Source: Fibrobacter sp. (lineage in GTDB: Bacteria; Fibrobacterota; Fibrobacteria; Fibrobacterales; Fibrobacteraceae). Taken from it: DNA of 64,000 nt. The DNA is taken from contig JAFPWY010000015.1 in the NCBI GenBank assembly GCA_017412605.1, positions 62,001 through 126,000 of the forward strand, read 5' to 3'. The notes below the pieces were generated by a model. It was not told the DNA's origin. It did no database searches and saw nothing but the letters and a program-made list of their open reading frames with translations. Positions 1-64,000 of the stretch are shown here, one piece after another. How positions within the stretch are numbered: the first letter of the stretch is position 1; the number at the start of each line of letters is the position of its first letter. The position numbers and the translations under genes were made by a program.

Positions 1-1
1 C

Positions 2-1411
2 GACAATACGGTCACTCTTGAATTCACGGTAGGAGCGCAACAGGTCAATGTAATCACGTTGTTTAACGGGAATACGCTCGATTCGGCTGCTTACGAGAAC
101 TACAGCCTTGCGAAGACCATCAAGATTTACTTGAACTCAAAAAGCAATCTCGTAAAAACGGTCAAGCTCGCCAAGCCGAAATGGTTTGGGCGTGGAAAAA
201 ATCATCCCGACGTTATCGTGTTCGACCCGCCTCTCGAAAACGTGCGCAAGATAATCATCGAGATTGAGGACATCTACCCGGGAAGGAAATGGACCGACGT
301 GTGCCTTGCCATGGTCAAGTTCTGGGGATTCGTCAAGGCGCCGCGTAAGGTGAAACTGGGCAAGATGACAGACGCCCGCGACGGGAAAAGCTACAATACC
401 GTCAAGGTCGGGGACCAGGTCTGGATGGCTCAGGATTTGCAGTACAGGACTCCGGGAAGCCGCTCGTTCACGGACCCCCATAAAAAGAAGATGAGGGAAC
501 TGCCTGCGGATGCCGGCTACGAGTACCCGGAATCGGAAATCGACGGCGGAATCTGCCCCGAAGGCTGGCGCCTGCCCAAGGCTGCCGAGTTTGCTGGGCT
601 CATGGCGCAATTCCCCGAAACGGCCTCCTTCGACGACTTTTTCGCGACATCGAAACTCAAACCCTTCTATGCCATATACGGGAATCGCAGGGGCGACCCG
701 TCGGCCCCGGCAAACGTCGAGATATTCTTTTATCCGACCGACGCGTACGGGCTGAATTTCTCCACGTTGACCCGCCGCTATTACGAGGGCGAATGCTCCG
801 AGGACCATGGGGAATATCTGGCTTTTTCTTCTTACTGGACTTTGGATTCGAAAAAAATTTCCCTTTGGCCGGATGATGAAGGCAATGTCGAGGTGAAGAC
901 GTTGAAACATTACCGGTTCGGCGGCAGCGATTATTGCGAAGCCCTGTTGAGCCCCGACAGTTTCCACTTTGTCCGCTGCATCCAGGGCGATGTCATGAAG
1001 GATCCGCGTGACGGCCAGATGTACAAGACGGTCAAGATCGGGGGCCGGATGTGGATGGAAGAGAACTTGCGCTACGAAGCCGCCGAGGGCGGTTGCTATA
1101 ACGGTCTGAACGAATACTGCACGGAATATGGCCGGATGTATTCCTGGAATGCCGCCCAGACGGTGTGTCCCCAGGGTTGGCACCTGCCTAGCGATATGGA
1201 ATTCCGTTCGCTGATCGAGTCTTCGGGGGAGTGGAAAACTACGAACGAAGTCGACGAGCTCGGCTTTTGGGCGATTTCGCGCCCCGAATGCGAAACGGAA
1301 GGTTGCGAAGCACCGAAGCCCGCGCGTTATGATGGTCGCAGCGCAAGCATCAGCGAAGAGGCGGGTCTCAACAGCACCATGACTCTGCCGGTCCGCTGTA
1401 TCAAGGACTAA
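2..1411 (+). CDS. Glycan-binding (NADase-type) plus two FISUMP domains, 5' partial
   Basis: The frame is open from base 2 to the TAA at 1409-1411, so the start lies before the window; the TTG at 59 is internal. The first ~110 visible residues look like the NADase-type glycan-binding (discoidin-like) module: a KIYLNSKSN strand, then an Asp/Pro-rich turn and an IEDIYPGRKWTDVCL segment. Two FISUMP domains follow, one beginning near DARDGKSYNTVKVGDQVWMA with CPEGWRLP, the other near DPRDGQMYKTVKIGGRMWME with CPQGWHLP, and it ends VRCIKD as this family does. The Cys pairs and the extracellular-type domains suggest an exported surface protein, but the N-terminus is not visible. FISUMP modules are characteristic of Fibrobacter and their function is unknown. 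Confidence 0.8.
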   Translation, partial: DNTVTLEFTVGAQQVNVITLFNGNTLDSAAYENYSLAKTIKIYLNSKSNLVKTVKLAKPKWFGRGKNHPDVIVFDPPLENVRKIIIEIEDIYPGRKWTDVCLAMVKFWGFVKAPRKVKLGKMTDARDGKSYNTVKVGDQVWMAQDLQYRTPGSRSFTDPHKKKMRELPADAGYEYPESEIDGGICPEGWRLPKAAEFAGLMAQFPETASFDDFFATSKLKPFYAIYGNRRGDPSAPANVEIFFYPTDAYGLNFSTLTRRYYEGECSEDHGEYLAFSSYWTLDSKKISLWPDDEGNVEVKTLKHYRFGGSDYCEALLSPDSFHFVRCIQGDVMKDPRDGQMYKTVKIGGRMWMEENLRYEAAEGGCYNGLNEYCTEYGRMYSWNAAQTVCPQGWHLPSDMEFRSLIESSGEWKTTNEVDELGFWAISRPECETEGCEAPKPARYDGRSASISEEAGLNSTMTLPVRCIKD

Positions 1412-1486
1412 TTCTTTAATTCGGAAACCAAAAACTGCGCGAAGGCCGTGTTATAGTAAAAAGCTATAGCTAGATATCAAAATTAT

Positions 1487-1506
1487 TTATGCGAGTATTT
1501 GCATAA
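1487..1506. repeat. Short inverted repeat upstream of metY
   Basis: TTATGC and GCATAA arms are separated by eight bases, just upstream of the putative metY -35. The position would suit an operator, but no regulator is identified. Confidence 0.3.
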
Positions 1507-1511
1507 ACGCA

Positions 1512-1539
1512 TTGACGGGTGATAGGCTTTTTCTATATT
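1512..1539 (+). promoter_or_regulatory. Putative sigma-70 promoter of metY
   Basis: TTGACG (1512-1517) and TATATT (1534-1539) are separated by 16 bases, and metY starts about 54 bases downstream. It is the best -35/-10 pair in this gap. Confidence 0.5.
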
Positions 1540-1592
1540 TGGTAATAAAAAAAGTTTTATATTTGAATTTGAAACTAACAAGAGGCTAAAAA

Positions 1593-2870
1593 ATGGCTAA
1601 GACCGAAACTTTATGCGTCCAGGGCGGCTGGCAGCCGAAAAACGGCGAACCGCGCGTCCTCCCCATCTACCAGAGCACCACTTTCAAGTACGAAACCACC
1701 AACGACATGGCGGACCTGTTCGACTTGAAAGCTTCGGGCTATTTCTACACCCGTCTGCAGAACCCGACGAACGACGCCGTGGCATCGAAGATTGCCGCTC
1801 TCGAAGGCGGTGTGGCGGCCATGCTCACCAGTTCCGGTCAGGCTGCGAACTTCTACGCCGTTTTCAACATCTGCGAATCCGGTGACCACTTCATTAGCAC
1901 TTCTGCTATTTACGGCGGCACGAGCAACCTCTTCTCCGTTACCATGAAGAAGCTCGGCATCGAATGCACGTTCGTCGACCAGGATGCCTCTGACGAAGAA
2001 ATCGAGAAGGCTTTCCGCCCGAACACCAAGTGCTTCTTCGGCGAAACCGTCGCAAACCCGGCCGGCAAGGTTCTGGACCTCAAGCGCTTTGCTGACATCG
2101 CTCACAAGCACGGCGTTCCGATGATTGTCGACAACACGTTCCCGACCCCGATTCTCTGCCGTCCGTTTGATTTCGGTGTTGATATCGTAACGCATTCCAC
2201 CACCAAGTACATGGACGGCCATGCTACTGCCGTCGGCGGCTGCATCGTCGATAGCGGCAACTTCGACTGGGAAGCAAACCACGACCGTTTCAAGGGCCTT
2301 ACCGAACCGGATCCGAGCTATCACGGCCTTGCCTACACGAAGGCTTTCGGCAAGGGCGCTTTCATCACGAAGGCGACTGCCCAGCTCATGCGTGACTTCG
2401 GTTCCATCCAGTCTCCGCAGAATGCGTTCCTCCTGAACCTCGGCCTTGAAACGCTTCACCTCCGCATGCCGCGCCACTGCGAAAACGCTCTCGCCTGCGC
2501 CAAGTTCCTCAAGAACCACCCGAAGGTGGCCTGGGTCAACTACGCCGGCCTCGAAGGCGACAAGTATTACGAACTCGCCCAGAAGCAGTTCAAGGGCGGC
2601 CTCCCGTGCGGCGTTCTCACGTTCGGCATCAAGGGCGGTCGTGAAAAGTCCATCCAGTTTATGGACAGCCTCAAGATGATCTGCATCGTGACCCACGTGG
2701 CCGACGCCCGCAGCTGCGTGCTGCACCCGGCAAGCCACACGCACCGTCAGCTCAGCGACGAACAGCTCATCGAAGCCGGTGTCGCCCCTGACCTGATCCG
2801 CTTCAGCGTGGGTATCGAAAATATCGAAGACATCATTGCCGACCTCACGCAGGCCCTCGACAAGGTGTAA
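1593..2870 (+). CDS. metY: O-acetylhomoserine sulfhydrylase (MetY)
   Basis: A 425-residue PLP enzyme of the Cys/Met metabolism family that makes homocysteine from O-acetylhomoserine and sulfide in the cytoplasm. The PLP lysine is Lys205 in HSTTKYMDGH. Also visible are SSGQAANF (cofactor phosphate region), VDNTFPTP, and the C-terminal SCVLHPASHTHRQL and RFSVGIENIEDI typical of the MetY subgroup. The length fits MetY (about 430) better than MetB/MetC (about 390). The ATG at 1593 follows AAGAGG at a normal distance. It stands alone between a promoter and a terminator. No SAM riboswitch or other recognised leader is visible. Confidence 0.93.
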   Translation: MAKTETLCVQGGWQPKNGEPRVLPIYQSTTFKYETTNDMADLFDLKASGYFYTRLQNPTNDAVASKIAALEGGVAAMLTSSGQAANFYAVFNICESGDHFISTSAIYGGTSNLFSVTMKKLGIECTFVDQDASDEEIEKAFRPNTKCFFGETVANPAGKVLDLKRFADIAHKHGVPMIVDNTFPTPILCRPFDFGVDIVTHSTTKYMDGHATAVGGCIVDSGNFDWEANHDRFKGLTEPDPSYHGLAYTKAFGKGAFITKATAQLMRDFGSIQSPQNAFLLNLGLETLHLRMPRHCENALACAKFLKNHPKVAWVNYAGLEGDKYYELAQKQFKGGLPCGVLTFGIKGGREKSIQFMDSLKMICIVTHVADARSCVLHPASHTHRQLSDEQLIEAGVAPDLIRFSVGIENIEDIIADLTQALDKV

Positions 2871-2896
2871 TCGAGTTATTTCGTAGTTTTTAAAAT

Positions 2897-2931
2897 CATC
2901 CCGTGGCAGAAATGCTGCGGGAGATTTTTTT
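2897..2931 (+). terminator. Rho-independent terminator after metY
   Basis: A CCCGTGGCA / TGCTGCGGG stem, with two G-U pairs and a GAAA loop, is followed by a T-rich run. Confidence 0.7.
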
Positions 2932-2936
2932 AGCTA

Positions 2937-3204
2937 TGAGCAATGAGCCGTGAGCTATGAGCGATGAGGTTAGAGAATAGAGACTAGTGAATAAGAATCA
3001 CGCACTTCGTGCGTCAATAACAGACGGCGAAACCGTGATATTTCTCCCTAGCCCCTAGATCCTAGATCCTAATCTCTAGATTCTCTGACAGAGATTGCTT
3101 CAGGGCTTTGCCCTTCGCAATGACAACCTACTCCCTAGATTCTAGCCCCTAACCCCGAGCCCCGTGCGTCATAGCCTCTAGATTCTAGTCTCTAGCCCCT
3201 TTTT
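2937..3204. repeat. Heptamer-type repeat array with embedded palindromes
   Basis: This fills the gap between metY and 3258; no gene is seen. It starts with TGAGCNA-type 7-mers (gagccgtgagctatgagc), continues with AGAGAATAGAGACTAG units, two small palindromes (acgcacttcgtgcgt and acggcgaaaccgt), several CTAGATY/CTAGCCC 7-mers, and a dispersed repeat reading gattgcttcagggctttgcc. A stretch from about 2971 is nearly identical to one at 31441. Confidence 0.8.
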
Positions 3205-3209
3205 TATAG

Positions 3210-3238
3210 TAACACTTTCGCCCTCTTTAGGTGTTTAA
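3210..3238 (+). promoter_or_regulatory. ECF-type promoter motif, copy 1
   Basis: TAACAC (3210-3215) and GGTGTTTAA (3230-3238) lie with first bases 20 apart. This copy and copy 2 also share CACTTT and CCCTC in the spacer. It lies 20 bases before the flavodoxin-like ATG, leaving room for a Shine-Dalgarno. Confidence 0.65.
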
Positions 3239-3257
3239 TCAAAAAAAGGAATGCAAA

Positions 3258-3863
3258 ATGAACGTTTTAGTCTTGAACGCGAGTCCGCGCAGGCACGGAA
3301 TTACCGCACAGGCGGCGGAACACTTTGTAGAGGGTGTAAAAGCTGCTGGTGCCGATGACTTTTCCAAGGAGCCGGTACATATAGACGTTATAAACGTGAA
3401 CGACCTGGATGTCGCTCCCTGCAAGGCTTGCCTCTTTTGCCGCAAGCATGGCAACTGCTGCCAGCCGGTAGACGATGCCCACAAGGTTGCTGAGCTGGTT
3501 CGCGCTTGCGATGCGCTCGTGGTGTCGGCGCCCGTTTACTGGGGCAATATCCCCGGCGTGCTCAAGGTGCTTTTCGATCGCCTAGTGTACGTGCTGATGG
3601 GCGAGACCAAGGTGGGCATTCCGATTCCGAAACACAAGGGCAAGGCCGCCTATCTCATTACTTCTTGCACGACACCTTTCCCTTTTAACGTGCTTTGCGG
3701 CCAGTCGACGGGCGTGTTCAAGGCGCTCAAGGAAATTTTGGGCACCTCGGGGTTCAAGATTCGCGGAAAATTGGTGATTCCGGGCACTCGCAAGATGCAG
3801 GGCTTGCCGGAACGTTATGGCCATAAGGCGCACAAGATGGGGCGGAATTGTGCTTCCCGCTAA
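3258..3863 (+). CDS. Flavodoxin-like / NADPH-dependent FMN reductase
   Basis: About 201 residues of the NAD(P)H-dependent oxidoreductase (flavodoxin-fold) family. The N-terminus MNVLVLNASPRR is the FMN-phosphate loop; VVSAPVYWGNIPGVLKVLFDR is the second flavin-binding segment. A CKACLFCRKHGNC cluster resembles the Cys motif of the iron-sulfur flavoprotein-like (IsfR/multimeric flavodoxin) group, so a [4Fe-4S] site is possible but not proved. I chose the ATG at 3258, preceded by AAGGA, over the GTG at 3231, which lies inside the promoter motif. It stands alone upstream of the sigma-factor operon and shares that operon's promoter motif, so it is probably in the same regulon. Confidence 0.8.
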   Translation: MNVLVLNASPRRHGITAQAAEHFVEGVKAAGADDFSKEPVHIDVINVNDLDVAPCKACLFCRKHGNCCQPVDDAHKVAELVRACDALVVSAPVYWGNIPGVLKVLFDRLVYVLMGETKVGIPIPKHKGKAAYLITSCTTPFPFNVLCGQSTGVFKALKEILGTSGFKIRGKLVIPGTRKMQGLPERYGHKAHKMGRNCASR

Positions 3864-3880
3864 TTTTTTAAATTTGGGGG

Positions 3881-3909
3881 TGACACTTTTACCCTCCATG
3901 GGTGTTTAA
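3881..3909 (+). promoter_or_regulatory. ECF-type promoter motif, copy 2 (sigma-factor operon)
   Basis: TGACAC (3881-3886) and GGTGTTTAA (3901-3909), same spacing as the other copies. The sigma-factor ATG is at 3915, only five bases after the motif, so a transcript starting at the usual distance would have no leader. Confidence 0.7.
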
Positions 3910-3914
3910 CTGGT

Positions 3915-4412
3915 ATGAACGGGAAAACAAAGACAGACAGCACCGCTTTTTCGGAACTGTACGAGACGTACGCCCCGATGGTGTACAGGCGCTGCATGGC
4001 CATGCTCAAGGATGACGCCGAGGCGAAGGACTTGATGCAGAACGTGTTCTTGCGCGTGTACGAGCGGATGGATTCGCTGGATTTGTCGCAGCCGTCGAGC
4101 CTTTTTTGGAATACGGCGACGAGGCTTTGCTTGAACCGCATCCGCGACCTGAGCAGACGCGGCCTGAATGTGGATTCGAGCGAGTTGCTCCTGAACATCG
4201 CCTGCGCCGAAGACGACGGTCTTGAAGCTCGCAGCGTGCTCTCGAGGATTTTTTCCCGCGAACAGGAATTGACACGTACCATGGCGGTCCTCCACTATGT
4301 GGATGGTATGACTCTTGAAGAGACTGCCGAAACTGTAGGACTCTCGGTGAGCGGTGTGCGCAAGCGTTTGCGCAGCTTGCAGGCCAGAGTCAAGAACCTG
4401 GAGGTAAAGTAA
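3915..4412 (+). CDS. ECF (sigma-70 family, RpoE-like) sigma factor
   Basis: A 165-residue two-domain ECF sigma factor. Region 2 is residues ~11-75 (AFSELYETYAPMVYRRC, then DLMQNVFLRVYERMD), region 4 is ~110-160 (LHYVDGMTLEETAETVGLSVSGVRKRLRSLQ, a helix-turn-helix); it lacks regions 1 and 3. The next Met, residue 22, is already inside region 2, so the ATG at 3915 must be the start although no Shine-Dalgarno precedes it. Its stop overlaps the next ATG by one base, giving coupling with the membrane anti-sigma gene. The same motif lies upstream of its own operon and of three nearby units, which suggests autoregulation. Confidence 0.9.
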   Translation: MNGKTKTDSTAFSELYETYAPMVYRRCMAMLKDDAEAKDLMQNVFLRVYERMDSLDLSQPSSLFWNTATRLCLNRIRDLSRRGLNVDSSELLLNIACAEDDGLEARSVLSRIFSREQELTRTMAVLHYVDGMTLEETAETVGLSVSGVRKRLRSLQARVKNLEVK

Positions 4413-5182
4413 TGGTTCCCGATTGGAAATTGGAAAGATATCTGACGGGCGATTTGCCTGACGAGGAAATGCGCAAGATTCGCAACCTCGAAATATCGGA
4501 CGAGGTTTTCGCCGGTCGCGTTCGCATGTTCCGCGAAGATAGCAGGGCGATTCTCCGCAAGATGCCTTTCGAAACACTCTCTGCCCAGCTGGAAAAGGTT
4601 TCTTCCCAGGCAAATGGGCGGAAGTTGGCTGGTTCGAACATCATCAAGTTCGCCGTGGCTGCGGCTTTGGTGCTTTCTGTCGTGACGGTTGCGCTTTTTA
4701 GCCAGAAGGAAATCACCCCGTCCGGTATGGAACAGGGTGCCGGGACGGATGTCGCGATGCTCATGGATTCCGGAAACAGCACGCGCATCAAGGGCATGGA
4801 TTCCCGCATGGAAGCCTGGAAAAAGACGGATGGCGGCATTGCCAAGCTCGAAGACATGAGCGATGTCCGTGAAGGCGACGAAATCCAGCTGCGCTATTCC
4901 GTGCCGCAAAAGTGCTACGGTCTGTTGTTCAGCATGGACGGCAACGGTGCTATCACTATGCACATGGGCGATGGTGACAAGGCGATTGCCCTTGAGCCGG
5001 GAAAGATGGTGACGCTGCCTTATGCATACAAGCTTGACGACGCCCCGCAATTCGAAAAGTTCTTTTTCCTGGTGTCCGATACGCTCTTTTCTATTGACGT
5101 GAACAATATCGATGCAGTTTTGAAGCAGAAGGGTGTCGAAGTCAAGTCCCTTACGCTTCGCAAGGTTGGGGAGGCTCAGTAA
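4412..5182 (+). CDS. Membrane anti-sigma factor with DUF4384-like outer domain
   Basis: A 256-residue single-pass protein. Residues 1-75 form a short acidic and basic helical domain (KLERYLTGDLPDEEMRKI) of the type that holds ECF sigma factors. The membrane helix is at ~77-97. Residues ~140-256 resemble a DUF4384 domain (REGDEIQLRYSVPQKCYG, then a hydrophobic strand and a MDGNGAITMHMG turn) and would be periplasmic. DUF4384 domains are often found with caspase-like proteases, and the next gene is one. No zinc-binding HxxxCxxC motif is seen. The assignment as anti-sigma rests on position, topology and the N-terminal pattern. It overlaps both neighbours by a single base. Confidence 0.75.
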   Translation: MVPDWKLERYLTGDLPDEEMRKIRNLEISDEVFAGRVRMFREDSRAILRKMPFETLSAQLEKVSSQANGRKLAGSNIIKFAVAAALVLSVVTVALFSQKEITPSGMEQGAGTDVAMLMDSGNSTRIKGMDSRMEAWKKTDGGIAKLEDMSDVREGDEIQLRYSVPQKCYGLLFSMDGNGAITMHMGDGDKAIALEPGKMVTLPYAYKLDDAPQFEKFFFLVSDTLFSIDVNNIDAVLKQKGVEVKSLTLRKVGEAQ

Positions 5183-7428
5183 TGAAGAATTTTTTGATGA
5201 AGATGGATGCGGCAATGCTGCTGCCCCTGTTCTCTCTGTTGATTTTGGTCCTTTTTGCCGCGGTCAGTTCCCCGGCGGCCACGAATGACGGACGCATCAA
5301 CCGCTACATTGTCGCGATCAGTGCGAATTACGGCGGGGAAGGTCGCCCGCAGCTCCGTTATGCTGAAAGCGACGCGAAATCTTTTGCTAAGGTGCTCGAA
5401 GAAATGGGCGGCGTGCAAAAGCAGAACGTGTTCCAGATTAAGGAGCCGAACATTTCTAAAATCCAGCAGGAACTCGATGTCCTTGACAAGAAGATGGAAA
5501 AGAACAAGTCCGTAAACGGACGTAACGAGGTGCTGGTCTATTACAGCGGCCATGCCGACGAAAAGGGTCTTCGCCTGGGCAACGAGATTTATGCGTGGAA
5601 GGATTTGCGCAAGAGAATCGATGCGCTGAATGCCGATGTGAAAATCGCTGTCATCGATGCATGTGGTTCCGGTGCGATTACCCGTCTCAAGGGCGGTGTG
5701 GCGGTGCCTGCGTTCATGGTGGACCAGAGCAGCGACATGAAGGGCTACGCCTTTATCACGAGCAGCACGCAGGACGAATCGAGCCAGGAAAGTGACAAGC
5801 TGAAGGGTTCCTTCTTCACGCACTCCCTGGTGAGCGGCATGCGCGGCGCTGGCGACTTGAGCGGCGACGGTAAGGTGACCCTGTCTGAAGCTTACCAGTT
5901 CGCCTTCAACGAGACTTTGCAGAAGACGGAAGCGACTATGGGCGGTGCCCAGCATCCGAGCCGCGACATGAACCTTGCGGGTACGGGTGACGTGGTGATG
6001 ACGGATTTGCGCAGCACGAGCGCTGGGCTGGAACTGGACGAAGATGTGGATGGCCGCCTGTTTATCCGTGACCAGAAGGGCGAGCTGGTTGCAGAGCTCT
6101 ATAAGAAGGGCGGTCGCTCTATGAGTCTCGGCTTTCCGGCTGGCAAGTATGTTGTTCGGCTGGAACGTCCCGCCGAATACAAGGAAGCGAGTGTCACTCT
6201 CCAGGACAACTACCGTGCTCGCCTTTCGCAGAAGCAGTTTGTGCTGGTCTCTGCCGAAAAGACGACGCTCCGTGGCGAATTCAAGAGTACGGACCGTGCC
6301 GATTCTGTGTTGATCTCGTTGGATTCTCTCGATCACTATGGAAAATACCGTATGACGTTCGACCTTGTGGATCGGGAAAGGGATCCGCGTAAGGGAATGC
6401 AGTTCGGGCTCTTTGCGACCGTCGCCCATGACTATATGTTGGGCTCGCAGGTGAGCTTGTTTGCAAACGCTGCGAGAAGGGAAATTCACGGTATGCAGCT
6501 GACCTTCGGTCTGAACATAGTGAAGGATAGGATCGAAGGTGCGCAGGCGTCCACGCTTATCAATATCGCTGGTGAGTTCAAGGGTGTTCAGGCGGGCTTT
6601 GTGAACCTTACTCGCAGGGCCTCTCAAGGTATGCAGTTGGGTTACCTGAACATCGGTGCCGATACGGTGAGCTTTATGCAGGCGGGTTTCGCAAACTACA
6701 TGAGGCATGGAAAGTACGGTTTCGGTTTTGCTAATGTGGCTGTGACCTCGTCGGCATTGCAGGTGGGCTTTACCAATGTGACTAGGGATTCCTCGAATGT
6801 TCAAGTTGGCTTCGCAAACGTGAACGGCGGTGTCGGCGGGACGCAGGTGGGCTTCTTCAACTACGAGACGCTTGCCAAGGGCCACCAGATTGGTTTCATG
6901 AACGTCTGTGCAAAATGCGAGAAGACGCCGATCGGTTTCTTGAGCATTGTCGGCAATGGCGTGTGGTCCGCAACGACTTCCATGAACGAAATGGGCGCAC
7001 TCGATCTCGCACTTCGATTCGGAACGGCCTATTTCTTCACCTCGTTTGAAGGCGGGCGCCTTATCGAAAAAGGTACGGAATTCGAACACTTCAGCGATGT
7101 GTATGAAAATGGTGTCGGTTTCGGTACGCAGTTCGGCAAGTACGGAAGCCACGCTGAACTGGAATACATGTTCCTGAATACATGCAAGGGCAGGATGTTT
7201 GACGACGATGTCGGCTATCACCACCGTTTGCGCTTGGGCTATACGAGCCAGCTGGTTCCGTTCCTCGGCCTTTCCGTCGGCGGTACGATTAACGTGGCGT
7301 CGGTCGGTTACGGGGACGACCTTTACTTGAAGCCGCTGGCTGATTATCACGATGACTTCGGCAGCGAAAAGCACAAGGCACGCAGGTGGTTGGGCTTCTA
7401 TGCCGGTTTGACGGTCGGAAGGTTCTAA
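5182..7428 (+). CDS. Exported caspase-like (C14) protein with C-terminal repeat barrel
   Basis: 748 residues. An N-terminal hydrophobic segment (~10-30) ending SSPAAT is a signal peptide or anchor. A caspase-like domain follows (~40-280): the catalytic pair is His124 in YYSGHAD and Cys161 in VIDACGSGA, and AYQFAFNETLQ follows. Residues ~310-400 form a beta-sandwich-like linker. From ~430 to ~620 there are at least eight GxQxGxxN repeats (MQLGYLNIG, MQAGFANYM, LQVGFTNVT, TQVGFFNYE), as in LA_2272-type surface repeat proteins, then a beta-rich end finishing in Phe. I infer a caspase domain held in the periplasm by an outer-membrane barrel. Last gene of the sigma operon; processing of the anti-sigma is a guess. 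Confidence 0.8.
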   Translation: MKNFLMKMDAAMLLPLFSLLILVLFAAVSSPAATNDGRINRYIVAISANYGGEGRPQLRYAESDAKSFAKVLEEMGGVQKQNVFQIKEPNISKIQQELDVLDKKMEKNKSVNGRNEVLVYYSGHADEKGLRLGNEIYAWKDLRKRIDALNADVKIAVIDACGSGAITRLKGGVAVPAFMVDQSSDMKGYAFITSSTQDESSQESDKLKGSFFTHSLVSGMRGAGDLSGDGKVTLSEAYQFAFNETLQKTEATMGGAQHPSRDMNLAGTGDVVMTDLRSTSAGLELDEDVDGRLFIRDQKGELVAELYKKGGRSMSLGFPAGKYVVRLERPAEYKEASVTLQDNYRARLSQKQFVLVSAEKTTLRGEFKSTDRADSVLISLDSLDHYGKYRMTFDLVDRERDPRKGMQFGLFATVAHDYMLGSQVSLFANAARREIHGMQLTFGLNIVKDRIEGAQASTLINIAGEFKGVQAGFVNLTRRASQGMQLGYLNIGADTVSFMQAGFANYMRHGKYGFGFANVAVTSSALQVGFTNVTRDSSNVQVGFANVNGGVGGTQVGFFNYETLAKGHQIGFMNVCAKCEKTPIGFLSIVGNGVWSATTSMNEMGALDLALRFGTAYFFTSFEGGRLIEKGTEFEHFSDVYENGVGFGTQFGKYGSHAELEYMFLNTCKGRMFDDDVGYHHRLRLGYTSQLVPFLGLSVGGTINVASVGYGDDLYLKPLADYHDDFGSEKHKARRWLGFYAGLTVGRF

Positions 7429-7471
7429 GCTTTAGTGCCCTCCCATTCAGAATGTTCTCCTTAGTTGCTTT

Positions 7472-7501
7472 CCTCCGCGTGAACCGCGGGGGAATTTTTT
7501 T
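7472..7501 (+). terminator. Terminator of the sigma/caspase operon
   Basis: CCTCCGCG / CGCGGGGG stem with a five-base loop, then seven T. It separates this operon from the receptor operon. Confidence 0.75.
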
Positions 7502-7522
7502 GTTAAAAAGATTGTTTCCCGG

Positions 7523-7551
7523 TGACACCTTCTGTGCGCTTGAGTGTTTAA
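7523..7551 (+). promoter_or_regulatory. ECF-type promoter motif, copy 3 (TonB receptor)
   Basis: TGACAC (7523-7528) and AGTGTTTAA (7543-7551), same spacing as the other copies. It lies 65 bases before the receptor start, so this unit has a leader. Confidence 0.65.
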
Positions 7552-7616
7552 GGGGTACATGGGACATGTGCCCGTGACGGAATTTCTAAATTTTACAGAT
7601 AAGAAAGAGAACGCCG

Positions 7617-10130
7617 TTGATTGAGAGGATTTTTATTTTTTGTATGTTGGTGGTTGCCGCTGTTGCAGCCCAAGAAGGTGCGTCTGCAGCGGATTCGGCA
7701 GCCGTAGATTCAACGCGTGCTCAGGGAATTGTCTTTAATGGCGTGGTGCAGGATTCCTCTTTTGCTGCAGGCGAAAAACTGAATGTTGAAATTCTGGAAT
7801 CGGGCGAGGCTTTGCAGACAACGGTTGGAACGCCTTTCAGCGTTGTGCTCCCCGAAGACACGCTCTGGAACATTTGCGTTACCAATTCCGATACGGCGGG
7901 TGCCGAGAAGGAAAAGTGCTACGAGCTCGTGTACACGGGAAATGAAGGTAGCTTTTCGCAGGCGCTGGGTGAGGCTTTTGTAGAACCTGATGAAGGCATG
8001 GGGCCCGTGGCCCAAGGCGCAAATGATAGCGTGGCTGCGGCGCCCGAGGCTCGAGGCTCGAATGATAGCGCAGCCGTTCCTGCTGAAGCTAAAAAGCCCA
8101 AAGAAGATGTCGATGTGGATGCGCTTCTTGCGGGGGGTGACAACACGAAGGTCACCGAGCTCAAGAAGGTCGTGGTGCAGTTGCGTCGCCGTCCCAAACG
8201 CAAACCCGGTGAATCGGTTGTGTCGGCGAAGTCGATCAAGCGCATGCCGGGCCTTGCCGAAGCGGACGTCATCAAGAGCGTGCAGGCGCTCCCGGGCGTG
8301 GTCGCAAGTTCCGATTTTAGTTCCAAGATTTATGTGCGTGGCGGTGCTGCCGACCAGAATCTTTTCTTGTTCGACAATGCAGTGGTGTATTCCCCGGTGC
8401 ATTTCTTCGGCCTGTTCAGCACCTTCCTCGTTGAAGGCATTGATGAAGTGCAGTTCTACAAGAGCGGTTTCCCGGCGCAGTACGGTAACCGTTTGAGTTC
8501 CGTGCTCAAGATGGACGGCCGTGCGGGCGGGCAGGATACTGTCGAGGAATGGTTCAGCAAGTCGAGCATAAAGATTAGCACGTTTGCGGCTCAGGCACAC
8601 ACCGAAGGCCATAAAGGCCCTGCGCGTTGGGTGTTCGCCGGACGCACCACCTACATCGGCTACATGCTCGACCTCTGCAACGCCATCGGTATTTTGGACC
8701 TTGATCTGGATTACGAATTTACGGACTTGCAAGGCACGTTCATGTACAACTTTACCGATGATACTCGCCTAAAGTTCAGCTATTATGTGGGCAAGGATCG
8801 CCTGAGCTTTGACCCGCTTTACATGGACTGGGGCAATGTCGCTATCCCGTTGAATTTCTACCATCGCTTTAACGGGAACTGGGATTACAATATGACTCTC
8901 GCTTTCAGCGAGTTCTACCAGACCATGAAAATCAGCGACCTCATGTCTATCGAGATGTATCTCTACACCTTTGCCGGCAAGCAGTGGCTGAACTATCGTG
9001 GCATCGCGAACCACACGATTACTTTTGGCTACGAACTGGAATACGACTACGAACGTTACCAGGAAGCCATCGCCACGATAAGCATTACCGATATCCAGAA
9101 GCCGTTCCATCATGTTGCCTACTTGCAGGATGCCTGGAAGTTTGCGCCGGATTACCTGCTACAATATGGCATGCGCTTCAATTACCAGACAGCGGCGGAG
9201 CACTTTGGCGTGGAACCCCGTGCCTCCTTCACCGTCAACCTGGACGAGAACAAGACAGTTGAGCTGTATGGTGGCTATTACCTGCAATACATGAATTCCA
9301 TTGTCTATACCGACCAGGAAACGCTGAACGAATTCTATTACCCAGCGACGACCACCACCAAGGGCAAGCATGTCAAGCCGGCTTCTTCGTGGCTGTTTGC
9401 CGCGGAGTACAGCCAGCGCAACATCTTCGATGATTACGATGCGACGGTGGGTGTCTATTACAAGACACAGAACGACTTGAACACGTTCCAGGCGGTGCTC
9501 GACAGCAACGAGGAAACGGCTTCGGACGACTTTGTGATTGCGGATGGTTTCGGCACGGCAGAAGCTTATTCCTTTGGTTACGAACTTTCCCTGCGCAAGG
9601 ATCGGGGCTGGTGGTTTGGAGGAATCAACTGGAGCCAGAGCATTAGCGTTGCCCGCACCAATGACGGTACCAAGGCGTATTTCCCTAGCTGGCATCAGCC
9701 CTATGCGCTGAAGATGGATGCAGGCATCAACTGGAAGGGTGACGAGAACGCCCGCAGGAAACACAAAAAACCGGGTCGTTATTTCCGCTCGTCCATCATT
9801 CTCAAGTATTCCGCGGGTATGCCCATCAGCGAATATCTGGGCTACTACTATCCCGAAGAAATCGGGAGCCAGACTTATTCGGACGATATTACCGTCTTGC
9901 CGGGTAACCGCAATGCGGGTCGCCAGACGGACTACTTCCGCATCGATGTGAAACCGATCGATATTGGAAAAGAAGGCAAGTGGAACTTCAGCTGGACCAT
10001 CATCAACTTGACCGACCACGAGAACATGTTCTATACATTCTACGATACGAGCAAGAACCCTCCCGAGAAGACCTCTATTGCGCAGTTCCCCTATTTACCG
10101 ATAATGATTAGCTATGAATACTATTTCTAA
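7617..10130 (+). CDS. TonB-dependent outer-membrane receptor
   Basis: 837 residues. A signal peptide (~1-18) is followed by a beta-sandwich-like domain and an Ala/Ser/Glu-rich spacer (~20-175). The plug domain is at ~195-310 (MPGLAEADVIKSVQALPGVV, then SSKIYVRGGAADQN and GFPAQYGNRLSSVLKM). The rest is a beta-barrel with aromatic-rich strands ending SYEYYF, with the terminal Phe typical of outer-membrane barrels. I take the TTG at 7617 as start because AAGAAAGAGA precedes it and no in-frame ATG comes before the signal peptide core. It overlaps the following lipoprotein gene by 17 bases, a receptor-lipoprotein pairing as in Bacteroidota import systems. The ligand cannot be read from the sequence. 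Confidence 0.9.
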   Translation: MIERIFIFCMLVVAAVAAQEGASAADSAAVDSTRAQGIVFNGVVQDSSFAAGEKLNVEILESGEALQTTVGTPFSVVLPEDTLWNICVTNSDTAGAEKEKCYELVYTGNEGSFSQALGEAFVEPDEGMGPVAQGANDSVAAAPEARGSNDSAAVPAEAKKPKEDVDVDALLAGGDNTKVTELKKVVVQLRRRPKRKPGESVVSAKSIKRMPGLAEADVIKSVQALPGVVASSDFSSKIYVRGGAADQNLFLFDNAVVYSPVHFFGLFSTFLVEGIDEVQFYKSGFPAQYGNRLSSVLKMDGRAGGQDTVEEWFSKSSIKISTFAAQAHTEGHKGPARWVFAGRTTYIGYMLDLCNAIGILDLDLDYEFTDLQGTFMYNFTDDTRLKFSYYVGKDRLSFDPLYMDWGNVAIPLNFYHRFNGNWDYNMTLAFSEFYQTMKISDLMSIEMYLYTFAGKQWLNYRGIANHTITFGYELEYDYERYQEAIATISITDIQKPFHHVAYLQDAWKFAPDYLLQYGMRFNYQTAAEHFGVEPRASFTVNLDENKTVELYGGYYLQYMNSIVYTDQETLNEFYYPATTTTKGKHVKPASSWLFAAEYSQRNIFDDYDATVGVYYKTQNDLNTFQAVLDSNEETASDDFVIADGFGTAEAYSFGYELSLRKDRGWWFGGINWSQSISVARTNDGTKAYFPSWHQPYALKMDAGINWKGDENARRKHKKPGRYFRSSIILKYSAGMPISEYLGYYYPEEIGSQTYSDDITVLPGNRNAGRQTDYFRIDVKPIDIGKEGKWNFSWTIINLTDHENMFYTFYDTSKNPPEKTSIAQFPYLPIMISYEYYF

Positions 10131-11817
10131 AGTGATTAGATCCGCGCTTATTGTGTTTGCGTTCGTGCTGGCTTCTTGTGGTGATTTTCACGGGCCGTGG
10201 GATTACTATCCCGAAGAGCGGGATGTCTATCTGGGCGTCTATACTTATGGCTATGTCATGTCTGGAAGCGGCCCGCATATCTGCTTTTCGAAGGTGTACG
10301 AACTGGACGAAGTGATGGCAGAAGATTTTGCGTTCTACGACAGCGCCCATGTGACTGTGGAGGGACGCTTTGGCAGTACCTATCGTGATGAAGAAGTCGA
10401 TACGACCGTTGTCTTGTATGTGAGTTCCGACAATCCTAACTGCTTCGAAAACTCTAAATATCGCGGTATTGTGGGCGAGTCCTATACCATGGAAGCCGTC
10501 TTTAAATGGGACAGTTCGGGCCATACGGCGAGGTCCAAGTACAAGGCGGTAGCGACGATTCCTGATTCCGTGAGGGCGAAAGGTGTGAATGTGCCCAAGC
10601 AGGATGGAAGCTACAAGTGGATTGAATACAAGTCCGGTGAGACGGTCGAAGTGGAATTCCTTGAGTTCCCGATGGATATGGAATTCATAAAGTGTGCTAT
10701 GGATTACGACCATTCTGCGCGCGGCGTTATATCTGTGCTGAATTACGGCATAGACAATGGCGAATCTCAGGAGACAACCATCAATAAAATGTTCAAGGGC
10801 TTGACTGAAGAAGACTCAACGGGATATAGGGGCATCGCCATGCACGATCCGTTGGAGCGTTCGCAGACTTTGGGCTTCACGGTGAACAGCAGGGTGGGGA
10901 GCTACTATGCGCTTGACACGCTTTACCTGATGAACATGATGCTTCCTCTGGGATATATTTCGGTTGATTTCTATGCAACGGATGCTGCTTACATTGACTA
11001 TGAACAAAAGGTGAAAGAATCGGTTAGCGATTCCAGAGTTGTTCCAGAATCAAATATTGAAAAAGGAATGGGTGTCTTTTTTGGAATGGCGAAGTCGACT
11101 GTAAATTTGTATGTCAAGGGAGAAGGTGTTAGTCTCGGGCATATCGCTTGGAGAAATTGCCAAAATGAGGAAGGAGACAATTCTGATAGCTGGGATTCTA
11201 AGGGCTGCAGGCTTTTCCAGGATGTCGCGTGTTCGGGATGGGATCCGATCGATGAGAGCCTTTCCTATGATTGGGAAGCCTTAAACCAAAGAGCATATGA
11301 AAAATATAGGGATACGGTCGCTAACCGCAATCTAGAGACTTGCTATGCATCCAATGTGAAGGCGGCGATGATGCTCGATACCACGAAATGGTCGATTTTC
11401 TTGCCGGACTCCATTGACGCGGAAGATAAGGCCGAAGCTTATGGAGATGGGCTCAAGCGTTACTGTGTCGCTTCTAATTTCGAGAGCAATCACATTGCGG
11501 ATTGTGCGGAAATGTACGATCAGTGCATAGAAAGCCCTGAAAAGAACGATTGCAAGGAGTATTTGTGGATATGGTGTGCCGACCGGAATTGGGATACATC
11601 GAGATACCCGCAGTGCAAATCTGCACTTGTAAGCCGTTATTATATCGAAACGCCGAAATCAAGCATATTGCAGCGGGAAGTGGAATCTATTTGTAGTTAT
11701 TATTGGGAAGACGAGACGAACGACAAGAACAAGAAAAAGACAACCTATCATTGGAATGCTCGCTCTTGTAACAATTGGTGCAAGATAAATGACAAGGGGG
11801 CGGTGAAATGCCAGTGA
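10114..11817 (+). CDS. Lipoprotein partner of the TonB receptor (DUF4249-like N-terminus)
   Basis: 567 residues with a type II signal peptide and lipobox LASC (Cys22). Residues ~30-190 resemble DUF4249 lipoproteins, which sit next to TonB-dependent receptors: a polar beta domain with SYTMEAVFKWDSSG and ATIPDSV. From ~330 on it is unusually rich in Cys, Trp and Tyr (WRNCQNEEGD, CRLFQDVACSGWD, YLWIWCADRNW) with over a dozen Cys, suggesting several disulfides. The part after ~11,000 is visibly more A/T-rich than the receptor gene. Coupled to the receptor by overlap. Probably a surface or periplasmic lid or capture protein; the C-terminal domain is unrecognised. Confidence 0.75.
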   Translation: MNTISKVIRSALIVFAFVLASCGDFHGPWDYYPEERDVYLGVYTYGYVMSGSGPHICFSKVYELDEVMAEDFAFYDSAHVTVEGRFGSTYRDEEVDTTVVLYVSSDNPNCFENSKYRGIVGESYTMEAVFKWDSSGHTARSKYKAVATIPDSVRAKGVNVPKQDGSYKWIEYKSGETVEVEFLEFPMDMEFIKCAMDYDHSARGVISVLNYGIDNGESQETTINKMFKGLTEEDSTGYRGIAMHDPLERSQTLGFTVNSRVGSYYALDTLYLMNMMLPLGYISVDFYATDAAYIDYEQKVKESVSDSRVVPESNIEKGMGVFFGMAKSTVNLYVKGEGVSLGHIAWRNCQNEEGDNSDSWDSKGCRLFQDVACSGWDPIDESLSYDWEALNQRAYEKYRDTVANRNLETCYASNVKAAMMLDTTKWSIFLPDSIDAEDKAEAYGDGLKRYCVASNFESNHIADCAEMYDQCIESPEKNDCKEYLWIWCADRNWDTSRYPQCKSALVSRYYIETPKSSILQREVESICSYYWEDETNDKNKKKTTYHWNARSCNNWCKINDKGAVKCQ

Positions 11818-11856
11818 TAGCGGCAGTAGAAACTTTGAAAGACTTTGTATTTACGG

Positions 11857-11885
11857 TGACAAATGAGTTAGGCTTAGGTGTTTAG
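11857..11885 (+). promoter_or_regulatory. ECF-type promoter motif, copy 4 (TonB2 operon)
   Basis: TGACAA (11857-11862) and GGTGTTTAG (11877-11885), same spacing as the other copies. The next ATG, 11895, is nine bases after the motif. Confidence 0.6.
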
Positions 11886-11894
11886 AAGGTGATT

Positions 11895-12722
11895 ATGAAA
11901 ACAAGAGTATTATTGACTGTATTTTTCCTTTTGGCGGGTGCGGCCTTTGCGGATCGCAGCTCGGAAATTCAGGATCTCAAGCTCGAAAAAGAAAAGCTGA
12001 ATTCTGAAATCCAGAAGCTGAACCGGCAGATTGCCGCGACGGATTCGATGCTCAAGGCAGACGATTCCCGTTACAAGACGCTGCAGCAGCGTTACAAGGC
12101 CGATACGGAGCGCCGCCGTGCCGAAATCGACAGCCTGAACGCGAAAATCCGCAATGTCGCAGAACAGTTGCAAGACGAACGCGGCAAGCAGGCGCGCGCC
12201 AAGAACCGTAGCGAAAACGTCGCGGCAAAGCGCAAGGCATTGCGCTCGGCGCTTTCCGCCGTCTGCCGCCAGCTGGAATCCCAGGTGGCCCAGACGCTCC
12301 CTTGGGAACGCGACACGAGGCTCGACCGCGTGAAATCCCTGACCCGCGATATCGAGGGCGGGAATGCCAGCGAAGAAGAAGCGTTTTCTCGCCTCAAGTC
12401 GCTCATCGCCGAAGAGACTCGGTTCGGTGACGAGGTGGCGATCATCAACAGCCCGCTCACGCGCAAGAATGGCGAACTCATCAACGCCTCGATATTGCGC
12501 ATCGGGAACCAGTGGATGGTCTACAGTGACGACAATGGAACTGTTTTCGGTAGCCTTGTGCGCAAAATCGAGAACGGCAATATCGTTTACGAATGGAACG
12601 AAGATTTGAACTTGGAAGAACGTGCCGCTGTCAAGCTCGCGATTGATGTAAAGCAGGCGAAAAAGCCGCCACAGGTCGTGAAGTTGCCGGTGAGCCTCTC
12701 TGTTGTGGGAGGTGGGAAATGA
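11895..12722 (+). CDS. Periplasmic coiled-coil protein, DUF3450-like
   Basis: 275 residues: a signal peptide (~1-19, ending AAFA), a long coiled coil (~22-110, with heptads such as LKLEKEKLNSEIQKLNRQI), a helical middle, and a compact C-terminal domain (~180-250, GNQWMVYSDDNGTVFGSLVR). This matches DUF3450, the periplasmic protein encoded first in Vibrio-type TonB2 operons. The ATG at 11895 is preferred to the GTG at 11889, which would fall at the predicted transcription start. Its stop overlaps the next start (ATGA). Motif copy 4 lies immediately upstream. Probable role: working with the TtpC-like periplasmic domain in energising outer-membrane receptors. Confidence 0.75.
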   Translation: MKTRVLLTVFFLLAGAAFADRSSEIQDLKLEKEKLNSEIQKLNRQIAATDSMLKADDSRYKTLQQRYKADTERRRAEIDSLNAKIRNVAEQLQDERGKQARAKNRSENVAAKRKALRSALSAVCRQLESQVAQTLPWERDTRLDRVKSLTRDIEGGNASEEEAFSRLKSLIAEETRFGDEVAIINSPLTRKNGELINASILRIGNQWMVYSDDNGTVFGSLVRKIENGNIVYEWNEDLNLEERAAVKLAIDVKQAKKPPQVVKLPVSLSVVGGGK

Positions 12723-14326
12723 GAGATAAGAGACTAGAGGCTAGAGGCGAGAGAGTTAAAAAGTTAGCGAACTTGCCGAGTGGATTTAATTGCGGGCGCT
12801 TTGCCTGCACCGCTTTGGTTACATTGTTGTTGGCATCGTCGGCGTTTGCTTGGCCGTGGTCTTCTAAAGAGAAAAAGCCAACGGCCGAAGACCAGGAACG
12901 CATCAAGGATTCCCTGCAGCTCGAAGAAGTCCGCTCGTTGCAGCGCGAAGTCGAAACGCTCACGCGCATCCGTTTGCAGAAGGCCGACTCGCTCGAAAAA
13001 ATGGAAGCGGAACACTGGAAAAAGCGCTACGCTGAATCGCAACTGACCGAGGAACACCAGGCAGAAACGCGCGAACTCGATGGCCGCTATTCCAAGCTCT
13101 CGACGGACTTGGGTCGCGTCAACGAAGAAGTGATGGCGAGCAAGAACGTGACGGGCGAGGCCGAAGAAAATGCGAAGGCCGAAGAATCCGCCTACGATGC
13201 GCTGAACACGCAGGTGAAACTTTCCATTGACAAGACGCTCGGCGAAGTGACGGGCGACTATCCCGTGGGCATGAACGGACGCCTGCTGCGCTTGAAGCAG
13301 GCCGCCGCCGAAGCCGATGCGCAGACCCCGAACACGCTGGGTGCTGCTCGTGGCTACCTGACGGATTTGCTTTTGCGCCAGGAACTGACCTACACGCAGT
13401 CTTACGGCCGCGAGGTTTCGCAGGTGGGCAACCGCCCCGACGTGAACGTGAACCGCTTGCGTCTCGGTACGGTGTTCCTGGGCGAAGTCGCCGTGGACAA
13501 TGGCGAAGTGCAAGCATTGCTCCGCTCGGGTGCCTTGCAGGGCAAGGTGTTCGAATGGAATGCGAATCTTCCGCCCGAAATGGCCGCGAATGTGAAGCAG
13601 GCTGTGACGCTGGCTCCGGAACATACCATTGTGAATATTCCGCTAGATGTTTTGCAGAACAAGGCCATCAAGAATGCAATTACCGACACGAAGGAACTCA
13701 CCTGGAGTGAAGAACTTTACGCGTTCTTCAAGAAGGGTGGCATCGTGATGTATCCGCTCGCCCTTGTCGCAATCTTTGCTTTGCTGCTCTGCCTGGAACG
13801 CTTCCTCGTGCTTTCTTACCGCGGACATCTGAGCCGTCGTTTTATCAAGAAGCTGAACGGCATGGTGAAGGAATCCCGTTACGAGGATGCTGCAAACCTT
13901 TGCCTCAAAAAGGAAACGAGCCTTTCGATGGTGCTGTTTGCAGTACTCAACCGCGCCCGCGAAACCCGCGAGGATGCGGAACGCTCCCTGCAGGAAGCCT
14001 TGCTCCGCGAACAGCCGAAACTTGAACGCCGCATGGGGCTGCTTGCTGCCATGGGAACGATCGCTCCGCTGCTCGGTCTTTTGGGTACGGTGACGGGTAT
14101 TATCACTCTCTTCACCGTGATTACCGAAGTGGGCACGAATGACGCCCGCGTGCTGGCTGGCGGTATTTCCGAAGCCCTCGTGACTACGGAAACTGGCCTT
14201 GTCATCGCCATCCCCGTGATGATCCTGCACGGCCTGCTGAGCGAAAAGATTGAAAAAGTCACTAGCGAAATGTATGTGCAAAGTACAGCCCTTTTAAACC
14301 GCATTTTTGGAAAGGAGACCGTTTAA
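12719..14326 (+). CDS. ttpC: TtpC-like MotA/TolQ/ExbB proton-channel protein
   Basis: 535 residues. A signal sequence (core CTALVTLLLASSAFA) is followed by a periplasmic coiled-coil domain (~40-330), then an ExbB/TolQ module: a membrane helix at ~340-365 (GGIVMYPLALVAIFALLL), a cytoplasmic loop, and two helices (TIAPLLGLLGTVTGIITLF, then GLVIAIPVMILHGLLSE). Extra-long ExbB proteins of this layout are TtpC of TonB2 systems. The first ~11 codons, from the ATG that overlaps the previous stop, are written in the AGAGACTAGAGGC repeat found between genes here, so the true start may be the TTG at 12773. Second gene of the TonB operon. Confidence 0.85.
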   Translation: MRDKRLEARGERVKKLANLPSGFNCGRFACTALVTLLLASSAFAWPWSSKEKKPTAEDQERIKDSLQLEEVRSLQREVETLTRIRLQKADSLEKMEAEHWKKRYAESQLTEEHQAETRELDGRYSKLSTDLGRVNEEVMASKNVTGEAEENAKAEESAYDALNTQVKLSIDKTLGEVTGDYPVGMNGRLLRLKQAAAEADAQTPNTLGAARGYLTDLLLRQELTYTQSYGREVSQVGNRPDVNVNRLRLGTVFLGEVAVDNGEVQALLRSGALQGKVFEWNANLPPEMAANVKQAVTLAPEHTIVNIPLDVLQNKAIKNAITDTKELTWSEELYAFFKKGGIVMYPLALVAIFALLLCLERFLVLSYRGHLSRRFIKKLNGMVKESRYEDAANLCLKKETSLSMVLFAVLNRARETREDAERSLQEALLREQPKLERRMGLLAAMGTIAPLLGLLGTVTGIITLFTVITEVGTNDARVLAGGISEALVTTETGLVIAIPVMILHGLLSEKIEKVTSEMYVQSTALLNRIFGKETV

Positions 14327-14397
14327 GTTCCCTTGGCTTGCTGAATCAACTGAAGCGGTGGAAATGGAAAGAATTATAAGATCGCTGATAAGGCCCC

Positions 14398-14693
14398 TGA
14401 GCTTGCCGAAGGGCCGAAGTGACAGAAAGGAAAAACAATGAGTAGCTACATGTACATACTAAAGTGTTCTGACGGCTCTTACTACACAGGTAGTACAAGA
14501 GACTTGGAAAAGCGTGTTATGGAACATAACATGGGCATGGGAGCAAATTATACTCGAAAGCATCTTCCTGTAGAACTTGTTTATTTTGAGGAGTTTCAAA
14601 GGGTTGATGACGCTTATGCGAGGGAAAAGCAAGTGCAAGGTTGGACTCGCTCTAAAAAAGAGGCTTTGATCAAGGGTCAGTTCGGCAAGCTCA
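14398..14693. repeat. 13-bp inverted repeat enclosing the GIY-YIG gene
   Basis: TGAGCTTGCCGAA at 14398-14410 and its exact reverse complement TTCGGCAAGCTCA at 14681-14693. The right arm lies inside the 3' end of the nuclease gene. Weaker matching continues outward on both sides. Confidence 0.8.
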
Positions 14694-14746
14694 CTGACCT
14701 TTCAAAAAGCACTTTGGCTAAACATTCTGCTGTGGGAAAAAATTGA
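14438..14746 (+). CDS. GIY-YIG nuclease, small stand-alone type
   Basis: 102 residues of the UPF0213/YhbQ-like GIY-YIG family: MYILKCSDGSYYTGSTRDLEKR carries the GIY and YIG equivalents plus the Arg, and YAREKQVQGW supplies the catalytic Glu. It breaks an otherwise tight ttpC-exbB-exbD-tonB operon, uses A/T-rich codons (ATA, ACA, AGA) unlike both neighbours, and is bounded by a 13-bp inverted repeat, so it looks like an inserted unit. Its stop overlaps the TTG start of exbB. The last residues (KGQFGKLTDLSKS) are encoded by the palindrome arm. A good SD (AGAAAGGAAAAAC) precedes the ATG. Likely DNA endonuclease; target unknown. Confidence 0.85.
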   Translation: MSSYMYILKCSDGSYYTGSTRDLEKRVMEHNMGMGANYTRKHLPVELVYFEEFQRVDDAYAREKQVQGWTRSKKEALIKGQFGKLTDLSKSTLAKHSAVGKN

Positions 14747-15426
14747 ACAACTCCTTCTACATATTCATCGAATCGTTGAAGAACACGTACGAAGCGGGCG
14801 GCGTGGTGATGCTCCCTATTCTCCTGGCGGGTGTCGTTGGCTTCTACTTCTTGTTCTCCGGTTGGTTCCGAATCGGTAGCGATTTCTTCCGCAAGGATAT
14901 CCACAGGGTCATCAAGCGCATGCGACTTGACTTGAATGGTGGTATCGAGGAATACGAGAAGAACGGCGAGCCGCCGAGTGTCGAGAAGGCCCTGCGCAGG
15001 CTCCGCAAACGTGGCGGGCTCCTCGGTAGGGAACTGTGCTATGCGATCGAGGTGGCGAAAGATAATCCGGAAGGCTTCCGTGACTATATGCAAGTGCGCC
15101 TCGCCAAGACGGTGCGCTACATGGAGCAAGGAAACCATGTTGTTTCCGTGATGGCGTCTGCCGCTCCGCTGCTTGGCTTGCTCGGCACGGTGACTGGCAT
15201 GGTGTCGACCTTCGAAGTGATTACATTGTATGGCAACCAGAACCCGGTGCTTATGGCCGATGGCATCTCCGAAGCGTTGATTTCGACGCAGAGCGGGCTT
15301 TTGGTGGCCTTCCCGTTGACTCTTTTGAAACAGCGACTGGACGAACGTGTTGAAATTTTGCGCCAGAAAATGGAACTCGGCGCGACGGTGATAGAAAACT
15401 ATTTTGTGGAGAAGAAGGATCGCTAA
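14743..15426 (+). CDS. exbB: ExbB/TolQ proton-channel protein
   Basis: 227 residues with the three-helix ExbB layout: helix 1 at ~22-42 (VVMLPILLAGVVGFYFLFSG), a cytoplasmic domain (KALRRLRKRGG), then ASAAPLLGLLGTVTGMVSTF and SGLLVAFPLTLLKQRLDE. It would form the inner-membrane proton channel with ExbD and drive TonB. The start appears to be TTG at 14743, which overlaps the GIY-YIG stop (TTGA); no ATG fits before helix 1. That start arrangement depends on the inserted gene. Third operon component in the Vibrio TonB2 order. Confidence 0.9.
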   Translation: MNNSFYIFIESLKNTYEAGGVVMLPILLAGVVGFYFLFSGWFRIGSDFFRKDIHRVIKRMRLDLNGGIEEYEKNGEPPSVEKALRRLRKRGGLLGRELCYAIEVAKDNPEGFRDYMQVRLAKTVRYMEQGNHVVSVMASAAPLLGLLGTVTGMVSTFEVITLYGNQNPVLMADGISEALISTQSGLLVAFPLTLLKQRLDERVEILRQKMELGATVIENYFVEKKDR

Positions 15427-15429
15427 CGT

Positions 15430-15465
15430 GTCATTGCGAGGCCCTTAGGGCCGTGGCAATCCAAG
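15430..15465. repeat. Dispersed GTCATTGCGAGG...GGCAATCC repeat
   Basis: Begins gtcattgcgaggccctta and ends gccgtggcaatccaagg. It fills the exbB-exbD gap and may even provide the SD (AAGGA) of exbD. Related copies are near 3086 (reverse orientation) and 16103. Confidence 0.65.
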
Positions 15466-15466
15466 G

Positions 15467-15883
15467 ATGAAGGTTTGTATGGAATTCAATTTGCCGAGAA
15501 GAAAACAGAAGGATATGGGCATCGAGATGGGCCCGCTGATGGACATCGTGTTCATCTTGCTCATCTTTTTCGTGGTGACGTCCTCGTTTACCCGCGAGAC
15601 CGGTGTCGATGTGACCAAGCCGCAGGCGCAGTCCGCTAGCCAACTCGAAAAGGAGAACCTGCTCATCGCCATCACGCGCGAGGGCACAATCCACATGAAC
15701 GAGCGCCAGGTGGATCTTGCGAGCTTGCAGGATATCTTGAAACAATCGCTCGCGAAGGCTCCGGATCGCGAAGCCGTGGTGATTGCCGACAAGGGGTCCG
15801 AAACGGGCGTGCTCGTGCAGGTGATTGATATGTGTAATTTGGCTGGAGTGAAGAAAGTGTCGATCGCGGCGCAGGCGGAGTAG
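15467..15883 (+). CDS. exbD: ExbD/TolR biopolymer transport protein
   Basis: 138 residues. A basic N-terminus is followed by MGPLMDIVFILLIFFVVTSSF, the single ExbD helix with the essential Asp in PLMDIVF, and then a periplasmic TolR-like domain ending KKVSIAAQAE. It pairs with ExbB in the proton channel. Two ATGs are possible, 15467 and 15479 (MEFNLPRRKQ); the second gives the usual N-terminal length, and both have purine-rich sequence upstream. Confidence 0.9.
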   Translation: MKVCMEFNLPRRKQKDMGIEMGPLMDIVFILLIFFVVTSSFTRETGVDVTKPQAQSASQLEKENLLIAITREGTIHMNERQVDLASLQDILKQSLAKAPDREAVVIADKGSETGVLVQVIDMCNLAGVKKVSIAAQAE

Positions 15884-16195
15884 TAGGGGATAGGATCTAG
15901 AGGCTAGGATCTAGGGATTAGAATCATAGAGGCTATGAGGTAGCAAGAAGTAGGAAATAGGCAGTAGACAGTAGGAAGTGATTGGTGGTTAGGAAAAGAC
16001 GAATGACGATAGACGAAAGAGGAAAAAGGTTGTCATTCGCAGGCGCATGACTCGTCGGCTCAGCCATGCCGAAACGCAAGCGTTTTGGCGTGGCATTCGC
16101 CTTGGTTGTCATTGCGAAGGGCGAAGCCCTGAAGCAATCTCAGCCAGAAATCTGACCCCTCACTGCTCATCGCTCACTGCTCAAAGCTAATTGGT
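15884..16195. repeat. Repeat-filled gap inside the TonB operon
   Basis: The 318-base exbD-tonB gap holds no gene. It contains GGATCTAGAGGCTAGGATCTAG 7-mers (about 15888-15918), AGGYAGT units (15949-15977), GACGAAAGA units, a ggttgtcattgcgaagggcg repeat (about 16103-16140) and TGCTCAYCGCTCAC 7-mers (16160-16187). Confidence 0.75.
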
Positions 16196-16201
16196 AACGT
16201 A

Positions 16202-16849
16202 ATGTTTAGATGGATTAAAAAACTGGTAAAGCGTTTTAGCATTCTGCTTGCGGCGATTCTCGCGAGCGCTTTGCTCGTGTTCTCCGTGACGATGGCGAAC
16301 TTGTTTTTGACGGGCAAGGTGTTCCACGAAAAGAAGTATGTGAAAACCGAAGTCTCCGTGAAAAAAGTCGAAGAAGTCGAGAAGAAAATCGAGAAGAAAA
16401 AGCCTGCACGCAAGCCGAACCGCCAGAGGTCCAATTCCCGCTCGCCCAAGGCGGGCCCGCGTCTCGCGATGAACCTGGGTGCCGTTTCGGGAACGGGCGG
16501 TGCCGCCATCAGCGACGAACTTGTTGCCGATTTCCGCGGGGGCGCGCTTTCGACCGAGAAGGGCGACGTGGACAAGAAGCCCGAAAGTCGTGCGATGCCG
16601 AATTTCCAGGTGCCGCCGCAGATTCGCGATCGCGAAGTCGATGCGATGCTGCGGCTGAGCTTTTGCGTGGACGTGAGCGGCAAGGCCTACGACATCAAGG
16701 TTGTCGAGGAATCCCCGGCGGGCTCGGGGCTTGCCCAAGCCGGCCGGGAAGCTCTTGGCCGTATGACGTTTACTCCGGCAGAGAAGGGAGGCAAGGCCGT
16801 GCCCTTCTGCGGAATGGAACAGCCGTTCGAAGTGAAGTTCAGGGACTAG
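16202..16849 (+). CDS. tonB: TonB-family energy transducer
   Basis: 215 residues. An N-terminal membrane helix (~13-37) is followed by a Lys/Glu-rich segment (KKVEEVEKKIEKKKPARKP), shorter and less Pro-rich than classical TonB, and a C-terminal TonB fold (~135-215): DREVDAMLRLSFCVDVSGKA, YDIKVVEESPAGSG, ALGRMTFTPAEKGGKAV. It would carry ExbB/ExbD energy across the periplasm to TonB-dependent receptors such as the one at 7617. Position after ExbD matches the TonB2 order. No good SD is visible before the ATG at 16202; the upstream bases are repeat. Confidence 0.85.
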   Translation: MFRWIKKLVKRFSILLAAILASALLVFSVTMANLFLTGKVFHEKKYVKTEVSVKKVEEVEKKIEKKKPARKPNRQRSNSRSPKAGPRLAMNLGAVSGTGGAAISDELVADFRGGALSTEKGDVDKKPESRAMPNFQVPPQIRDREVDAMLRLSFCVDVSGKAYDIKVVEESPAGSGLAQAGREALGRMTFTPAEKGGKAVPFCGMEQPFEVKFRD

Positions 16850-16851
16850 TG

Positions 16852-16899
16852 GCTATGAGGTGTGAGGTCGGGCCTAGCGGCCCTTTGAGCTGTGAGGAT
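16852..16899. repeat. Short repeat between tonB and TPR gene
   Basis: Units of GCTATGAGGT/GTGAGG type around a cgggcctagcggcccttt palindrome. The last TGTGAGGAT supplies the GAGGA SD of the TPR gene. Similar sequence occurs at 48028. Confidence 0.6.
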
Positions 16900-16905
16900 T
16901 GAAAA

Positions 16906-18039
16906 ATGGGCAATTTAGATAAGATACTGAATAAGATGTTTTTGAGAGGTGTGACGAATAAAGCCCCTGTGAAAAATAATGCGCTTACCGCTCACCGCTC
17001 ATCGCTCACTGCTCACCGCTCATTGCTCATCGCCATTTCCCTTGTCGCTTTTGTTTTTGCTGCTCAGTCCTCCTACGATCTGATGGAACGTGCAAATGCC
17101 CTTTATCGCGATGGCAAATTCAAGCAGGCCATCATGCTTTACCGCAAGGCGGAATCCCGTGGGGCCGACCCCGTCGCCACCAGTTTCAACATCGCAAACA
17201 GCTATTACCAGAGCGGCATGTACCCCGAGGCCGCAGCCTCTTACCGCAAGGCTGTCGATTTTTCGAACGGGGCTTTTTCTCCCGCACTTTTCAATATGGC
17301 GAGTGTGTACTTTAGGCTGCGCCAGTATCCCGAATGCGTGGCGGCGTACCACCGCGCGTTGAAACTGGAGCCGGAAAACGTTTCCGGCTGGCTTTACTTA
17401 GGCGAAGCCTACAGTAAAACCGGCGACGCGGTCGGCGCGCTCCGTGCCATCGAAAAGGCATACCAGTTCGACAAGGATGACATCAGCATTGTCTACCAGC
17501 TTTCGGAGGCGAACATCGCGCTGAACGATTTTGACCGCGCCGTATCCGTTATCCGCGAGGGCTATGCGGCTCACCCCGACGAAGTTGACTTCCTCGTGTA
17601 CCTGGGTGATGTCTACCGCCTGAACAAAAAGTACGAAGAAAGCGCCGGTGCCTACCGCGAAGCTTTGGGTGTGCGTCCCGACGAAGTTGCGACTATGTAC
17701 AAACTAGCGGATGTGCTTGCCGAAGACAACAAGCCCTTTGTGGCGATGGATGTGCTGAATAGCATAGTGAATATCAAGCCTGACTTTACCGATGCCGCGA
17801 TTTTCCTCGGGAACCTCGCTTACGATGCAAAGTTCTATGATCGTGCTGAATCGGCTTATGAACTGGCTGCCAAGCAGGGAAACACAGAATCCGTGTTCGG
17901 TTTCAAGAACATGGCCTACGACGCCCATGCCGAAAAGCGCGACGACGAAGCTCTCCGCCTGTTGCGCATTGCGCAGAAATATTTCCCGGACGATGTCACC
18001 ATCCAGGCCGATATTCTGGAATTCGAGAAAGACGAATAG
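16906..18039 (+). CDS. Periplasmic TPR protein of the TonB2 operon
   Basis: 377 residues. The N-terminus has a hydrophobic segment ending FVFAAQ at ~46-57, then eight or nine tetratricopeptide repeats (such as SGWLYLGEAYSKTGDAVGALRAIEKAYQ), giving an almost all-helical protein. A TPR protein is the last gene of Vibrio TonB2 operons, so the role is probably assembly or support of the energising complex in the periplasm. Unusually, codons ~26-44 are a tandem array of the AYYGCTC 7-mer, which three units at a time encode LTAHRSS-like heptapeptides ahead of the signal core. The start ATG 16906 has GAGGA upstream. Confidence 0.85.
   Translation: MGNLDKILNKMFLRGVTNKAPVKNNALTAHRSSLTAHRSLLIAISLVAFVFAAQSSYDLMERANALYRDGKFKQAIMLYRKAESRGADPVATSFNIANSYYQSGMYPEAAASYRKAVDFSNGAFSPALFNMASVYFRLRQYPECVAAYHRALKLEPENVSGWLYLGEAYSKTGDAVGALRAIEKAYQFDKDDISIVYQLSEANIALNDFDRAVSVIREGYAAHPDEVDFLVYLGDVYRLNKKYEESAGAYREALGVRPDEVATMYKLADVLAEDNKPFVAMDVLNSIVNIKPDFTDAAIFLGNLAYDAKFYDRAESAYELAAKQGNTESVFGFKNMAYDAHAEKRDDEALRLLRIAQKYFPDDVTIQADILEFEKDE
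16981..17035. repeat. Translated heptamer array in TPR gene
   Basis: About seven tandem copies of AYYGCTC (accgctc, atcgctc, actgctc, attgctc) lie inside the reading frame at 16906. The same unit occurs untranslated at 53650-53730 and 16160-16187. Confidence 0.8.
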
Positions 18040-18047
18040 TTTTAAGG

Positions 18048-18075
18048 TCGCCGCAACATTTCCGCGGCGATGATT
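18048..18075. terminator. Bidirectional hairpin between convergent genes
   Basis: TCGCCGC (18048-18054) and GCGGCGA (18064-18070) with a nine-base loop, followed by TGATTTTAAT on the plus strand. It lies between the TPR gene and the opposing gene at 18076. Confidence 0.6.
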
Positions 18076-19044
18076 TTAATCCTTCAAGTAGATGTTCTGT
18101 CCGTCCTTTAATATCAGGATGACAGGCAGTGTCGGGGCAACAAAGATATTGCTTGTCAAGGTTCCCTGCTTCAGCAGTTGCCCGTTGATGCTAAATACCC
18201 TGTACTGCGAACCCATCATGGTGCTTGCGATATGGTAACGTCTATCGCCAAGCTTGAAAATGTTCGCTTTTGCCATGCCTGGTTTTAAGCTTTCTGACGG
18301 ATGGACCGAAGTCGTGTCCGTTTTAGACGTGTCGGTCGCAGCGGTGTCTGTTGCCGATGTATCAGCTTGAGTCGTGTCGGTCTTTGAAGTATCTACCGCC
18401 GTCGTTGCCGTAAACTTGAGGTCCGGGCAAGTATTCAGTGTGTCAAGAAGAATGGTGAATTCGCCAGCAACGGCGGCCAATGCGAGTGGCATATCGACCA
18501 TGTCGACGTCCTTCCCGCCGTTTCTTCCTCTCTGCTCGGGCGGGTTGAATTCACAGCCGGCGTAACCGAGATCTTTGCTGTAGAATCGCTGGCACAATTC
18601 AAATACATGCGTCACGAGGGAATCTGCCTGTTCTGCCGTGCCCTTGAATGCGCCCGCCTTCTGCAGGCGCGTGAATTCGTCCTTGTACACGTCTTTGTGC
18701 TTCACGGTGAAAAGTGAGTCTGCACGTGTACTTTCGTCTGCGGAATAGGTGACGCGTGCGACCTTGACCACCTTCTCGGTGACAATTACAATCATGGTGG
18801 AATCGAGTTCGGACCTGTATACCCATGCTGTATCAGTGCCGGCGGCATTTTGGACGGCGGGCTCACGCTGGCTCATCTTGGAAAGGTCCAGGTAGCTGTC
18901 TTCGAACAGGTAGAGCGCTGTTGCCGGGTAACCTAGGTAGGCATCGGTGCTGCCACCGTCGCCTTGATGGTGGGTGACGTTGCATTCCCCTGCATATAAG
19001 CCTGTAGTGAGAATTCCACTCAACAAAAACGGCACGAATTTCAT
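18076..19044 (-). CDS. Secreted protein with Thr/Asp linker and sorting-like C-terminus
   Basis: 322 residues, not recognised as a whole. A signal peptide (~1-18, ending LYAG) is followed by a mixed domain with a few Cys (ECNVTHHQGDGGSTDAYLGY) up to ~210. Then comes a DTSKTDTTQADTSATDT linker of repeated TDT/TDTS units, and a C-terminal ~60-residue beta segment (YRVFSINGQLLKQG, then IFVAP and LILKDGQNIYLKD). That end resembles type IX secretion sorting domains in pattern, but I cannot confirm it. AAAGGAGCAAG before the ATG is a good SD. Probably exported to the surface. Confidence 0.7.
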   Translation of the reverse strand: MKFVPFLLSGILTTGLYAGECNVTHHQGDGGSTDAYLGYPATALYLFEDSYLDLSKMSQREPAVQNAAGTDTAWVYRSELDSTMIVIVTEKVVKVARVTYSADESTRADSLFTVKHKDVYKDEFTRLQKAGAFKGTAEQADSLVTHVFELCQRFYSKDLGYAGCEFNPPEQRGRNGGKDVDMVDMPLALAAVAGEFTILLDTLNTCPDLKFTATTAVDTSKTDTTQADTSATDTAATDTSKTDTTSVHPSESLKPGMAKANIFKLGDRRYHIASTMMGSQYRVFSINGQLLKQGTLTSNIFVAPTLPVILILKDGQNIYLKD

Positions 19045-19283
19045 CTTTCTTGCTCCTTTCCCATAAAAATATTATAAAAGTCCCTTTTTTCAAAAGCTTT
19101 GCTTGCATGTGACGATTTCAAGTGCGGAAGTTCACTAGTTTATCCGTTATTCGGCCCATCAAGGCGATTTCGACTTGTTTTGCGCCCCAAAGTCCGGTTT
19201 TTCGGAGCGTCTCCTCGTTTGGGATGGGCTTTTTTTGTAAATTTTTTAAGTATTTCCTTATTGGCGACATTTTAGGAGGAGTC

Positions 19284-19898
19284 ATGGGAAGAAAGAAGTC
19301 TTTTTTGGCAATGGGGCTCCTGGTTACGGCAGTTTTTTCGCTCGTCGCATGTGGTGACGAGGTGACGGAAGTGACCGAAAATTATACAACGGGGCTCAAG
19401 GTTCTCGAGTCCAAGCAGAAAATGCCCGCTTGCGACAAGAATGCTCTTGGTGATATCTTGTACGTGACCGATTCCAGCGCCGTCTTCTATTGCAATGGCA
19501 AGAAATGGGTCAACATGAAAAGCCGCGATGGCAAGGATGGTGTTGACGGCCAGGACGGAATTGATGGTGAAAAGGGTGCAAAGGGCGACCGTGGCGACGA
19601 TGGCACCAGCTGCACGGCAAAGAAGGTGTCGAACAAGTCCAAGACCCGCAAGGGAATCGAAGTCCGCTGCGACGATAAGGTCGTGGATACGCTCTGGAGC
19701 GCCGATACTCCCAATTTGGATCTCGGATGCAATACGAAGGTCGTTGTAAATAAGGACAGCACGGATTACGGGATCGAAATGGAATGTGATGGCTACGTCA
19801 TAGACACTCTTTGGGGATATATCAAGATCCCTTCTGATCCCGAAGCGAAAAGTTCGTCGTCAAAGTCGAGCAAGAGTTCTTCTAGCAAGAAGAAATAA
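19284..19898 (+). CDS. Lipoprotein with short collagen-like Gly-X-Y segment
   Basis: 204 residues. The ATG at 19284 follows a strong AGGAGG and gives MGRKKSFLAMGLLVTAVFSLVAC, a type II signal peptide with lipobox LVAC; the longer frame from 19122 is rejected. After a first domain (~24-75) there are ten Gly-X-Y triplets (GKDGVDGQDGIDGEKGAKG, then DRGDDG), then two similar units each with CTAKKV/CNTKVVV, EVRCDDKVVDTLW and EMECDGYVIDTLW, and a Ser/Lys tail. Surface lipoprotein of unknown role; the triplets could trimerise. The next gene, also a lipoprotein, is about 45 bases away. Confidence 0.75.
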   Translation: MGRKKSFLAMGLLVTAVFSLVACGDEVTEVTENYTTGLKVLESKQKMPACDKNALGDILYVTDSSAVFYCNGKKWVNMKSRDGKDGVDGQDGIDGEKGAKGDRGDDGTSCTAKKVSNKSKTRKGIEVRCDDKVVDTLWSADTPNLDLGCNTKVVVNKDSTDYGIEMECDGYVIDTLWGYIKIPSDPEAKSSSSKSSKSSSSKKK

Positions 19899-19942
19899 TT
19901 TTTTCCCGCATCCATTAACCGGGGGCGGATAGGATGGATTGT

Positions 19943-20608
19943 ATGATTAGGAAATGGCACGGCATTGCGGTGCTCATCGTGTTGCTCCTGCTTGCAGGAT
20001 GCAGCGCGAATCGAGGCAATACTGCACTTCTTCGCGGCAAGCTTGCCGTCCCTGAAGACGGCATGTACTACAAGAAGCAACTCGAAGCCATAGAGCGCGA
20101 TTCGCTTTCTGCCATTCCGTACACGAACTGGAGACAGTTCCGCACTGCTTTTTTCAAATGCCGTCTCGCCAATCCGTCGAATCTCGGTGTTCCCATCAAG
20201 AAGACGAGCGAACTGCAGAAAGCCGCAAATGGCAGTTACGAGGCGGATGTCGCGAAACTGGCCTACGACATCCTAGAGCGTGACTATACGAGCATTGCGG
20301 CGCATACCGCCCTGTCGAAGAACCTCTCGATTTACCCGACGGTCCGCGAATTCCATGCTGCCGTCCGGAATGCGCTGATTAACTCCATCATCAATAGTGG
20401 CGATGGCAAGACTCCCAAGACCGCAATGTACGTGATTAGCATTGTGGAAGAATATGAGGTGCTTGCCGAGCTTGGGCTTACTGTGCAGAGCCAGAGTTTG
20501 GCACAAGAGAATAACCACCATTACGACGCCTTTAATGTCGTCGACGCCAATGGGGAATCCCGCCAAGTTTACTTTGCCATAGACGAATTCTACGGAATGT
20601 TCTACTAG
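19943..20608 (+). CDS. Lipoprotein, DUF4919-like
   Basis: About 221 residues with a type II signal peptide and lipobox LAGC. I prefer the ATG at 19943 (AGGA eight bases before) to the one at 19934. The mature part has YTNWRQFRTAFFKCRLANPS, VAKLAYDILERDYTSIAAHTAL and a late FNVVDANGESRQVYFAIDEFY, the general layout of DUF4919 proteins, whose function is unknown. That family call is from memory of the pattern and is moderate. It follows the collagen-like lipoprotein gene in the same direction. Confidence 0.65.
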   Translation: MIRKWHGIAVLIVLLLLAGCSANRGNTALLRGKLAVPEDGMYYKKQLEAIERDSLSAIPYTNWRQFRTAFFKCRLANPSNLGVPIKKTSELQKAANGSYEADVAKLAYDILERDYTSIAAHTALSKNLSIYPTVREFHAAVRNALINSIINSGDGKTPKTAMYVISIVEEYEVLAELGLTVQSQSLAQENNHHYDAFNVVDANGESRQVYFAIDEFYGMFY

Positions 20609-20628
20609 CCTAAAACCCGTTGCAAGCG

Positions 20629-21756
20629 TTACTTGATCTGCTTGCCGCGCCCGTTTTCCCACTTGAAGATGGAGAAGGGAAGTCCGTTGGGCAGATAGAT
20701 GGTCTGTGTACCGTCGATGTAGTAAATCTTCTTGCCTTCCGAGCGGCTGGTGCCGTGGAATTCGTGCATCATGTTTCCCTTATCATTGTAGATAAAGTAA
20801 AATTCCGACTTGTTGTATTCGGTGGACAGGTTGCCGTTGTCGTCAAAGAACTTGTACGAAATCGTTTCGCCGTTGACCGTGTGCAGCTCAAATTCCAGTG
20901 ATGTGCCATTCCGGTACGACTTGCTCATGACCTTGTCTTGCGTTATTCCTGCGGAGTCGGAGATTTCCTGCCAGTACTCGATGTACTTCTGCCCCTTCTC
21001 GTTGTACGACGTCACATGGCACTTGCCGGAACAGGCGGCCTTGTCTACGTTGATGGTCACGTCGCCCTCATGGTCTTCCTTGGGGGTTCCGTTCCCGTAG
21101 TAGGACTTGTAGTGGTCGGCCTTCTTGAAGTCCTTGACGAGCACTTCGCCTTCGTAGCCCTTTTCTTCGGTGATGATTCCGTCGCTTACGACAAAGTAGT
21201 TGTTTCCGGTCTGTACGCGGTAGTTCTTTTCGGGTGCGTCCTTCCCGTATTCAATGTCGAAGAAGATGTAGTTGATTTCGTTGCGCTTTTCCCCGGCCTT
21301 CGTAATTCTCCCGTCGCGGGTCTCGGTGAAGGTTTCCGAGGAGTCGTTTGCAAGCGATGCCTGCAATGCTGCGGAGAACCTTTTGACAACAAGGTCAGGC
21401 AACTTGGGCTGGATCATGGCCATCGAAAGAGCGCTCCCTTTCAGATAGTCTGCGGTGACGGAATCCTTGATAACTCCATTCTCGTAGGTGTACTCCTTGC
21501 CGGCCTTGTGGTTGTCGACAAAGTGGGCCAGTCGGACTAGCTTGCCGTTATCGAACTCCCTCTGTTCCCCGTTGTACTTTTTCCCCTGCACGGCTGTTTC
21601 CTGCACATGCCCGTTTTCCAGGGTGTCCCGGTGAATATACTTGCATTCCCCGCACGGAGTCCCGTCGGAAAATTGGGGCAAGCCTGGGTCTGACTGAAAA
21701 AGTGCGCAGGAAGCAAACAGGAACGGAAAGAGCGAAATCGGTAACCAATAGTGCAT
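20629..21756 (-). CDS. MORN/YwqK-like lipoprotein
   Basis: 375 residues: signal peptide with lipobox FASC (Cys17), then repeats of the MORN_2/YwqK type, e.g. KYNGEQREFDNGKLVRLAHF, HKAGKEYTYENGVIKDS, YGNGTPKEDHEGDV, YNEKGQKYIEYWQEIS, FDDNGNLSTEYNKSEF and YNDKGNMMHEFHG. These are beta-hairpin repeats with Tyr, Gly and Asn in turns. Family members are called antitoxins in some annotations, but nothing here suggests a toxin partner. It faces the previous gene with only about 20 bases between the stops. Probably envelope-associated; function unknown. Confidence 0.7.
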   Translation of the reverse strand: MHYWLPISLFPFLFASCALFQSDPGLPQFSDGTPCGECKYIHRDTLENGHVQETAVQGKKYNGEQREFDNGKLVRLAHFVDNHKAGKEYTYENGVIKDSVTADYLKGSALSMAMIQPKLPDLVVKRFSAALQASLANDSSETFTETRDGRITKAGEKRNEINYIFFDIEYGKDAPEKNYRVQTGNNYFVVSDGIITEEKGYEGEVLVKDFKKADHYKSYYGNGTPKEDHEGDVTINVDKAACSGKCHVTSYNEKGQKYIEYWQEISDSAGITQDKVMSKSYRNGTSLEFELHTVNGETISYKFFDDNGNLSTEYNKSEFYFIYNDKGNMMHEFHGTSRSEGKKIYYIDGTQTIYLPNGLPFSIFKWENGRGKQIK

Positions 21757-21847
21757 AGCGATATCTTAAGGCCTTATAGAATTGTTTTCTCTGTAACCAT
21801 AGCATTTTTGACATCATTTTGTATTGTTGTTTCGCAGAAAATAACGG

Positions 21848-21880
21848 AAGAGCGGTTCTTTTTTTAGGAGAACCGCTCTT
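21848..21880. other. Perfect 12-bp hairpin upstream of LysR gene
   Basis: AAGAGCGGTTCT and AGAACCGCTCTT around the loop ttttttagg. It lies in the 337-base divergent gap, not at the end of any recognised gene. An AGGAG is partly in the loop and stem, and an ATG follows directly at 21881. Confidence 0.6.
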
Positions 21881-21952
21881 ATGAGTTGTCTGCAGGAGTA
21901 TATTGGAAAACAATGGGTTGTTAAAATGGACGTTAACAACCTCTTGAGGTGA
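21881..21952 (+). CDS. Possible 23-codon leader peptide
   Basis: An ATG directly after the hairpin opens a 23-residue frame ending TGA. The only SD-like sequence (AGGAG) is inside the hairpin. No homology is recognised. It may be chance. Confidence 0.15.
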   Translation: MSCLQEYIGKQWVVKMDVNNLLR

Positions 21953-21980
21953 CACACAAAATAATTTCTTTTGACCTCAA
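21944..21980. promoter_or_regulatory. Possible LysR operator (inverted repeat)
   Basis: TTGAGGT and ACCTCAA arms are 23 bases apart in the A/T-rich region about 115 bases before the LysR start. The sequence after it, to 22093, is very A/T-rich and probably holds the promoter. Confidence 0.35.
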
Positions 21981-22093
21981 AATCCAATAGATTATAAATA
22001 TTAAATCAATAAGAAAAAATGATAGGTTGACTAACAGAAGTGAATAAATTAACTATTATTGTGAATAATCTGTGATTATAGGTTGGATGCAAT

Positions 22094-22987
22094 ATGGAAC
22101 TGACACATCTAAAGTATTTTCTGGAAGTGGCGAAGAATGAACACGTCACCAAGAGCGCACGTAACCTGTGTATCGTACAGCCGGCCCTCACCCAGGCTAT
22201 TCACAAGCTGGAAGCTGAATTGGGCGTGTCGCTTTTTAAGGTGCACGGGCGCAATATCCGGCTTACGGAATGCGGGCAGTTCTTTTACAAGCGCTTAAAG
22301 CCCCTCTACGACGACATCGAAGCCCTTCCCGACAGGTTGCGGGCGATGGCGAACGAACTGAACCAAACGGTAAACCTGAACGTGCTTGCGGCATCGTCCC
22401 TGGTGACCAATGCGGTGATAAAGTACAAACAGACCGATCCTGCATTGAGGATAAACTTGATTCAGAACGAGTCGACGACTCTTTACGATGTCTGTGTGAA
22501 TACCTATGAAAAATACGACCCGGTACAGGATTCCGACGAAGAGATATTCGTTTGCTCGGAAAAAATTTTTCTTGCCGTGCCGACCACTCCGCAATACAAG
22601 CGGCGGAAGAGTATATCGCTCAAGGAACTGAAGGACGAGAACTTTATCGGCCTTTATGGCTCGAAACAGTTGAGTTCTATTTGTGCCGAGTTCTGTAACC
22701 GTGTCGGCTTCCATACGAACGTATCGTTCGTGAGTGACAACGCGACCGCTGTCAAGGATGCCATTGCCGGTGGCGTCGGAGTCGGTTTCTGGCCTGAGTT
22801 TTCGTGGGGAAAGATGGACCATCGCAAAGTGCGCCTCCTCGAAATAACCGATGGCGAACTCAAGCGTGATATTGTTGTCCGGTTGCGCAAGAACAAGCAG
22901 GACAATGCGCATGTCGAACAGTTTTTCTCGTTCCTGTGCGGATACATCAAAAAGGAACTCCAGAAGCACAGACAAAAGTTGAAATAG
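22094..22987 (+). CDS. LysR-family transcriptional regulator
   Basis: 297 residues. The N-terminal winged helix-turn-helix is typical: MELTHLKYFLEVAKNEHVTKSARNLCIVQPALTQAIHKLE, then GVSLFKVHGRNIRLTECGQ. The effector domain follows from ~90 (NLNVLAASSLVTNAVIKY; later LKDENFIGLYG and DAIAGGVGVGFWPEFSW). No substrate can be inferred. The downstream hydrolase gene begins 17 bases later and may be co-transcribed. The long A/T-rich region upstream, with an inverted repeat, suits autoregulation. Confidence 0.92.
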   Translation: MELTHLKYFLEVAKNEHVTKSARNLCIVQPALTQAIHKLEAELGVSLFKVHGRNIRLTECGQFFYKRLKPLYDDIEALPDRLRAMANELNQTVNLNVLAASSLVTNAVIKYKQTDPALRINLIQNESTTLYDVCVNTYEKYDPVQDSDEEIFVCSEKIFLAVPTTPQYKRRKSISLKELKDENFIGLYGSKQLSSICAEFCNRVGFHTNVSFVSDNATAVKDAIAGGVGVGFWPEFSWGKMDHRKVRLLEITDGELKRDIVVRLRKNKQDNAHVEQFFSFLCGYIKKELQKHRQKLK

Positions 22988-23003
22988 TTCTTGAAGGGAT
23001 GTT

Positions 23004-24263
23004 ATGAATCTGGATCAGGAAAAGTTGCGTGAACTGTTGTGCGAAATGACGAGGAAGAGGTTGAGGGCGGCATTGATGTCCTTTGCGTTGCTTCCCGTTC
23101 TCGTAATTGCACTTTTTTTAGCGAGAAGTTTTGGTGACCAGGAAGCCGCTATGGAACCCAGGCCGTCTCACCATGTAGATCTTCAGCTGCTTTATTCGTT
23201 CCTTGTCCGCAGTACGGAAGATGCCGCACTCGGTGCGCCTTTCAAGGTGTACCCGATTGATGTGAACGACCGTCATGCGACCTTGGTGGAATACCCGTTC
23301 GGGAGTTCCCCGCGCCGGACGGACACGTTGTCGGTTCCTAAGGGGATTGCCCTGTATATACACGGGTTCAACGACTACTATTTCCAAAAAGAGATGGCAG
23401 AAAAGATGGACTCCGCAGGGTATGCTTTTTTTGCTGTAGACCTGCACGGGTATGGACGTTCTATCCGCCCTGGAGAGCCGCGCAGCGACATGCGCTTTGC
23501 CTCGGAGTTCTTCACGGAAATCGACTATGCCGTAGAGATGGGCTGGCACATGGTCAAGTCGAATTTGGAGCACAAGGTTTACGATACTGTGCGCGACTCC
23601 TCGAACGAAGTGATTACAAGGGCTATTACGTCTATAAAGCGCCCGCCGAATATATTGGTGGCGCATTCGCAGGGAGGCTTGATTGCGTCGCTCTATATGG
23701 AAGACGGTCGACAGGACAAGTTTGGTGCGGTCGTGATGAACAGCCCTTTCCTGGAGATGAATTTTGGTTATGTGGTGCGCAAACTTGTTTATCCGCTGGT
23801 GGCTTCGGTCGCTCTCTATTTCCCGGAATTCTCGGTCGGTTCTACAGGGAATCCGAACTATGCGAATTCCCTGTACAAGGGGGAGAAGGGCGAGTGGGAC
23901 TACAATACGGACTGGAAACCTTTCCAGCGTCCGGAAACATACCTGCACTGGGTTCGTGCCGTTTACAAGGCGCAGAGCAAGGTGCATGGTGGCCTGCATA
24001 TCGCATCCCCGATTCTGGTAATGCATAGCGGCTGTAGCGTGAAGGGGAAGGAATGGGTGGATGAATACACCCGTTGCGACGGCATCCTCGATGCGCGCCT
24101 TGTCCGTGATGCCGCACCGGAACTTGGACCGCACGTGAAAACGCTCCAGGTGGATGGAGCCCTGCACGACGTGTTCCTTTCGAAAAAGGAAGTTCGCGAT
24201 GCCGCTTACGATTCGGCTTTGCGGTTCATCGATGAATCCCTTGCGGGGTCGCAGGCACACTAG
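23004..24263 (+). CDS. Membrane-anchored alpha/beta hydrolase (monoacylglycerol lipase type)
   Basis: 419 residues. An N-terminal helix (~23-41) probably anchors it, with the catalytic domain outside the cytoplasm. The serine-aminopeptidase/Hydrolase_4 fold shows the oxyanion HGF at 120-122, the nucleophile Ser222 in AHSQGG, and DGALHDVFLS near 390 with the catalytic His; a DLHGYGRS turn is also present. The insert with NSPFLEMNF fits lysophospholipase-like enzymes. Substrate is unknown, likely a lipid or ester. It follows the LysR gene by 17 bases with AAGGGATG as SD, so it may be that regulator's target. Confidence 0.85.
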   Translation: MNLDQEKLRELLCEMTRKRLRAALMSFALLPVLVIALFLARSFGDQEAAMEPRPSHHVDLQLLYSFLVRSTEDAALGAPFKVYPIDVNDRHATLVEYPFGSSPRRTDTLSVPKGIALYIHGFNDYYFQKEMAEKMDSAGYAFFAVDLHGYGRSIRPGEPRSDMRFASEFFTEIDYAVEMGWHMVKSNLEHKVYDTVRDSSNEVITRAITSIKRPPNILVAHSQGGLIASLYMEDGRQDKFGAVVMNSPFLEMNFGYVVRKLVYPLVASVALYFPEFSVGSTGNPNYANSLYKGEKGEWDYNTDWKPFQRPETYLHWVRAVYKAQSKVHGGLHIASPILVMHSGCSVKGKEWVDEYTRCDGILDARLVRDAAPELGPHVKTLQVDGALHDVFLSKKEVRDAAYDSALRFIDESLAGSQAH

Positions 24264-24300
24264 CCCTTTTCTATATTGTAGCTAAACGAGGCAAAGCATT

Positions 24301-24633
24301 ATGATCATTGATTTGAATGGCATGGAGACGACCGTTCTCCCGAACTTCAAGGGCGGCGAGAAGGAATTCAAGGCGAAGATGTATTTCGACGGGACGACCC
24401 GTATAATGCGCGGAACGCTTGAACAGGGGGCATCCATCGGCTTCCACAAGCACGAGACGAACAGCGAAATCATGTTCATCCTGAGCGGCGAGGGCAAGGT
24501 GCTCTTTGACGACGGCGTGGAATACGTGAAAGCCGGACAGTGCCACTTTTGCCCCAAGGGACATTCCCACAGCCTGATTAACGAAAGCGCGGAACCGCTC
24601 GTGTTCTGTGCCACCGTTCCGGAATTGGGATAG
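24301..24633 (+). CDS. Cupin-domain protein
   Basis: 110 residues forming one cupin barrel. The metal site is visible as GFHKHETNSEIMFILSG (His, His, Glu) and later HFCPKGHSHS. Small single-domain cupins bind a metal and may be isomerases, sensors or dioxygenases; no reaction can be chosen. It ends ten bases before the ABC-F start at 24644 and may share its transcript. Confidence 0.85.
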   Translation: MIIDLNGMETTVLPNFKGGEKEFKAKMYFDGTTRIMRGTLEQGASIGFHKHETNSEIMFILSGEGKVLFDDGVEYVKAGQCHFCPKGHSHSLINESAEPLVFCATVPELG

Positions 24634-24643
24634 TAGCAAGGCC

Positions 24644-26446
24644 ATGCCGATCCTTTCTGCCCAGAATTTGCTCCTGCGCATCGGTGCGAACGCTCCGTTG
24701 CTCGACAACGTGTCTTTCGACATCGAGGCGGGCGACCGGATATGCCTTGTCGGCCGTAACGGCGAAGGCAAGAGCACACTGCTCAAGGTGCTTAGTGGCG
24801 AGATGGAGGCACAGTCGGGCGAGATTGTGAAAAAGTCGGGGCTCCGCGTGAGCCGCATGATTCAGGAAATTCCTGCACACATCGAGGGGACTGTCCGCGA
24901 TGTGGTGATTGGGAAAGGCGGCGGCCACCACGATGCCCATGCCGAGGCCATCCTCGGCAAGACGGGCATCGCGGGCGACGCTCTGTACGACAGCCTGAGC
25001 GGCGGACAGAAGCGTCGCGTGCTCTTTGCACGGGCCGTCGCGCAGGACCCGGACTTGCTGCTGCTGGACGAGCCGACAAACCATCTGGACATTCCAGCAA
25101 TCCAGTGGCTGGAAGGAATCGTGACTCGGCTGGAATGCGCCGTGATGTTCGTGAGCCACGACCGCGCCTTCGTGCGTCGCGTGGCGAGCCGCATCTTCGA
25201 GCTGGACCGTGGCCGTGTGCGAGGCTGGGATTTCCCCTACGACAAGTTCGTGCAGTTCAGGGACCAGGCGCTTGCCGAAGAAGACAAGGCGAACGCGCTT
25301 TTCGACAAGCGGCTCGCCGAAGAAGAGGTTTGGATCCGCAAGGGAATCCAGGCGAGGCGCACCCGCAACGAGGGCCGCGTTCGTGCGCTCATCAAGATGC
25401 GCGAGGAACGTGCCGCCCGCCGTACGCGCACGGGCACCGTGAACATGCAGATTACCGAGGCGGAGCGTTCCGGGCGCCTGGTGGCCCGGCTTACCGACGT
25501 GAGCTATACCTACGACGGCGCCCCGCTCATCAGTCACCTTTCTACCGAAGTTTCCCGCGGCGACCGTATTGGCATCGTGGGCCCGAACGGCAGCGGCAAA
25601 ACGACGCTGCTCCGTCTGATTCTGGGCGAGCTCAAGCCCGACGAGGGCGACGTACGTCTTGGTTCCAACTTGCAGATAGCCTACTTCGACCAGATGCGGA
25701 CGCGCCTGCGCGAAGACAAGTCGCTGGTCGAAAATATCGGCGACGGCCAGGCCTACATCACGCTCAACGGTGTTAAGCGCCATGTGTTAAGTTATTTGCA
25801 AGACTTCCTTTTCTCGGCGGACCGCGCCCGTGGCCCCATCAGCGCACTTTCGGGTGGCGAAAGGAACCGCCTGCTGCTTGCTTGCCTGTTTAGCCATCCG
25901 AGCAATGTGCTTGTGCTGGACGAACCGACGAACGACCTCGACATGGAAACGCTCGACCTGCTAGCAGAACTGCTGGCCGACTACAAGGGAACCGTGCTTA
26001 CCGTAAGCCACGACCGAGCCTTCCTGGATTCCGTCGTCACGAGCATCCTCGCCATCGAGGACAACGGCAACGTGTTCGAATTGGTGGGCGGCTACAGCGA
26101 CTACGAGGCAAAGAAAAAAGTCCGCGACAAGGAAGCCGCGAATGCGGCCCGCATCGCTGCCGAAAAAGAAGCCGAAAAGGCGGCGCGGGTATCCCAGAAT
26201 TCCGAGGTATCCGCTGCTCCGGCAAAAAAGAAAAAGCGCAGCTACAACGAAGAACGCGAATATGCGGCCCTGCCCGACAAGATCGAGAAGCTCGAGGCCG
26301 AGATTGCCGACCGCCAGGCGGAACTCTCGAAACCCGAGGTTTTTACCAATGCGGCCCGCATTGTGGAGCTCCAGAAGGAAATTGCCGACCGGGAACAGGA
26401 ACTCGAGAAGGCTTACGAACGTTACGAATACCTCGATTCCCTCTAA
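24644..26446 (+). CDS. uup: ABC-F ATPase, Uup type
   Basis: 600 residues with two nucleotide-binding domains and no membrane segment. Walker A motifs are GRNGEGKST and GPNGSGKTT, signatures LSGGQKRR and LSGGERNR, Walker B LLLDEPTNHLD and LVLDEPTNDLD. A charged linker joins the domains, and a C-terminal coiled coil (KIEKLEAEIADRQAELSKPE) marks the Uup subgroup, which acts on ribosomes and DNA in E. coli. The ATG at 24644 gives a standard N-terminus; the frame from 24608 overlaps the cupin gene and is not needed. Confidence 0.9.
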   Translation: MPILSAQNLLLRIGANAPLLDNVSFDIEAGDRICLVGRNGEGKSTLLKVLSGEMEAQSGEIVKKSGLRVSRMIQEIPAHIEGTVRDVVIGKGGGHHDAHAEAILGKTGIAGDALYDSLSGGQKRRVLFARAVAQDPDLLLLDEPTNHLDIPAIQWLEGIVTRLECAVMFVSHDRAFVRRVASRIFELDRGRVRGWDFPYDKFVQFRDQALAEEDKANALFDKRLAEEEVWIRKGIQARRTRNEGRVRALIKMREERAARRTRTGTVNMQITEAERSGRLVARLTDVSYTYDGAPLISHLSTEVSRGDRIGIVGPNGSGKTTLLRLILGELKPDEGDVRLGSNLQIAYFDQMRTRLREDKSLVENIGDGQAYITLNGVKRHVLSYLQDFLFSADRARGPISALSGGERNRLLLACLFSHPSNVLVLDEPTNDLDMETLDLLAELLADYKGTVLTVSHDRAFLDSVVTSILAIEDNGNVFELVGGYSDYEAKKKVRDKEAANAARIAAEKEAEKAARVSQNSEVSAAPAKKKKRSYNEEREYAALPDKIEKLEAEIADRQAELSKPEVFTNAARIVELQKEIADREQELEKAYERYEYLDSL

Positions 26447-26509
26447 AAATTGGCTTTTTTGGGCCAATTTGGCCGTTGTAAATAATCCAAACTATATTTT
26501 GGGTTTCCC

Positions 26510-26538
26510 TTGTGACAAAATGCACATTTTGATATAAT
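26510..26538 (+). promoter_or_regulatory. Sigma-70 promoter of the surface-protein gene
   Basis: TTGTGA (26510-26515) and TATAAT (26533-26538) with a 17-base spacer. TGTGACAAAATGCACA overlaps the -35 and resembles a CRP-type half-site pair. AAGGGAG precedes the ATG at 26579. Confidence 0.65.
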
Positions 26539-26578
26539 TTTATAGTAATGTAATCGAAAGTTAACAAGGGAGACTCCT

Positions 26579-29353
26579 ATGGCTTCTTTTGGAAAAAAAT
26601 GCTCTTCCATACTGCCTCTCTGTATGGTTATGTGCTTGTCTTTGATAGCACAGGTTGGCGCTGCCGAGACCCTTATTTGGAATGAAAATGGCGCAAGCAA
26701 AACCGATCCTCCGCGGAGTATCTACTCCTATAAATACAAGGGGGGCAGTAGCTATGATGTGCGCATTACTTTGGATACAACCAAAATTACTGCGGTCCCT
26801 TATTACATGGAGGCCACGTTTACTGCTGATGATGGTGCAAAGGGAGGCGCTGGTTTCGGTTTCTATTGGAACGTGGACGAAGATGGTGATTACGAACCCA
26901 TGAGAACAAGCCTTGCGGGTTATAGCGGTGTCTGCCTGAATTACTCGGCGGCAAATCCGGTTCGCATGGATTTCAAGCAGGATAATATTGACGACGATAA
27001 CTATTTCGGTATAATGCTCCCTGCAACCGATGGCAACAAGGTGAACAAGTTTGTTGCCTTCGATGAACTGAAAATGGGCTGGAAGGGAGAAACGACGTGG
27101 AAGTGGAATGCCGCAAGACAGTTGGGCCTCCAGTTCAGCTACAAGGGCGAGCATGTCAAGAAGTACGGGACAGAAAACGAGGTGGGAATTTACATGTTGA
27201 TGCTTGGTGACGAATGCCCGCAACATGCACCAGAAGCGAATCCCTATCTTGATACGGAGTATGAACTAAATGAAGGTGAAACGTTGATTTTCCGCATGTC
27301 CGACGTTTTCCGCGATTTGGATGGCGACGAGTTGTCAATATCGGGTACCTTCTCGGGAAATGCTGACGTGGTTTCTTTGTACGACGATACACAGCACATC
27401 ACCTTGAAGGACTCCATTGGATTCAAGGTGAACCCGAATCCGAGTTCTGACCTCTATACCGTGAAGTTGGTCGCTACCGATCCCACGGGCAGGAAGGCGA
27501 CTTGGACGTTTACCATCACGCCTGTCGATGTCCCGCATGTGCCGACCCTCAAGGATTCCATATTCAAGGTTACTCAGGGAGATACGCTGAAGTTCTCCAA
27601 GAAGTTCAAATTCGTCGGGACCCTGGCAGAAGACCTTGACGGTGATTCCATTGCCTTTACGCTTGTCGAAGAACCGGAAGAAGGCGAACTCCTTAACTTT
27701 GATGAAGTCAGTGGTGTGTTTACCTATGTGGCGCCCACGGGCTATCAAAAGGACGTAGATGTGTTCATCTCGATATATGCCTATGAAGTGAAGAATCCGG
27801 AAAGCAAGAGCGAAACGAAGCAGTACACGATTCGCGTCCTGGACATCAACGATCCTCCGACCGTGGAAGTTATTGATGAGGAATTCGACTATTATGTTGC
27901 CGATATCGATGGCGCTGCCCAGCAAGGAACGCTCAACGATTCCAAGAAGACTATAGATGTAGACGAGGACTTCACGGATACCATATGGGTTGAAATGAAT
28001 CCCGATAAGATGGCATTCTCGGATGTGGACGATCTAGAACTTACCATGAAGGCTAAGACGAATGGTAAGGTAAACGCGAAGGTTGTGAACTTCCAAGGCG
28101 TGAATTACGTAGAAGTTACCGCCAAGAAGGATGCCAATGGTTTGGCCAAGGTGACGTATTATGCCGATGATGGAGAATTCCAGGCCGGTGTTGACTTTTA
28201 TGTAAAGGTGGCTCCGGTTGACGATCCGCCGGTGGCCGTTGACGACAAGTACGATGCAGTTCAGGATTCTACAATCAAGGTGGCTGCAAAGAAAGGCGTG
28301 CTTGCAAACGACAAGAATCCGGATGATCCCGATGCCGAACTGACCGCCAAGATCAAGACGAAGCCGGAACATGGCAAGTTGACTTTGAGCGATGACGGCT
28401 CGTTCAAGTACGAAGCTGATGCGGCGTACCGTGGCGAGGTGACGTTCACTTATGTTTGCGTGAACGATGCGGGAGTGGAGTCCGGCCCGGCAACGGTAAC
28501 GATCACTGTGGCTGGCAGGAACATGGCTCCTGTTGTCCGCGAAGGTGTTGCGGATTCTCTCGAGACATTGCTTGCCGATCTTGAAGAAGACAAGATTTCT
28601 TCGGCAAAGTCGTTCGCTTTCAAGGCCATGAATACGTGGTTTGAAGATCCGGACGGCGATGCGCTAACCTTCGATGCCATCAATGAAGACGGCAAACTGG
28701 TTATTTCCAAGTCCAAGACGGCAATCACGTTTGCCCTGGCTCAGGATTCCTGTGGCGAGTCCGAGATTACCTTCATTGCTACCGATAGCCTTGGCGCCGA
28801 GACGAAGTTGACCATACCTGTGAAGATTAAAGCCGTCAACGATGCTCCTGTGCCGGTCATTTCCGATAAGATTCTGGCGGGTGTCAAGCTCACTGATTGG
28901 ACCTTGGAATATGACCTGGATACCCTGATGAAGGATGTTGATGATACCTTGACGTATGCTCTCTCCAAGAGTAATACCAAGGCGTCCAAATATCTGGACT
29001 TGGAGCTCAAGGGAAGCGTATTGAAAGTCAAGCCGAAGGAAAAGCTTGTTCCGTATACAGACTACGAAGTCGTTGTTGATGTCAAGGATTCCAAAACGAC
29101 TGTGCAGTTGACGTTTGTCTTCACGACAGACAGGTTCGGTTCAAGTGGTCTTCGCGCTGTTGCTCTGACCAAGTTGAACTGGCAGGGCGCAATCGCTGCG
29201 GACCGCGGTATGGCCGTCATGATGGACATGCAGGGTCGCGTGATGTGGAAGGCCAAGCTTCCGGTCTCCGAAGCTGAAGTGCGTGGCGCCGCCGCTGCTG
29301 TGCAGGGTCGCAAGATCCTCCGCGTCAACAACCAGACTTGGACGATTAAATAG
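26579..29353 (+). CDS. Large cadherin/Ig-like surface protein
   Basis: 924 residues. A signal peptide (~1-29) is followed by a distinct N-terminal domain (~30-215, ETLIWNENGASK to YMLMLGDECP). Then come several cadherin-like/tandem Ig-like domains with Asp-rich calcium turns (DLDGDELSISG, DLDGDSIAFTL, DPDGDALTFDA) and NDPP or NDAP linkers (INDPPTVEV, VDDPPVAVDDKYD, VNDAPVPV). The last ~50 residues (DMQGRVMWKAKLP, ILRVNNQTWTIK) resemble a C-terminal sorting domain. Likely an exported adhesion or structural protein. It has its own promoter and stands alone. Confidence 0.85.
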   Translation: MASFGKKCSSILPLCMVMCLSLIAQVGAAETLIWNENGASKTDPPRSIYSYKYKGGSSYDVRITLDTTKITAVPYYMEATFTADDGAKGGAGFGFYWNVDEDGDYEPMRTSLAGYSGVCLNYSAANPVRMDFKQDNIDDDNYFGIMLPATDGNKVNKFVAFDELKMGWKGETTWKWNAARQLGLQFSYKGEHVKKYGTENEVGIYMLMLGDECPQHAPEANPYLDTEYELNEGETLIFRMSDVFRDLDGDELSISGTFSGNADVVSLYDDTQHITLKDSIGFKVNPNPSSDLYTVKLVATDPTGRKATWTFTITPVDVPHVPTLKDSIFKVTQGDTLKFSKKFKFVGTLAEDLDGDSIAFTLVEEPEEGELLNFDEVSGVFTYVAPTGYQKDVDVFISIYAYEVKNPESKSETKQYTIRVLDINDPPTVEVIDEEFDYYVADIDGAAQQGTLNDSKKTIDVDEDFTDTIWVEMNPDKMAFSDVDDLELTMKAKTNGKVNAKVVNFQGVNYVEVTAKKDANGLAKVTYYADDGEFQAGVDFYVKVAPVDDPPVAVDDKYDAVQDSTIKVAAKKGVLANDKNPDDPDAELTAKIKTKPEHGKLTLSDDGSFKYEADAAYRGEVTFTYVCVNDAGVESGPATVTITVAGRNMAPVVREGVADSLETLLADLEEDKISSAKSFAFKAMNTWFEDPDGDALTFDAINEDGKLVISKSKTAITFALAQDSCGESEITFIATDSLGAETKLTIPVKIKAVNDAPVPVISDKILAGVKLTDWTLEYDLDTLMKDVDDTLTYALSKSNTKASKYLDLELKGSVLKVKPKEKLVPYTDYEVVVDVKDSKTTVQLTFVFTTDRFGSSGLRAVALTKLNWQGAIAADRGMAVMMDMQGRVMWKAKLPVSEAEVRGAAAAVQGRKILRVNNQTWTIK

Positions 29354-29390
29354 ACGAAAGAACGGGCCTACGGCCCTACAGACGAAAGAA

Positions 29391-29421
29391 GGCTCCGCTA
29401 AAGCGGAGCCTCTAATCTTTT
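29391..29421. terminator. Hairpin terminator shared by convergent genes
   Basis: GGCTCCGCT / AGCGGAGCC with a two-base loop, then TCTAATCTTTT on the plus strand. It is preceded by a small GGGCC(TAC)GGCCC palindrome and GACGAAAGA repeat units, and followed by heptamer units (gctcatcgctcacagctc) up to ackA. Confidence 0.6.
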
Positions 29422-29463
29422 GCTGGGCCAACGAACTCACGGCTCATCGCTCACAGCTCATAG

Positions 29464-30636
29464 CTATTTCACCAGAGCTTCGGTGTCGAGCGCAATCAGC
29501 AGTTCTTCGTTGGTGGCGACGACCATGGCGGTCGGCGTGCCGTCCTTCGAAATAATGTGGCCAGAGTTCTTGCCGTTGTCTTCGTTGCGGGCGTCATCGA
29601 TCTGGTAGCCGAGCAGGGCGAGGTTTTCCATCACGGTCTTGCGGACCACGCGGCTGTTCTCGCCGATACCACCGGTGAACACGAGCGCGTCGATGCGCGG
29701 GAGGGCCATGGCGATGCCACCGATTTCGCGGGTCAGCTTGTAGCAGAAGGTTTCGAGGGCAATCTGTGCGCCGAGGTGGCCTTCGCTTGCGGCCTGCGTC
29801 AAGGTGCGCATGTCGTTAGAAAGTCCGGAGAGGCCGAGCAGGCCGGATTCCTTGTTCACGAGCTTGTCGAGACGGTCGATGTCGTAGCCGTACTTCTTGC
29901 TGATGAAGAAGAGGATGGCCGGGTCGAGGCTGCCGGAGCGGGTGCCCATGATAAGGCCATCGAGCGGGGTGAAGCCCATGGTGGTGTCGGCGCACTTGCC
30001 GTTGAGAATCGCGGAGCAACTGGAGCCGTTACCGAGGTGGGCCGTGATGAAGCAGCAATCTTCCGGCTTCTTGCCGAGGATGCTTGCGGCTTCGGCGGTC
30101 ACGAAGCGGTGGCTAGTGCCGTGGAAACCATAACGGCGGATGGCGTCATCTTCGTAGAACTTGTACGGGATGCCGTAGAGGAAAGCCTTGCGCGGCATGG
30201 TCTGGTGGAAGGCGGTGTCGAACACGGCGACCTGCGGGAGCGTCGGGAAGAACTTGGTGGCACATTCCATGCCGGTTGCGTGTGCCGGTTCGTGCAGCGG
30301 GGCGAACAGCGTGATGCTGCGGATGTAGTCGATGACTTCCTGCGAAACCTTCTCGCTCTTGATGTACTTGCCGCCATGCACCACGCGGTGGCCGATGGCT
30401 TCGATCGTGTCGATGAGCTTCTGTTCGGCGAGGAACTTCTGGACTTCGGCGACGGCTTCGGCATGCGTGGGGCAGTCGAAGTTAAAGTCGATGTTGCCTT
30501 CGGGGCCCTTGGCCTTCACGTGACCGTTCACGCCGATATTTTCGACGAGGCCGCTGGAGATGGACTGCTTGGTCTGGGTATCGATGACGGCGAACTTGAC
30601 CGAAGAACTGCCGCAATTTAAAACGAGTACGCGCAT
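29464..30636 (-). CDS. ackA: Acetate kinase
   Basis: 390 residues of the acetokinase family, which forms ATP from acetyl phosphate in the last step of fermentative acetate production. Visible are MRVLVLNCGSSSVKF (phosphate binding), IGHRVVHGG, VAVFDTAFHQTMP, YGFHGTSH, AHLGNGSSC, FTPLDGLIMGTRSG, DPAILFF and FTGGIGENS. The length is normal. No phosphotransacetylase gene is adjacent, which is less usual. Acetate is a main fermentation product of Fibrobacter. Confidence 0.96.
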   Translation of the reverse strand: MRVLVLNCGSSSVKFAVIDTQTKQSISSGLVENIGVNGHVKAKGPEGNIDFNFDCPTHAEAVAEVQKFLAEQKLIDTIEAIGHRVVHGGKYIKSEKVSQEVIDYIRSITLFAPLHEPAHATGMECATKFFPTLPQVAVFDTAFHQTMPRKAFLYGIPYKFYEDDAIRRYGFHGTSHRFVTAEAASILGKKPEDCCFITAHLGNGSSCSAILNGKCADTTMGFTPLDGLIMGTRSGSLDPAILFFISKKYGYDIDRLDKLVNKESGLLGLSGLSNDMRTLTQAASEGHLGAQIALETFCYKLTREIGGIAMALPRIDALVFTGGIGENSRVVRKTVMENLALLGYQIDDARNEDNGKNSGHIISKDGTPTAMVVATNEELLIALDTEALVK

Positions 30637-30644
30637 AGTTAAAT

Positions 30645-30683
30645 TAGGGGTTAGAATTTAGAATCTAGGGTCTAGGGATGATA
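30645..30683. repeat. Short heptamer array upstream of ackA
   Basis: TTAGAATTTAGAATCTAGGG-type units with about a seven-base period, between ackA and the divergent phosphatase gene. Confidence 0.6.
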
Positions 30684-30731
30684 TCCCGTCCTTTTGTTTA
30701 AATAATAGCATTTTTTTCTAAATTCACATTG

Positions 30732-31439
30732 ATGCTCAATGAAAACGCAGATTTTGTCCAGGCCAGGGATTTCTTCAAGGGAATCCTTCCGGACGAGCGT
30801 GTCTTTTTCTTGGTAAGGCATGCCGAGCGGGACCATATCAAGCCCACCGACGCCGACTATGGTGCGCATGTGGGGCTCACGGAACGCGGCCGCGCCCAGG
30901 CGTTGGCACTTGGCCGGTGCATTCCCGATGGCGATATGGTGTTCTTCTCGAGCCCGGTGGGGCGCTGCGTGGAAACGGCACAATGCATCGGGAGGGGGCA
31001 CGCTTCTGCTGCAGGTGTTGCTCTAGCTCCGGGCTTGCCGCAGGTGGAATCGCTTGACTGGCTGGGAAATTATTTTGTTCAAAATTATGACGAATTCACG
31101 AAGGTGCTGCGTGCCGGTTTTTACGAGGGCATCTGCGAGTGGCTGGCGAACGAGATAGCTGGCAAGCTGCGCAAGGAAATCGAGGCATTCCACCCGCTAG
31201 CAAGCCGTTCCGAAGAGATGCTTTCGATGATGCTCGAAAAGGGAAATGCGCGCTTCAACATTTTTGCGACGCACGACGCCTGGTCTGTTCCGTGCCTTAC
31301 GCATTTTTGCAAGATGCGCTTTACGCCGCAGCGCTGGATGAACTTTTTGACTGGGATGGCTGTGGTGACGGATGCGCAAAAGAACGTCCGGCGCATCGTT
31401 CCCGTGACCGGCCTTGAAACCGGCTGGCTGGAGTTTTAG
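30732..31439 (+). CDS. Histidine phosphatase family protein
   Basis: 235 residues. The phosphoglycerate-mutase-like catalytic motif is FFLVRHAERDHIKP (RHAE with the nucleophile His), followed by LTERGRAQALALG, FFSSPVGRCVETAQ and the second His in FATHDAWSVPCL. The C-terminus lacks the features of true phosphoglycerate mutase, so it is probably a small-molecule phosphatase of unknown substrate. The ATG at 30732 lies one codon after the TTG that also opens the frame. Followed directly by a repeat array. Confidence 0.85.
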   Translation: MLNENADFVQARDFFKGILPDERVFFLVRHAERDHIKPTDADYGAHVGLTERGRAQALALGRCIPDGDMVFFSSPVGRCVETAQCIGRGHASAAGVALAPGLPQVESLDWLGNYFVQNYDEFTKVLRAGFYEGICEWLANEIAGKLRKEIEAFHPLASRSEEMLSMMLEKGNARFNIFATHDAWSVPCLTHFCKMRFTPQRWMNFLTGMAVVTDAQKNVRRIVPVTGLETGWLEF

Positions 31440-31562
31440 GGTTAGAGAATAGAGACTAGAGAATAGAGACTAGTGAATAAGAATCACGCACTTCGTGCGT
31501 CAATATAAGACGGCGAAGCCGTGATGTTTTTCCCTAGCTCCTAGATCCTAGCCTCTAATCAC
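31440..31562. repeat. Composite heptamer/palindrome repeat, second copy
   Basis: AGAGAATAGAGACTAG units, then tgaataagaatcacgcac and palindromes acgcacttcgtgcgt and acggcgaagccgt, then CTAGMTCCTAG units. Nearly the same as 2971-3070 in order and sequence; the longest identical run is over 40 bases. Confidence 0.8.
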
Positions 31563-31579
31563 TTTATTATATTACTACC

Positions 31580-32569
31580 ATGGTCTCCTCTTCTAGTACA
31601 TATCGCCGTGTTTTTGTCCTGGGGTCTGGTTTCAGCAAGTCTTTCTTGCCGAGTATGCCCACGCTAAAGGACTTGAACGCCCTGATTCCCGATGGCATTC
31701 CGGACGAGTTCCCGCATTTCAAGGAATATTGCGAGCGTTTCCTTGGCCTTTGCAATGGACAGCGCGAGTACTTGGGTATTGAGCAGCTGGCGACATCGAT
31801 TCTTTCCGCACGGATTTTCCCAGATGAACGAGACCGCCTCTACCGTGCGACGCTACGCTTTGAACTGTTGCGCTTTATTGCGAGCGTCATTCGCCGCGAC
31901 GAAATCGTGAAGGGTGAGGCTTCGTTTATCCTTAAGAATTTCCTGAAGTCGTGCGCAAACCATTCCGCATCGGGCGAACGCGAGACGCTGTTGCTCAGTT
32001 TTAACTACGACACGCTTATCGAGACGGCCATCGCCAATCATCCCGAACTGTCGGAACAGATTTCCGTGGATTATGGCGTGCGCATCGAACCTGCCGACCG
32101 TTCCGCACACCGAATTGCTGCGCCCCAGACGGTCGACCTGATCAAGTTGCATGGCTCGCTCAACTGGTTCCCGGTAAAGGGCGCCACCGACGAACTCGAC
32201 TTGAAGAACGTATGCCAGGTGGAGCCGCAGGACCGCAGCTTCCCGATTTATAGCGAGGACACTCCCATCTACATCCCGATGGCGCATGCGAAGGAATCCT
32301 TCTTGCGGGGAAGCTTGTTCAACCTGCTTTGGTCGAGAGCTGACTACTATCTCGCTCATGCGCGCGAAATCATCTTTGTCGGGTACGGGTTCCCGAAGAC
32401 TGACGTGAACAATCTTGAATTCTTGCTCAAGCACCGCGAACGGTTCAGTACGGCTGTCGTATTTGAACACGAGGGGAACGCTGACCTGGAACGTCTACGC
32501 AACTTGCTCGGCAAGGACGTTGTCGTTGACTGCGATGCCAAGGAATACTTGAAATCGGCCTGCGGATAG
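31580..32569 (+). CDS. SIR2-like (NADase-type) protein
   Basis: 329 residues of the SIR2-like family (SIR2_2 type). The Rossmann loop is VFVLGSGFSKSF (~12-22), the catalytic pair Asn142 in LSFNYDTLIE and His191 in LIKLHGSLNW, and IIFVGYGFPKTDVNN is a later nucleotide-site segment. There is no zinc ribbon, unlike protein deacetylases. In bacteria such stand-alone proteins are often NAD-degrading effectors of phage defence, but no partner is adjacent here. It lies just after a repeat array and before a small secreted protein gene. Role uncertain; fold fairly sure. Confidence 0.8.
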   Translation: MVSSSSTYRRVFVLGSGFSKSFLPSMPTLKDLNALIPDGIPDEFPHFKEYCERFLGLCNGQREYLGIEQLATSILSARIFPDERDRLYRATLRFELLRFIASVIRRDEIVKGEASFILKNFLKSCANHSASGERETLLLSFNYDTLIETAIANHPELSEQISVDYGVRIEPADRSAHRIAAPQTVDLIKLHGSLNWFPVKGATDELDLKNVCQVEPQDRSFPIYSEDTPIYIPMAHAKESFLRGSLFNLLWSRADYYLAHAREIIFVGYGFPKTDVNNLEFLLKHRERFSTAVVFEHEGNADLERLRNLLGKDVVVDCDAKEYLKSACG

Positions 32570-32600
32570 ATTTGCTATTTTATATGGCGGAAAAAGTCGT

Positions 32601-32924
32601 ATGGTCAAGAGCACTCTGATACTTGCTTCCTTGCTCTGCGTTGGTGCAGCCTATGCTCAGCTTGTGCAGAAAAATGACCCGGCGGAGAAAAAGGTTAATT
32701 TGTCCATGCAGCGGCCGCTTGTCGTGACCGGCGATTCTCTCAATAAGGTAAAGGCTCTGGACGATTCCGTCAGTACAGTGAACAAGGATCCGACGTTGGT
32801 CGATGCGGTGCGTACAGGAGCTATCTCAAAAGGCACCGAGATTGTCGGGCAGACACTCAAGGATATGCTGTCGCCGACTTCCATAGAAACTAAGTCCGTA
32901 GAGCTGGAAAGGGATTACCGCTGA
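32601..32924 (+). CDS. Small secreted protein, unknown
   Basis: 107 residues: a clear Sec signal peptide (MVKSTLILASLLCVGAAYAQ, cut after AYA) and a polar, mainly helical mature part without Cys. No family recognised. It follows the SIR2-like gene by 31 bases in the same direction, so the two may be co-transcribed. Confidence 0.6.
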   Translation: MVKSTLILASLLCVGAAYAQLVQKNDPAEKKVNLSMQRPLVVTGDSLNKVKALDDSVSTVNKDPTLVDAVRTGAISKGTEIVGQTLKDMLSPTSIETKSVELERDYR

Positions 32925-32932
32925 CAGGGTAC

Positions 32933-33099
32933 AAAAAAAGACGGTCCCTTCGGTTGAAACACTCGAAACTACTAATCTTGTAATGATAGCAGCGCCTCGG
33001 GGCTTTGTTTTTCGCATCGGAGTGCGCCTAAACTGAACCGCAAGAGCAACGAGCTGTATAAATTCTGTTAGATCGGGCGTTAATACCGTGGGACCGCCT
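32933..33099 (-). ncRNA. ssrS: Candidate 6S RNA
   Basis: On the minus strand directly downstream of zapA. The ends pair: GGCGGTCCC (33098-33090) with GGGACCGTC (32948-32940), then CGGT (33088-33085) with ACCG (32954-32951). Inside is an asymmetric bubble, then GCTCG/CGAGT and TCTTG/CAAGA helices, and the RNA ends in seven T (32939-32933). A rod closed at both ends with a central bubble and about 165 nt is the 6S shape, and ssrS follows zapA in many proteobacteria. No sequence match to known 6S was made, so the identity is an inference; that a structured RNA is here is better supported. Confidence 0.6.
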
Positions 33100-33106
33100 G
33101 ATGTTT

Positions 33107-33136
33107 ATAATATATATCAAAAAAACGAGAAAGCAA
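33107..33136 (-). promoter_or_regulatory. Promoter of the candidate 6S RNA
   Basis: TTGCTT (33136-33131) and TATTAT (33112-33107), 18-base spacer, minus strand; the RNA would start near 33099, at its closing stem. Confidence 0.5.
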
Positions 33137-33221
33137 GTAATAGTTTTGTATTTTTTGTCAGCGCTAAATTGGCCTAAATCGGCATTTTTTAACACAAATG
33201 TGACAAAAAGCACATGTAGTG

Positions 33222-33536
33222 CTAGATCTGGGAATCGGGGTGATCTATGCCTTCTTCGAGTAAACTTCCGAGGTCCTTGGCGGACTTGTCCATCTGTTCG
33301 CAGTACAGCTTGGCACGGCGCATGTTCTTGCGCACCTCAAACAGTTCCGAGGTGAGCTCGACGGCAAGGAGCGACAGGCGCTTCTTGTAGTCCATCTGGT
33401 ATTTCTCGTAACGCTTGAAGCGCTCGTCGATAAAGGCGATGATTTCACCAAGTTCCGCATCGGGTAAGTCCGTGCGGATCTGGATGCGTTCCTGTGCGAC
33501 CGTGACTGTGACGGATCTGAGTTCTAAGTCTGCCAT
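33222..33536 (-). CDS. zapA: ZapA-like cell-division protein
   Basis: 104 residues. A small beta segment at the start (RSVTVTVAQERIQIRTDLPD) is followed by AELGEIIAFIDERFKRYEK and a long C-terminal coiled coil, the layout of ZapA, which bundles FtsZ at the Z-ring. It is followed on the same strand by a candidate 6S RNA and preceded by a ZapB-like gene 43 bases upstream, so the three probably form one unit. The short length and weak motifs leave some doubt. Confidence 0.75.
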   Translation of the reverse strand: MADLELRSVTVTVAQERIQIRTDLPDAELGEIIAFIDERFKRYEKYQMDYKKRLSLLAVELTSELFEVRKNMRRAKLYCEQMDKSAKDLGSLLEEGIDHPDSQI

Positions 33537-33579
33537 TATCTCATTCCTACGCCGAATGGATCATCGTCCATCAGCCACT

Positions 33580-34455
33580 TTAGCCGAAAAAACCGCCTTG
33601 CGAGCCTCCATTGCTCGCGAACAGGTCGTTGTCCTTTTCATTGGCCGGGTGAACTTCGATGACGGGTTCGTCATCAATGGAGGGGTTTTCCTGTGGAATG
33701 TCGAAATCGCTCTGCGCGGACTGGATGACAGGTTCCTCGATGGATTCTTCTGCGGGCAGTTTCTCAGCTTCTTCGAGGGTTTCCTGTGTGGGGGCTTCGG
33801 ATTCCTGTGCAGGTTCTTCAGCCGGCATGGCGTGTTGCTCGATAGGAATCTCGGTGCCGAGTTCCTTCTCGATGGTGGCGAGCAACTGCTGGAAGCGTTC
33901 CTGCGCCTCGGCAATTTCTTCGCCTTGGGTGTTGATGACCTGGTTCTTCTCTTCGAGGGCCTGGGTCTTCTCGATGACTTGTGCGTTGAGCGTGTCGATC
34001 AGGCCGTTCTTTTCGGAAACTTGTGCGTTAAGCGTGTTGATGATTTGTTCCTGCTCGGCGAGCTGACCGTTCATGCTTTCGATGAGACCGTCGCGTTCTT
34101 CGACCTGCTTGCTGAGCGTCGCAATGGAGCTTGCCTGTTCGGCAATCTTGCCGTTGAGCATGTTGATGGCGTTTGCGCCTTCGGAGAGCTTATTGTTCAG
34201 CGCTTCGACTTCGGAGCGCATTTCGTTCAGGGAATCGCTCTGGGCGGCTGCCTGGTTGGCTCGCGCATCGAGTGCGGCCTTGCAGTCCATGAGGTCCTTG
34301 TTGGCTGCATCGAGCAACATGGACTTGTCGTGTGCTTCGGCTTGTGAATTCTGTAGTGCCTGCTGAAGTGCGCTGACCTGTGCGCGCAGGTTCCTTACCG
34401 TGGTTAGGACCCCCTCGACCTTTTGCGAAAGGATATTCATGTTGTCGAAATTCAT
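33580..34455 (-). CDS. Coiled-coil protein, ZapB-like N-terminus
   Basis: 291 residues. Residues ~5-205 are one long coiled coil with repeated LNAQVSEKNGLIDTLNAQV units; the first ~50 (LSQKVEGVLTTVRNLRAQVS) resemble ZapB. Residues ~210-291 form an acidic Pro/Glu tail ending GGSQGGFFG, a Gly/Phe tip that may be a binding motif. It is directly upstream of zapA, so a cell-division role is likely. Cytoplasmic: no signal or membrane segment. Confidence 0.7.
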   Translation of the reverse strand: MNFDNMNILSQKVEGVLTTVRNLRAQVSALQQALQNSQAEAHDKSMLLDAANKDLMDCKAALDARANQAAAQSDSLNEMRSEVEALNNKLSEGANAINMLNGKIAEQASSIATLSKQVEERDGLIESMNGQLAEQEQIINTLNAQVSEKNGLIDTLNAQVIEKTQALEEKNQVINTQGEEIAEAQERFQQLLATIEKELGTEIPIEQHAMPAEEPAQESEAPTQETLEEAEKLPAEESIEEPVIQSAQSDFDIPQENPSIDDEPVIEVHPANEKDNDLFASNGGSQGGFFG

Positions 34456-34553
34456 TTTTTCTCCATTATGGCGTTTGAGCCGTTCCTTATATCCATAAGA
34501 TAATTAATATTTAAGCCGTAAGAAAGAAAAAGTTTTAGTTTTTCTATGGACAG

Positions 34554-36419
34554 ATGATTGAAGTGAACGAACATATAGGCCGCCGCCTCGCCGAACTGCC
34601 CGAGAGGCCCGGTGTATACCTGATGCGCAACGCTTCGGGCAAGATCATCTATATTGGCAAGGCGAAGGTCCTCAAGAACCGCGTCCGCAGCTATTTTGAC
34701 GGGAGCGACCACGCAGGGCACCGTGCGGCGACCCTGATGCTCCCGTTTATCCGCGATATCGAGTGGATCATTACGGAAAGCGAGGAGGAAGCGCTGATCC
34801 TCGAGGCAACGCTTATTCGTAAGCATACGCCCAAGTACAACGTTCTCCTGAAAGATGACAAGCATTTTCCGTACCTGGCGTTTTCGGTGAAGGAGCCTTT
34901 TCCCCGGCTTTTCTTGACCCGGTCCGTGCGCAAGGACGATTGCCTGTATTATGGACCTTATATGAACTCGCGCGTGATTGCGCAGCTGACGGACTTGGCT
35001 GCACGGCTTTTCCATATCCGCGAATGCCGGCTGAACCTGCCGCTTGCCCGTACGGTACGGCCCTGCCTGAACTACCACATCGGGCGCTGCGACGCCCCGT
35101 GTGCCGGCCTTATAAGCGAGGCTGATTATGCGAAGAATGTCGCCCAGGCAAAACTCCTGCTCGAAGGCAAGCGCGACGACCTTGTTGCGCTGTGGACCTC
35201 CGAGATGCAGCAGGCCAGCGAGAACCTGGACTTCGAGCTTGCCGGCAAGAAACGCGATGCTATACAGGCGCTGCAGGCTACGGGTGTGCACCAGAAGACG
35301 GACACGAGCGACCCGAACCTGTCCTTGGATGTGCTCAGCCTGCGGCGCAACGGCTCCATGGCCGCTGCCGTAATTCTCGAGTACCGTGCGGGAGTGCTCA
35401 TGGGGCGCAGGCACTACCGGCTGGAATGCAAGCTCGAAGACGACGTGCCGGAAATATTGCGGCAGATGCTGGTGCAGTGGTACATGGACGTGCCGCTTGT
35501 GCCTGCCGAAATAGCGATAGACGTAGAGGACTTGCCCGACCGTGACATGCTGGCCCAGGCGCTTTCGGAAAAGTCCGGTCACAGGGTGCTCTTGACGCAG
35601 CCGCAGCGCGGCGAGAAGGTCGGGTTCCTCAAGCTGGCCGGCGCCAACGCCGACATGATTCTAGTGGAAATGCGCGCCGAGGTGCAAAAATACAGCGAGG
35701 TGGACCAGAGCGTATTCGAGTTGCAGAAGGTACTCGGGCTCAAGAAGACGCCATTCCGCATCGAGTGCGTCGATATTTCGCACCTTTCGGGCACGAACAC
35801 CGTGGCCAGCCTAGTTGCATTCAAGAATGGGCGGCCCGACAAGAAGAACTACCGCAAGTTTATCATAAAGACCGTCGAGGGCGTGGACGACTTCGCGAGC
35901 ATGCGCGAGGTGATGACCCGCCGTATCCGCAGGCTCGAAAACGAGGGTGTTCCCATGCCCGACCTGTGGGTGTGCGACGGCGGCAAGGGCCAGGTCGACG
36001 CGACGATGCAGATCTTGAAGGAACTGGGACACGACCAGGACCTCCCGCTGATAGGCCTCGCGAAGCGTCTCGAGGAAATTGTGTTCCCGGACGACCGCAA
36101 GTCCATCGTGCTGCACCGCACGAGTCCGGCGCTCAAACTGCTCCAGAACGCCCGCGACGAGGCGCATCGCTTTGCCATCACGTACCAGCGCAGCAAGCGC
36201 AAGAAGGACCTCGAGGTGGAATGGCTCAAGATTCCCGGTGTGGGGCATGAAACCCGCATCAAGATTCTTTCGAAGTACAGGAGCGCAGAAGCCTTCATGG
36301 CGGCCCCGCTCGAGGATATCGAAATGTTGTTCGGGAAGGTGCGCGGGAACAGACTCCGCGAGCAGGTCGCCCAGTATTGTGCGGACGGGCTCGACAATCC
36401 CGACAATCCGGAAGCATAA
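34554..36419 (+). CDS. uvrC: Excinuclease ABC subunit C
   Basis: 621 residues. UvrC makes the two incisions in nucleotide excision repair. The N-terminal GIY-YIG nuclease is PGVYLMRNASGKIIYIGKAK with FLTRSVRKDDCLYYGPY; a UVR motif lies near 200-230; the RNase H-like C-terminal nuclease shows IECVDISHLSGTNTVAS and LWVCDGGKGQVDA; helix-hairpin-helix segments are at the end (LKIPGVGHETRIKILS). Cys residues CLNYHIGRCDAPC fit the UvrC iron-sulfur-type cluster. Divergent from the ZapB-like gene, with about 100 bases between. Confidence 0.96.
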   Translation: MIEVNEHIGRRLAELPERPGVYLMRNASGKIIYIGKAKVLKNRVRSYFDGSDHAGHRAATLMLPFIRDIEWIITESEEEALILEATLIRKHTPKYNVLLKDDKHFPYLAFSVKEPFPRLFLTRSVRKDDCLYYGPYMNSRVIAQLTDLAARLFHIRECRLNLPLARTVRPCLNYHIGRCDAPCAGLISEADYAKNVAQAKLLLEGKRDDLVALWTSEMQQASENLDFELAGKKRDAIQALQATGVHQKTDTSDPNLSLDVLSLRRNGSMAAAVILEYRAGVLMGRRHYRLECKLEDDVPEILRQMLVQWYMDVPLVPAEIAIDVEDLPDRDMLAQALSEKSGHRVLLTQPQRGEKVGFLKLAGANADMILVEMRAEVQKYSEVDQSVFELQKVLGLKKTPFRIECVDISHLSGTNTVASLVAFKNGRPDKKNYRKFIIKTVEGVDDFASMREVMTRRIRRLENEGVPMPDLWVCDGGKGQVDATMQILKELGHDQDLPLIGLAKRLEEIVFPDDRKSIVLHRTSPALKLLQNARDEAHRFAITYQRSKRKKDLEVEWLKIPGVGHETRIKILSKYRSAEAFMAAPLEDIEMLFGKVRGNRLREQVAQYCADGLDNPDNPEA

Positions 36420-36423
36420 AAAA

Positions 36424-36443
36424 AACGGCCCCGGAGGGCCGTT
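36424..36443. terminator. Bidirectional terminator between uvrC and FISUMP gene
   Basis: AACGGCCC / GGGCCGTT with a CGGA loop. The T-run is best on the minus strand (eight T), so it mainly ends the gene at 36464. Confidence 0.8.
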
Positions 36444-36463
36444 CTTAAATTCGTGGATGGTGA

Positions 36464-37396
36464 TTACTTTGCCTGGACGCAACGGACACCGAACGCCTTG
36501 GTCTGGCTGTCACGTTGGAACTTGGTTTCGCCATCACCGTAATCCATGGACTTGACGACGAAGATCAGGCCGCAAGCGCTTCCGCTGCAGTTGTCCTCGT
36601 CTCCCTCGCCTTCGTTGAACTCTTCGCTCTCGGCAAGCCAGTAGAAGCCCATGTCTCCCTTGAATTCGTCGGTGCCGTTCTTTCCACGGCCGTTAAATAT
36701 CCAGAAACTCAGGTCGCCCTTGGCTGCGTTGAATTCGGCTCGGGTGGGGAGTCTCCATCCTGTGGGGCATGCATCACGGGCTGCGGAGTAGTTATAGAGG
36801 CGTCCCATGGTCTTGCAGTTGTTGATGTCGCCGCCATAGCAGTTACTACCGCTCAGGGCAATATCCAGGTTTTTCTTCGTCCACAGGGTGCCGTTGACTT
36901 CCTGGAGGTCGTACTTCTGCGAGTCGCGCATGTCGGTCATGACCAGACCTTCAATGACGGGTGCTGCATCGAGATTGATCTTGTTGGGGACATCGCCACC
37001 GACGGAGATTTCATCTTCGGGCGGAACGTCCGGACCGGAAGCGGAGGATGCCCATTCTTCGCAACCTTCAGTCCAGCAGAAAATGCCGCTGCTGAAGTAG
37101 GGGTCGTCGAACGTGGTGGCTCCGGTGTCGATGGTGACGCGCGTCTTCAGGATGACAGGATCCTTGTCTTTATCCTTCTTGCCCTTGCTGCTGGAGGAAA
37201 GGGAACTTGCCTCGGGGGAGGAAGTTGCATCATTTGTTGCGGAGGACGTCGGTACAGGGCCGGGTTCCAGGCTTGAGGAGGAAAGCGTTGCTTCGGGTTC
37301 ATTGGGGTGTGCCGGTTCGGGCGCGTCGTCGCCAGAACAAGCGGAAAGAACGGTAATTACCCCTACGATTCCCAAGAGAGATATAAAGTGTTTCAT
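36464..37396 (-). CDS. FISUMP-domain lipoprotein
   Basis: 310 residues. Signal peptide with lipobox LSAC (Cys20), a Ser/Pro/Glu-rich linker (~22-85), a short domain with a Cys pair (GIFCWTEGCEEW), then one FISUMP domain (~150-310): MTDMRDSQKYDLQEVNGTLW, TKKNLDIALSGSNCYGGD, ARDACPTGWRLPTRAEF and final GVRCVQAK. Same family as the gene at the window start. Probably a surface lipoprotein; function unknown. Confidence 0.88.
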   Translation of the reverse strand: MKHFISLLGIVGVITVLSACSGDDAPEPAHPNEPEATLSSSSLEPGPVPTSSATNDATSSPEASSLSSSSKGKKDKDKDPVILKTRVTIDTGATTFDDPYFSSGIFCWTEGCEEWASSASGPDVPPEDEISVGGDVPNKINLDAAPVIEGLVMTDMRDSQKYDLQEVNGTLWTKKNLDIALSGSNCYGGDINNCKTMGRLYNYSAARDACPTGWRLPTRAEFNAAKGDLSFWIFNGRGKNGTDEFKGDMGFYWLAESEEFNEGEGDEDNCSGSACGLIFVVKSMDYGDGETKFQRDSQTKAFGVRCVQAK

Positions 37397-37464
37397 GTTA
37401 TGAAATATAGTTTACAAACGGGCTATAGATTAGCAAAAAGAATTTTACTATAATTGCGGACACT

Positions 37465-37857
37465 ATGGGTAATGTTGAAATATTCGATACGACCTTCGCC
37501 TTGACCATCTTGGTCATCATGGCTCTCTGCATTCCGACAGTTCTCCTTTTGGCGAACTGGGTTCTGCATCCCGGCAAGATTAAGCAGGTCCTTATCAAGG
37601 GATCTTCCTACGAATGCGGTCTTGCGCATGTCTCGGGCACGGCGAACGAGCGTTACCCGGTCAAGTATTATATGGTAGCGATGCTTTTCCTGGTTTTTGA
37701 CCTGGAAGTGGCGTTCCTCTACCCGTGGACGGTCCAGTTCCTCGTTGGGGGCTGGGAACTCCTTTTCGTTTTGCTCGGATTCCTTGTCATTCTTGAAGCA
37801 GGTTACATCTACCTCCTCAAGAAGGGCGTGCTGGACTGGTCCCGCATCACCGACTAA
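37465..37857 (+). CDS. nuoA: NADH-quinone oxidoreductase subunit A
   Basis: 130 residues with three membrane helices, the small subunit at the membrane-arm entrance of complex I. Diagnostic features are YECGLAHVSGTANERYPVKYYMVAMLFLVFDLEVAFLYPW, holding the conserved Cys loop and the FDLEVAF helix. No nuoB follows: the gene ends in a terminator and the next gene is on the other strand. It is therefore transcribed alone here, with the rest of the complex presumably elsewhere. Confidence 0.93.
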   Translation: MGNVEIFDTTFALTILVIMALCIPTVLLLANWVLHPGKIKQVLIKGSSYECGLAHVSGTANERYPVKYYMVAMLFLVFDLEVAFLYPWTVQFLVGGWELLFVLLGFLVILEAGYIYLLKKGVLDWSRITD

Positions 37858-37878
37858 AGGCTATTCTATCTCAAAATA

Positions 37879-37917
37879 AAGCGAACGCGGGCCTTCGGGT
37901 CCGCGTTTGCCGCTTTT
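37879..37917 (+). terminator. Terminator after nuoA
   Basis: GCGGGCC-TTCG-GGTCCGC stem-loop (one G-U pair) extended by outer AAAGCGAAC / GTTTGCCGCTTTT bases. Confidence 0.75.
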
Positions 37918-37941
37918 GGGGAAGTGTTTTGAAGGCTTCGG

Positions 37942-39048
37942 CTAGAATGCCTGCCGGATATAGACCGTCAGACCCAGTTGTTTGTAATCTACCCAGGAAA
38001 TGTCTCCCCTAGCATAGAGGTCTTCCTTCATGTTCAGGCCAAGTTCACCTCCGAAACCGACGGACTGGTGCCATTTTTCGCGCATGAGGTCGCTAAAGTA
38101 GTCCCCGGCCTTGCCTCCCTCGAAAAAGATTGTCCCGGCGAGCCTCCAAAACAGGACCTTGCGGAGCTCGGCCTGCAAAATCAGGGCTTGGTTGCCGCGA
38201 AAATAGTGGTCTTCCACGCCCCGGAATCTCTTTATGCCGTCGGGGCCGGCAAGCATGTCGAACGGGACGTCGCCGCTGGCGCGCTGCCAGAGGGCGCCCA
38301 CGGCCATCGAAGTCTTCCAGAACAGGAAAGTGTAGCCGCGCAGGTCCAGTTCCTGCTTGGTGAACCCGCAGTCGCCCAGCATGTCGGAAAAGACGAGATG
38401 GTTCCAGTGGGCGTAGAACCCGTGCCTGGCCCAGTTGATGTTGTCCCGCGTATCATAGGAAAGCTGGTAGCCGATGCCGGTCCGCCACTTGTCGTCGGTC
38501 TCGGGTTCTGCGATCGTCCCCCTGTAGTTGCGGAAGGAAATGTCCGAGTATTCCATGCGGAAGGCTGGCCCGTACATGAAGTTGTGCCATGTGTCGGGCA
38601 GGCCGAGGTTGGTCGTGGTCGTGTTCTCGACCTTGAACGTGTTGCGGTCGAAAAGGCGCCCGTCGTCCGGGTCGGGATGATTGGTGGTGCCGTAGTAGTA
38701 GCTGGTCCAGTTGTCGTAGGTGAGTGCCGCAATTCCGACGATGCGGTCATGGAAAAAGTAATAGCGCGGCACGACAAGCGCTTCAAGTTGCTTCTTGGCT
38801 GTGCCTATGAGGGCGAAGTCCAGGGTGGTGGTCTTTCCGCCTTCGTATTCCGGTTTGAAGAACAGGAGCAGCATGGCTCCGTACTCCAGGCCGGTTTCTT
38901 CGGAGTAGCCAAGTATGGGGAGTGACGAAAAACGTTGGAAATGGTCCGCGCCGTTGTCGGTGGCGGACGTGTCTGCGGGCTCCGCCCAGAGCGCACAGGC
39001 GCAAATCCAGGGCGCGAGGAATGCGACGAGCCGGTTTGTTTTTTCCAA
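37942..39048 (-). CDS. Omp85/BamA-type outer-membrane protein
   Basis: About 368 residues from a TTG at 39048 with AAAGGGG before it; this gives a signal peptide (LEKTNRLVAFLAPWICACALWAE). The frame stays open far upstream only because it lies antisense to the next gene. No POTRA domains. The barrel shows GYQLSYDTRDN, RGYTFLFWKTSMAVGALW, the surface-antigen motif GPDGIKRFRGVEDHYFRGNQ (an RFRG-type turn), LRKVLFWRLAGTIFFEGG and a C-terminal Phe. It resembles the D15/surface-antigen part of Omp85 proteins without the periplasmic module. Function unknown. Confidence 0.8.
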   Translation of the reverse strand: MEKTNRLVAFLAPWICACALWAEPADTSATDNGADHFQRFSSLPILGYSEETGLEYGAMLLLFFKPEYEGGKTTTLDFALIGTAKKQLEALVVPRYYFFHDRIVGIAALTYDNWTSYYYGTTNHPDPDDGRLFDRNTFKVENTTTTNLGLPDTWHNFMYGPAFRMEYSDISFRNYRGTIAEPETDDKWRTGIGYQLSYDTRDNINWARHGFYAHWNHLVFSDMLGDCGFTKQELDLRGYTFLFWKTSMAVGALWQRASGDVPFDMLAGPDGIKRFRGVEDHYFRGNQALILQAELRKVLFWRLAGTIFFEGGKAGDYFSDLMREKWHQSVGFGGELGLNMKEDLYARGDISWVDYKQLGLTVYIRQAF

Positions 39049-39135
39049 TGGTACCCCTTTCACGTGACCCAATATAGATATTGCTATAATTCCAACCGAA
39101 CTGCACAAAACGAAATGCAGCAAGAAGAGGTTTCC

Positions 39136-40476
39136 ATGTCCAAGTTGATGCGTTCTATTTCGGGTATCCGCGGAATCGTGGGTGATACCCTGACCCCACA
39201 AGTTCTCAAAAGTCACGTGAGCGCCTTTTTGCAGATTACCCAGGCGAAGCGCGTGGTCATCGGTCGCGACAGCCGCCCCACGGGTGATGCCATCAGCCAG
39301 TTCGTGGCGGGCATCTGCCGCCTTTCTGGGGTCGATGTGGTGGAAGTGGGCCTTTCTACGACGCCTTCGGTCGAGATCCTCACGACGGAACTCAAGGCCG
39401 ATGCGGGCATTATCATTACCGCAAGCCATAACCCGCTTGAATGGAACGCACTCAAGTTCCTGAACAACAAGGGTCTTTTCCTCGGTCCTGACGATGTCAA
39501 GAAGCTGTTTGAGCTGGCGGATGCGGACAAATTCGATTATCCCGATTACCGCAACATGGGCAAGTACGAGTTCATGAAGGACGCCGACGGCGTGCACGTG
39601 GACGGCACCCTCAAGATCCCGTTCGTGGACGTGGAAGCGATCAAGGCGAAACATTTCAAGGTGGCGGTCGATGCCGTGAACGGTGCCGGTTCCTATATCG
39701 TGCCCCGGCTGCTCGAGGAGCTCGGCTGCGAGGTGGTGCGCGTGCATTGCGAACCCGATGGCACGTTCCCGCGTGGCGCAGAACCCATTCCCGAAAACCT
39801 GGGCGACCTCCGTGCAGCCGTGCAGGCGAACGCCTGCGCCGTCGGCTTTGCCGTGGACCCCGATGCGGACCGCTGTGCTCTGGTGGACGGTTTGGGACAA
39901 AGTATCGGCGAGGAATACACGCTTGCTATTGCGACAGAAGAAGTGCTTTCGCAGAAGAAGGGCAGCGTGTGCGTGAACCTCTCCACGAGCCGCATGAACC
40001 AGGATGTTGCCGAAAAGTACGGCTGCGAGTTCAGCCGCGCGAAGGTGGGCGAAATCAACGTGAGCCTGCAGATGATCGAGAATGGATGCGTCATCGGTGG
40101 CGAAGGCAATGGAGGCGTGATTCTTCCGGCGCTGCATTACGGCCGCGATTCCTTGGTGGCGGCCGCACTCGTGCTCAGCTGGATGGCCCACCATGATGGC
40201 GGACCTGAAAAGTTCGTGGCCGAAAATCCGTCCTATGCGATGCCCAAGAAGAAGTTCGAACTCGGCGACAAAAAAGTCGCAGATATTCTTCCGAAAGTCA
40301 AGGCCGAATTCGCCGGTTGGAAAACGGACGAACGCGACGGCCTTTGGCTCGGGAGCGAAAAGTCGTGGGTGCATGTGCGCGCGAGCAATACCGAACCGGT
40401 CATCCGCGTGATTGCCGAAGCTCCGACTGCCGAGGAAGCCGAAGCCTTGTGCAGCAAAGTCGAAAAGCTCATATAA
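39136..40476 (+). CDS. glmM: Phosphohexomutase, probably phosphoglucosamine mutase
   Basis: 446 residues of the alpha-D-phosphohexomutase family. Active-site Ser97 is in TASHNP, the metal loop is DPDADRC, the sugar loop GGEGNGGVI and the phosphate loop RASNTEPVIRV. The start is the ATG at 39136 after AAGAGG; the frame open from 38935 is antisense read-through. GlmM (peptidoglycan precursor route) is the most likely role, but phosphomannomutase/phosphoglucomutase cannot be excluded. A TATAAT at 39085 may be its -10. Confidence 0.85.
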   Translation: MSKLMRSISGIRGIVGDTLTPQVLKSHVSAFLQITQAKRVVIGRDSRPTGDAISQFVAGICRLSGVDVVEVGLSTTPSVEILTTELKADAGIIITASHNPLEWNALKFLNNKGLFLGPDDVKKLFELADADKFDYPDYRNMGKYEFMKDADGVHVDGTLKIPFVDVEAIKAKHFKVAVDAVNGAGSYIVPRLLEELGCEVVRVHCEPDGTFPRGAEPIPENLGDLRAAVQANACAVGFAVDPDADRCALVDGLGQSIGEEYTLAIATEEVLSQKKGSVCVNLSTSRMNQDVAEKYGCEFSRAKVGEINVSLQMIENGCVIGGEGNGGVILPALHYGRDSLVAAALVLSWMAHHDGGPEKFVAENPSYAMPKKKFELGDKKVADILPKVKAEFAGWKTDERDGLWLGSEKSWVHVRASNTEPVIRVIAEAPTAEEAEALCSKVEKLI

Positions 40477-40477
40477 T

Positions 40478-40514
40478 ACCCCCTCACGTACGATAAGTAC
40501 GTTGCGCGGGGGTT
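40478..40514. terminator. Hairpin between convergent genes
   Basis: ACGTAC/GTACGT inner stem within CCCCC/GGGGG outer stem; no T-run. It touches the end of the opposing gene at 40513. Confidence 0.4.
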
Positions 40515-41268
40515 AGAATAGCCAGAGGGTGGCGCCTGCTTGTGCAAGCCACTCGCGTGGACGGATGGAGTCGTAGAGGTAGTTTGCGACTCTGTCGTTC
40601 AGCAGGGGTGTCAGCCCGAAGGTGAAGTTCCAGAACAGTTCCAGCGACTTGTTTCCCGGAAGCGGGAACGTTTTTCCGACTGTCGTATAAACGCCCAGTT
40701 CAAGGCCCGCTGCGTACGAATGGAAGTCCAGCGAAATCAGGTCTACCTGGAGGTTTGCGGAAAGGATGTAGGCGAACAGTCCGCCCGCCTCGATAAAGTA
40801 GCCTCTCGGGGCCTTATAGCGTATGCCGACGGGCAAGTCGACGCTCCAGTAGTTCAGTACGATGTCGTACCGCCCTTTGCTGCCCTTTTTGTTTTCGGTA
40901 TGGTCCAGGGAATCGCCTACGTAATATTCGGTTTCTCTCCAGTGGTGCTCCTTGGCATTCACGAAGCGGTGACGCAGGGAGATGTACAGGTTCGCATGCA
41001 GAGCAAACCATTCCCCCATGTCCCTCATTCCTGAAATTCCAAGGCTGAATCCGATACCCTTGAAGTCGTCGCCCCCGGAAAGGTACTGCTCGTAATGTTC
41101 CTTTTCGAACCCGTCGTCGGTCTCTGTCTCCTTATCTTCCTTCTTGACGTAAACGTCGTTGTTCAGGTGCCAGATTCCGATGTACGTCCCGGAGGCAGTG
41201 ATGCCCAGATGGTAGGGCTGTACAACATCAAAACCCTTCGGAGCTTCTGCTCGAAGGGTCGTGGCCAT
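40513..41268 (-). CDS. Outer-membrane barrel protein
   Basis: 251 residues from the ATG at 41268. Beta-rich with alternating aromatics and a C-terminal ATLWLF, typical of an outer-membrane barrel. From this ATG there is no full signal peptide, only MATTLRAEAPKG. In the same frame upstream, codons for LLVPVIPILFFAA give a good signal peptide core, but the only possible start there is CTG at 41304, overlapping the stop of the upstream barrel gene. So either a CTG start is used or the sequence has an error. Likely paired with the gene upstream; function unknown. Confidence 0.65.
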   Translation of the reverse strand: MATTLRAEAPKGFDVVQPYHLGITASGTYIGIWHLNNDVYVKKEDKETETDDGFEKEHYEQYLSGGDDFKGIGFSLGISGMRDMGEWFALHANLYISLRHRFVNAKEHHWRETEYYVGDSLDHTENKKGSKGRYDIVLNYWSVDLPVGIRYKAPRGYFIEAGGLFAYILSANLQVDLISLDFHSYAAGLELGVYTTVGKTFPLPGNKSLELFWNFTFGLTPLLNDRVANYLYDSIRPREWLAQAGATLWLF

Positions 41269-41291
41269 TGCGGCAAAAAAGAGGATCGGGA

Positions 41292-42125
41292 TTACAGGAA
41301 CCAGTAGCCTACGCCCAGACTGAAGATGAGGTCTTTGGGATCGATCAGCTTAGTTCCATCGATTTTCATGCTGACTTCGTCAGCAGGAATTTCAATTTCG
41401 TCGCTTATGATGCTGGTGAGACCCATCTGGAAACGGAAACCGAAGTCCAACTGATGGCCGTTAGGAAGTTTCAGGGCATAGCCGAGGTCTGCTGCAACGC
41501 CGACGATGAGAGTGGAGGTGTAGTCGTCAATATCCTGCGATATGAACATAACCTTGCCTTCGGTATCCAGGTTCAGCGAGAATACAGGGCCGGCTCCCAG
41601 GTAGACGCCGGGGGCGGTAGTGACGCGGAGCATGAGAGGGATTTCCAGGTACCACTGAATCAACTTGACATCGTTCAATGTGAATGCCCCGGACATGTCG
41701 CCGTATCCATAGTCATCATCATCGTAGGTATAGCCATAGTCGTCATAATCGTAAGACGAGTTGCTTGTGTTGGACGAACCCCCGGTTTCCGCAGAGAATG
41801 TCAGGTCCGTGCTGCGGGAACGGTAAGAGAAAAGGAGTTCGGATTCAAGCGCGAGGCTGCTGGTAAAGGGAAGCATGAAGGTCAGGCCGAAGTCTACGCC
41901 CATGCCGCCAGCTTTTTCAAAGCCCTTGATTTTGCCCTTTTCGTCGCTGCTCATGTCAATCATTTCTGCGCTAACACCGAGGGAGTTTGCGTCAATGGTG
42001 ACGTCCGTGTTCCAGAACATGTTGTATGTGCCTGCAACCTTGGCGCCCATGTGGAAACCTTCGGCTGCGAGAACGCCCGTGGAGGCGATGAGAAGAGCAG
42101 ATGCTGCTGTTTTGAGTACGTCCAT
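41292..42125 (-). CDS. Outer-membrane barrel protein (PorT-like)
   Basis: 277 residues: signal peptide (ending VLAAEG, ~20), then a beta-barrel pattern with a Ser/Asp/Tyr-rich loop (SSYDYDDYGYTYDDDDYGYG) near 125-145, LEIPLMLRVTTAPGVYLGAG typical of the OmpA/PorT-like barrel family, and a C-terminal GVGYWFL. It shares a strand and probably a transcript with the barrel gene downstream. No ligand or partner can be read. Confidence 0.75.
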   Translation of the reverse strand: MDVLKTAASALLIASTGVLAAEGFHMGAKVAGTYNMFWNTDVTIDANSLGVSAEMIDMSSDEKGKIKGFEKAGGMGVDFGLTFMLPFTSSLALESELLFSYRSRSTDLTFSAETGGSSNTSNSSYDYDDYGYTYDDDDYGYGDMSGAFTLNDVKLIQWYLEIPLMLRVTTAPGVYLGAGPVFSLNLDTEGKVMFISQDIDDYTSTLIVGVAADLGYALKLPNGHQLDFGFRFQMGLTSIISDEIEIPADEVSMKIDGTKLIDPKDLIFSLGVGYWFL

Positions 42126-42194
42126 AAAGAACCCCTAAAAGTAAAAAATTTTGTACAGGAAATCTAATTTATTTCATACAATAGTACAAGAGAA

Positions 42195-42238
42195 AAAGTG
42201 AAAAAAATAAAAGGCTTTCCGGGAAGGAAAGCTTTTTT
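42195..42238 (-). terminator. Terminator after the first esterase gene
   Basis: AGCTTTCC / GGAAAGCC stem (minus strand) then TTTTATTTTTTT; also T-rich on the plus side. Confidence 0.7.
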
Positions 42239-42281
42239 GGGGGGAATCTTGTTTTATTTGAGTGAAGATTTGTTTTATATC

Positions 42282-43760
42282 CTAGAACTGCGTGATGAAT
42301 TCCCAGCCGGTTTCAGTTGTCCACACCTTGCCGTCTTCGCGGGGGTTGTATGAGTGACCGCCGTCGAATGTGCACCACTTCACGGGGAAGCGCGGGTCGA
42401 CCGTCTTGTAGTCGTAGCACACGTGCTTGTCGCCAGCGTATTCCTCCGCTTTTTCGCCCCTGGCGTCGGTGAAGTTCCCTTCGGCGTCAGGTATTCCGTT
42501 GTTCTTCAATATCCTGTCGCGGGAACTGCGTCCGAGCTCTGGCGTACAAAGTTCGTCGCTCATGCCGACGGTTCCCATCCATGCGATGGGGAGTCCCTTG
42601 TTCTTGGGGATGTAAATCACCATGTCCATGGTCGAGAATACCACCACGCCGCGCAGGCGGTGCTGGAAATCCTGTGCGAGTGCGTTGCTGAACATGGCGC
42701 CGAAACTGAACCCGATGGAGAACACGCGCGAAGTGTCGATGCAGAGGTTATCGTTCAGGTGGGTGAGGAACTCGTCGAAGAAGATGTGGTCCTTGTCATC
42801 GTAGCAGCGCCAAGGGTTGCTTGCTTCTTTCCCGGTTCTATCTGTTTCGGTAGTGTATCCGTGCGGCGCGACGAAGATGGTGTTCTCCTTGGCGCCCGGC
42901 TGGTTTCTGAATCCGTAGTAGGCTTCCCTCGTTGCCACGTTCTTGGCGGAACCGCCCATGTAGTGCATGCCGAACACGAGACGGTAGGGCTTGTTCTTGT
43001 CGTAATTCTCGGGCATAGTGAGGTAAATCTCGTGCTCGATGCCGCCACCGGTGAACATGAAGTTGTCCTTGAGCGTATTGTCCTTGCCGCAGCCCTTGCT
43101 CGGCGTGGGGGCATTCTTGAGCGCATAGCCGAATGCGTAGGTCCGTTCGTCGGCGGTCTTCGTGAGTTTCAGAGTTACCGCCGTGTCGAGGTTCGCTAGG
43201 GCGACTTTCAGGGGATCGAATCCTGTGGCGGAGACGCTGAGGGTGTCGCCTTCGCCAGGTTTCAGGAGTGCCTTGCCGCGATTTTGGCGGATGGCGCTGC
43301 TGAAACGGGTCCCGTTCGTGACGAAACGGACGGTCTCGACGGCGCTGCCGACGCGGACTTTCGCGAAGTAGGAGCCTGGGTCGGTCGCTCCCTGGCGCAG
43401 GTCCACCTGGCCCGAGCCGTGCAGTTCCTGGTAGAGAATCCGGTTGCCGACCATATCGAAGATGCTTACCTGCACCGGTGCATTGCTGCTCTGCGCAAAA
43501 CGGAGCACGCCGTCGACGATGTCGATGTGGCCGGGCTTGAAATTGCCGGAAAGTAGGGACTGCTGGTTGTCAGATTGGATGGAGAATTTGCCGTCTTGGT
43601 CTGTAGAGGTGGAATCTCCCGTAATCAGGAGCTTTACGAGCGCGCCAGGGACCGGTGTCCCTGCTTCGTCGGTTATGGTTCCGCTTAGCGTGAATGCGGA
43701 AGCCGCAGAGAATGTTGCCGCCAGCACAATTGGAAATATGAAAAAGATCGCTCTTTTCAT
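42282..43760 (-). CDS. Secreted esterase (CE1/feruloyl-esterase-like), copy A
   Basis: 492 residues. Signal peptide (~1-22); a CNA-B/carboxypeptidase-regulatory-like domain (~24-65, SGTITDEAGTPVPGALVKL); a segment like a C-terminal sorting domain but placed internally (~95-150, VSIFDMVGNRILYQ, VDLRQGATDPGSYFAKVRVG); then the esterase (~205-492). The nucleophile is Ser in IGFSFGAMF; MHYMGGSAK is the oxyanion region; acid and His are likely in MSDELC and FDGGHSYNP. Extracellular, probably acting on plant cell-wall esters; substrate not proved. Paralogue of the next gene upstream. Confidence 0.82.
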   Translation of the reverse strand: MKRAIFFIFPIVLAATFSAASAFTLSGTITDEAGTPVPGALVKLLITGDSTSTDQDGKFSIQSDNQQSLLSGNFKPGHIDIVDGVLRFAQSSNAPVQVSIFDMVGNRILYQELHGSGQVDLRQGATDPGSYFAKVRVGSAVETVRFVTNGTRFSSAIRQNRGKALLKPGEGDTLSVSATGFDPLKVALANLDTAVTLKLTKTADERTYAFGYALKNAPTPSKGCGKDNTLKDNFMFTGGGIEHEIYLTMPENYDKNKPYRLVFGMHYMGGSAKNVATREAYYGFRNQPGAKENTIFVAPHGYTTETDRTGKEASNPWRCYDDKDHIFFDEFLTHLNDNLCIDTSRVFSIGFSFGAMFSNALAQDFQHRLRGVVVFSTMDMVIYIPKNKGLPIAWMGTVGMSDELCTPELGRSSRDRILKNNGIPDAEGNFTDARGEKAEEYAGDKHVCYDYKTVDPRFPVKWCTFDGGHSYNPREDGKVWTTETGWEFITQF

Positions 43761-43900
43761 CTTCTGTCTCCTTCTCCAAGCCGTTTTTAGCTGCTGTTGG
43801 GCCTGTAGCTATTAATAATCAATATAATTTTTGAAACAAGCGATTTGTCAGGGTAAATTAAATTTTCCCAAATGCCGTTTTATAAGCAAAAAAGACAAAT

Positions 43901-43941
43901 AAAGGAAAAGTTCCCCCTGTTTTCAACAGAAGGGAACTTTA
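43901..43941 (-). terminator. Terminator after the second esterase gene
   Basis: AAAGTTCCC / GGGAACTTT stem with a 16-base loop that has its own CTGTTTTCAACAG pairing; T-rich after it on the minus strand. Confidence 0.7.
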
Positions 43942-43968
43942 GGTTGTTGGGGTTGGAGAGTTAAACTT

Positions 43969-45591
43969 TTAGAACTGCTCGAGGAACTTGTGGACCTCTT
44001 CGGGCACCCAGGTTTCCTGCCAGCCGGCACCGACTTCCATGCTGCCGTTGTCGTGGGCGGTCCACTGGTGTCCACCCGGCCAGCTGCACCACTTGACGGG
44101 GAAGCGCTCGTCGACTGTCGTGAAGTCGTAGCAGACGTGTCCGGTGTTGCCCTGGACTTCGGTGGGTTTTTCGCCGCTGGCGTCAGTGAACTTGCCGTCT
44201 GCACCGGCCTTGCCGTTGTTCTTCAGGATTCGCGGAAGGGCGCTTGTCTTGGCGGTGTTGTAATTGCAAACGCCGTCGTTCTTGCCATGCACACCCATCC
44301 ATGCAATCGGCTTGCCTGTATTTTTCGGGAGCCAGATGTTGTAGTCGGCCGTGGCGTAGACGGCTACAGCGCGGAGGCGGTCCTGCATGTGCTGGGCGAG
44401 AGAGTTCGTGAACATGGCGCCGAAGCTGAAGCCTGTTGCGAACACGCGTGTGGTGTCGATACAGTAGTTGTCAAACATCGTGGTAATCATCTGGTCGACG
44501 AAATCATGGTCTTCCTGTCCATTCCAGGTGCCGTTGTCGTTACCCTGCGGAGCGACGAAGATGTAGTCGCCGTTCTTGTCCAGTTGCTGCTGGCCATAGT
44601 ACGGGGTCGGATGGTCATAGTCCGGGTTGTGGTGCACGAAGTCTTCGGCGTGGCTACCCATGCAGTGGTTTGCGATGAGAAGCTTGTGGGCCTTGTTGTT
44701 GTCGTAGTTCTTCGGCAAGGTGATGAAGAACTGCCGATTCTTGCCGCCGACATTAAGGTTGAACTGTTCGCCGTTTTCGACTTTTTTGCCGGACCCTAAG
44801 GAAGAGCTCTTTCCGCAACCCTTACTCGGACGCGGAGAGTTCTTCAGCGCATAGCCGAATGCGAATGTCTGCTCGCCCGATCCGATATCGGAAGAGGATT
44901 CGGGAGCGATGGCGGACGAAGATGTGGGAGAAGAGGTGGGATTGGTTCCGGAGGAACTGGAGGTCGCTACGGGGGTGGTGCCGGCCTTCTTAAGTGTCAG
45001 CGCCAGCACGGTATCGAGATTGGGGAGATACACGCGGAGCGAATCGTAGCCCGTGGCGAGGACGCGGAGATTGCCGGAGTTGCCCTGCTTGATGAGGAAA
45101 AGCGCATTGCCTTGCTTGTTCTTGAAGGCGCTGCTGTAGTTGCCATTGGCAGTGAAGCGGACTGTCTGTTCTGCGCTGCCCATGCGGACGCGGGCGAGGT
45201 AGGCACCCTGGGCGCTGACGCCCTGGCGCAAATCCACCTTGCCGGAACCGGTGATGGAGTGGTTCAGAACCTGGTTGCCCATCATGTCAAAAATTCGAAT
45301 CTGTACGGGAGTGTTTCCGTCCTGTGCGAAATCCAGTACCCCGTCCTTGATGCTGATGAAACCCAGGTTTTGGCTTTGGGCGTGGATGGCGGTGGTGCTG
45401 TCGGTGAGCACAAACTGTCCTTGGGCATCGGTCACGGTGGACTTGAACATTTCAACGAGCGCAACGGTTGCTCCTTGAATCGGAAGACCGGCTTCGTCCT
45501 TAACGGTTCCGCTTACATTGTAGGCGAATGCCGAGGAACAAAAAAATGCCGCTACTGCGAGCGGGATGGCTGGGAAGAACACTTTTTTCAT
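43969..45591 (-). CDS. Secreted esterase (CE1/feruloyl-esterase-like), copy B
   Basis: 540 residues with the same domain order as copy A: signal peptide, CNA-B-like domain (SGTVKDEAGLPIQGATVAL), internal sorting-like segment (IRIFDMMGNQVLNHS, VDLRQGVSAQGAYLARVRMG), then a Ser-rich linker (~205-240, SSSSGTNPTSSPTSSSAI) not seen in A, then the esterase. Nucleophile Ser in TGFSFGAMF, acid Asp in HGKNDGVC, His in PGGHQW. FAFGYALKNSPRPSKGCGK opens the catalytic part in both copies. About 200 bases separate the two genes, each with its own terminator. Likely a tandem duplication. Confidence 0.83.
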   Translation of the reverse strand: MKKVFFPAIPLAVAAFFCSSAFAYNVSGTVKDEAGLPIQGATVALVEMFKSTVTDAQGQFVLTDSTTAIHAQSQNLGFISIKDGVLDFAQDGNTPVQIRIFDMMGNQVLNHSITGSGKVDLRQGVSAQGAYLARVRMGSAEQTVRFTANGNYSSAFKNKQGNALFLIKQGNSGNLRVLATGYDSLRVYLPNLDTVLALTLKKAGTTPVATSSSSGTNPTSSPTSSSAIAPESSSDIGSGEQTFAFGYALKNSPRPSKGCGKSSSLGSGKKVENGEQFNLNVGGKNRQFFITLPKNYDNNKAHKLLIANHCMGSHAEDFVHHNPDYDHPTPYYGQQQLDKNGDYIFVAPQGNDNGTWNGQEDHDFVDQMITTMFDNYCIDTTRVFATGFSFGAMFTNSLAQHMQDRLRAVAVYATADYNIWLPKNTGKPIAWMGVHGKNDGVCNYNTAKTSALPRILKNNGKAGADGKFTDASGEKPTEVQGNTGHVCYDFTTVDERFPVKWCSWPGGHQWTAHDNGSMEVGAGWQETWVPEEVHKFLEQF

Positions 45592-45757
45592 AACTACTCC
45601 TTTTTATGAAACCCATACAACCCTTGTTTAAACCAACTTCCTATAACATATATCGGGATTTGCCTTTTTTTTAATTCGGCGAGAGGGTGGGCATGGATAA
45701 ATCGTCCATAACCAAATGTTTACACTTGTGGCAATTCTGCAAAAATGGCTCAAAAAA

Positions 45758-45798
45758 AGAAAAAAAAAAGGGGGAAGGAGGTCCTAACTCCTTCCCCC
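45758..45798 (-). terminator. Strong terminator of hsp20
   Basis: Perfect 11-bp stem GGGGGAAGGAG / CTCCTTCCCCC with a seven-base loop; on the minus strand it is followed by about ten T. The rest of the 45592-45757 gap shows nothing else clear. Confidence 0.85.
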
Positions 45799-45840
45799 CG
45801 GATGGGGTGCAGTATGATGTTATATGAGGAGCAGTATTGC

Positions 45841-46221
45841 TTATTCAACAGTCAGTTTTCTGGCCGCGGCCTGCTGCTTTTTGGCGAGCGCGAACGACAG
45901 GACGCCATTTTCAAGGGAGACCTTGATTTTCTCGGTATCAATGTCGTCTGCCAGGCGGAAGCTGCGCTCGTAGGTGTACTTGCTGTCCTTGCGTGCGCGG
46001 GTGGCCTTGACTGTGATGATGTTCTTTTCGATCTGGATGTCCAAATCTTCTTTCTTGACGCCGGGCAGTTCCACTTCCAACATGAAACCGTTCTCTACCT
46101 CGTAGTAGTCGGCTTTGGGCGTGTAGGAGCATTCACCCTGCGCGTTGGAGGCGTTGTTGAGGCTGTCGAGGAAGTTCTGGATACCGTAGAAAGCTGTCGG
46201 GAAGAGTTGAGTGTTGATCAT
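45841..46221 (-). CDS. Hsp20 / alpha-crystallin small heat-shock protein
   Basis: 126 residues. The alpha-crystallin domain spans ~33-122: ADYYEVENGFMLEVELPGVKKEDLDIQIEKNIITVKA, YERSFRLADDIDTEKIKVSLENGVLSFALAK. N-terminal part short; the C-terminal IxI motif is not obvious (RKLTVE end). ATP-independent holdase in the cytoplasm. GGAGGTATTCCT precedes the ATG. The region upstream has a sigma-54 promoter consensus on the right strand; no CIRCE element is seen. Confidence 0.9.
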   Translation of the reverse strand: MINTQLFPTAFYGIQNFLDSLNNASNAQGECSYTPKADYYEVENGFMLEVELPGVKKEDLDIQIEKNIITVKATRARKDSKYTYERSFRLADDIDTEKIKVSLENGVLSFALAKKQQAAARKLTVE

Positions 46222-46290
46222 AGGAATACCTCCGTGTTTTTCGGGTCCCCGGCGTTCGCCGTGTGGCCCATTTGTTTTCGCTAGGGTATA

Positions 46291-46306
46291 TGCAAACGCC
46301 GTGCCA
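46291..46306 (-). promoter_or_regulatory. Sigma-54 promoter of hsp20
   Basis: On the minus strand TGGCACGGCGTTTGCA: the -24 GG and -12 GC are exactly ten bases apart, matching TGGCACG-N4-TTGCA in full. Transcription would start near 46280, about 60 bases before the hsp20 ATG. Confidence 0.65.
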
Positions 46307-46428
46307 AAGTGGGCCTTTGCAGGCGTTTTGGCGGAAAAAAGCCCAAAATTTTTTCAAAAATGTCGAAATTGGCTCAAAAAAGGCATTTTCGATGCTCCCG
46401 GATTTCCTGCGCATCTTGACCTATTTCA

Positions 46429-46455
46429 TAAAAAAACGGCGGTGTTGCACCGCCG
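46429..46455 (-). terminator. Terminator of the TolC-like gene
   Basis: CGGCGGTG-TTG-CACCGCCG stem followed by TTTTTTT on the minus strand. Confidence 0.8.
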
Positions 46456-46490
46456 AAACAGGGTTGTTTTTCAAAATGAATTGCGCGGGG

Positions 46491-47783
46491 CTAGTCCAGC
46501 TTTCCCTGGTACAGTTCCAGCATCTTCCTGGCGAGCAGGCTCGTGTACTTGGCGTTGGTCTGTGTAATCTGCGCTTTCTCGAGGTTGTTCTTTTGCGTGA
46601 GGTAGTCGGTGTAGGTGAGGGCGCCTGCGTTCCGCTGTTCTTCGGCGACCTGCAGGGCTTCGGCTTCGGCCTGCACCTGGAGCGTGGCGGCTTTCCACTG
46701 CATGTCGGCGCTGACGGCGTTGATGTGGAGTTTTTCTACGTTGTTCTCAATGTTCTTGGCGGTTTCCTGCATGCTGATTTGCGTCTCGGCCTCGGTGACC
46801 TGGGCCTGCAGCACCTTGTTGGTGGTCGCTCCGCCGTCGATGATGGGAATGTTGATGCCGAGCGATATGGAGTTCTGCCATCCGTTCTTGAGCTGGCGGC
46901 CGTAGCGGTCGGATTCCCAGGCCTGGAGGCCCGTGCTGGAGTTCGCCCCGAGGGTCACGGTAATGGAGCTTGCCTTGCCGGCGACCTGGGTGCTTTTCTT
47001 AGCGGCCTTGACGGACACGCTGTCGGACTTGAGACCTGGATGCGATTCCTTGGCCGTCTTTCTGAGATCGTCGAGTGTCGGCAACGGGGGAAGCGAGTCG
47101 GGACTGTCGATGTTGCTCTCGGGGGCCGAGATTTCGAATTCCTCGCTGTCGCCCAGCTCGAGTAGCTGCCGGAGCGCCGTCTTCGCGCTGTTGACGGAAA
47201 GCTGTGCCGAAAGCTGAGCCACCTGCTTCTGCAGTACGTTGGACTGGCTCTGGGTGAGTTCCTTCTTGGTGATGGAGCCCGCTTCGTAGAGCTTGCCGTA
47301 ATGTTCGAATTCCGCCTGGGACAGTTCGACGGATGCGTTTGCCGTGCGCAGGTTCTCCATGGCGGCAAGCAGCGACATGTAGGCGTTCAAGACGCTTTCC
47401 TGTACGGAACGTTCGGTCTGCTTGGTCGAAAGGGCTGTGGCCTCTTTAGAAAGCTGGCTTGCCTCGACGTTCAGGCTGGTGGCCCCGCCATCCCAGATGG
47501 TGTACGAACCGGAAATGCCGAGGTTCAGGCGGTAGTGGTCTCCGTCGTCAACGAACGGGTGGTCGTAGAGGGTGTTCTGGATGCTGGCGCTTACGGTCGG
47601 GTGGTTGCCCGTCTTGGCCTGCTTTACGCTGATGTCCGCCTTCTGTTCGCGGAGCTTGGCCGTTTCCAGCGAGAGGCTCTTTTCCTTGGCCTGCTTGAGG
47701 CAGTCCGCAAGCGTCCATGTGCCGCCGAAGGCGGCTGTTGCCGGGACCAGGAACCCAAGAAGAATCGCTATTTTCGTATTCAT
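46491..47783 (-). CDS. TolC-family outer-membrane factor
   Basis: 430 residues. Signal peptide (~1-21), then the duplicated helical/barrel layout of TolC: TWTLADCLKQAKEKSLSLE near the start, LNLGISGSYTIWDGGATSLN, then in the second half SISLGINIPIIDGGATTNKVLQAQ (the paired GG turn strands) and a final NAGALTYTDYLTQKNNLEKAQ. It would form the outer-membrane duct of an efflux or type I secretion system. No membrane-fusion or inner-membrane pump gene is adjacent, so the partner is unknown. Confidence 0.88.
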   Translation of the reverse strand: MNTKIAILLGFLVPATAAFGGTWTLADCLKQAKEKSLSLETAKLREQKADISVKQAKTGNHPTVSASIQNTLYDHPFVDDGDHYRLNLGISGSYTIWDGGATSLNVEASQLSKEATALSTKQTERSVQESVLNAYMSLLAAMENLRTANASVELSQAEFEHYGKLYEAGSITKKELTQSQSNVLQKQVAQLSAQLSVNSAKTALRQLLELGDSEEFEISAPESNIDSPDSLPPLPTLDDLRKTAKESHPGLKSDSVSVKAAKKSTQVAGKASSITVTLGANSSTGLQAWESDRYGRQLKNGWQNSISLGINIPIIDGGATTNKVLQAQVTEAETQISMQETAKNIENNVEKLHINAVSADMQWKAATLQVQAEAEALQVAEEQRNAGALTYTDYLTQKNNLEKAQITQTNAKYTSLLARKMLELYQGKLD

Positions 47784-47868
47784 GCCGTTTAGATGCCTCT
47801 CTGCGCGGTTGCGTTGCGTGTGCGGGGGAAAATAGCAATATTTTGTATGGGGGAAATGGAAGGGAAAA

Positions 47869-47896
47869 ACAAAAGCCGCCTTTGCGGGGCGGCCTT
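47869..47896 (-). terminator. Terminator of tRNA-Val
   Basis: GCCGCC / GGCGGC stem with a seven-base loop and T-run on the minus strand, directly after the tRNA. Confidence 0.75.
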
Positions 47897-47900
47897 TTCG

Positions 47901-47975
47901 TGGACGGTACTGGATTTGAACCAGTGACCTCTGCCGTGTGAAAGCAGCGCTCTAAACCAACTGAGCTAACCGTCC
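47901..47975 (-). tRNA. tRNA-Val (CAC)
   Basis: 75-nt cloverleaf on the minus strand: acceptor GGACGGT/ACCGTCC, D arm GCTC...GAGC, anticodon stem CTGCT/GGCAG (one G-U) with loop TTCACAC (anticodon CAC), T arm ACTGG-TTCAAAT-CCAGT, discriminator A. CCA is not encoded. Confidence 0.93.
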
Positions 47976-48009
47976 GAGGTGGGTGCAAATATATAAAAGA
48001 ATATTTGAG

Positions 48010-48170
48010 ATGTCAAGGGGATATTAGTTATGAGGTCGGGCTTTAGCCCTTTGAGGCTTGAGGTCGCTCGTTATCACTCGCTTTGAGCTATAATATCGCA
48101 CCAAAGGTGCCTAATTTTTTGCTCAGAGCCACGCATAAGCGTGGCGACCTCATCCCTCATAGCTCAAAGC
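48010..48170. repeat. Heptamer-type repeat array with palindromes
   Basis: TGAGGTCGGGCTTTAGCCC, TTGAGGCTTGAGGTCGC and GCTCATAGCTC-type units, with small palindromes (caccaaaggtg, ccacgcataagcgtgg). No gene. Same family as 16852 and 53599. Confidence 0.7.
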
Positions 48171-48635
48171 TTATAGAAACTTATCTTCGGCGGCGCGGAG
48201 GATGGTGAGGAACTCGGACGGGGTCTTTGCCTCGATGAGGTCCTTGCGCACGGTTCCGTCGGCAAGCAGGCGGCTTACGGAGGACAGCGCCTTGAGGTGC
48301 GGTCCCACGGTGTTGCCCGGGCTTACGATGAGGATGATCAGGTAGACCGGCTCCCCGTCGAAGGACTCGAAATCCAGGCCCTTTTCGACGGTGGCTGCCA
48401 CCATGCACATGCGGTCGACGTAGTCGATTTTGGCGTGCGGCACGGCGAGCCCGCATCCGATACCGGTGGAACGGCTCTTCTCGCGGTTCCAGACGGCTTC
48501 GAATATCTCGTCCCTGTGTTCCAGTTTGTAGGCACTGCAGAGCGTGTCCACCAGCTCGTTCAGGATGGCCTCCTTGGTCTGGCTGGCAGAGTTGATCAAG
48601 ATGCAGTTGTCAACAAATCTTTCGGAAAGTCTCAT
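48171..48635 (-). CDS. PTS EIIA domain protein (PtsN/fructose type)
   Basis: 154 residues from the ATG at 48635, which has AAGAGG upstream; the frame from 48677 is longer but lacks support. Single PTS EIIA type-2 domain: TKEAILNELVDTLC, then CGLAVPHAKIDYVD with phospho-accepting His67, and LIILIVSPGNTVGPHLKALS. Stand-alone EIIA of this type often works in regulation (PtsN-like) rather than in sugar uptake. No HPr or EI gene is nearby. Confidence 0.87.
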   Translation of the reverse strand: MRLSERFVDNCILINSASQTKEAILNELVDTLCSAYKLEHRDEIFEAVWNREKSRSTGIGCGLAVPHAKIDYVDRMCMVAATVEKGLDFESFDGEPVYLIILIVSPGNTVGPHLKALSSVSRLLADGTVRKDLIEAKTPSEFLTILRAAEDKFL

Positions 48636-48753
48636 ATGGTGAAACCTCTTATATTGTTCAGTTTGATATTTTAGCAAAAAAAATGCTTTTTGACGAGGTT
48701 TTTACGAGAAAATACTCAAATGTGCCAAAATTGTAGCATGAAAGTAGGCAAAT

Positions 48754-49536
48754 TTACTCAAATTTGTTCAAAAACGCCGCTATGTCGTTTTCGGAAGCAA
48801 AATTGTCGAGGGCGTCAATAGCTTTTTTCATGGTCAGGACGTCAATCTGTCCGGGGGCGGCGCAAGCCTCTATGGAACCGTAAGTAAGGTTTGCTCCTTC
48901 GTGGAGCGACCATATCCTGGAGGGCATGCCTGTTTTGCCCATGCCGAAGGCGGCGAACATTTCAAAATTTTTCGCATTCTTGCTTGCGAACTGATAAAGC
49001 CTCTGGCAGTCCGTGGGACCATTGCTCATGGCGGCAATCTTGAGCCCTGCGGCCTTGACCCGCTGGGCGTCCTGCGCGAACTTTTTCAACTCGAGGAGTG
49101 TGGGGATGCGTACAAAGTTGTGCTCCGAGACGATGATGCGCGTGCCGCGTGGCTTGGCGAGTTCGGCCAGGGCGCCGTAGTCGTGGAGACAGTCGCGTTC
49201 CAGGTCCATCCATTCGGGAACATCCGGTGCGGCGAAGATGGACTGCCACAGTGCGGGTCTTTCCACGGCGCTGTCGTCGGGGAAAGTCCCGCCGTCGCGG
49301 GCAAGCCGGACAGTTCCGATTTGTGCCGATTCGGGGGCGAGCTTGCGGACGCGGGTGGATAGTTCCGGCCATATTCCCTTCTCGAACCAGTCGTAGCGGA
49401 TTTCGAGCATGTCGCAGGCTTGCAGGTCCATGACCACCGGGCTGATCGGGTCGGCCTCGGCTGCAGAAAGCACCTGCGGACTCACGAGCCCGACCAGGTT
49501 CTTCTTCTGTGCTTTGCTTGCGTCATCTCTTTGCAT
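48754..49536 (-). CDS. aroD: 3-Dehydroquinate dehydratase, type I
   Basis: 260 residues. Third step of the shikimate pathway. EIRYDWF, QIGTVRLARDGGTFP, IIVSEHNF (general base His139), GLKIAAMSN (Schiff-base Lys166), FGMGKTGMPSRIWS and LTYGSIEACAAPGQI are all present as in type I enzymes. The family members are usually ~225-255 residues; here the N-terminus is slightly longer. The stop is 80-120 bases from the PTS gene start; each may have its own promoter. Confidence 0.92.
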   Translation of the reverse strand: MQRDDASKAQKKNLVGLVSPQVLSAAEADPISPVVMDLQACDMLEIRYDWFEKGIWPELSTRVRKLAPESAQIGTVRLARDGGTFPDDSAVERPALWQSIFAAPDVPEWMDLERDCLHDYGALAELAKPRGTRIIVSEHNFVRIPTLLELKKFAQDAQRVKAAGLKIAAMSNGPTDCQRLYQFASKNAKNFEMFAAFGMGKTGMPSRIWSLHEGANLTYGSIEACAAPGQIDVLTMKKAIDALDNFASENDIAAFLNKFE

Positions 49537-49633
49537 GCCGCAAAGATACTAAAAAAGGCGCCCCGACAGGGCTGTGGCCCGGCCCCGTGCCCGTGAAATT
49601 GCTAACTTGTCGCTGAACAGAAAAGGATAACCT

Positions 49634-50215
49634 ATGGCAGATTGCAAAGACAAAAATGAGAAGCAGACTCCGGATTTTTTGAAGAAGGCCGAGGAGTTCC
49701 TGTCCTCGAAACGCCGCATCTTTTTGTGGGGTGCAGTCGATGACGAGAGCGCATCGAAGATTGTACAGCAGCTTTTGTATCTGGATTCCCTGAACCACGA
49801 CGACATCGTGCTTTTCATCAATAGCCCGGGTGGCGTCATCAGCAGCGGCCTTGCCATTTACGACTGCATGAACGCCATCAAGAGCGACGTGGTCACGGTA
49901 TGTTGCGGTCAGGCAGCTTCCATGGGTGCCGTGCTCCTGACTGCCGGTGCGAAGGGCAAGCGCTGTGCATGGCCGAATGCCCGCATCATGATTCACCAGC
50001 CGCTCATTCACGGCGAAATCGTCGCCCCGGCGAGCGACATCCAGATCCAGGCCGAAGAGATGCTGCGCATCCGCGGAATCACGGGCAAGATCCTTGCCGA
50101 AACGACCGGACACACCATCGAGGAAATCGACCGCGATACGGAACGCGATAACTTCATGTCGGCGGAAGAGGCTAAGGCCTACGGTCTTGTGGACAAAGTC
50201 GAGAGTCTTATCTGA
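49634..50215 (+). CDS. clpP: ATP-dependent Clp protease proteolytic subunit
   Basis: 193 residues. Catalytic triad Ser96 (GQAASMGA), His121 (RIMIHQPL) and Asp172 (DRDTERDNFM). INSPGGVISSGLAIYD is the substrate-binding strand. It is not followed by clpX here but by ftsY with a one-base overlap (TGATG), an unusual pairing; a second ClpP elsewhere in the genome is possible but not visible. Start ATG at 49634 follows AAAGGATAACC. Confidence 0.95.
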   Translation: MADCKDKNEKQTPDFLKKAEEFLSSKRRIFLWGAVDDESASKIVQQLLYLDSLNHDDIVLFINSPGGVISSGLAIYDCMNAIKSDVVTVCCGQAASMGAVLLTAGAKGKRCAWPNARIMIHQPLIHGEIVAPASDIQIQAEEMLRIRGITGKILAETTGHTIEEIDRDTERDNFMSAEEAKAYGLVDKVESLI

Positions 50216-51135
50216 TGGGCTTGTTTTCTGCGATAAAGAAGGGTCTTTCCAAGACCCGTGACGCCTTGGTGGGCGAGCTCAAGGGCATTGTCGGTGCCGG
50301 CAAGATTACCGACGACACTTTGGAAGAGCTCGAAGAACACCTGATCAAGGCTGACGTGGGCGTTGAGGCTGCGTTCCTTTTGACGGATGCCCTCCGTGAG
50401 AACGCCCTCGGCAAGTCGCTTACGACGGAGCAGGTGCTCGACATCATGCGAAACGAGGCCGAACGTCTCCTGAAGGACCCGCCGCCGTTTGAACTCAAGG
50501 GCAAACCGCACGTGGTGCTTGTCATCGGCGTGAATGGTGCCGGCAAGACCACGACTATCGGTAAGCTTGCCGCCCGCTGGATAAACGAGGGCAAGAAGGT
50601 GATGATCGCCGCCTGCGATACGTTCCGTGCCGCGGCCATCGACCAGCTCGAAACTTGGGCGCAGCGCAGCGGTGCCGAGTTCGTGAAACACCAGGAAGGC
50701 AGCGATCCGGCTGCGGTCGCCTACGATGCTTGCCAGGCTGCCGTCGCCCGTGGTTGCGACATCCTGATTGTCGATACCGCCGGGCGCCTCCACAACAAGG
50801 ACTACTTGATGGAGGAACTCAAGAAGATTGTCCGCGTGATGAAGAAGGTGAATCCGGACTTCCCGCAAGACATGTGGCTCGTGATTGACGGAAATACCGG
50901 ACAGAACACCATCAACCAGACGAAGATTTTCAACCAGAGCTTCCCGCTCACGGGCCTCGTGGTGACCAAGCTCGACGGCACGGCGCGTGGCGGTTCGGTC
51001 CTTTCCATCACGAGCTCGCTACAGATTCCTATCCGCTGGGTGGGCATGGGCGAACAGATTGACCAGCTCGTGGAATTCAACAAGCGCGAATATATCGACG
51101 GTCTTTTCGAGAATGCGCTCGAAGAGGCGAGGTAG
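50215..51135 (+). CDS. ftsY: Signal recognition particle receptor FtsY
   Basis: 306 residues: N domain (~1-90) and G domain with GVNGAGKTTTIGK (P-loop), DTFRAAAIDQLETWAQR, LIVDTAGRLH, TKLDGTARGG and GMGEQIDQLVEFNKREYIDGLF. The long acidic A domain of E. coli FtsY is missing, as in many other bacteria. It brings ribosome-SRP complexes to SecYEG. Coupled to clpP by a one-base overlap, and followed within seven bases by a lipoprotein gene. Confidence 0.96.
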   Translation: MGLFSAIKKGLSKTRDALVGELKGIVGAGKITDDTLEELEEHLIKADVGVEAAFLLTDALRENALGKSLTTEQVLDIMRNEAERLLKDPPPFELKGKPHVVLVIGVNGAGKTTTIGKLAARWINEGKKVMIAACDTFRAAAIDQLETWAQRSGAEFVKHQEGSDPAAVAYDACQAAVARGCDILIVDTAGRLHNKDYLMEELKKIVRVMKKVNPDFPQDMWLVIDGNTGQNTINQTKIFNQSFPLTGLVVTKLDGTARGGSVLSITSSLQIPIRWVGMGEQIDQLVEFNKREYIDGLFENALEEAR

Positions 51136-51141
51136 CTAAAA

Positions 51142-51513
51142 GTGCTGGGCTGGATTCGGTTTGGACGGCAATGGGCATGGCGTGCTTCCGTCATGTCGCT
51201 TTGCATGGGCTGCATCATGCTGTGTGCCTGCGACCAGGGATCCCCTTCGATAGATTCTAGGCTCGTTTCCACGTATGTTGACATCCGCGTTATGGAACAA
51301 TCCCTCGGGACCGAGACTCCGGAGGCGCGGCTCGCCCGCAAGAGCATTGTCGAAAAGCACGGCTACACTCTTGAATCCTATAAGAAAGCCATTGATAATA
51401 TTCTTGAAGACGACAGTCGTTGGGTCCCGTTTCAGCAGGCGGTCGTTCGCAATATCGATTCCTTGCTCGGGAACCCTCTTGAACCGCTGGGAAAGAAGGG
51501 GGCGAAAAAGTGA
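51142..51513 (+). CDS. Small lipoprotein downstream of ftsY
   Basis: 123 residues from a GTG at 51142. A basic N-terminus (GWIRFGRQWAWRAS), hydrophobic stretch and lipobox LCAC mark a lipoprotein. The mature part (SRLVSTYVDIRVMEQSLG, then SIVEKHGYTLESYKKAIDNIL) is helical and resembles DUF4296-type lipoproteins in layout; that is tentative. Its stop overlaps the GTG start of the thioredoxin-like gene, so translation is coupled. Confidence 0.65.
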   Translation: MLGWIRFGRQWAWRASVMSLCMGCIMLCACDQGSPSIDSRLVSTYVDIRVMEQSLGTETPEARLARKSIVEKHGYTLESYKKAIDNILEDDSRWVPFQQAVVRNIDSLLGNPLEPLGKKGAKK

Positions 51514-51974
51514 GGATCGCCTTGCTGTTGCTTTTGGGTGCCTGTATCGCTTTTGCGGCGCCTCTGAAAAAGGACACTAAAGTCCACTGGCTTTCCTATA
51601 CGCAGGGCCTCAAGATGGCGGCGAAGGAATCGAAGCTGATGTTCGTGTCGGTGTATGCCGACTGGTGCATCCCCTGCCAGGTGATGGAAAAAAACGTGTA
51701 CACGGACCCCAGTGTGGCGACACTTTTGAATTCCAGGTTTATCCCGGTGAAGCTAAATGCCGAGTCGCAGGACACGATTATGTGCGATGGCCAAGCCAAA
51801 ACGGTGGAACGATGCTATTTTGATGTGTGGGAATTGTCTGCCGTGCCGTCCTATGTGCTGGTTGCCCCGAAAGGCATGAGTATCCTTACTCTCACACAGT
51901 CACTGGATGTTGCGGACATGCGGTTTTTGTTGCAGCAATTTTTGAGTAAAGAGAGCGAATGGATAGCGCGGTAA
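51510..51974 (+). CDS. Periplasmic thioredoxin-like protein
   Basis: 154 residues: signal peptide (LLLLLGACIAFA, ~1-17), then a thioredoxin fold with FVSVYADWCIPCQVMEKNVYTDPSV. The CIPC active site and the 'thioredoxin_7' type helix suggest a disulfide reductase in the periplasm, as in DsbD-C-like or stand-alone forms. The cis-Pro is visible in LSAVPSYVLV. A second Cys pair (MCDGQAKTVERCYF) is unusual. GTG start at 51510; overlaps the following glycosyltransferase start. Confidence 0.82.
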   Translation: MRIALLLLLGACIAFAAPLKKDTKVHWLSYTQGLKMAAKESKLMFVSVYADWCIPCQVMEKNVYTDPSVATLLNSRFIPVKLNAESQDTIMCDGQAKTVERCYFDVWELSAVPSYVLVAPKGMSILTLTQSLDVADMRFLLQQFLSKESEWIAR

Positions 51975-53128
51975 TGGAACAGGTTTATTTTGTGGCTCAG
52001 GTTGGGTTCTGGGTTTCCCTTTCCCTCCTGGTGCTTTGTTATGCGCTGTTCCCGATAACGCTCCCGTTCGTGAGCGAAATTTTCAAGCGCAGGCGAAAAC
52101 CGCAGCCTTCGACAAAATTCTTGCCCACGGTCTCCATTTTGGTTTCGGCCTATAATGAAGAGGCTGTTATCGAGCGCAAGATTCACAATATTCTCTCGAT
52201 TGATTACCCGAAGGACAAGCTGCAAGTCCTCATTGGCGATGACGGTTCTGCAGACAGGACGGCAGAAATTATCGCCGGTTATGCGGACCAGGGCATTACG
52301 CTGGTGAAGGCTCCCAAGAATGCGGGCAAGGCCGCTATGCTGAATAGGCTTGTCACGTATGCGACAGGCGACATTCTCGTTTTCAGCGATGCGAACACGA
52401 TGTTCTTCCCCAATGCGGTGCGCAAGCTGGTTGGTCCGTTTGTCGACAAGAAGATGGGGTGCGTCTGTGGTCACCTTATTTTGTCGGACCGTAGCGGAAG
52501 TGTGCTGGGCAAGGGCGAAAGTTCCTACTGGGACCTGGAATCCGAGATGAAGAAGTTTGAAGGGGCGCTGGACTTGCTCATTGGCGGTAACGGTGCCCTC
52601 TATGCCATTCGCAGGGAACTCTACACGGAACTTCCGGTCAAGAAGAGCGTCATGGACGACTTCTACATCACGACGAAGATTTTGCAGAAGGGCTATTACA
52701 GCACGTTCGTTGGCAGCGCCATCGGTACGGAGCAGACTTCGAAGGAATCTTCCGGCGAGTACCGCCGCAAGGTCCGCATCGGCCGTGCTAACTTCAACTT
52801 CCTGCTTTCTTATCTTCCGCTGCTGAACCCGCTTCGCCCGTTGAGGGCCTACTTGTTCTTCTGCCACAAGGTCGTACGCTGGTTCTCTCCCCATATTTTC
52901 ATCTTGCTTGCGCTATGCAACGCGATTCTTTTGCCGAAGGGATTGTTCTATCAGCTTTTCTTTGGCGTGACGGTTTTCTGCATCATTGTGGGCGTATCGC
53001 GCATGGTTCCCCATGCGTATTACTTCATCACGATGAATGTTGCCATGTTGAAAGGTTTCTTTCTTTCGTTCAAAAAAGAAAAGAGTGGCGGCTGGGCCCG
53101 TGAGGCCCGCGGTGACGATGACGCATAG
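51959..53128 (+). CDS. Membrane glycosyltransferase family 2
   Basis: 389 residues. One N-terminal helix (~8-32), a GT2 domain (~55-270) with VSILVSAYNEEAVIERKI, IGDDGSADRTAEI, a DXD-like FSDANTMFF, GGNGALYAIRR and the acceptor region DDFYITTKIL with QTSKESSGEYRRKVRIGRAN (a Q..RR.R motif in the place of QxxRW), then three C-terminal helices. The layout fits processive inner-membrane polysaccharide synthases. It starts inside the thioredoxin gene (ATG 51959 or 51974). Product sugar unknown. Confidence 0.87.
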   Translation: MDSAVMEQVYFVAQVGFWVSLSLLVLCYALFPITLPFVSEIFKRRRKPQPSTKFLPTVSILVSAYNEEAVIERKIHNILSIDYPKDKLQVLIGDDGSADRTAEIIAGYADQGITLVKAPKNAGKAAMLNRLVTYATGDILVFSDANTMFFPNAVRKLVGPFVDKKMGCVCGHLILSDRSGSVLGKGESSYWDLESEMKKFEGALDLLIGGNGALYAIRRELYTELPVKKSVMDDFYITTKILQKGYYSTFVGSAIGTEQTSKESSGEYRRKVRIGRANFNFLLSYLPLLNPLRPLRAYLFFCHKVVRWFSPHIFILLALCNAILLPKGLFYQLFFGVTVFCIIVGVSRMVPHAYYFITMNVAMLKGFFLSFKKEKSGGWAREARGDDDA

Positions 53129-53136
53129 GAGCTGAA

Positions 53137-53598
53137 ATGAGACGCTTGCTTGCAATCCTGTTTGTCTGTGCCTTGTCGTTTTCGGCGACGAAGGCGAACG
53201 CTTTCACCATGGATGTCCAGGGCGGTATCGCAAACGCGGTGAGCGATATTATGTCGTTCAACTTGAATGTGTTCGGACATGTCTGGTACCCTATCGACCA
53301 AATGGTGTTCTTCGGCATTGGCGGCGGCTACAATGAGCTTGATAACGTCGGGTACATTCCCGTGATGGCTTCGGCTTGGATCCGCTTGCCGATTGGCGGG
53401 CAGACATTGCCCGTGGTGACCGGCGATATCGGTTATGCCTTTGGCGACGACAGCCAGATGATATGGCGCGCCGGTGGCGGATTCGACATCAAGAACGGGG
53501 ACTATTCCTCAATCCTGTTGATGGGCGGATTCCAGTTCCTTGAAGATCGCGGCAAAGGATACGTTTATCTGCAAGCCGGAATCCTGGTGGAATTGTAA
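53137..53598 (+). CDS. Small outer-membrane barrel protein
   Basis: 153 residues with signal peptide (~1-22, ending NAFT) and an eight-strand-like barrel pattern (MDVQGGIANAVSDIMSFNLN, QMVFFGIGGGYNEL, WIRLPIGG, GYAFGDDSQMIWRAGGGFDI, GYVYLQAGILVEL). It follows the glycosyltransferase by eight bases and is likely in the same transcript. Perhaps an export or anchoring partner; unknown. Confidence 0.7.
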   Translation: MRRLLAILFVCALSFSATKANAFTMDVQGGIANAVSDIMSFNLNVFGHVWYPIDQMVFFGIGGGYNELDNVGYIPVMASAWIRLPIGGQTLPVVTGDIGYAFGDDSQMIWRAGGGFDIKNGDYSSILLMGGFQFLEDRGKGYVYLQAGILVEL

Positions 53599-53733
53599 TT
53601 AAGAGCTGTGAGGTCGGTCGCCTCCGGGCTCCCTCTGAGCAATCAGCAATGAGTAGTGAAGACTCATTGCTCGCTGCTCATAGCTCACTGCTCATAGCTC
53701 ACCGCTCATAGCTCACCGCTCATAGCTCGCGCC
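53599..53733. repeat. Heptamer array, GCTCATAGCTCA type
   Basis: Starts with gagctgtgaggtcggtcgcc, then about 12 tandem TCATAGC/TCACTGC/TCACCGC 7-mers (53660-53733). Runs into the stop of the GH5 gene. Confidence 0.85.
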
Positions 53734-54807
53734 TCATCCCTTCGCCAGTAACTCCAGCATTTCCTTGTCGAGCCTGTCCGGGTTGTTGTATTGCGGCAGG
53801 TCGTTGTGTAGCGATTCTCCCTTGGAGACAATACCGAAGTCCAGGTTCTTGTAGTTCCAGTAGCTGTAGCCCACGTCGGCATCGCGCAGGATGTCGAGGA
53901 AGTCGCGCATCCAGGCCATCTGGTACTTGCGCGGGACCTGTACATAAACGCCGAATTCGTTGCAGGCGACGGGCAGGTCGTATTTGGCGCGGAAGTCGAG
54001 CGCATTCTGGATGCTTGCCTGCAATTTCGCTTTGTCCCACTTGCCATATTCTACGTCCAGTCGCGTGGCGCCTCCCTGTTCGGGCGGGGCGTAATCACCG
54101 GGCCACGGGCGTTCAATCTTGAAGAACGGGTCGTTGATCCATGCGGCGCCCTGGTGCGTGAACGTGACCGGGGTGTAGGTATGGAAACTGTAGATGGCGT
54201 TGTCGTCGTCGAGCGGAGTCAGGTACTGGAATTCGCGGGCGCTGTTCCACTTGTTGCTGCCCACCACGATGGTGTTCTTGGGAGCGTGCTTGCGGATGGT
54301 CCAGAAAAGTTCGTCTTTTACCTTGTCCCAAACCTTGGAATCGGTGCCGGCGGGCTCGTTCAAAAGCTCCATCATCACGCGGGGCTGGTCGCTGTAGCGC
54401 TCGGCCATGTACGCCCATACCTTGCAGGCGCCTTGACGGGCTTCGGGATCCACGAAGAAGGGCTGTTCTTGGTACGAACCCAGATGGAAGTCGTGCCCTG
54501 GGCACTTGTGCAAATCCAGGATGACGTCGAGGTCAGCTGCTTGGATGTCCTGTAGGGCCTTGTCCAGCAGTGCAAAAATTTCATTCTTGGGCTTGAGGGA
54601 ATCCGTTTCGAACAGATTAAAATAGTCCACGGGCAGGCGCACGTGGTTGAACCCCGCCTCGCGGATTCTCCCGAAGTCCTTTGGGGAAAGGAAAGTCCGG
54701 ATATGCTCGAGAATTCCTGGGAATCCTGCCGGGTCCTTTTCTTCAATGCAGTCGACCTGGCTGAACCAGCCGCCTAAATTCACACCGCGCAGGCGTTCTC
54801 TTTTCAT
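53734..54807 (-). CDS. Glycoside hydrolase family 5, cytoplasmic
   Basis: 357 residues forming a (beta/alpha)8 barrel of the GH5 cellulase type. Acid/base Glu151 is in MMELLNEPAG and the nucleophile Glu284 in VACNEFGVY; RGVNLGGWF, HVRLPVDYFNLF, DLHKCPGHDF and YSFHTYTP are typical. There is no signal peptide: the catalytic fold begins at residue ~8, and MKRERLRGVN is not a secretion signal. It may act on imported oligosaccharides. Subfamily and substrate unknown. Not in an obvious operon; the small gene upstream (54828) is 20 bases away. Confidence 0.88.
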   Translation of the reverse strand: MKRERLRGVNLGGWFSQVDCIEEKDPAGFPGILEHIRTFLSPKDFGRIREAGFNHVRLPVDYFNLFETDSLKPKNEIFALLDKALQDIQAADLDVILDLHKCPGHDFHLGSYQEQPFFVDPEARQGACKVWAYMAERYSDQPRVMMELLNEPAGTDSKVWDKVKDELFWTIRKHAPKNTIVVGSNKWNSAREFQYLTPLDDDNAIYSFHTYTPVTFTHQGAAWINDPFFKIERPWPGDYAPPEQGGATRLDVEYGKWDKAKLQASIQNALDFRAKYDLPVACNEFGVYVQVPRKYQMAWMRDFLDILRDADVGYSYWNYKNLDFGIVSKGESLHNDLPQYNNPDRLDKEMLELLAKG

Positions 54808-54827
54808 AACATCCCTTTCCCGATTTT

Positions 54828-55118
54828 TTATTCGCCGATGACTTTCAGGTCTTCGTCGGCGATGTTCAGTCCCATGATGACTTCCATATCATCGGGAAGA
54901 TCGCGGAAATCGACCACGAGTCCGACTTTCTTGTCTTCGTCCTTCTGTTTTTCGAACTGGACGACGTCGAAAATATCCATTTTGATGACGGCTTCCTGGG
55001 TCACTGGAATTTCGAGGGTCATGCCCTTGCTGATAGGCCCTTCGACGATTTTCCCCTTGAATACCAGGCTCGTTTGGTCGTCCCCAACGGAGGTTTTCTT
55101 CACGTGAAATACAGCCAT
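54828..55118 (-). CDS. Small beta-barrel protein, unknown
   Basis: 96 residues, no signal or membrane segment. The strand pattern SLVFKGKIVEGPISKGMTLEIP, IKMDIFDVVQFEK, KVGLVVDFRDL resembles the second domain of translation GTPases (an EF-Tu-like barrel), but alone and without a GTPase. I cannot assign a function. It lies just upstream of the GH5 gene on the same strand, so the two may be co-transcribed. Confidence 0.6.
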   Translation of the reverse strand: MAVFHVKKTSVGDDQTSLVFKGKIVEGPISKGMTLEIPVTQEAVIKMDIFDVVQFEKQKDEDKKVGLVVDFRDLPDDMEVIMGLNIADEDLKVIGE

Positions 55119-55197
55119 TATACCTTAGTCACTATCTTTAATCGTTTGTTCAGTGAATAGCCTTCCTAGGCTAGCGAAGAAAAGTTAATTTTTTTGC

Positions 55198-56016
55198 ATG
55201 AACATTTGTGTTGGTCGGATTCCTTTTTTGGTCTGTGCGCCGTTCTTTCACGATTTTTTGAGAGTCGGAGCCGTTTTGCCCGGCGTCGATTTTGTGGATG
55301 GCCCGCCCAGCGCCCATTGTGCAGGGCTTAAGGAAGGGCGCATCCACCTGTCCCCGGCGTCGTCCATCACGTTCGCGCAGAAGCCCGGGGCGTTCGTCCT
55401 TTCGCCGGATCTTTGCACTTCCTGCGGTTTCGAGGTCCGCTCGGTGAAACTTTTTTCGAGGTTCCCCATCGAGGAACTTTCGGGGAAGTCCATCCGCATG
55501 ACGGCGCAGAGCGAGACTTCCGTCACCCTGTTGCGGATTCTCCTGGAAGACCGGTTCTCCTTGAAGCCTAACTATGTCTGCGGAGGATCCGTTGTTCCGG
55601 AGGATGACGCCTGTCTCCTGATTGGTGACCAGGCGCTCGAGGAGAACGAACGGCATCGGTTTGCCTTCGGCTACGATCTCGGTACGCTGTGGCAGGCCTG
55701 GCAGGGGGTCCCGTTCGTATTCGGGGCGTGGGTCATATCCAAGTCGGCGCTTGTGCCGGAAGGCCGACCGATTGTGGAACGTTATATGGAATTGACGCAG
55801 GAAAGTATTGAAAAGTTCCGTAAAGACAAGGCCGGCGCGCTTGACCGCTGGTTGGGGCGGTTTCCGGTGAACCTTCCGCGGCCTGTGGTGGACGAGTACT
55901 ACAATGCGCTGGATTACCGCTTTACGGAGCAGCGCAAGGAATCGCTCAAGCTTTTCTTCGAGTATGCGTTCCGTCGCGGCGTGGTGCCTGAAGTCCCTCG
56001 GCTGGAATTTCTCTAG
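55198..56016 (+). CDS. mqnA: Chorismate dehydratase (MqnA, futalosine pathway)
   Basis: 272 residues. MqnA converts chorismate to 3-enolpyruvylbenzoate, the first step of futalosine-route menaquinone synthesis. The pattern fits: GRIPFLVCAPFFHDF at the start, GRIHLSPASSITFAQKPGAF, RMTAQSETSVTLLRILLED, ACLLIGDQALEEN, FGYDLGTLWQAWQGVPFVFGAW. Length is normal. ATG at 55198 has no clear SD. MqnD and other pathway genes are not in the window. Confidence 0.82.
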   Translation: MNICVGRIPFLVCAPFFHDFLRVGAVLPGVDFVDGPPSAHCAGLKEGRIHLSPASSITFAQKPGAFVLSPDLCTSCGFEVRSVKLFSRFPIEELSGKSIRMTAQSETSVTLLRILLEDRFSLKPNYVCGGSVVPEDDACLLIGDQALEENERHRFAFGYDLGTLWQAWQGVPFVFGAWVISKSALVPEGRPIVERYMELTQESIEKFRKDKAGALDRWLGRFPVNLPRPVVDEYYNALDYRFTEQRKESLKLFFEYAFRRGVVPEVPRLEFL

Positions 56017-56195
56017 AACTTCCAGTAGGTCAGCGTTTGTTATAAAGATGTTACATTGTATGGGAAAAATGGCTTTTTTTTGCGAAAAAAAAGAGTATCT
56101 AGATTTCCTTTTGCGTAGGGGTGTCTTTTTCTTCAAAAGAATATTAGATTAGATGTGCCGCGGTACGTTTCGTTGTGTTCCGCAGCGAGGGAAAC

Positions 56196-57065
56196 ATGGT
56201 TGAGGAAAGAATTCTAATTGTCGACGACAATGTCGAGATGTTGGATAAGACTAGCGAACTTCTGTCGCATGTCGGATACAGTGTCGTGACTTGTACTTCG
56301 GGCGAAGAGGCTCTTGAACGACTTGAACATGAACGGGTGGACCTTGTCTTGCTTGACATCAACATGCCGAGCCTGAATGGTTTCGAGGTGTGTCTGCGTA
56401 TTCGCCAGATGTATGCGCTGGACGACCTTCCGATTATTTTCCTAACGAGCCGCGAAGATTCCGACAGCGTGACGAAGGGCTTCCATTCCGGCGCCTCGGA
56501 TTTCATCAGCAAGTCCGCTATTGCCGATATATTGCTGGCACGCGTCAACGTGCATATCCGCCTGTCGAGGACGCTCCGGTTCCTGCGCGACATCTCGCTG
56601 ACCGACGATTTGACCAAGTGCTACAACCGGCGCCACGCCATGTACACGCTCCGGGAATGGTTCTCCCGCAGCAAGCGCTACGGGACGACGTTCTCGCTGG
56701 TGTACTTCGACCTGAACGGGCTCAAGCTGGTCAATGACAAGTACGGTCACCAGGCGGGCGACCTGTTGCTGCGCAGCGTGGTGGGTGTCGTCAAGAAGCT
56801 CTTGCGCGATTCCGACGTGCTGTTCCGCATGGGCGGCGACGAATTCATGGTGCTTTGCCCCGATACCGACAGGCAGGGTGCCCTGACCTGCGCCGAACGT
56901 ATGCAGAAGGCGGTTGCTGGCATTACCATCGTGGACCAGTCCGTGACCTTCGCCTACGGCGTGGCTCACTCTACCGATGACTACAAGGATATGGACGACA
57001 TGCTGCACAGCGCGGACGCATCCATGTACGAGTGCAAGAAGCAGATGCACGCGGGAAGAAAGTAA
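56196..57065 (+). CDS. Response regulator with GGDEF domain (diguanylate cyclase)
   Basis: 289 residues from the ATG at 56196 (GAGGGA before it). The receiver domain (~5-120) has acidic DD at 10-11, phospho-accepting Asp54 in VLLDINMP, and Lys106; the GGDEF domain (~130-289) has MGGDEFMVL (213-217) with FDLNGLKLVNDKYGHQ. The inhibitory I-site RDSD is at 204-207, five residues before GGDEF, so both activity and product inhibition are expected. Makes cyclic di-GMP when phosphorylated, probably. The kinase is not adjacent. Confidence 0.93.
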   Translation: MVEERILIVDDNVEMLDKTSELLSHVGYSVVTCTSGEEALERLEHERVDLVLLDINMPSLNGFEVCLRIRQMYALDDLPIIFLTSREDSDSVTKGFHSGASDFISKSAIADILLARVNVHIRLSRTLRFLRDISLTDDLTKCYNRRHAMYTLREWFSRSKRYGTTFSLVYFDLNGLKLVNDKYGHQAGDLLLRSVVGVVKKLLRDSDVLFRMGGDEFMVLCPDTDRQGALTCAERMQKAVAGITIVDQSVTFAYGVAHSTDDYKDMDDMLHSADASMYECKKQMHAGRK

Positions 57066-57088
57066 GGAACTGCCTTACAGGAACAATT

Positions 57089-57117
57089 ATGGCGGGTCTC
57101 GGCCCGCCATTTGTTTT
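57089..57117. terminator. Terminator between convergent genes
   Basis: ATGGCGGG / CCCGCCAT stem with TCTCGG loop and TTGTTTTG after it; serves the GGDEF gene and possibly eda. Confidence 0.75.
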
Positions 57118-57124
57118 GTCCGGA

Positions 57125-57754
57125 TTACTTTATTACGTCAAGTAGCTTGTTTAGCTTTTCGGCAATGGTCTTCCAGTCGCCTGCCGTCATCAGCTTCGGG
57201 TCGAAGATGCTTGCCCCGAACGAGACTAGGTTTGCCCCGGCCTTGAAATAGGATTGGGCGTTTTCCGGATTTACGCCGCCGCAGGCCATCAGCGGTATGT
57301 CGCGGAACGGGCCGCGCAGGGCCTTGATGTATTCGGGGCCGCCTACGCAGTTCACCGGGAAAATCTTCACGGCCGAGGCGCCGAGGTCGAATGCTTTCTG
57401 CACTTCGGTCGGGGTGAGGGCTCCCGGGATGATGGGCACGCCTGCGGTGCAGGATAGCCGGATAATTTCGCTACGCGTGTTCGGGGTGACGATGAATTCT
57501 GCTCCGGCGGCGAGCGCCTTTTCCAGATCGTAACCGTGGCGGACGGTTCCGGCACCCACAGCAATGCCGTGAGGCTTGGCGGCTGCTTTGAGCGAGGCGA
57601 TGATTGCCGCGGCATTCGCCGTGTTCATGGTGACCTCAATGGCTTTGAGTCCGCACTGGGCGGCGGTGTTGACGCAGGCCTCTTCGGCACCTTGCGGAAT
57701 GTCGCGGAGAATGCCCACGACCGGCATCGGTTTTAAAAATTCTAGCAGATCCAT
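57125..57754 (-). CDS. eda: KDPG/KHG aldolase
   Basis: 209 residues from the ATG at 57754. A class I aldolase of the Eda family (2-keto-3-deoxy-6-phosphogluconate / 4-hydroxy-2-oxoglutarate). GAGTV, LKAIEVTMNT (active-site Glu), FIVTPNTRSEI, IPGALTPTEVQKAFDLGA and AVKIFPV (Schiff-base Lys) are all present, with GGVNPENAQSYFKAGA at the phosphate site. No edd gene is adjacent, so the substrate may come from uronate breakdown instead. The gap upstream holds a promoter, hairpin and palindrome. Confidence 0.92.
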   Translation of the reverse strand: MDLLEFLKPMPVVGILRDIPQGAEEACVNTAAQCGLKAIEVTMNTANAAAIIASLKAAAKPHGIAVGAGTVRHGYDLEKALAAGAEFIVTPNTRSEIIRLSCTAGVPIIPGALTPTEVQKAFDLGASAVKIFPVNCVGGPEYIKALRGPFRDIPLMACGGVNPENAQSYFKAGANLVSFGASIFDPKLMTAGDWKTIAEKLNKLLDVIK

Positions 57755-57802
57755 GGTGAATAGTATAGGAAAATTCGGTAGTGGTGGCAAAAAAGATGCG
57801 AA

Positions 57803-57830
57803 AAGCTTGGTCTGTTAATGGACCAAGCTT
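57803..57830 (-). promoter_or_regulatory. Hairpin in the eda leader
   Basis: AAGCTTGGTC / GACCAAGCTT perfect stem with an eight-base loop; on the minus strand TTCGCATCTTTTTTG follows. It lies between the promoter and the eda start, so it could end transcription early (attenuator). Confidence 0.5.
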
Positions 57831-57897
57831 AAGTGAGAGAGAAATGCTAAAGATCGTTTGATTGAATGTACGAAACATCCTCATCAAACCTAATGAG

Positions 57898-57925
57898 AAT
57901 ATAATGCCTTTTTCTTCTAATGCAA
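57898..57925 (-). promoter_or_regulatory. Putative eda promoter
   Basis: TTGCAT (57925-57920) and TATATT (57903-57898), 16-base spacer, minus strand; start near 57891, giving a leader of about 137 bases. Confidence 0.5.
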
Positions 57926-57929
57926 ATAT

Positions 57930-57973
57930 GTTGTGACTTTTACGTGGTATACATCACGTTACTTTGTCACAAC
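57930..57973. promoter_or_regulatory. Nested palindrome upstream of eda (CRP-like)
   Basis: Outer arms GTTGTGAC / GTCACAAC and an inner ACGTG-GTATACAT-CACGT. The centre is about 60 bases before the predicted eda start, where CRP/FNR-type activators bind at class I promoters. It also lies just after the ABC permease gene. Confidence 0.55.
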
Positions 57974-57999
57974 TTTCTTTTGGGACGGCTGTTGCTCGG

Positions 58000-59205
58000 T
58001 TATTCAAACCTTAATGCTTCTATCGGGTCCAGACGGCTCGCCTTGCGGGCGGGGTACCAGCCGAAGAATACTCCGGTGGCAAAACATACGCCAAAGCTCA
58101 CGATGACGCTAGTGATGGAGACGCTCATGGGCCAGTTCATGAAGTTCTTCACGATTTCGGAGGCGGCGATGCCGAGCGCAATCCCGATGGCGCCGCCGAG
58201 CAGGCTGATGATGACGGACTCGAACAGGAACTGCAGCAGGATGTCGCGGCCGCGGGCGCCGATAGCCATGCGTAACCCGATTTCCTTGGTGCGTTCGGTA
58301 ACGGAGACGTACATGATGTTCATGATGCCGATACCGCCTACGAACAAACTTATTCCCGCGATGGCGGTCAGCACGAGCGAAAGCAGGTCGGAGGTGCTTG
58401 TGACCATTTGGATCATTTCTTCCTGCGTAAACACGCGGAAGGGGTCGGTGGGCTTGGTCCAGCTGCGGCGTTCCTTCAAAATGCCCATGATCTCTTCGGT
58501 TGCCTTCTCGGCGTAGCCCTCTCCGATGGAGTTCGCGTAAATCTGGCGGATGTTCGTCGTCGCCGAGAAGCGTTTCATCACGGTCTGGTAGGGCGTAAAG
58601 ATGACGTCGTCCTGGTCCTGCCCGAAGTCGCCGGAGCCTTTCGTTTTCAGGGTGCCGATAACCTTAAGGGGGATGCTCTTGTAGCGGATGGTCTTGCCGA
58701 TAGGGTCCACTCCTGGGAACAGGTTCTTTATGACGGTCTGCCCGATGACGCAGACTTTCGCCATGCGATCGGCCTCGTCGTCGAACATCACGCCGTCCTC
58801 GATTTCGTAGTTGCGTATCTTGAGGTAGTCCGCCGAGACTCCGCTCAGGGCTGTGGGGGAATTGTTGTTGCCGACGATGGCCTGCCCGTTCACGGTCATC
58901 ATCGGCGAGACCCCGTTGATATAGGTTGCGTTCTCGCGGATGGCGATGACGTCGGCTTCTTCAAGCGATTCGGTGGATTCCGTCTGCACGCCGCCGCGGC
59001 GGTCGCGGTTCGGCATGATGATGATGGCGTTCGTGCCCATTGCGGTCATCTGCTCCTTGATGGACTTCTTGGAGCCTTCGCCCATGGCGACCATGGTGAT
59101 GACTGCCGCGACACCGATGACGATGCCGAGCACCGAGAGGAAGGTGCGCATGCGGTTGCGGAGCAATGCCCTAAGGGAAATTTTGATAAGAGTTATTGGA
59201 GACAT
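58000..59205 (-). CDS. MacB-like ABC transporter permease
   Basis: 401 residues from the ATG at 59205. Helix 1 is in the first 45 residues (LSVLGIVIGVAAVITMVAMGEG), followed by a large periplasmic MacB_PCD domain (~50-270) and three C-terminal helices of the FtsX type (ISLFVGGIGIMNIMYVSVTERTKEIGLRMAIGA). It forms an exporter with the ATPase just upstream. The frame is open to 59295, and those 30 codons are repeat (THCSSLTAHCSSLIA) so I reject them, though no SD precedes 59205. Cargo unknown. Confidence 0.88.
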   Translation of the reverse strand: MSPITLIKISLRALLRNRMRTFLSVLGIVIGVAAVITMVAMGEGSKKSIKEQMTAMGTNAIIIMPNRDRRGGVQTESTESLEEADVIAIRENATYINGVSPMMTVNGQAIVGNNNSPTALSGVSADYLKIRNYEIEDGVMFDDEADRMAKVCVIGQTVIKNLFPGVDPIGKTIRYKSIPLKVIGTLKTKGSGDFGQDQDDVIFTPYQTVMKRFSATTNIRQIYANSIGEGYAEKATEEIMGILKERRSWTKPTDPFRVFTQEEMIQMVTSTSDLLSLVLTAIAGISLFVGGIGIMNIMYVSVTERTKEIGLRMAIGARGRDILLQFLFESVIISLLGGAIGIALGIAASEIVKNFMNWPMSVSITSVIVSFGVCFATGVFFGWYPARKASRLDPIEALRFE

Positions 59206-59312
59206 AGGCAGTAGGGGGTTAGGGGCTATGAGCGATGAGCAGTGAGCAGTGAGCGATGAGCAGTGAGTCGTGAATCTACGGGAATCATACCTCATACCTC
59301 ATAGCTCATTGC
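59206..59312. repeat. Heptamer array between exporter genes
   Basis: GATGAGC/AGTGAGC 7-mers in tandem (59226-59268) plus GCTATGAG and TCATACC units, filling the gap between the ATPase and permease genes. Confidence 0.85.
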
Positions 59313-60062
59313 TCAAAGCTCATACTCCTCCGGTGGGGGCAGCGCCTCAAAGGCGGCCTTGGCGTCCTGAATATTCTCGTTCACGGAGTCCTTTTTCAGA
59401 AGTCCGTCGCGTAACGTGATGGTGCGCCCGCTGAAGGTCGCGATGTCGGGCTCGTGCGTCACGAAGGCGATGGTTTTCCCCTGGCGGTTGAGTTCCTGGA
59501 AAATCATCATGATTTCGTAGCTCGTGCGGGTGTCGAGGTTTCCTGTCGCTTCGTCGGCGAGGATGATGACGGGGTCGTTCACTAGGGCGCGTGCGATGGC
59601 GACTCTCTGCTGCTGGCCGCCCGACATCTGGTTCGGCAGGTGGTTCATTCGGTCTTCCAACCCGACCATCTTGAGCGCTTCGACGGCCCTTTGGTGGCGC
59701 TCTTTGGCGGAAATCTTCGAATTATAGAGGAGCGGGAGTTCCACATTCTCGATGGCAGTTGTTCGGCTGAGCAGGTTGTAGCTCTGGAAAACGAAGCCGA
59801 TTTTCCGGTTGCGGATGTTCGCGAGGGCGTCCCTTTTCAGCTTTTCGGTGTGTTCGCCATCTAATATATAGTGTCCGGAGGTTGGCCGGTCCATGCACCC
59901 CAGGATGTTCAACATAGTGGTTTTTCCGGAGCCGCTCGCTCCCATAATGGTCACAAATTCACCTTTATATATATCAAAAGACACCCCTCGGAGCGCATGG
60001 ACGGTTTCTTCGCCCATTTTGAAGTCTCGACGCAGGTTTTGGATGGAAAGAATAGGGGACAT
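59313..60062 (-). CDS. ABC transporter ATP-binding protein (MacB/LolD type)
   Basis: 249 residues from the ATG at 60062; a TTG at 60089 would add nine. Walker [11 protein letters not shown]-loop [12 protein letters not shown], signature MSGGQQQR, Walker [15 protein letters not shown]-loop THEP: the LolD/MacB subclass. It is followed by the permease gene on the same strand after a repeat array. The outer-membrane partner could be a TolC-like protein such as the one at 46491, but that is not linked here. Confidence 0.93.
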
Positions 60063-60178
60063 ATCTAAAATAAATTCCTTTTTGCCCAATTAGATGCCTT
60101 GTTTTAGGGTCCGGATGCAAACTTTTTGTCAAAAAAATATATTTTTCATCACAAACCTTAAACAACAAGGGATGATAG

Positions 60179-62590
60179 ATGAAAAAGTTAATAGCACTTT
60201 CGCTGCTCTCCGCCGGGATGGCTTTTGCACAGACCGGATTGCAGGGCGGATCAGATGGTCTTCATCAGGTGAACGCCAAAACGCTGGGTCAATGGAACTT
60301 CTCCTTCGGTCTGGGTGGTGATTTTGCATTGGATTCCTGGTCTCTTAGTCGCGGCGGTACCTATACCGATGAAAATGGCAAGACTTCTTCATTCAATGCG
60401 GACGATGCCTCGTTGTCGGGAAATGTGAACCTGGGTATCGGTCTCCTCAACTTCTGGGATATCGGTGCTAGCCTGCCGGTTTACTACGACCATGCCAACT
60501 CGGACAAGGGCTCCGAGGTGAGCGACAAGATGTGGTCCTCGGGTATGGGCGACGTGGATGTCTGGACAAAGCTCCGTGTCCCGTTCGACGACAATTTCTT
60601 CTTCGGCGTAGCCACCTTCCTCGAGATGTATATCCCGTCTGGAACCGATGGTGCAGGTGTGCGCCCCCGCCATGCCTGGTATCTTGACGATGCCGGTGCG
60701 ACTTCCGCCTATTCTGGCGAAGGTATGGCCCTTTCCGCATCCCTCGCTTTTTCTCTTGATTTCACCAAGTTTGGCTTCCCGCTCCGCTGGAACCTGAGCA
60801 GCGGCTTCCTCAAGGCCCTTGGTCATGACGAAGCCAACGTAGTCTCTTATGCTACGGCCTTGAACCTGGTTCCGGGCAATGCGGTTGACTTCTTTGTCGA
60901 ATTTTCCGGCGAAATGCGCGTGGAAAAGACAAAGTACCCGCGCGATCCCTTTGTTGACCCGATGCTCATTACTCCGGGTTTCCGCGCCCATCTCGGCGAA
61001 CATGTCGACCTGACCATGGGTGTCGACTTCTCTTCTCGCTTCTTCAGCAACCCCGGCTACGATTCGGGTGATGAACGCGAAAACTGCAAGAATTACCAGG
61101 TCAAGTTCCGCAAGGATGGCGAGTCGGCCACCTACTGCTACGCCTCGACTCCGATCATTGCCGGTGTGGCTGCCCTTGTGTGGCATTTCGATGTCCGCAA
61201 GAAGGCCTACGAAGATCCGACCATCATTACGAAGGGTGACAAACTCGCTTCGAAGCAGTTCAACGATACCGATGGCGACGGCGTTCCGGACATCAAGGAC
61301 AAGTGCCCGTATAGCAAGGCCGGCGCAGCGGTCGACAGCCTCGGCTGCGGCATCGACACCGACGGCGATGGCGTTATTGATATTGATGACAAGTGCCCCG
61401 ATACTCCGAAGGGTGTAAAGGTCAACGATGTGGGCTGCGTCGGCGATAGCGACGATGACGGCGTCATGGACGACCTCGACAAGTGCCCGGCCACCCCGAA
61501 GGGCTTTGCTGTGGATAGCCTCGGCTGCCCGTTCGATGCTGACAAGGACGGCGTTGCCGACATGCTCGACAAGTGCCCGAACACTCCGGCCGACATCAAG
61601 GTGTCGACGGATGGCTGCCCGGTCGATACGGACAAGGACGGTGTTGCTGATTACCTCGACAAGTGTAAGGATACTCCGTTCGGCGCCAAGGTTGATTCCA
61701 TTGGCTGCCCGGTCGATACGGACAAGGATGGCGTATTTGACGGTATCGACCAGTGCCCGAACACCAAGAAGGGCGCAAAGGTCGACACTCTCGGTTGCGA
61801 ACCGGACTTCGACAAGGACGGCGTTCCTGACGGCGTGGATCGCTGCCCGAACACTCCGGCTGGATTTGAAGTGGACAGCCTCGGCTGCGTGAAGGATGAC
61901 GACAAGGACGGTGTCCCGGACAAGCAGGACAAGTGCCCGAAGACTCCGAAGGGTATCACGGTGGATAGCGTCGGTTGCGCCCTTGACTTTGACAAGGACG
62001 GCGTGCCTGACCAGATTGACCAGTGCCCGAACACCCTGCCGGGTGCCAAGGTCGATTCCACGGGTTGCCCGGTGGATACCGACAAGGACGGCGTACCTGA
62101 TGGTCTGGACAAGTGCCCGAACACTCCGAAGAACGCACCTGTGGATTCCACCGGTTGCTCTCTGGATAGCGATGGTGACCTTGTTCCGGATTACAAGGAC
62201 AAGTGCCCGGGTACTCCGAAGGGAATTTCTGTCGACGCTAGGGGCTGCTCTGCCAGCAAGAAGGAAGACCTTGAGGTCCTCGGCCGCGGGCTTACCTTCA
62301 ACAAGGGCACCGCTACGCTCTCCAAGGGCAGTGCTAACTCCATTGCGAACATCGTCGCCCTCATGAAGAAGGTTCCGACCTTGAAGCTCGAAATCCAGGG
62401 CTATGTCGGTGGCAATGGCAATGCCGAAAAGAACAAGAAGCTCGCTCAGGATCGTGCTATCGCGGTACAGAGCACCTTGATGTCCAAGGGTGTCGATGCA
62501 ACCCGCCTCCGCACGGCAAGCTTCAGCGGCGAAGAAGCCAACCAGAAGAGCGGCAAGCAGGAACGCATCGAACTGGTCGTGTTCCAGTAA
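60179..62590 (+). CDS. OmpA-family protein with thrombospondin type 3 repeats
   Basis: 803 residues. Signal peptide (~1-17), an N-terminal beta-barrel (~25-350, aromatic strands such as NFSFGLGGDFALDSW), eleven 30-residue TSP3 calcium repeats (~363-692) of the form DTDKDGVPDGLDKCPNTP...VDSTGCPV with one Cys pair each, and a C-terminal OmpA-like peptidoglycan-binding domain (~700-803, GRGLTFNKGTATLSKGSANS; TLKLEIQGYVGGNGNAEKN). The long calcium-binding stalk lets it span or stiffen the envelope. ATG after AAGGGATGA. No partner is adjacent; terminator follows. Confidence 0.9.
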   Translation: MKKLIALSLLSAGMAFAQTGLQGGSDGLHQVNAKTLGQWNFSFGLGGDFALDSWSLSRGGTYTDENGKTSSFNADDASLSGNVNLGIGLLNFWDIGASLPVYYDHANSDKGSEVSDKMWSSGMGDVDVWTKLRVPFDDNFFFGVATFLEMYIPSGTDGAGVRPRHAWYLDDAGATSAYSGEGMALSASLAFSLDFTKFGFPLRWNLSSGFLKALGHDEANVVSYATALNLVPGNAVDFFVEFSGEMRVEKTKYPRDPFVDPMLITPGFRAHLGEHVDLTMGVDFSSRFFSNPGYDSGDERENCKNYQVKFRKDGESATYCYASTPIIAGVAALVWHFDVRKKAYEDPTIITKGDKLASKQFNDTDGDGVPDIKDKCPYSKAGAAVDSLGCGIDTDGDGVIDIDDKCPDTPKGVKVNDVGCVGDSDDDGVMDDLDKCPATPKGFAVDSLGCPFDADKDGVADMLDKCPNTPADIKVSTDGCPVDTDKDGVADYLDKCKDTPFGAKVDSIGCPVDTDKDGVFDGIDQCPNTKKGAKVDTLGCEPDFDKDGVPDGVDRCPNTPAGFEVDSLGCVKDDDKDGVPDKQDKCPKTPKGITVDSVGCALDFDKDGVPDQIDQCPNTLPGAKVDSTGCPVDTDKDGVPDGLDKCPNTPKNAPVDSTGCSLDSDGDLVPDYKDKCPGTPKGISVDARGCSASKKEDLEVLGRGLTFNKGTATLSKGSANSIANIVALMKKVPTLKLEIQGYVGGNGNAEKNKKLAQDRAIAVQSTLMSKGVDATRLRTASFSGEEANQKSGKQERIELVVFQ
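61265..62254 (+). repeat. Eleven 90-bp coding repeats (TSP3)
   Basis: Eleven tandem 90-base units within the OmpA-family gene, each coding a D-x-D-x-D-G-V-x-D...D-K-C-P...G-C unit. Such a tandem array could vary in copy number between strains. Confidence 0.85.
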
Positions 62591-62609
62591 GCAAAAGCTT
62601 GAATACAAA

Positions 62610-62638
62610 AAGGGCTCCGCGATGGCGGAGCTTTTTTT
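62610..62638 (+). terminator. Terminator after the OmpA-family gene
   Basis: GCTCCGC-GATG-GCGGAGC stem followed by seven T. Confidence 0.85.
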
Positions 62639-62654
62639 GTGCCTTATTTGTGCC

Positions 62655-63071
62655 TTATTTTTTAAAGACCCATTTTTTGTAGAGCATGAAACTCACGATC
62701 ACGTATACTACGTTGGCGATGATGTTCGCAAGATAGCCGGGTTTCATGAAGCGAGACATGAAATTGCTGATGCTCATGCACCAGGAAACGTGTGAGAACA
62801 GATAGACGCAACCTTCGAGCACGAGCAGGTTTATCGAGTACGAGCACAGGAAGACGATGGCAAAGCGAATGACTTCGGTCCGCTTCTTGTTCGTACTTTT
62901 GAAGTTCCAGATGCGGTTGCATAGGTAGCTGTTCAGGCCGCCCGCAACAAATCCGAGGAAATTTGAAAGTTCCAGGTTCCAGTCAAGAATCTGGTGGAGA
63001 ATCCAGACCACGATGAGCGTGATGAGGGTATTTAGAATGCCGATGATATTGTATTTGATAAAGTGAAGCAC
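62655..63071 (-). CDS. GtrA-family membrane protein
   Basis: 138 residues with four membrane helices. FIKYNIIGILNTLITLIVVW and FLGFVAGGLNSYLCNRIWNFKS match GtrA, the small flippase-like protein that often helps move lipid-linked sugars. YVIVSFMLYKKWVF at the end is typical. No glycosyltransferase gene adjoins it; role unknown. It starts 20 bases from the divergent CoA-transferase gene. Confidence 0.87.
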   Translation of the reverse strand: MLHFIKYNIIGILNTLITLIVVWILHQILDWNLELSNFLGFVAGGLNSYLCNRIWNFKSTNKKRTEVIRFAIVFLCSYSINLLVLEGCVYLFSHVSWCMSISNFMSRFMKPGYLANIIANVVYVIVSFMLYKKWVFKK

Positions 63072-63091
63072 AAGCGCAAAATAATTAAATT

Positions 63092-64000
63092 ATGGCTATG
63101 GACTGGATTACTTCAAGGAAATGCAGTGCCGAAATAGCTGCAGGAATGATAAAGAACGGGGATGTACTGGGTCTTTCCGGGTTTACGCTGGCCGGATATC
63201 CCAAGGCGGTCCCCTCGGCGCTTGCCGAGAGGGCTGTTAGACTTCACGAGATGGGTCAGGAATTCAAGGTGACGGTTTTTTCGGGCGCTTCGACGGGCGA
63301 CAGCTGCGACGGTGCGCTTGCTCGCGCCGATGCCGTGAGTCTCCGTATGCCCTATCAGTCCAACCCGAACTTGCGCAAGGCGATAAACAGCGGCAGCATC
63401 CGCTATATCGACGCCCACCTCGGAAAGATGGGTTACCTTGTACGCACCGGGGTCGTGCCGGCACCGACGGTCGCCATTATCGAGGTGTCCGCCATCTTGC
63501 CCGACGGTCGCGTGTGCCTTTCCACTTCGGGCGGTAACTCGGTTTGTTTCCTGGACATGGCCGAAAAGATTATCCTGGAGCTGAACACCCGCCTTGGGGA
63601 CAGCTGCCTGGGTATGCACGACAATGCTCTTCCCGAACTTCCGCCCCATGCGAAACCGCTTTTCATCTATTCTGCGGGCGACCGCGTGGGCGGCGAATTT
63701 GTGCGTGTCGATATGAACAAGGTTGTCGCCATCGTGGAGCAGGACCGCTTTGACGAGGTGACTCCTTTTGTCGAGCCGGATGCCGTTTCAAAAAATATTG
63801 GCGAACGCATTTTGGATTTCATTCGCTTTGAAGAATCGCACGGGCGCATTCCCAAGGGGATGGCCTACCAGAGCGGTGTCGGCAAGGTGGCCAACGCTGT
63901 GCTTTGTGCCATGGCCGAAGACGATCGCCTGGGGCAGATTGACCTGTTTACCGAGGTTATCCAGGAAGCTTGCCTCCCGCTTTTGAAAAAAGGCAAGTTG
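63092..64000 (+). CDS. Acetyl-CoA hydrolase/transferase (succinate CoA-transferase type), 3' partial
   Basis: 303 codons are in the window and the frame is open at the end. The first part matches the Cat1/acetyl-CoA hydrolase-transferase family: GDVLGLSGFTLAGYPKAVPSALAE, then FSGASTGDSCDGALARADAVSLRMPYQSN, and GMAYQSGVGKVANAVLCAM. The active-site Glu and the GNG motif of the second half are partly beyond the end. Members exchange CoA between acetate, propionate and succinate, which fits the succinate and acetate fermentation of Fibrobacter. ATG 63092 or 63098. The downstream end cannot be described. Confidence 0.87.
   Translation, partial: MAMDWITSRKCSAEIAAGMIKNGDVLGLSGFTLAGYPKAVPSALAERAVRLHEMGQEFKVTVFSGASTGDSCDGALARADAVSLRMPYQSNPNLRKAINSGSIRYIDAHLGKMGYLVRTGVVPAPTVAIIEVSAILPDGRVCLSTSGGNSVCFLDMAEKIILELNTRLGDSCLGMHDNALPELPPHAKPLFIYSAGDRVGGEFVRVDMNKVVAIVEQDRFDEVTPFVEPDAVSKNIGERILDFIRFEESHGRIPKGMAYQSGVGKVANAVLCAMAEDDRLGQIDLFTEVIQEACLPLLKKGKL

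Follow-up and report, generated by a model that had tools for sequence, protein, structure and literature searches.

In Flavobacterium psychrophilum, mapped sigma-54 (SM4) transcription starts lie before groES-groEL, dnaK, grpE-dnaJ, clpB, htpG and lon (PMC9723704). The Fibrobacter sites reported here are likewise -24/-12 sites on the same chaperone gene set, found by sequence alone; Flavobacterium differs in that it belongs to another phylum, its set also includes htpG and lon, and hsp20 is absent from the part of the table covered. In the part of the same paper covered, F. psychrophilum has three PF00158 activators, none of which is assigned, and no enhancer is named (PMC9723704). For Bacteroidota and Planctomycetota, a statistical prediction places GroEL, GroES, GrpE, DnaJ, DnaK and the small heat-shock family in a sigma-54 cluster (PMC12316311): these are the same genes as in the Fibrobacter set, and the main text of that source nowhere uses the word 'fibrobacter'.

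Other links between sigma-54 and chaperones are known. The Escherichia coli small heat-shock gene ibpB is reported to be sigma-54-transcribed (PMC4370416), and there sigma-54 stands beside the sigma-32 control of ibpAB, whereas Fibrobacter hsp20 has no sigma-70-like promoter that we could find at the locus. The hrcA-grpE-dnaK operon of Chlamydia trachomatis has a sigma-54 promoter in tandem with a sigma-66 promoter, under CIRCE/HrcA (PMC8762339, PMC7482065); both organisms thus have sigma-54 promoters on chaperone genes, but HrcA is present in Chlamydia and was not found in Fibrobacter. In the part covered of a nitrogen-starvation study in Xylella, chaperone genes are tied to sigma-32 (PMC3224663). 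The terms 'heat shock' and 'sigma factor' are absent from the main text of the F. succinogenes genome paper (PMC3079729).

Among titles and abstracts on Fibrobacter with sigma-54 or HrcA (supplementary files were outside the search), no such regulon is described, and with the same scope the enhancer, the CIRCE alternation and the candidate activator presented below were not found in print. In Bradyrhizobium, one groESL copy is under NifA-sigma-54 control, tied to nitrogen fixation; chaperonins are under sigma-54 and an enhancer-binding protein there and, as we propose, in Fibrobacter, but in Bradyrhizobium this holds for one copy only. The proposed Fibrobacterota regulon therefore belongs to a known but little-known kind, because the Flavobacterium starts are published and the Bacteroidota/Planctomycetota cluster is predicted.

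A probable sigma-54-type promoter in front of hsp20

In the window (the whole 64-kb stretch of Fibrobacter DNA that was analysed), the sequence TGCAAACGCCGTGCCA at 46291-46306 of the plus strand reads TGGCACGGCGTTTGCA on the minus strand, with GG and GC ten bases apart. A distance of 69 nt separates its end from the ATG of a 126-aa ORF (46221-45841, minus strand) for a small heat-shock protein (Table 1). A sequence-only reading of this DNA had described the site as TGGCACG-N4-TTGCA on the hsp20 strand, with the same spacing of GG and GC and about 70 bases before the start, and the description is confirmed. The exact promoter pattern matches once in the whole window, at this site. Its score of 14.7 is the maximum of the scale: among 1,750 shuffled upstream regions of 250 nt the top score is 13.7, and one of 510 window tiles, the hsp20 tile, scores 14 or more. 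At up to two mismatches the motif has five matches in the window, compared to 6.7 expected from shuffling; the loose motif alone is no evidence, because its matches are at chance level, and we place the evidential weight on the match being exact, on where it lies and on its being conserved. A promoter search of the locus gave no sigma-70-type promoter ahead of hsp20.

Table 1. Features of the hsp20 locus (window positions)
Feature	Position	Strand	Basis
Terminator after hsp20	45769..45799	-	predicted
hsp20, small heat-shock protein, 126 aa	45841..46221	-	ORF list; PF00011 E 2.9e-16
Shine-Dalgarno GGAGG of hsp20, outside main leader hairpin	46229..46233	-	sequence and fold
Leader hairpin of hsp20 transcript	46243..46269	-	predicted fold, weak here (z -1.03)
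Predicted transcription start of hsp20	46279..46281	-	inferred, 11-12 nt past -12 GC
Probable sigma-54-type promoter of hsp20, -24 GG / -12 GC (TGGCACGGCGTTTGCA)	46291..46306	-	exact match, top score vs shuffles, 54/54 relatives
Putative promoter-side enhancer half-site pair (GTTTTTTTATGAAAT)	46423..46437	-	2 mismatches to GTTTC-N5-GAAAC; centre ~124 nt upstream of promoter
Terminator of upstream efflux gene, overlaps central enhancer box	46437..46455	-	predicted
Putative central enhancer box (TGTTTCGGCGGTGCAACA)	46443..46460	-	1 mismatch to GTTTC-N6-GAAAC; centre ~145 nt upstream of promoter
Putative distal enhancer half-site pair (TTCATTTTGAA)	46470..46480	-	3 mismatches to GTTTC-N5-GAAAC; centre ~169 nt upstream of promoter
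Upstream TolC-like outer membrane efflux gene, outside regulon	46491..47783	-	PF02321 E 2.9e-47

The hsp20 gene was matched in 55 of the 61 genomes of the genus, and 54 upstream regions could be read (the locus of G026 starts at a contig edge). All 54 have the sigma-54 site, 66-85 nt ahead of the start and with GG and GC intact. Related genomes do not count as independent cases: the distinct promoter stretches number 46 for hsp20 (27 for groES, 14 for dnaK and 25 for clpB, see below). The bases at -12 are TTTGC in 31 sites, TTCGC in 15, TTAGC in seven and TATGC in one. For three of the 54 upstream regions the initial scan ranked this site second, with a more distant site higher. The sequence directly upstream of the site diverges fast, even among close relatives, and a second inverted repeat over the promoter (AAACGCC...GGCGTTT), considered as an operator, was dropped, as it is absent in the close relative L003. 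The closest Hsp20 relative is 99% identical and comes from a Fibrobacter metagenome assembly from yak omasum. Three hsp20 loci from further away (L234-L236; Bacteroidota, cyanobacterial and archaeal, with guessed start codons) have no sigma-54 site.

The window's genome (3.53 Mb) has one rpoN match (PF04552, E 2.9e-49) and seven PF00158 activators with E below 1e-50. The sequence-only reading had named rpoN, enhancer-binding proteins and the recurrence of the promoter in relatives among the things to check, with a genome lacking rpoN as grounds for refutation; all three were found, so that this ground falls away. Its proposal of sigma-54 control of hsp20 is thus supported, except that hsp20 is not alone but has one promoter of a chaperone set; the likeness that it drew to the phage-shock response extends to the class of mechanism and to nothing beyond. 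Judged by these comparisons, that reading seems to have been right, and under-stated.

Sigma-54 sites on other chaperone genes

The pattern TGGCAYRNNNNTTGCW has 18 matches in the genome, compared to three for the reversed control pattern. Five of the 18 precede chaperone genes: hsp20, dnaK, grpE, groES and clpB. The other genes that follow such matches resemble P-II, glutamate synthase, glutamine synthetase, secA, dapF, lptC and SpoVG (several of these resemblances are below model cut-offs, in some cases since the stretch is partial), and at least one (L081) falls within a coding region, apparently by chance. We searched for groES, dnaK and clpB in 29 chosen genomes of the 61. A near-consensus -24/-12 site was found before groES in 29 out of 29 readable upstream regions, before dnaK in 24 out of 24 (24 of the 29 genomes gave a near match with upstream sequence) and before clpB in 28 out of 28 (one locus had no upstream region and two loci were the same place), and GG and GC are kept in all of them. 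The site before grpE was seen in the window's genome only.

Some individual sites are recorded here. Divergent sigma-54-like sites lie between a glutamate synthase gene and a glutamine synthetase gene (L075/L076, G000:C9:52303-52709). Another sigma-54-like site (L077, G000:C9:149006-149021, minus strand) precedes a 141-aa ORF that is TIR-like by eye and has no NCBIfam match. A third (L080, G000:C11:373124-373139, minus strand) is 9 nt upstream of the first start codon in a gene of the sigma-70 family, whose product has RpoS and RpoD as best NCBIfam matches, below cut-off, and is also below the RpoH cut-off; the site is possibly a link between two sigma systems, or a chance match. A start-region motif, approximately GCGAAAAC or GCGTAAAA and counted with a loose pattern, is found 8-15 nt past many sigma-54 sites (window 46269-46281 and the groES, dnaK and clpB leaders).

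Enhancer-like boxes upstream of the promoters

An inverted repeat, GTTTC-N5-GAAAC, was found with at most one mismatch upstream of dnaK in 23 out of 23 regions (0.30 expected from shuffles; one of the 24 regions was too short for this test) and upstream of groES in 28 out of 29 (0.65 expected). At hsp20 the half sites are six bases apart (GTTTC-N6-GAAAC), in 54 out of 54 upstream regions with 1.3 expected. The clpB upstream regions have no box with either spacing (0/29 rows, including one duplicate). In 52 of the 54 hsp20 regions an extra pair of half sites is found 22 bp nearer to the promoter than the central box (at most two mismatches of eight). The central box is flanked by a pair on either side in 38 out of 54, compared to 104 out of 1,080 for centres placed at random. 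Searched across the whole genome, the N5 box shows no enrichment (16 matches, 20 for the control), so we call no further targets by it, and there is no exact-pattern box at activator genes in the 17 loci scanned. We infer that the boxes are a putative enhancer, bound by the activator of these promoters.

Outside the genus, groES upstream regions hold the box in 14 of 17 genomes of other genera of the family, in both f2 regions, in three out of seven for f8 and in five out of eight for the CIRCE-bearing f3 (eight of nine f3 loci were tested, one being too short); in those of f5, f7, f9, f10 and f11 it was found in none of six. The five f3 cases (L271, L273, L275, L276 and L278) have GTTTC-N5-GAAAC upstream of CIRCE promoters, with no sigma-54 site. 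In these lineages, which also hold an activator of the clade described below, the boxes may be a relic, have a different use or belong to another regulator.

These f3 boxes bear on the reading that GTTTC-N5/6-GAAAC binds a separate repressor or a sigma-70-type activator, unrelated to sigma-54. Because five of eight CIRCE-bearing upstream regions hold a box and no sigma-54 site, the box may serve another regulator; clpB, conversely, has sigma-54 sites and no boxes, and a terminator hairpin shares sequence with the central hsp20 box. However, the boxes of hsp20, groES and dnaK lie mostly 29-177 nt upstream of the sigma-54 sites, which is the usual enhancer range, the f3 genomes have the candidate activator as well, and the box is missing from the six upstream regions of the other CIRCE lineages and f10. 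On balance we regard a separate regulator as unlikely, and the enhancer reading is kept in what follows.

A candidate activator

We built a tree of 59 activator proteins from the window's genome and ten further genomes. Matches to PF00158 with E above 1e-20, for the most part other AAA proteins but also a 68-aa fragment in G077, were left out. One clade (support 100/100), that of the protein L033 (G000:C3:220869), is the only one-per-genome clade represented in all 11 genomes. G066, a genome with a sigma-54 groES and an estimated completeness of 94%, contains no more than two strong activators, of which one belongs to the clade. The recognition region GISR[AST]TLWRK is kept in 11 out of 11 members. 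The phospho-acceptor position of the receiver, on the other hand, is D in three out of 11, and the rest have E, S, N or A there or lack the domain (L319), which makes phosphorylation unlikely as the general switch of the clade. The receiver-family match of L033 itself is below cut-off. L033 sits 3' of a gene whose product combines a PAS domain and a histidine-kinase-type ATPase, and because of this gene a kinase input is possible in the window's species. The assignment of L033 to the boxes is made by elimination, because its clade is also present in the CIRCE lineages f3 and f7: it is the likeliest activator among those found, and we hold the chances of its being the right one to be evenly balanced.

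Two other activators are worth recording. L037 (G000:C10:152455-152955) has a GAF domain and reads GALVGV at the GAFTGA loop, where its relative L302 (G085) reads GAFTGA; it may no longer be able to open sigma-54 promoters. L038 adjoins another glutamine synthetase gene.

Sigma-54 sites and CIRCE alternate within the phylum

HrcA was found in none of the 61 genomes of the genus (seven of 14 control genomes were positive), and no CIRCE nearer than six of 18 mismatches was found in the chaperone upstream regions of the genus. Outside the genus we matched groES in 67 out of 71 genomes and read the upstream regions of 40 (f6 and f12 were left out): these have a sigma-54 site or CIRCE, never both. 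The sigma-54 site without CIRCE is found in the other genera of the family (17 out of 17 genomes) and in family f2 (two out of two). Six f8 groES loci of five genomes have sigma-54-like sites, two of which are weak (L287 and L288, with scores of 12.3 and 13.0 that are reached by 2.6% and 0.7% of shuffles), and L281 keeps half of a CIRCE-like stretch; the f8 sample comprises these six loci and two copies in G066, of which one has a site (14.2) and the other lacks both the sigma-54 site and CIRCE. Fourteen genomes of f3, f5, f7, f9 and f11 have CIRCE within two mismatches before groES and sigma-54 scores of at most 12.7, and one f10 genome has neither. It appears that the sigma-54 module stands in the Fibrobacter lineage at the place that HrcA/CIRCE has in sister families.

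Leader structure

Distinct leaders that fold better than mononucleotide shuffles (z < -1) are 44 out of 45 for hsp20, 25 out of 27 for groES, nine out of 16 for dnaK and two out of 19 for clpB. The structured hsp20 and groES leaders differ in sequence (e.g. window 46222-46281 for hsp20; groES often has hairpins of the GGTCCAA...TTGGACC kind). An Rfam scan of the hsp20 leader gave two weak and implausible matches (E up to 1), with no ROSE element and no thermometer. Leader hairpins as a shared heat sensor were rejected and we claim no thermometer, because the clpB leaders are unstructured and those of dnaK partly so, and the Shine-Dalgarno sequence of hsp20 is not covered by the main hairpin. 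The structure may perhaps play a role in transcript stability.

A model for the regulon, and what else could explain the sites

It is very probable that the hsp20 site works as a sigma-54 promoter and belongs to a chaperone regulon, which comprises hsp20, groES(L), dnaK and clpB in Fibrobacter, and grpE in the window's genome. Sigma-54 RNA polymerase would be held closed at the -24/-12 element, while an AAA+ enhancer-binding protein would sit on the GTTTC-N5/6-GAAAC boxes upstream (up to three at hsp20, about 22 bp apart) and, upon protein-folding failure, open the promoter by ATP hydrolysis. The firing of these promoters, heat or misfolding as their signal and the route by which it would be sensed are all predictions from the genomes compared here. 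The receiver of the L033 clade is degenerate or missing, so the signal is probably not phosphorylation in general.

The promoters might instead serve nitrogen, growth-phase or surface signals through an Ntr-type or other activator, and not heat. The same strict pattern does lie before the genes resembling P-II, glutamate synthase and a glutamine synthetase, and in the part of the Flavobacterium study covered, the sigma-54 group went up on blood agar, and somewhat under osmotic pressure, in plasma and in freshwater (PMC9723704). But the boxes are common to hsp20, groES and dnaK, and the L088 stretch, with L038 and the glutamine synthetase gene, has no exact-pattern box; as an argument only, folding stress would have to exert some control over a chaperone regulon that lacks HrcA. 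We consider such non-heat signals quite improbable as the explanation. That the hsp20 match is mere chance, an ordinary sigma-70 or sigma-32 promoter driving the gene, would agree with the chance-level count of the loose motif, but is extremely improbable given a site kept in all 54 upstream regions (46 distinct stretches) despite the divergence just upstream of it, the same site ahead of groES, dnaK and clpB, and the negative search for a sigma-70-like promoter.

Taken to the phylum, the model of folding-stress control by sigma-54 would read as follows: in Fibrobacterales-type families and a second Fibrobacterota family, neither HrcA nor a heat-shock sigma factor would run the chaperone response; this role would fall to sigma-54, together with a dedicated pseudo-receiver activator that acts on GTTTC-N5/6-GAAAC independently of phosphorylation, and this module and HrcA/CIRCE would have replaced each other within the phylum. 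We advance this wider reading tentatively, as somewhat short of probable.

For Fibrobacter, a rumen fibre degrader, the sites suggest a route of chaperone control without HrcA. Sigma-54 with its enhancer is a switch more familiar from nitrogen genes, and chaperones are governed in many other bacteria by a heat-shock sigma factor or a repressor. Together with the Bacteroidota data, the Fibrobacter sites hint at a wide occurrence of sigma-54-controlled chaperones outside the model phyla. Given an enhancer of defined sequence and a single candidate activator, the sensing of misfolding upstream of sigma-54 would become directly testable.
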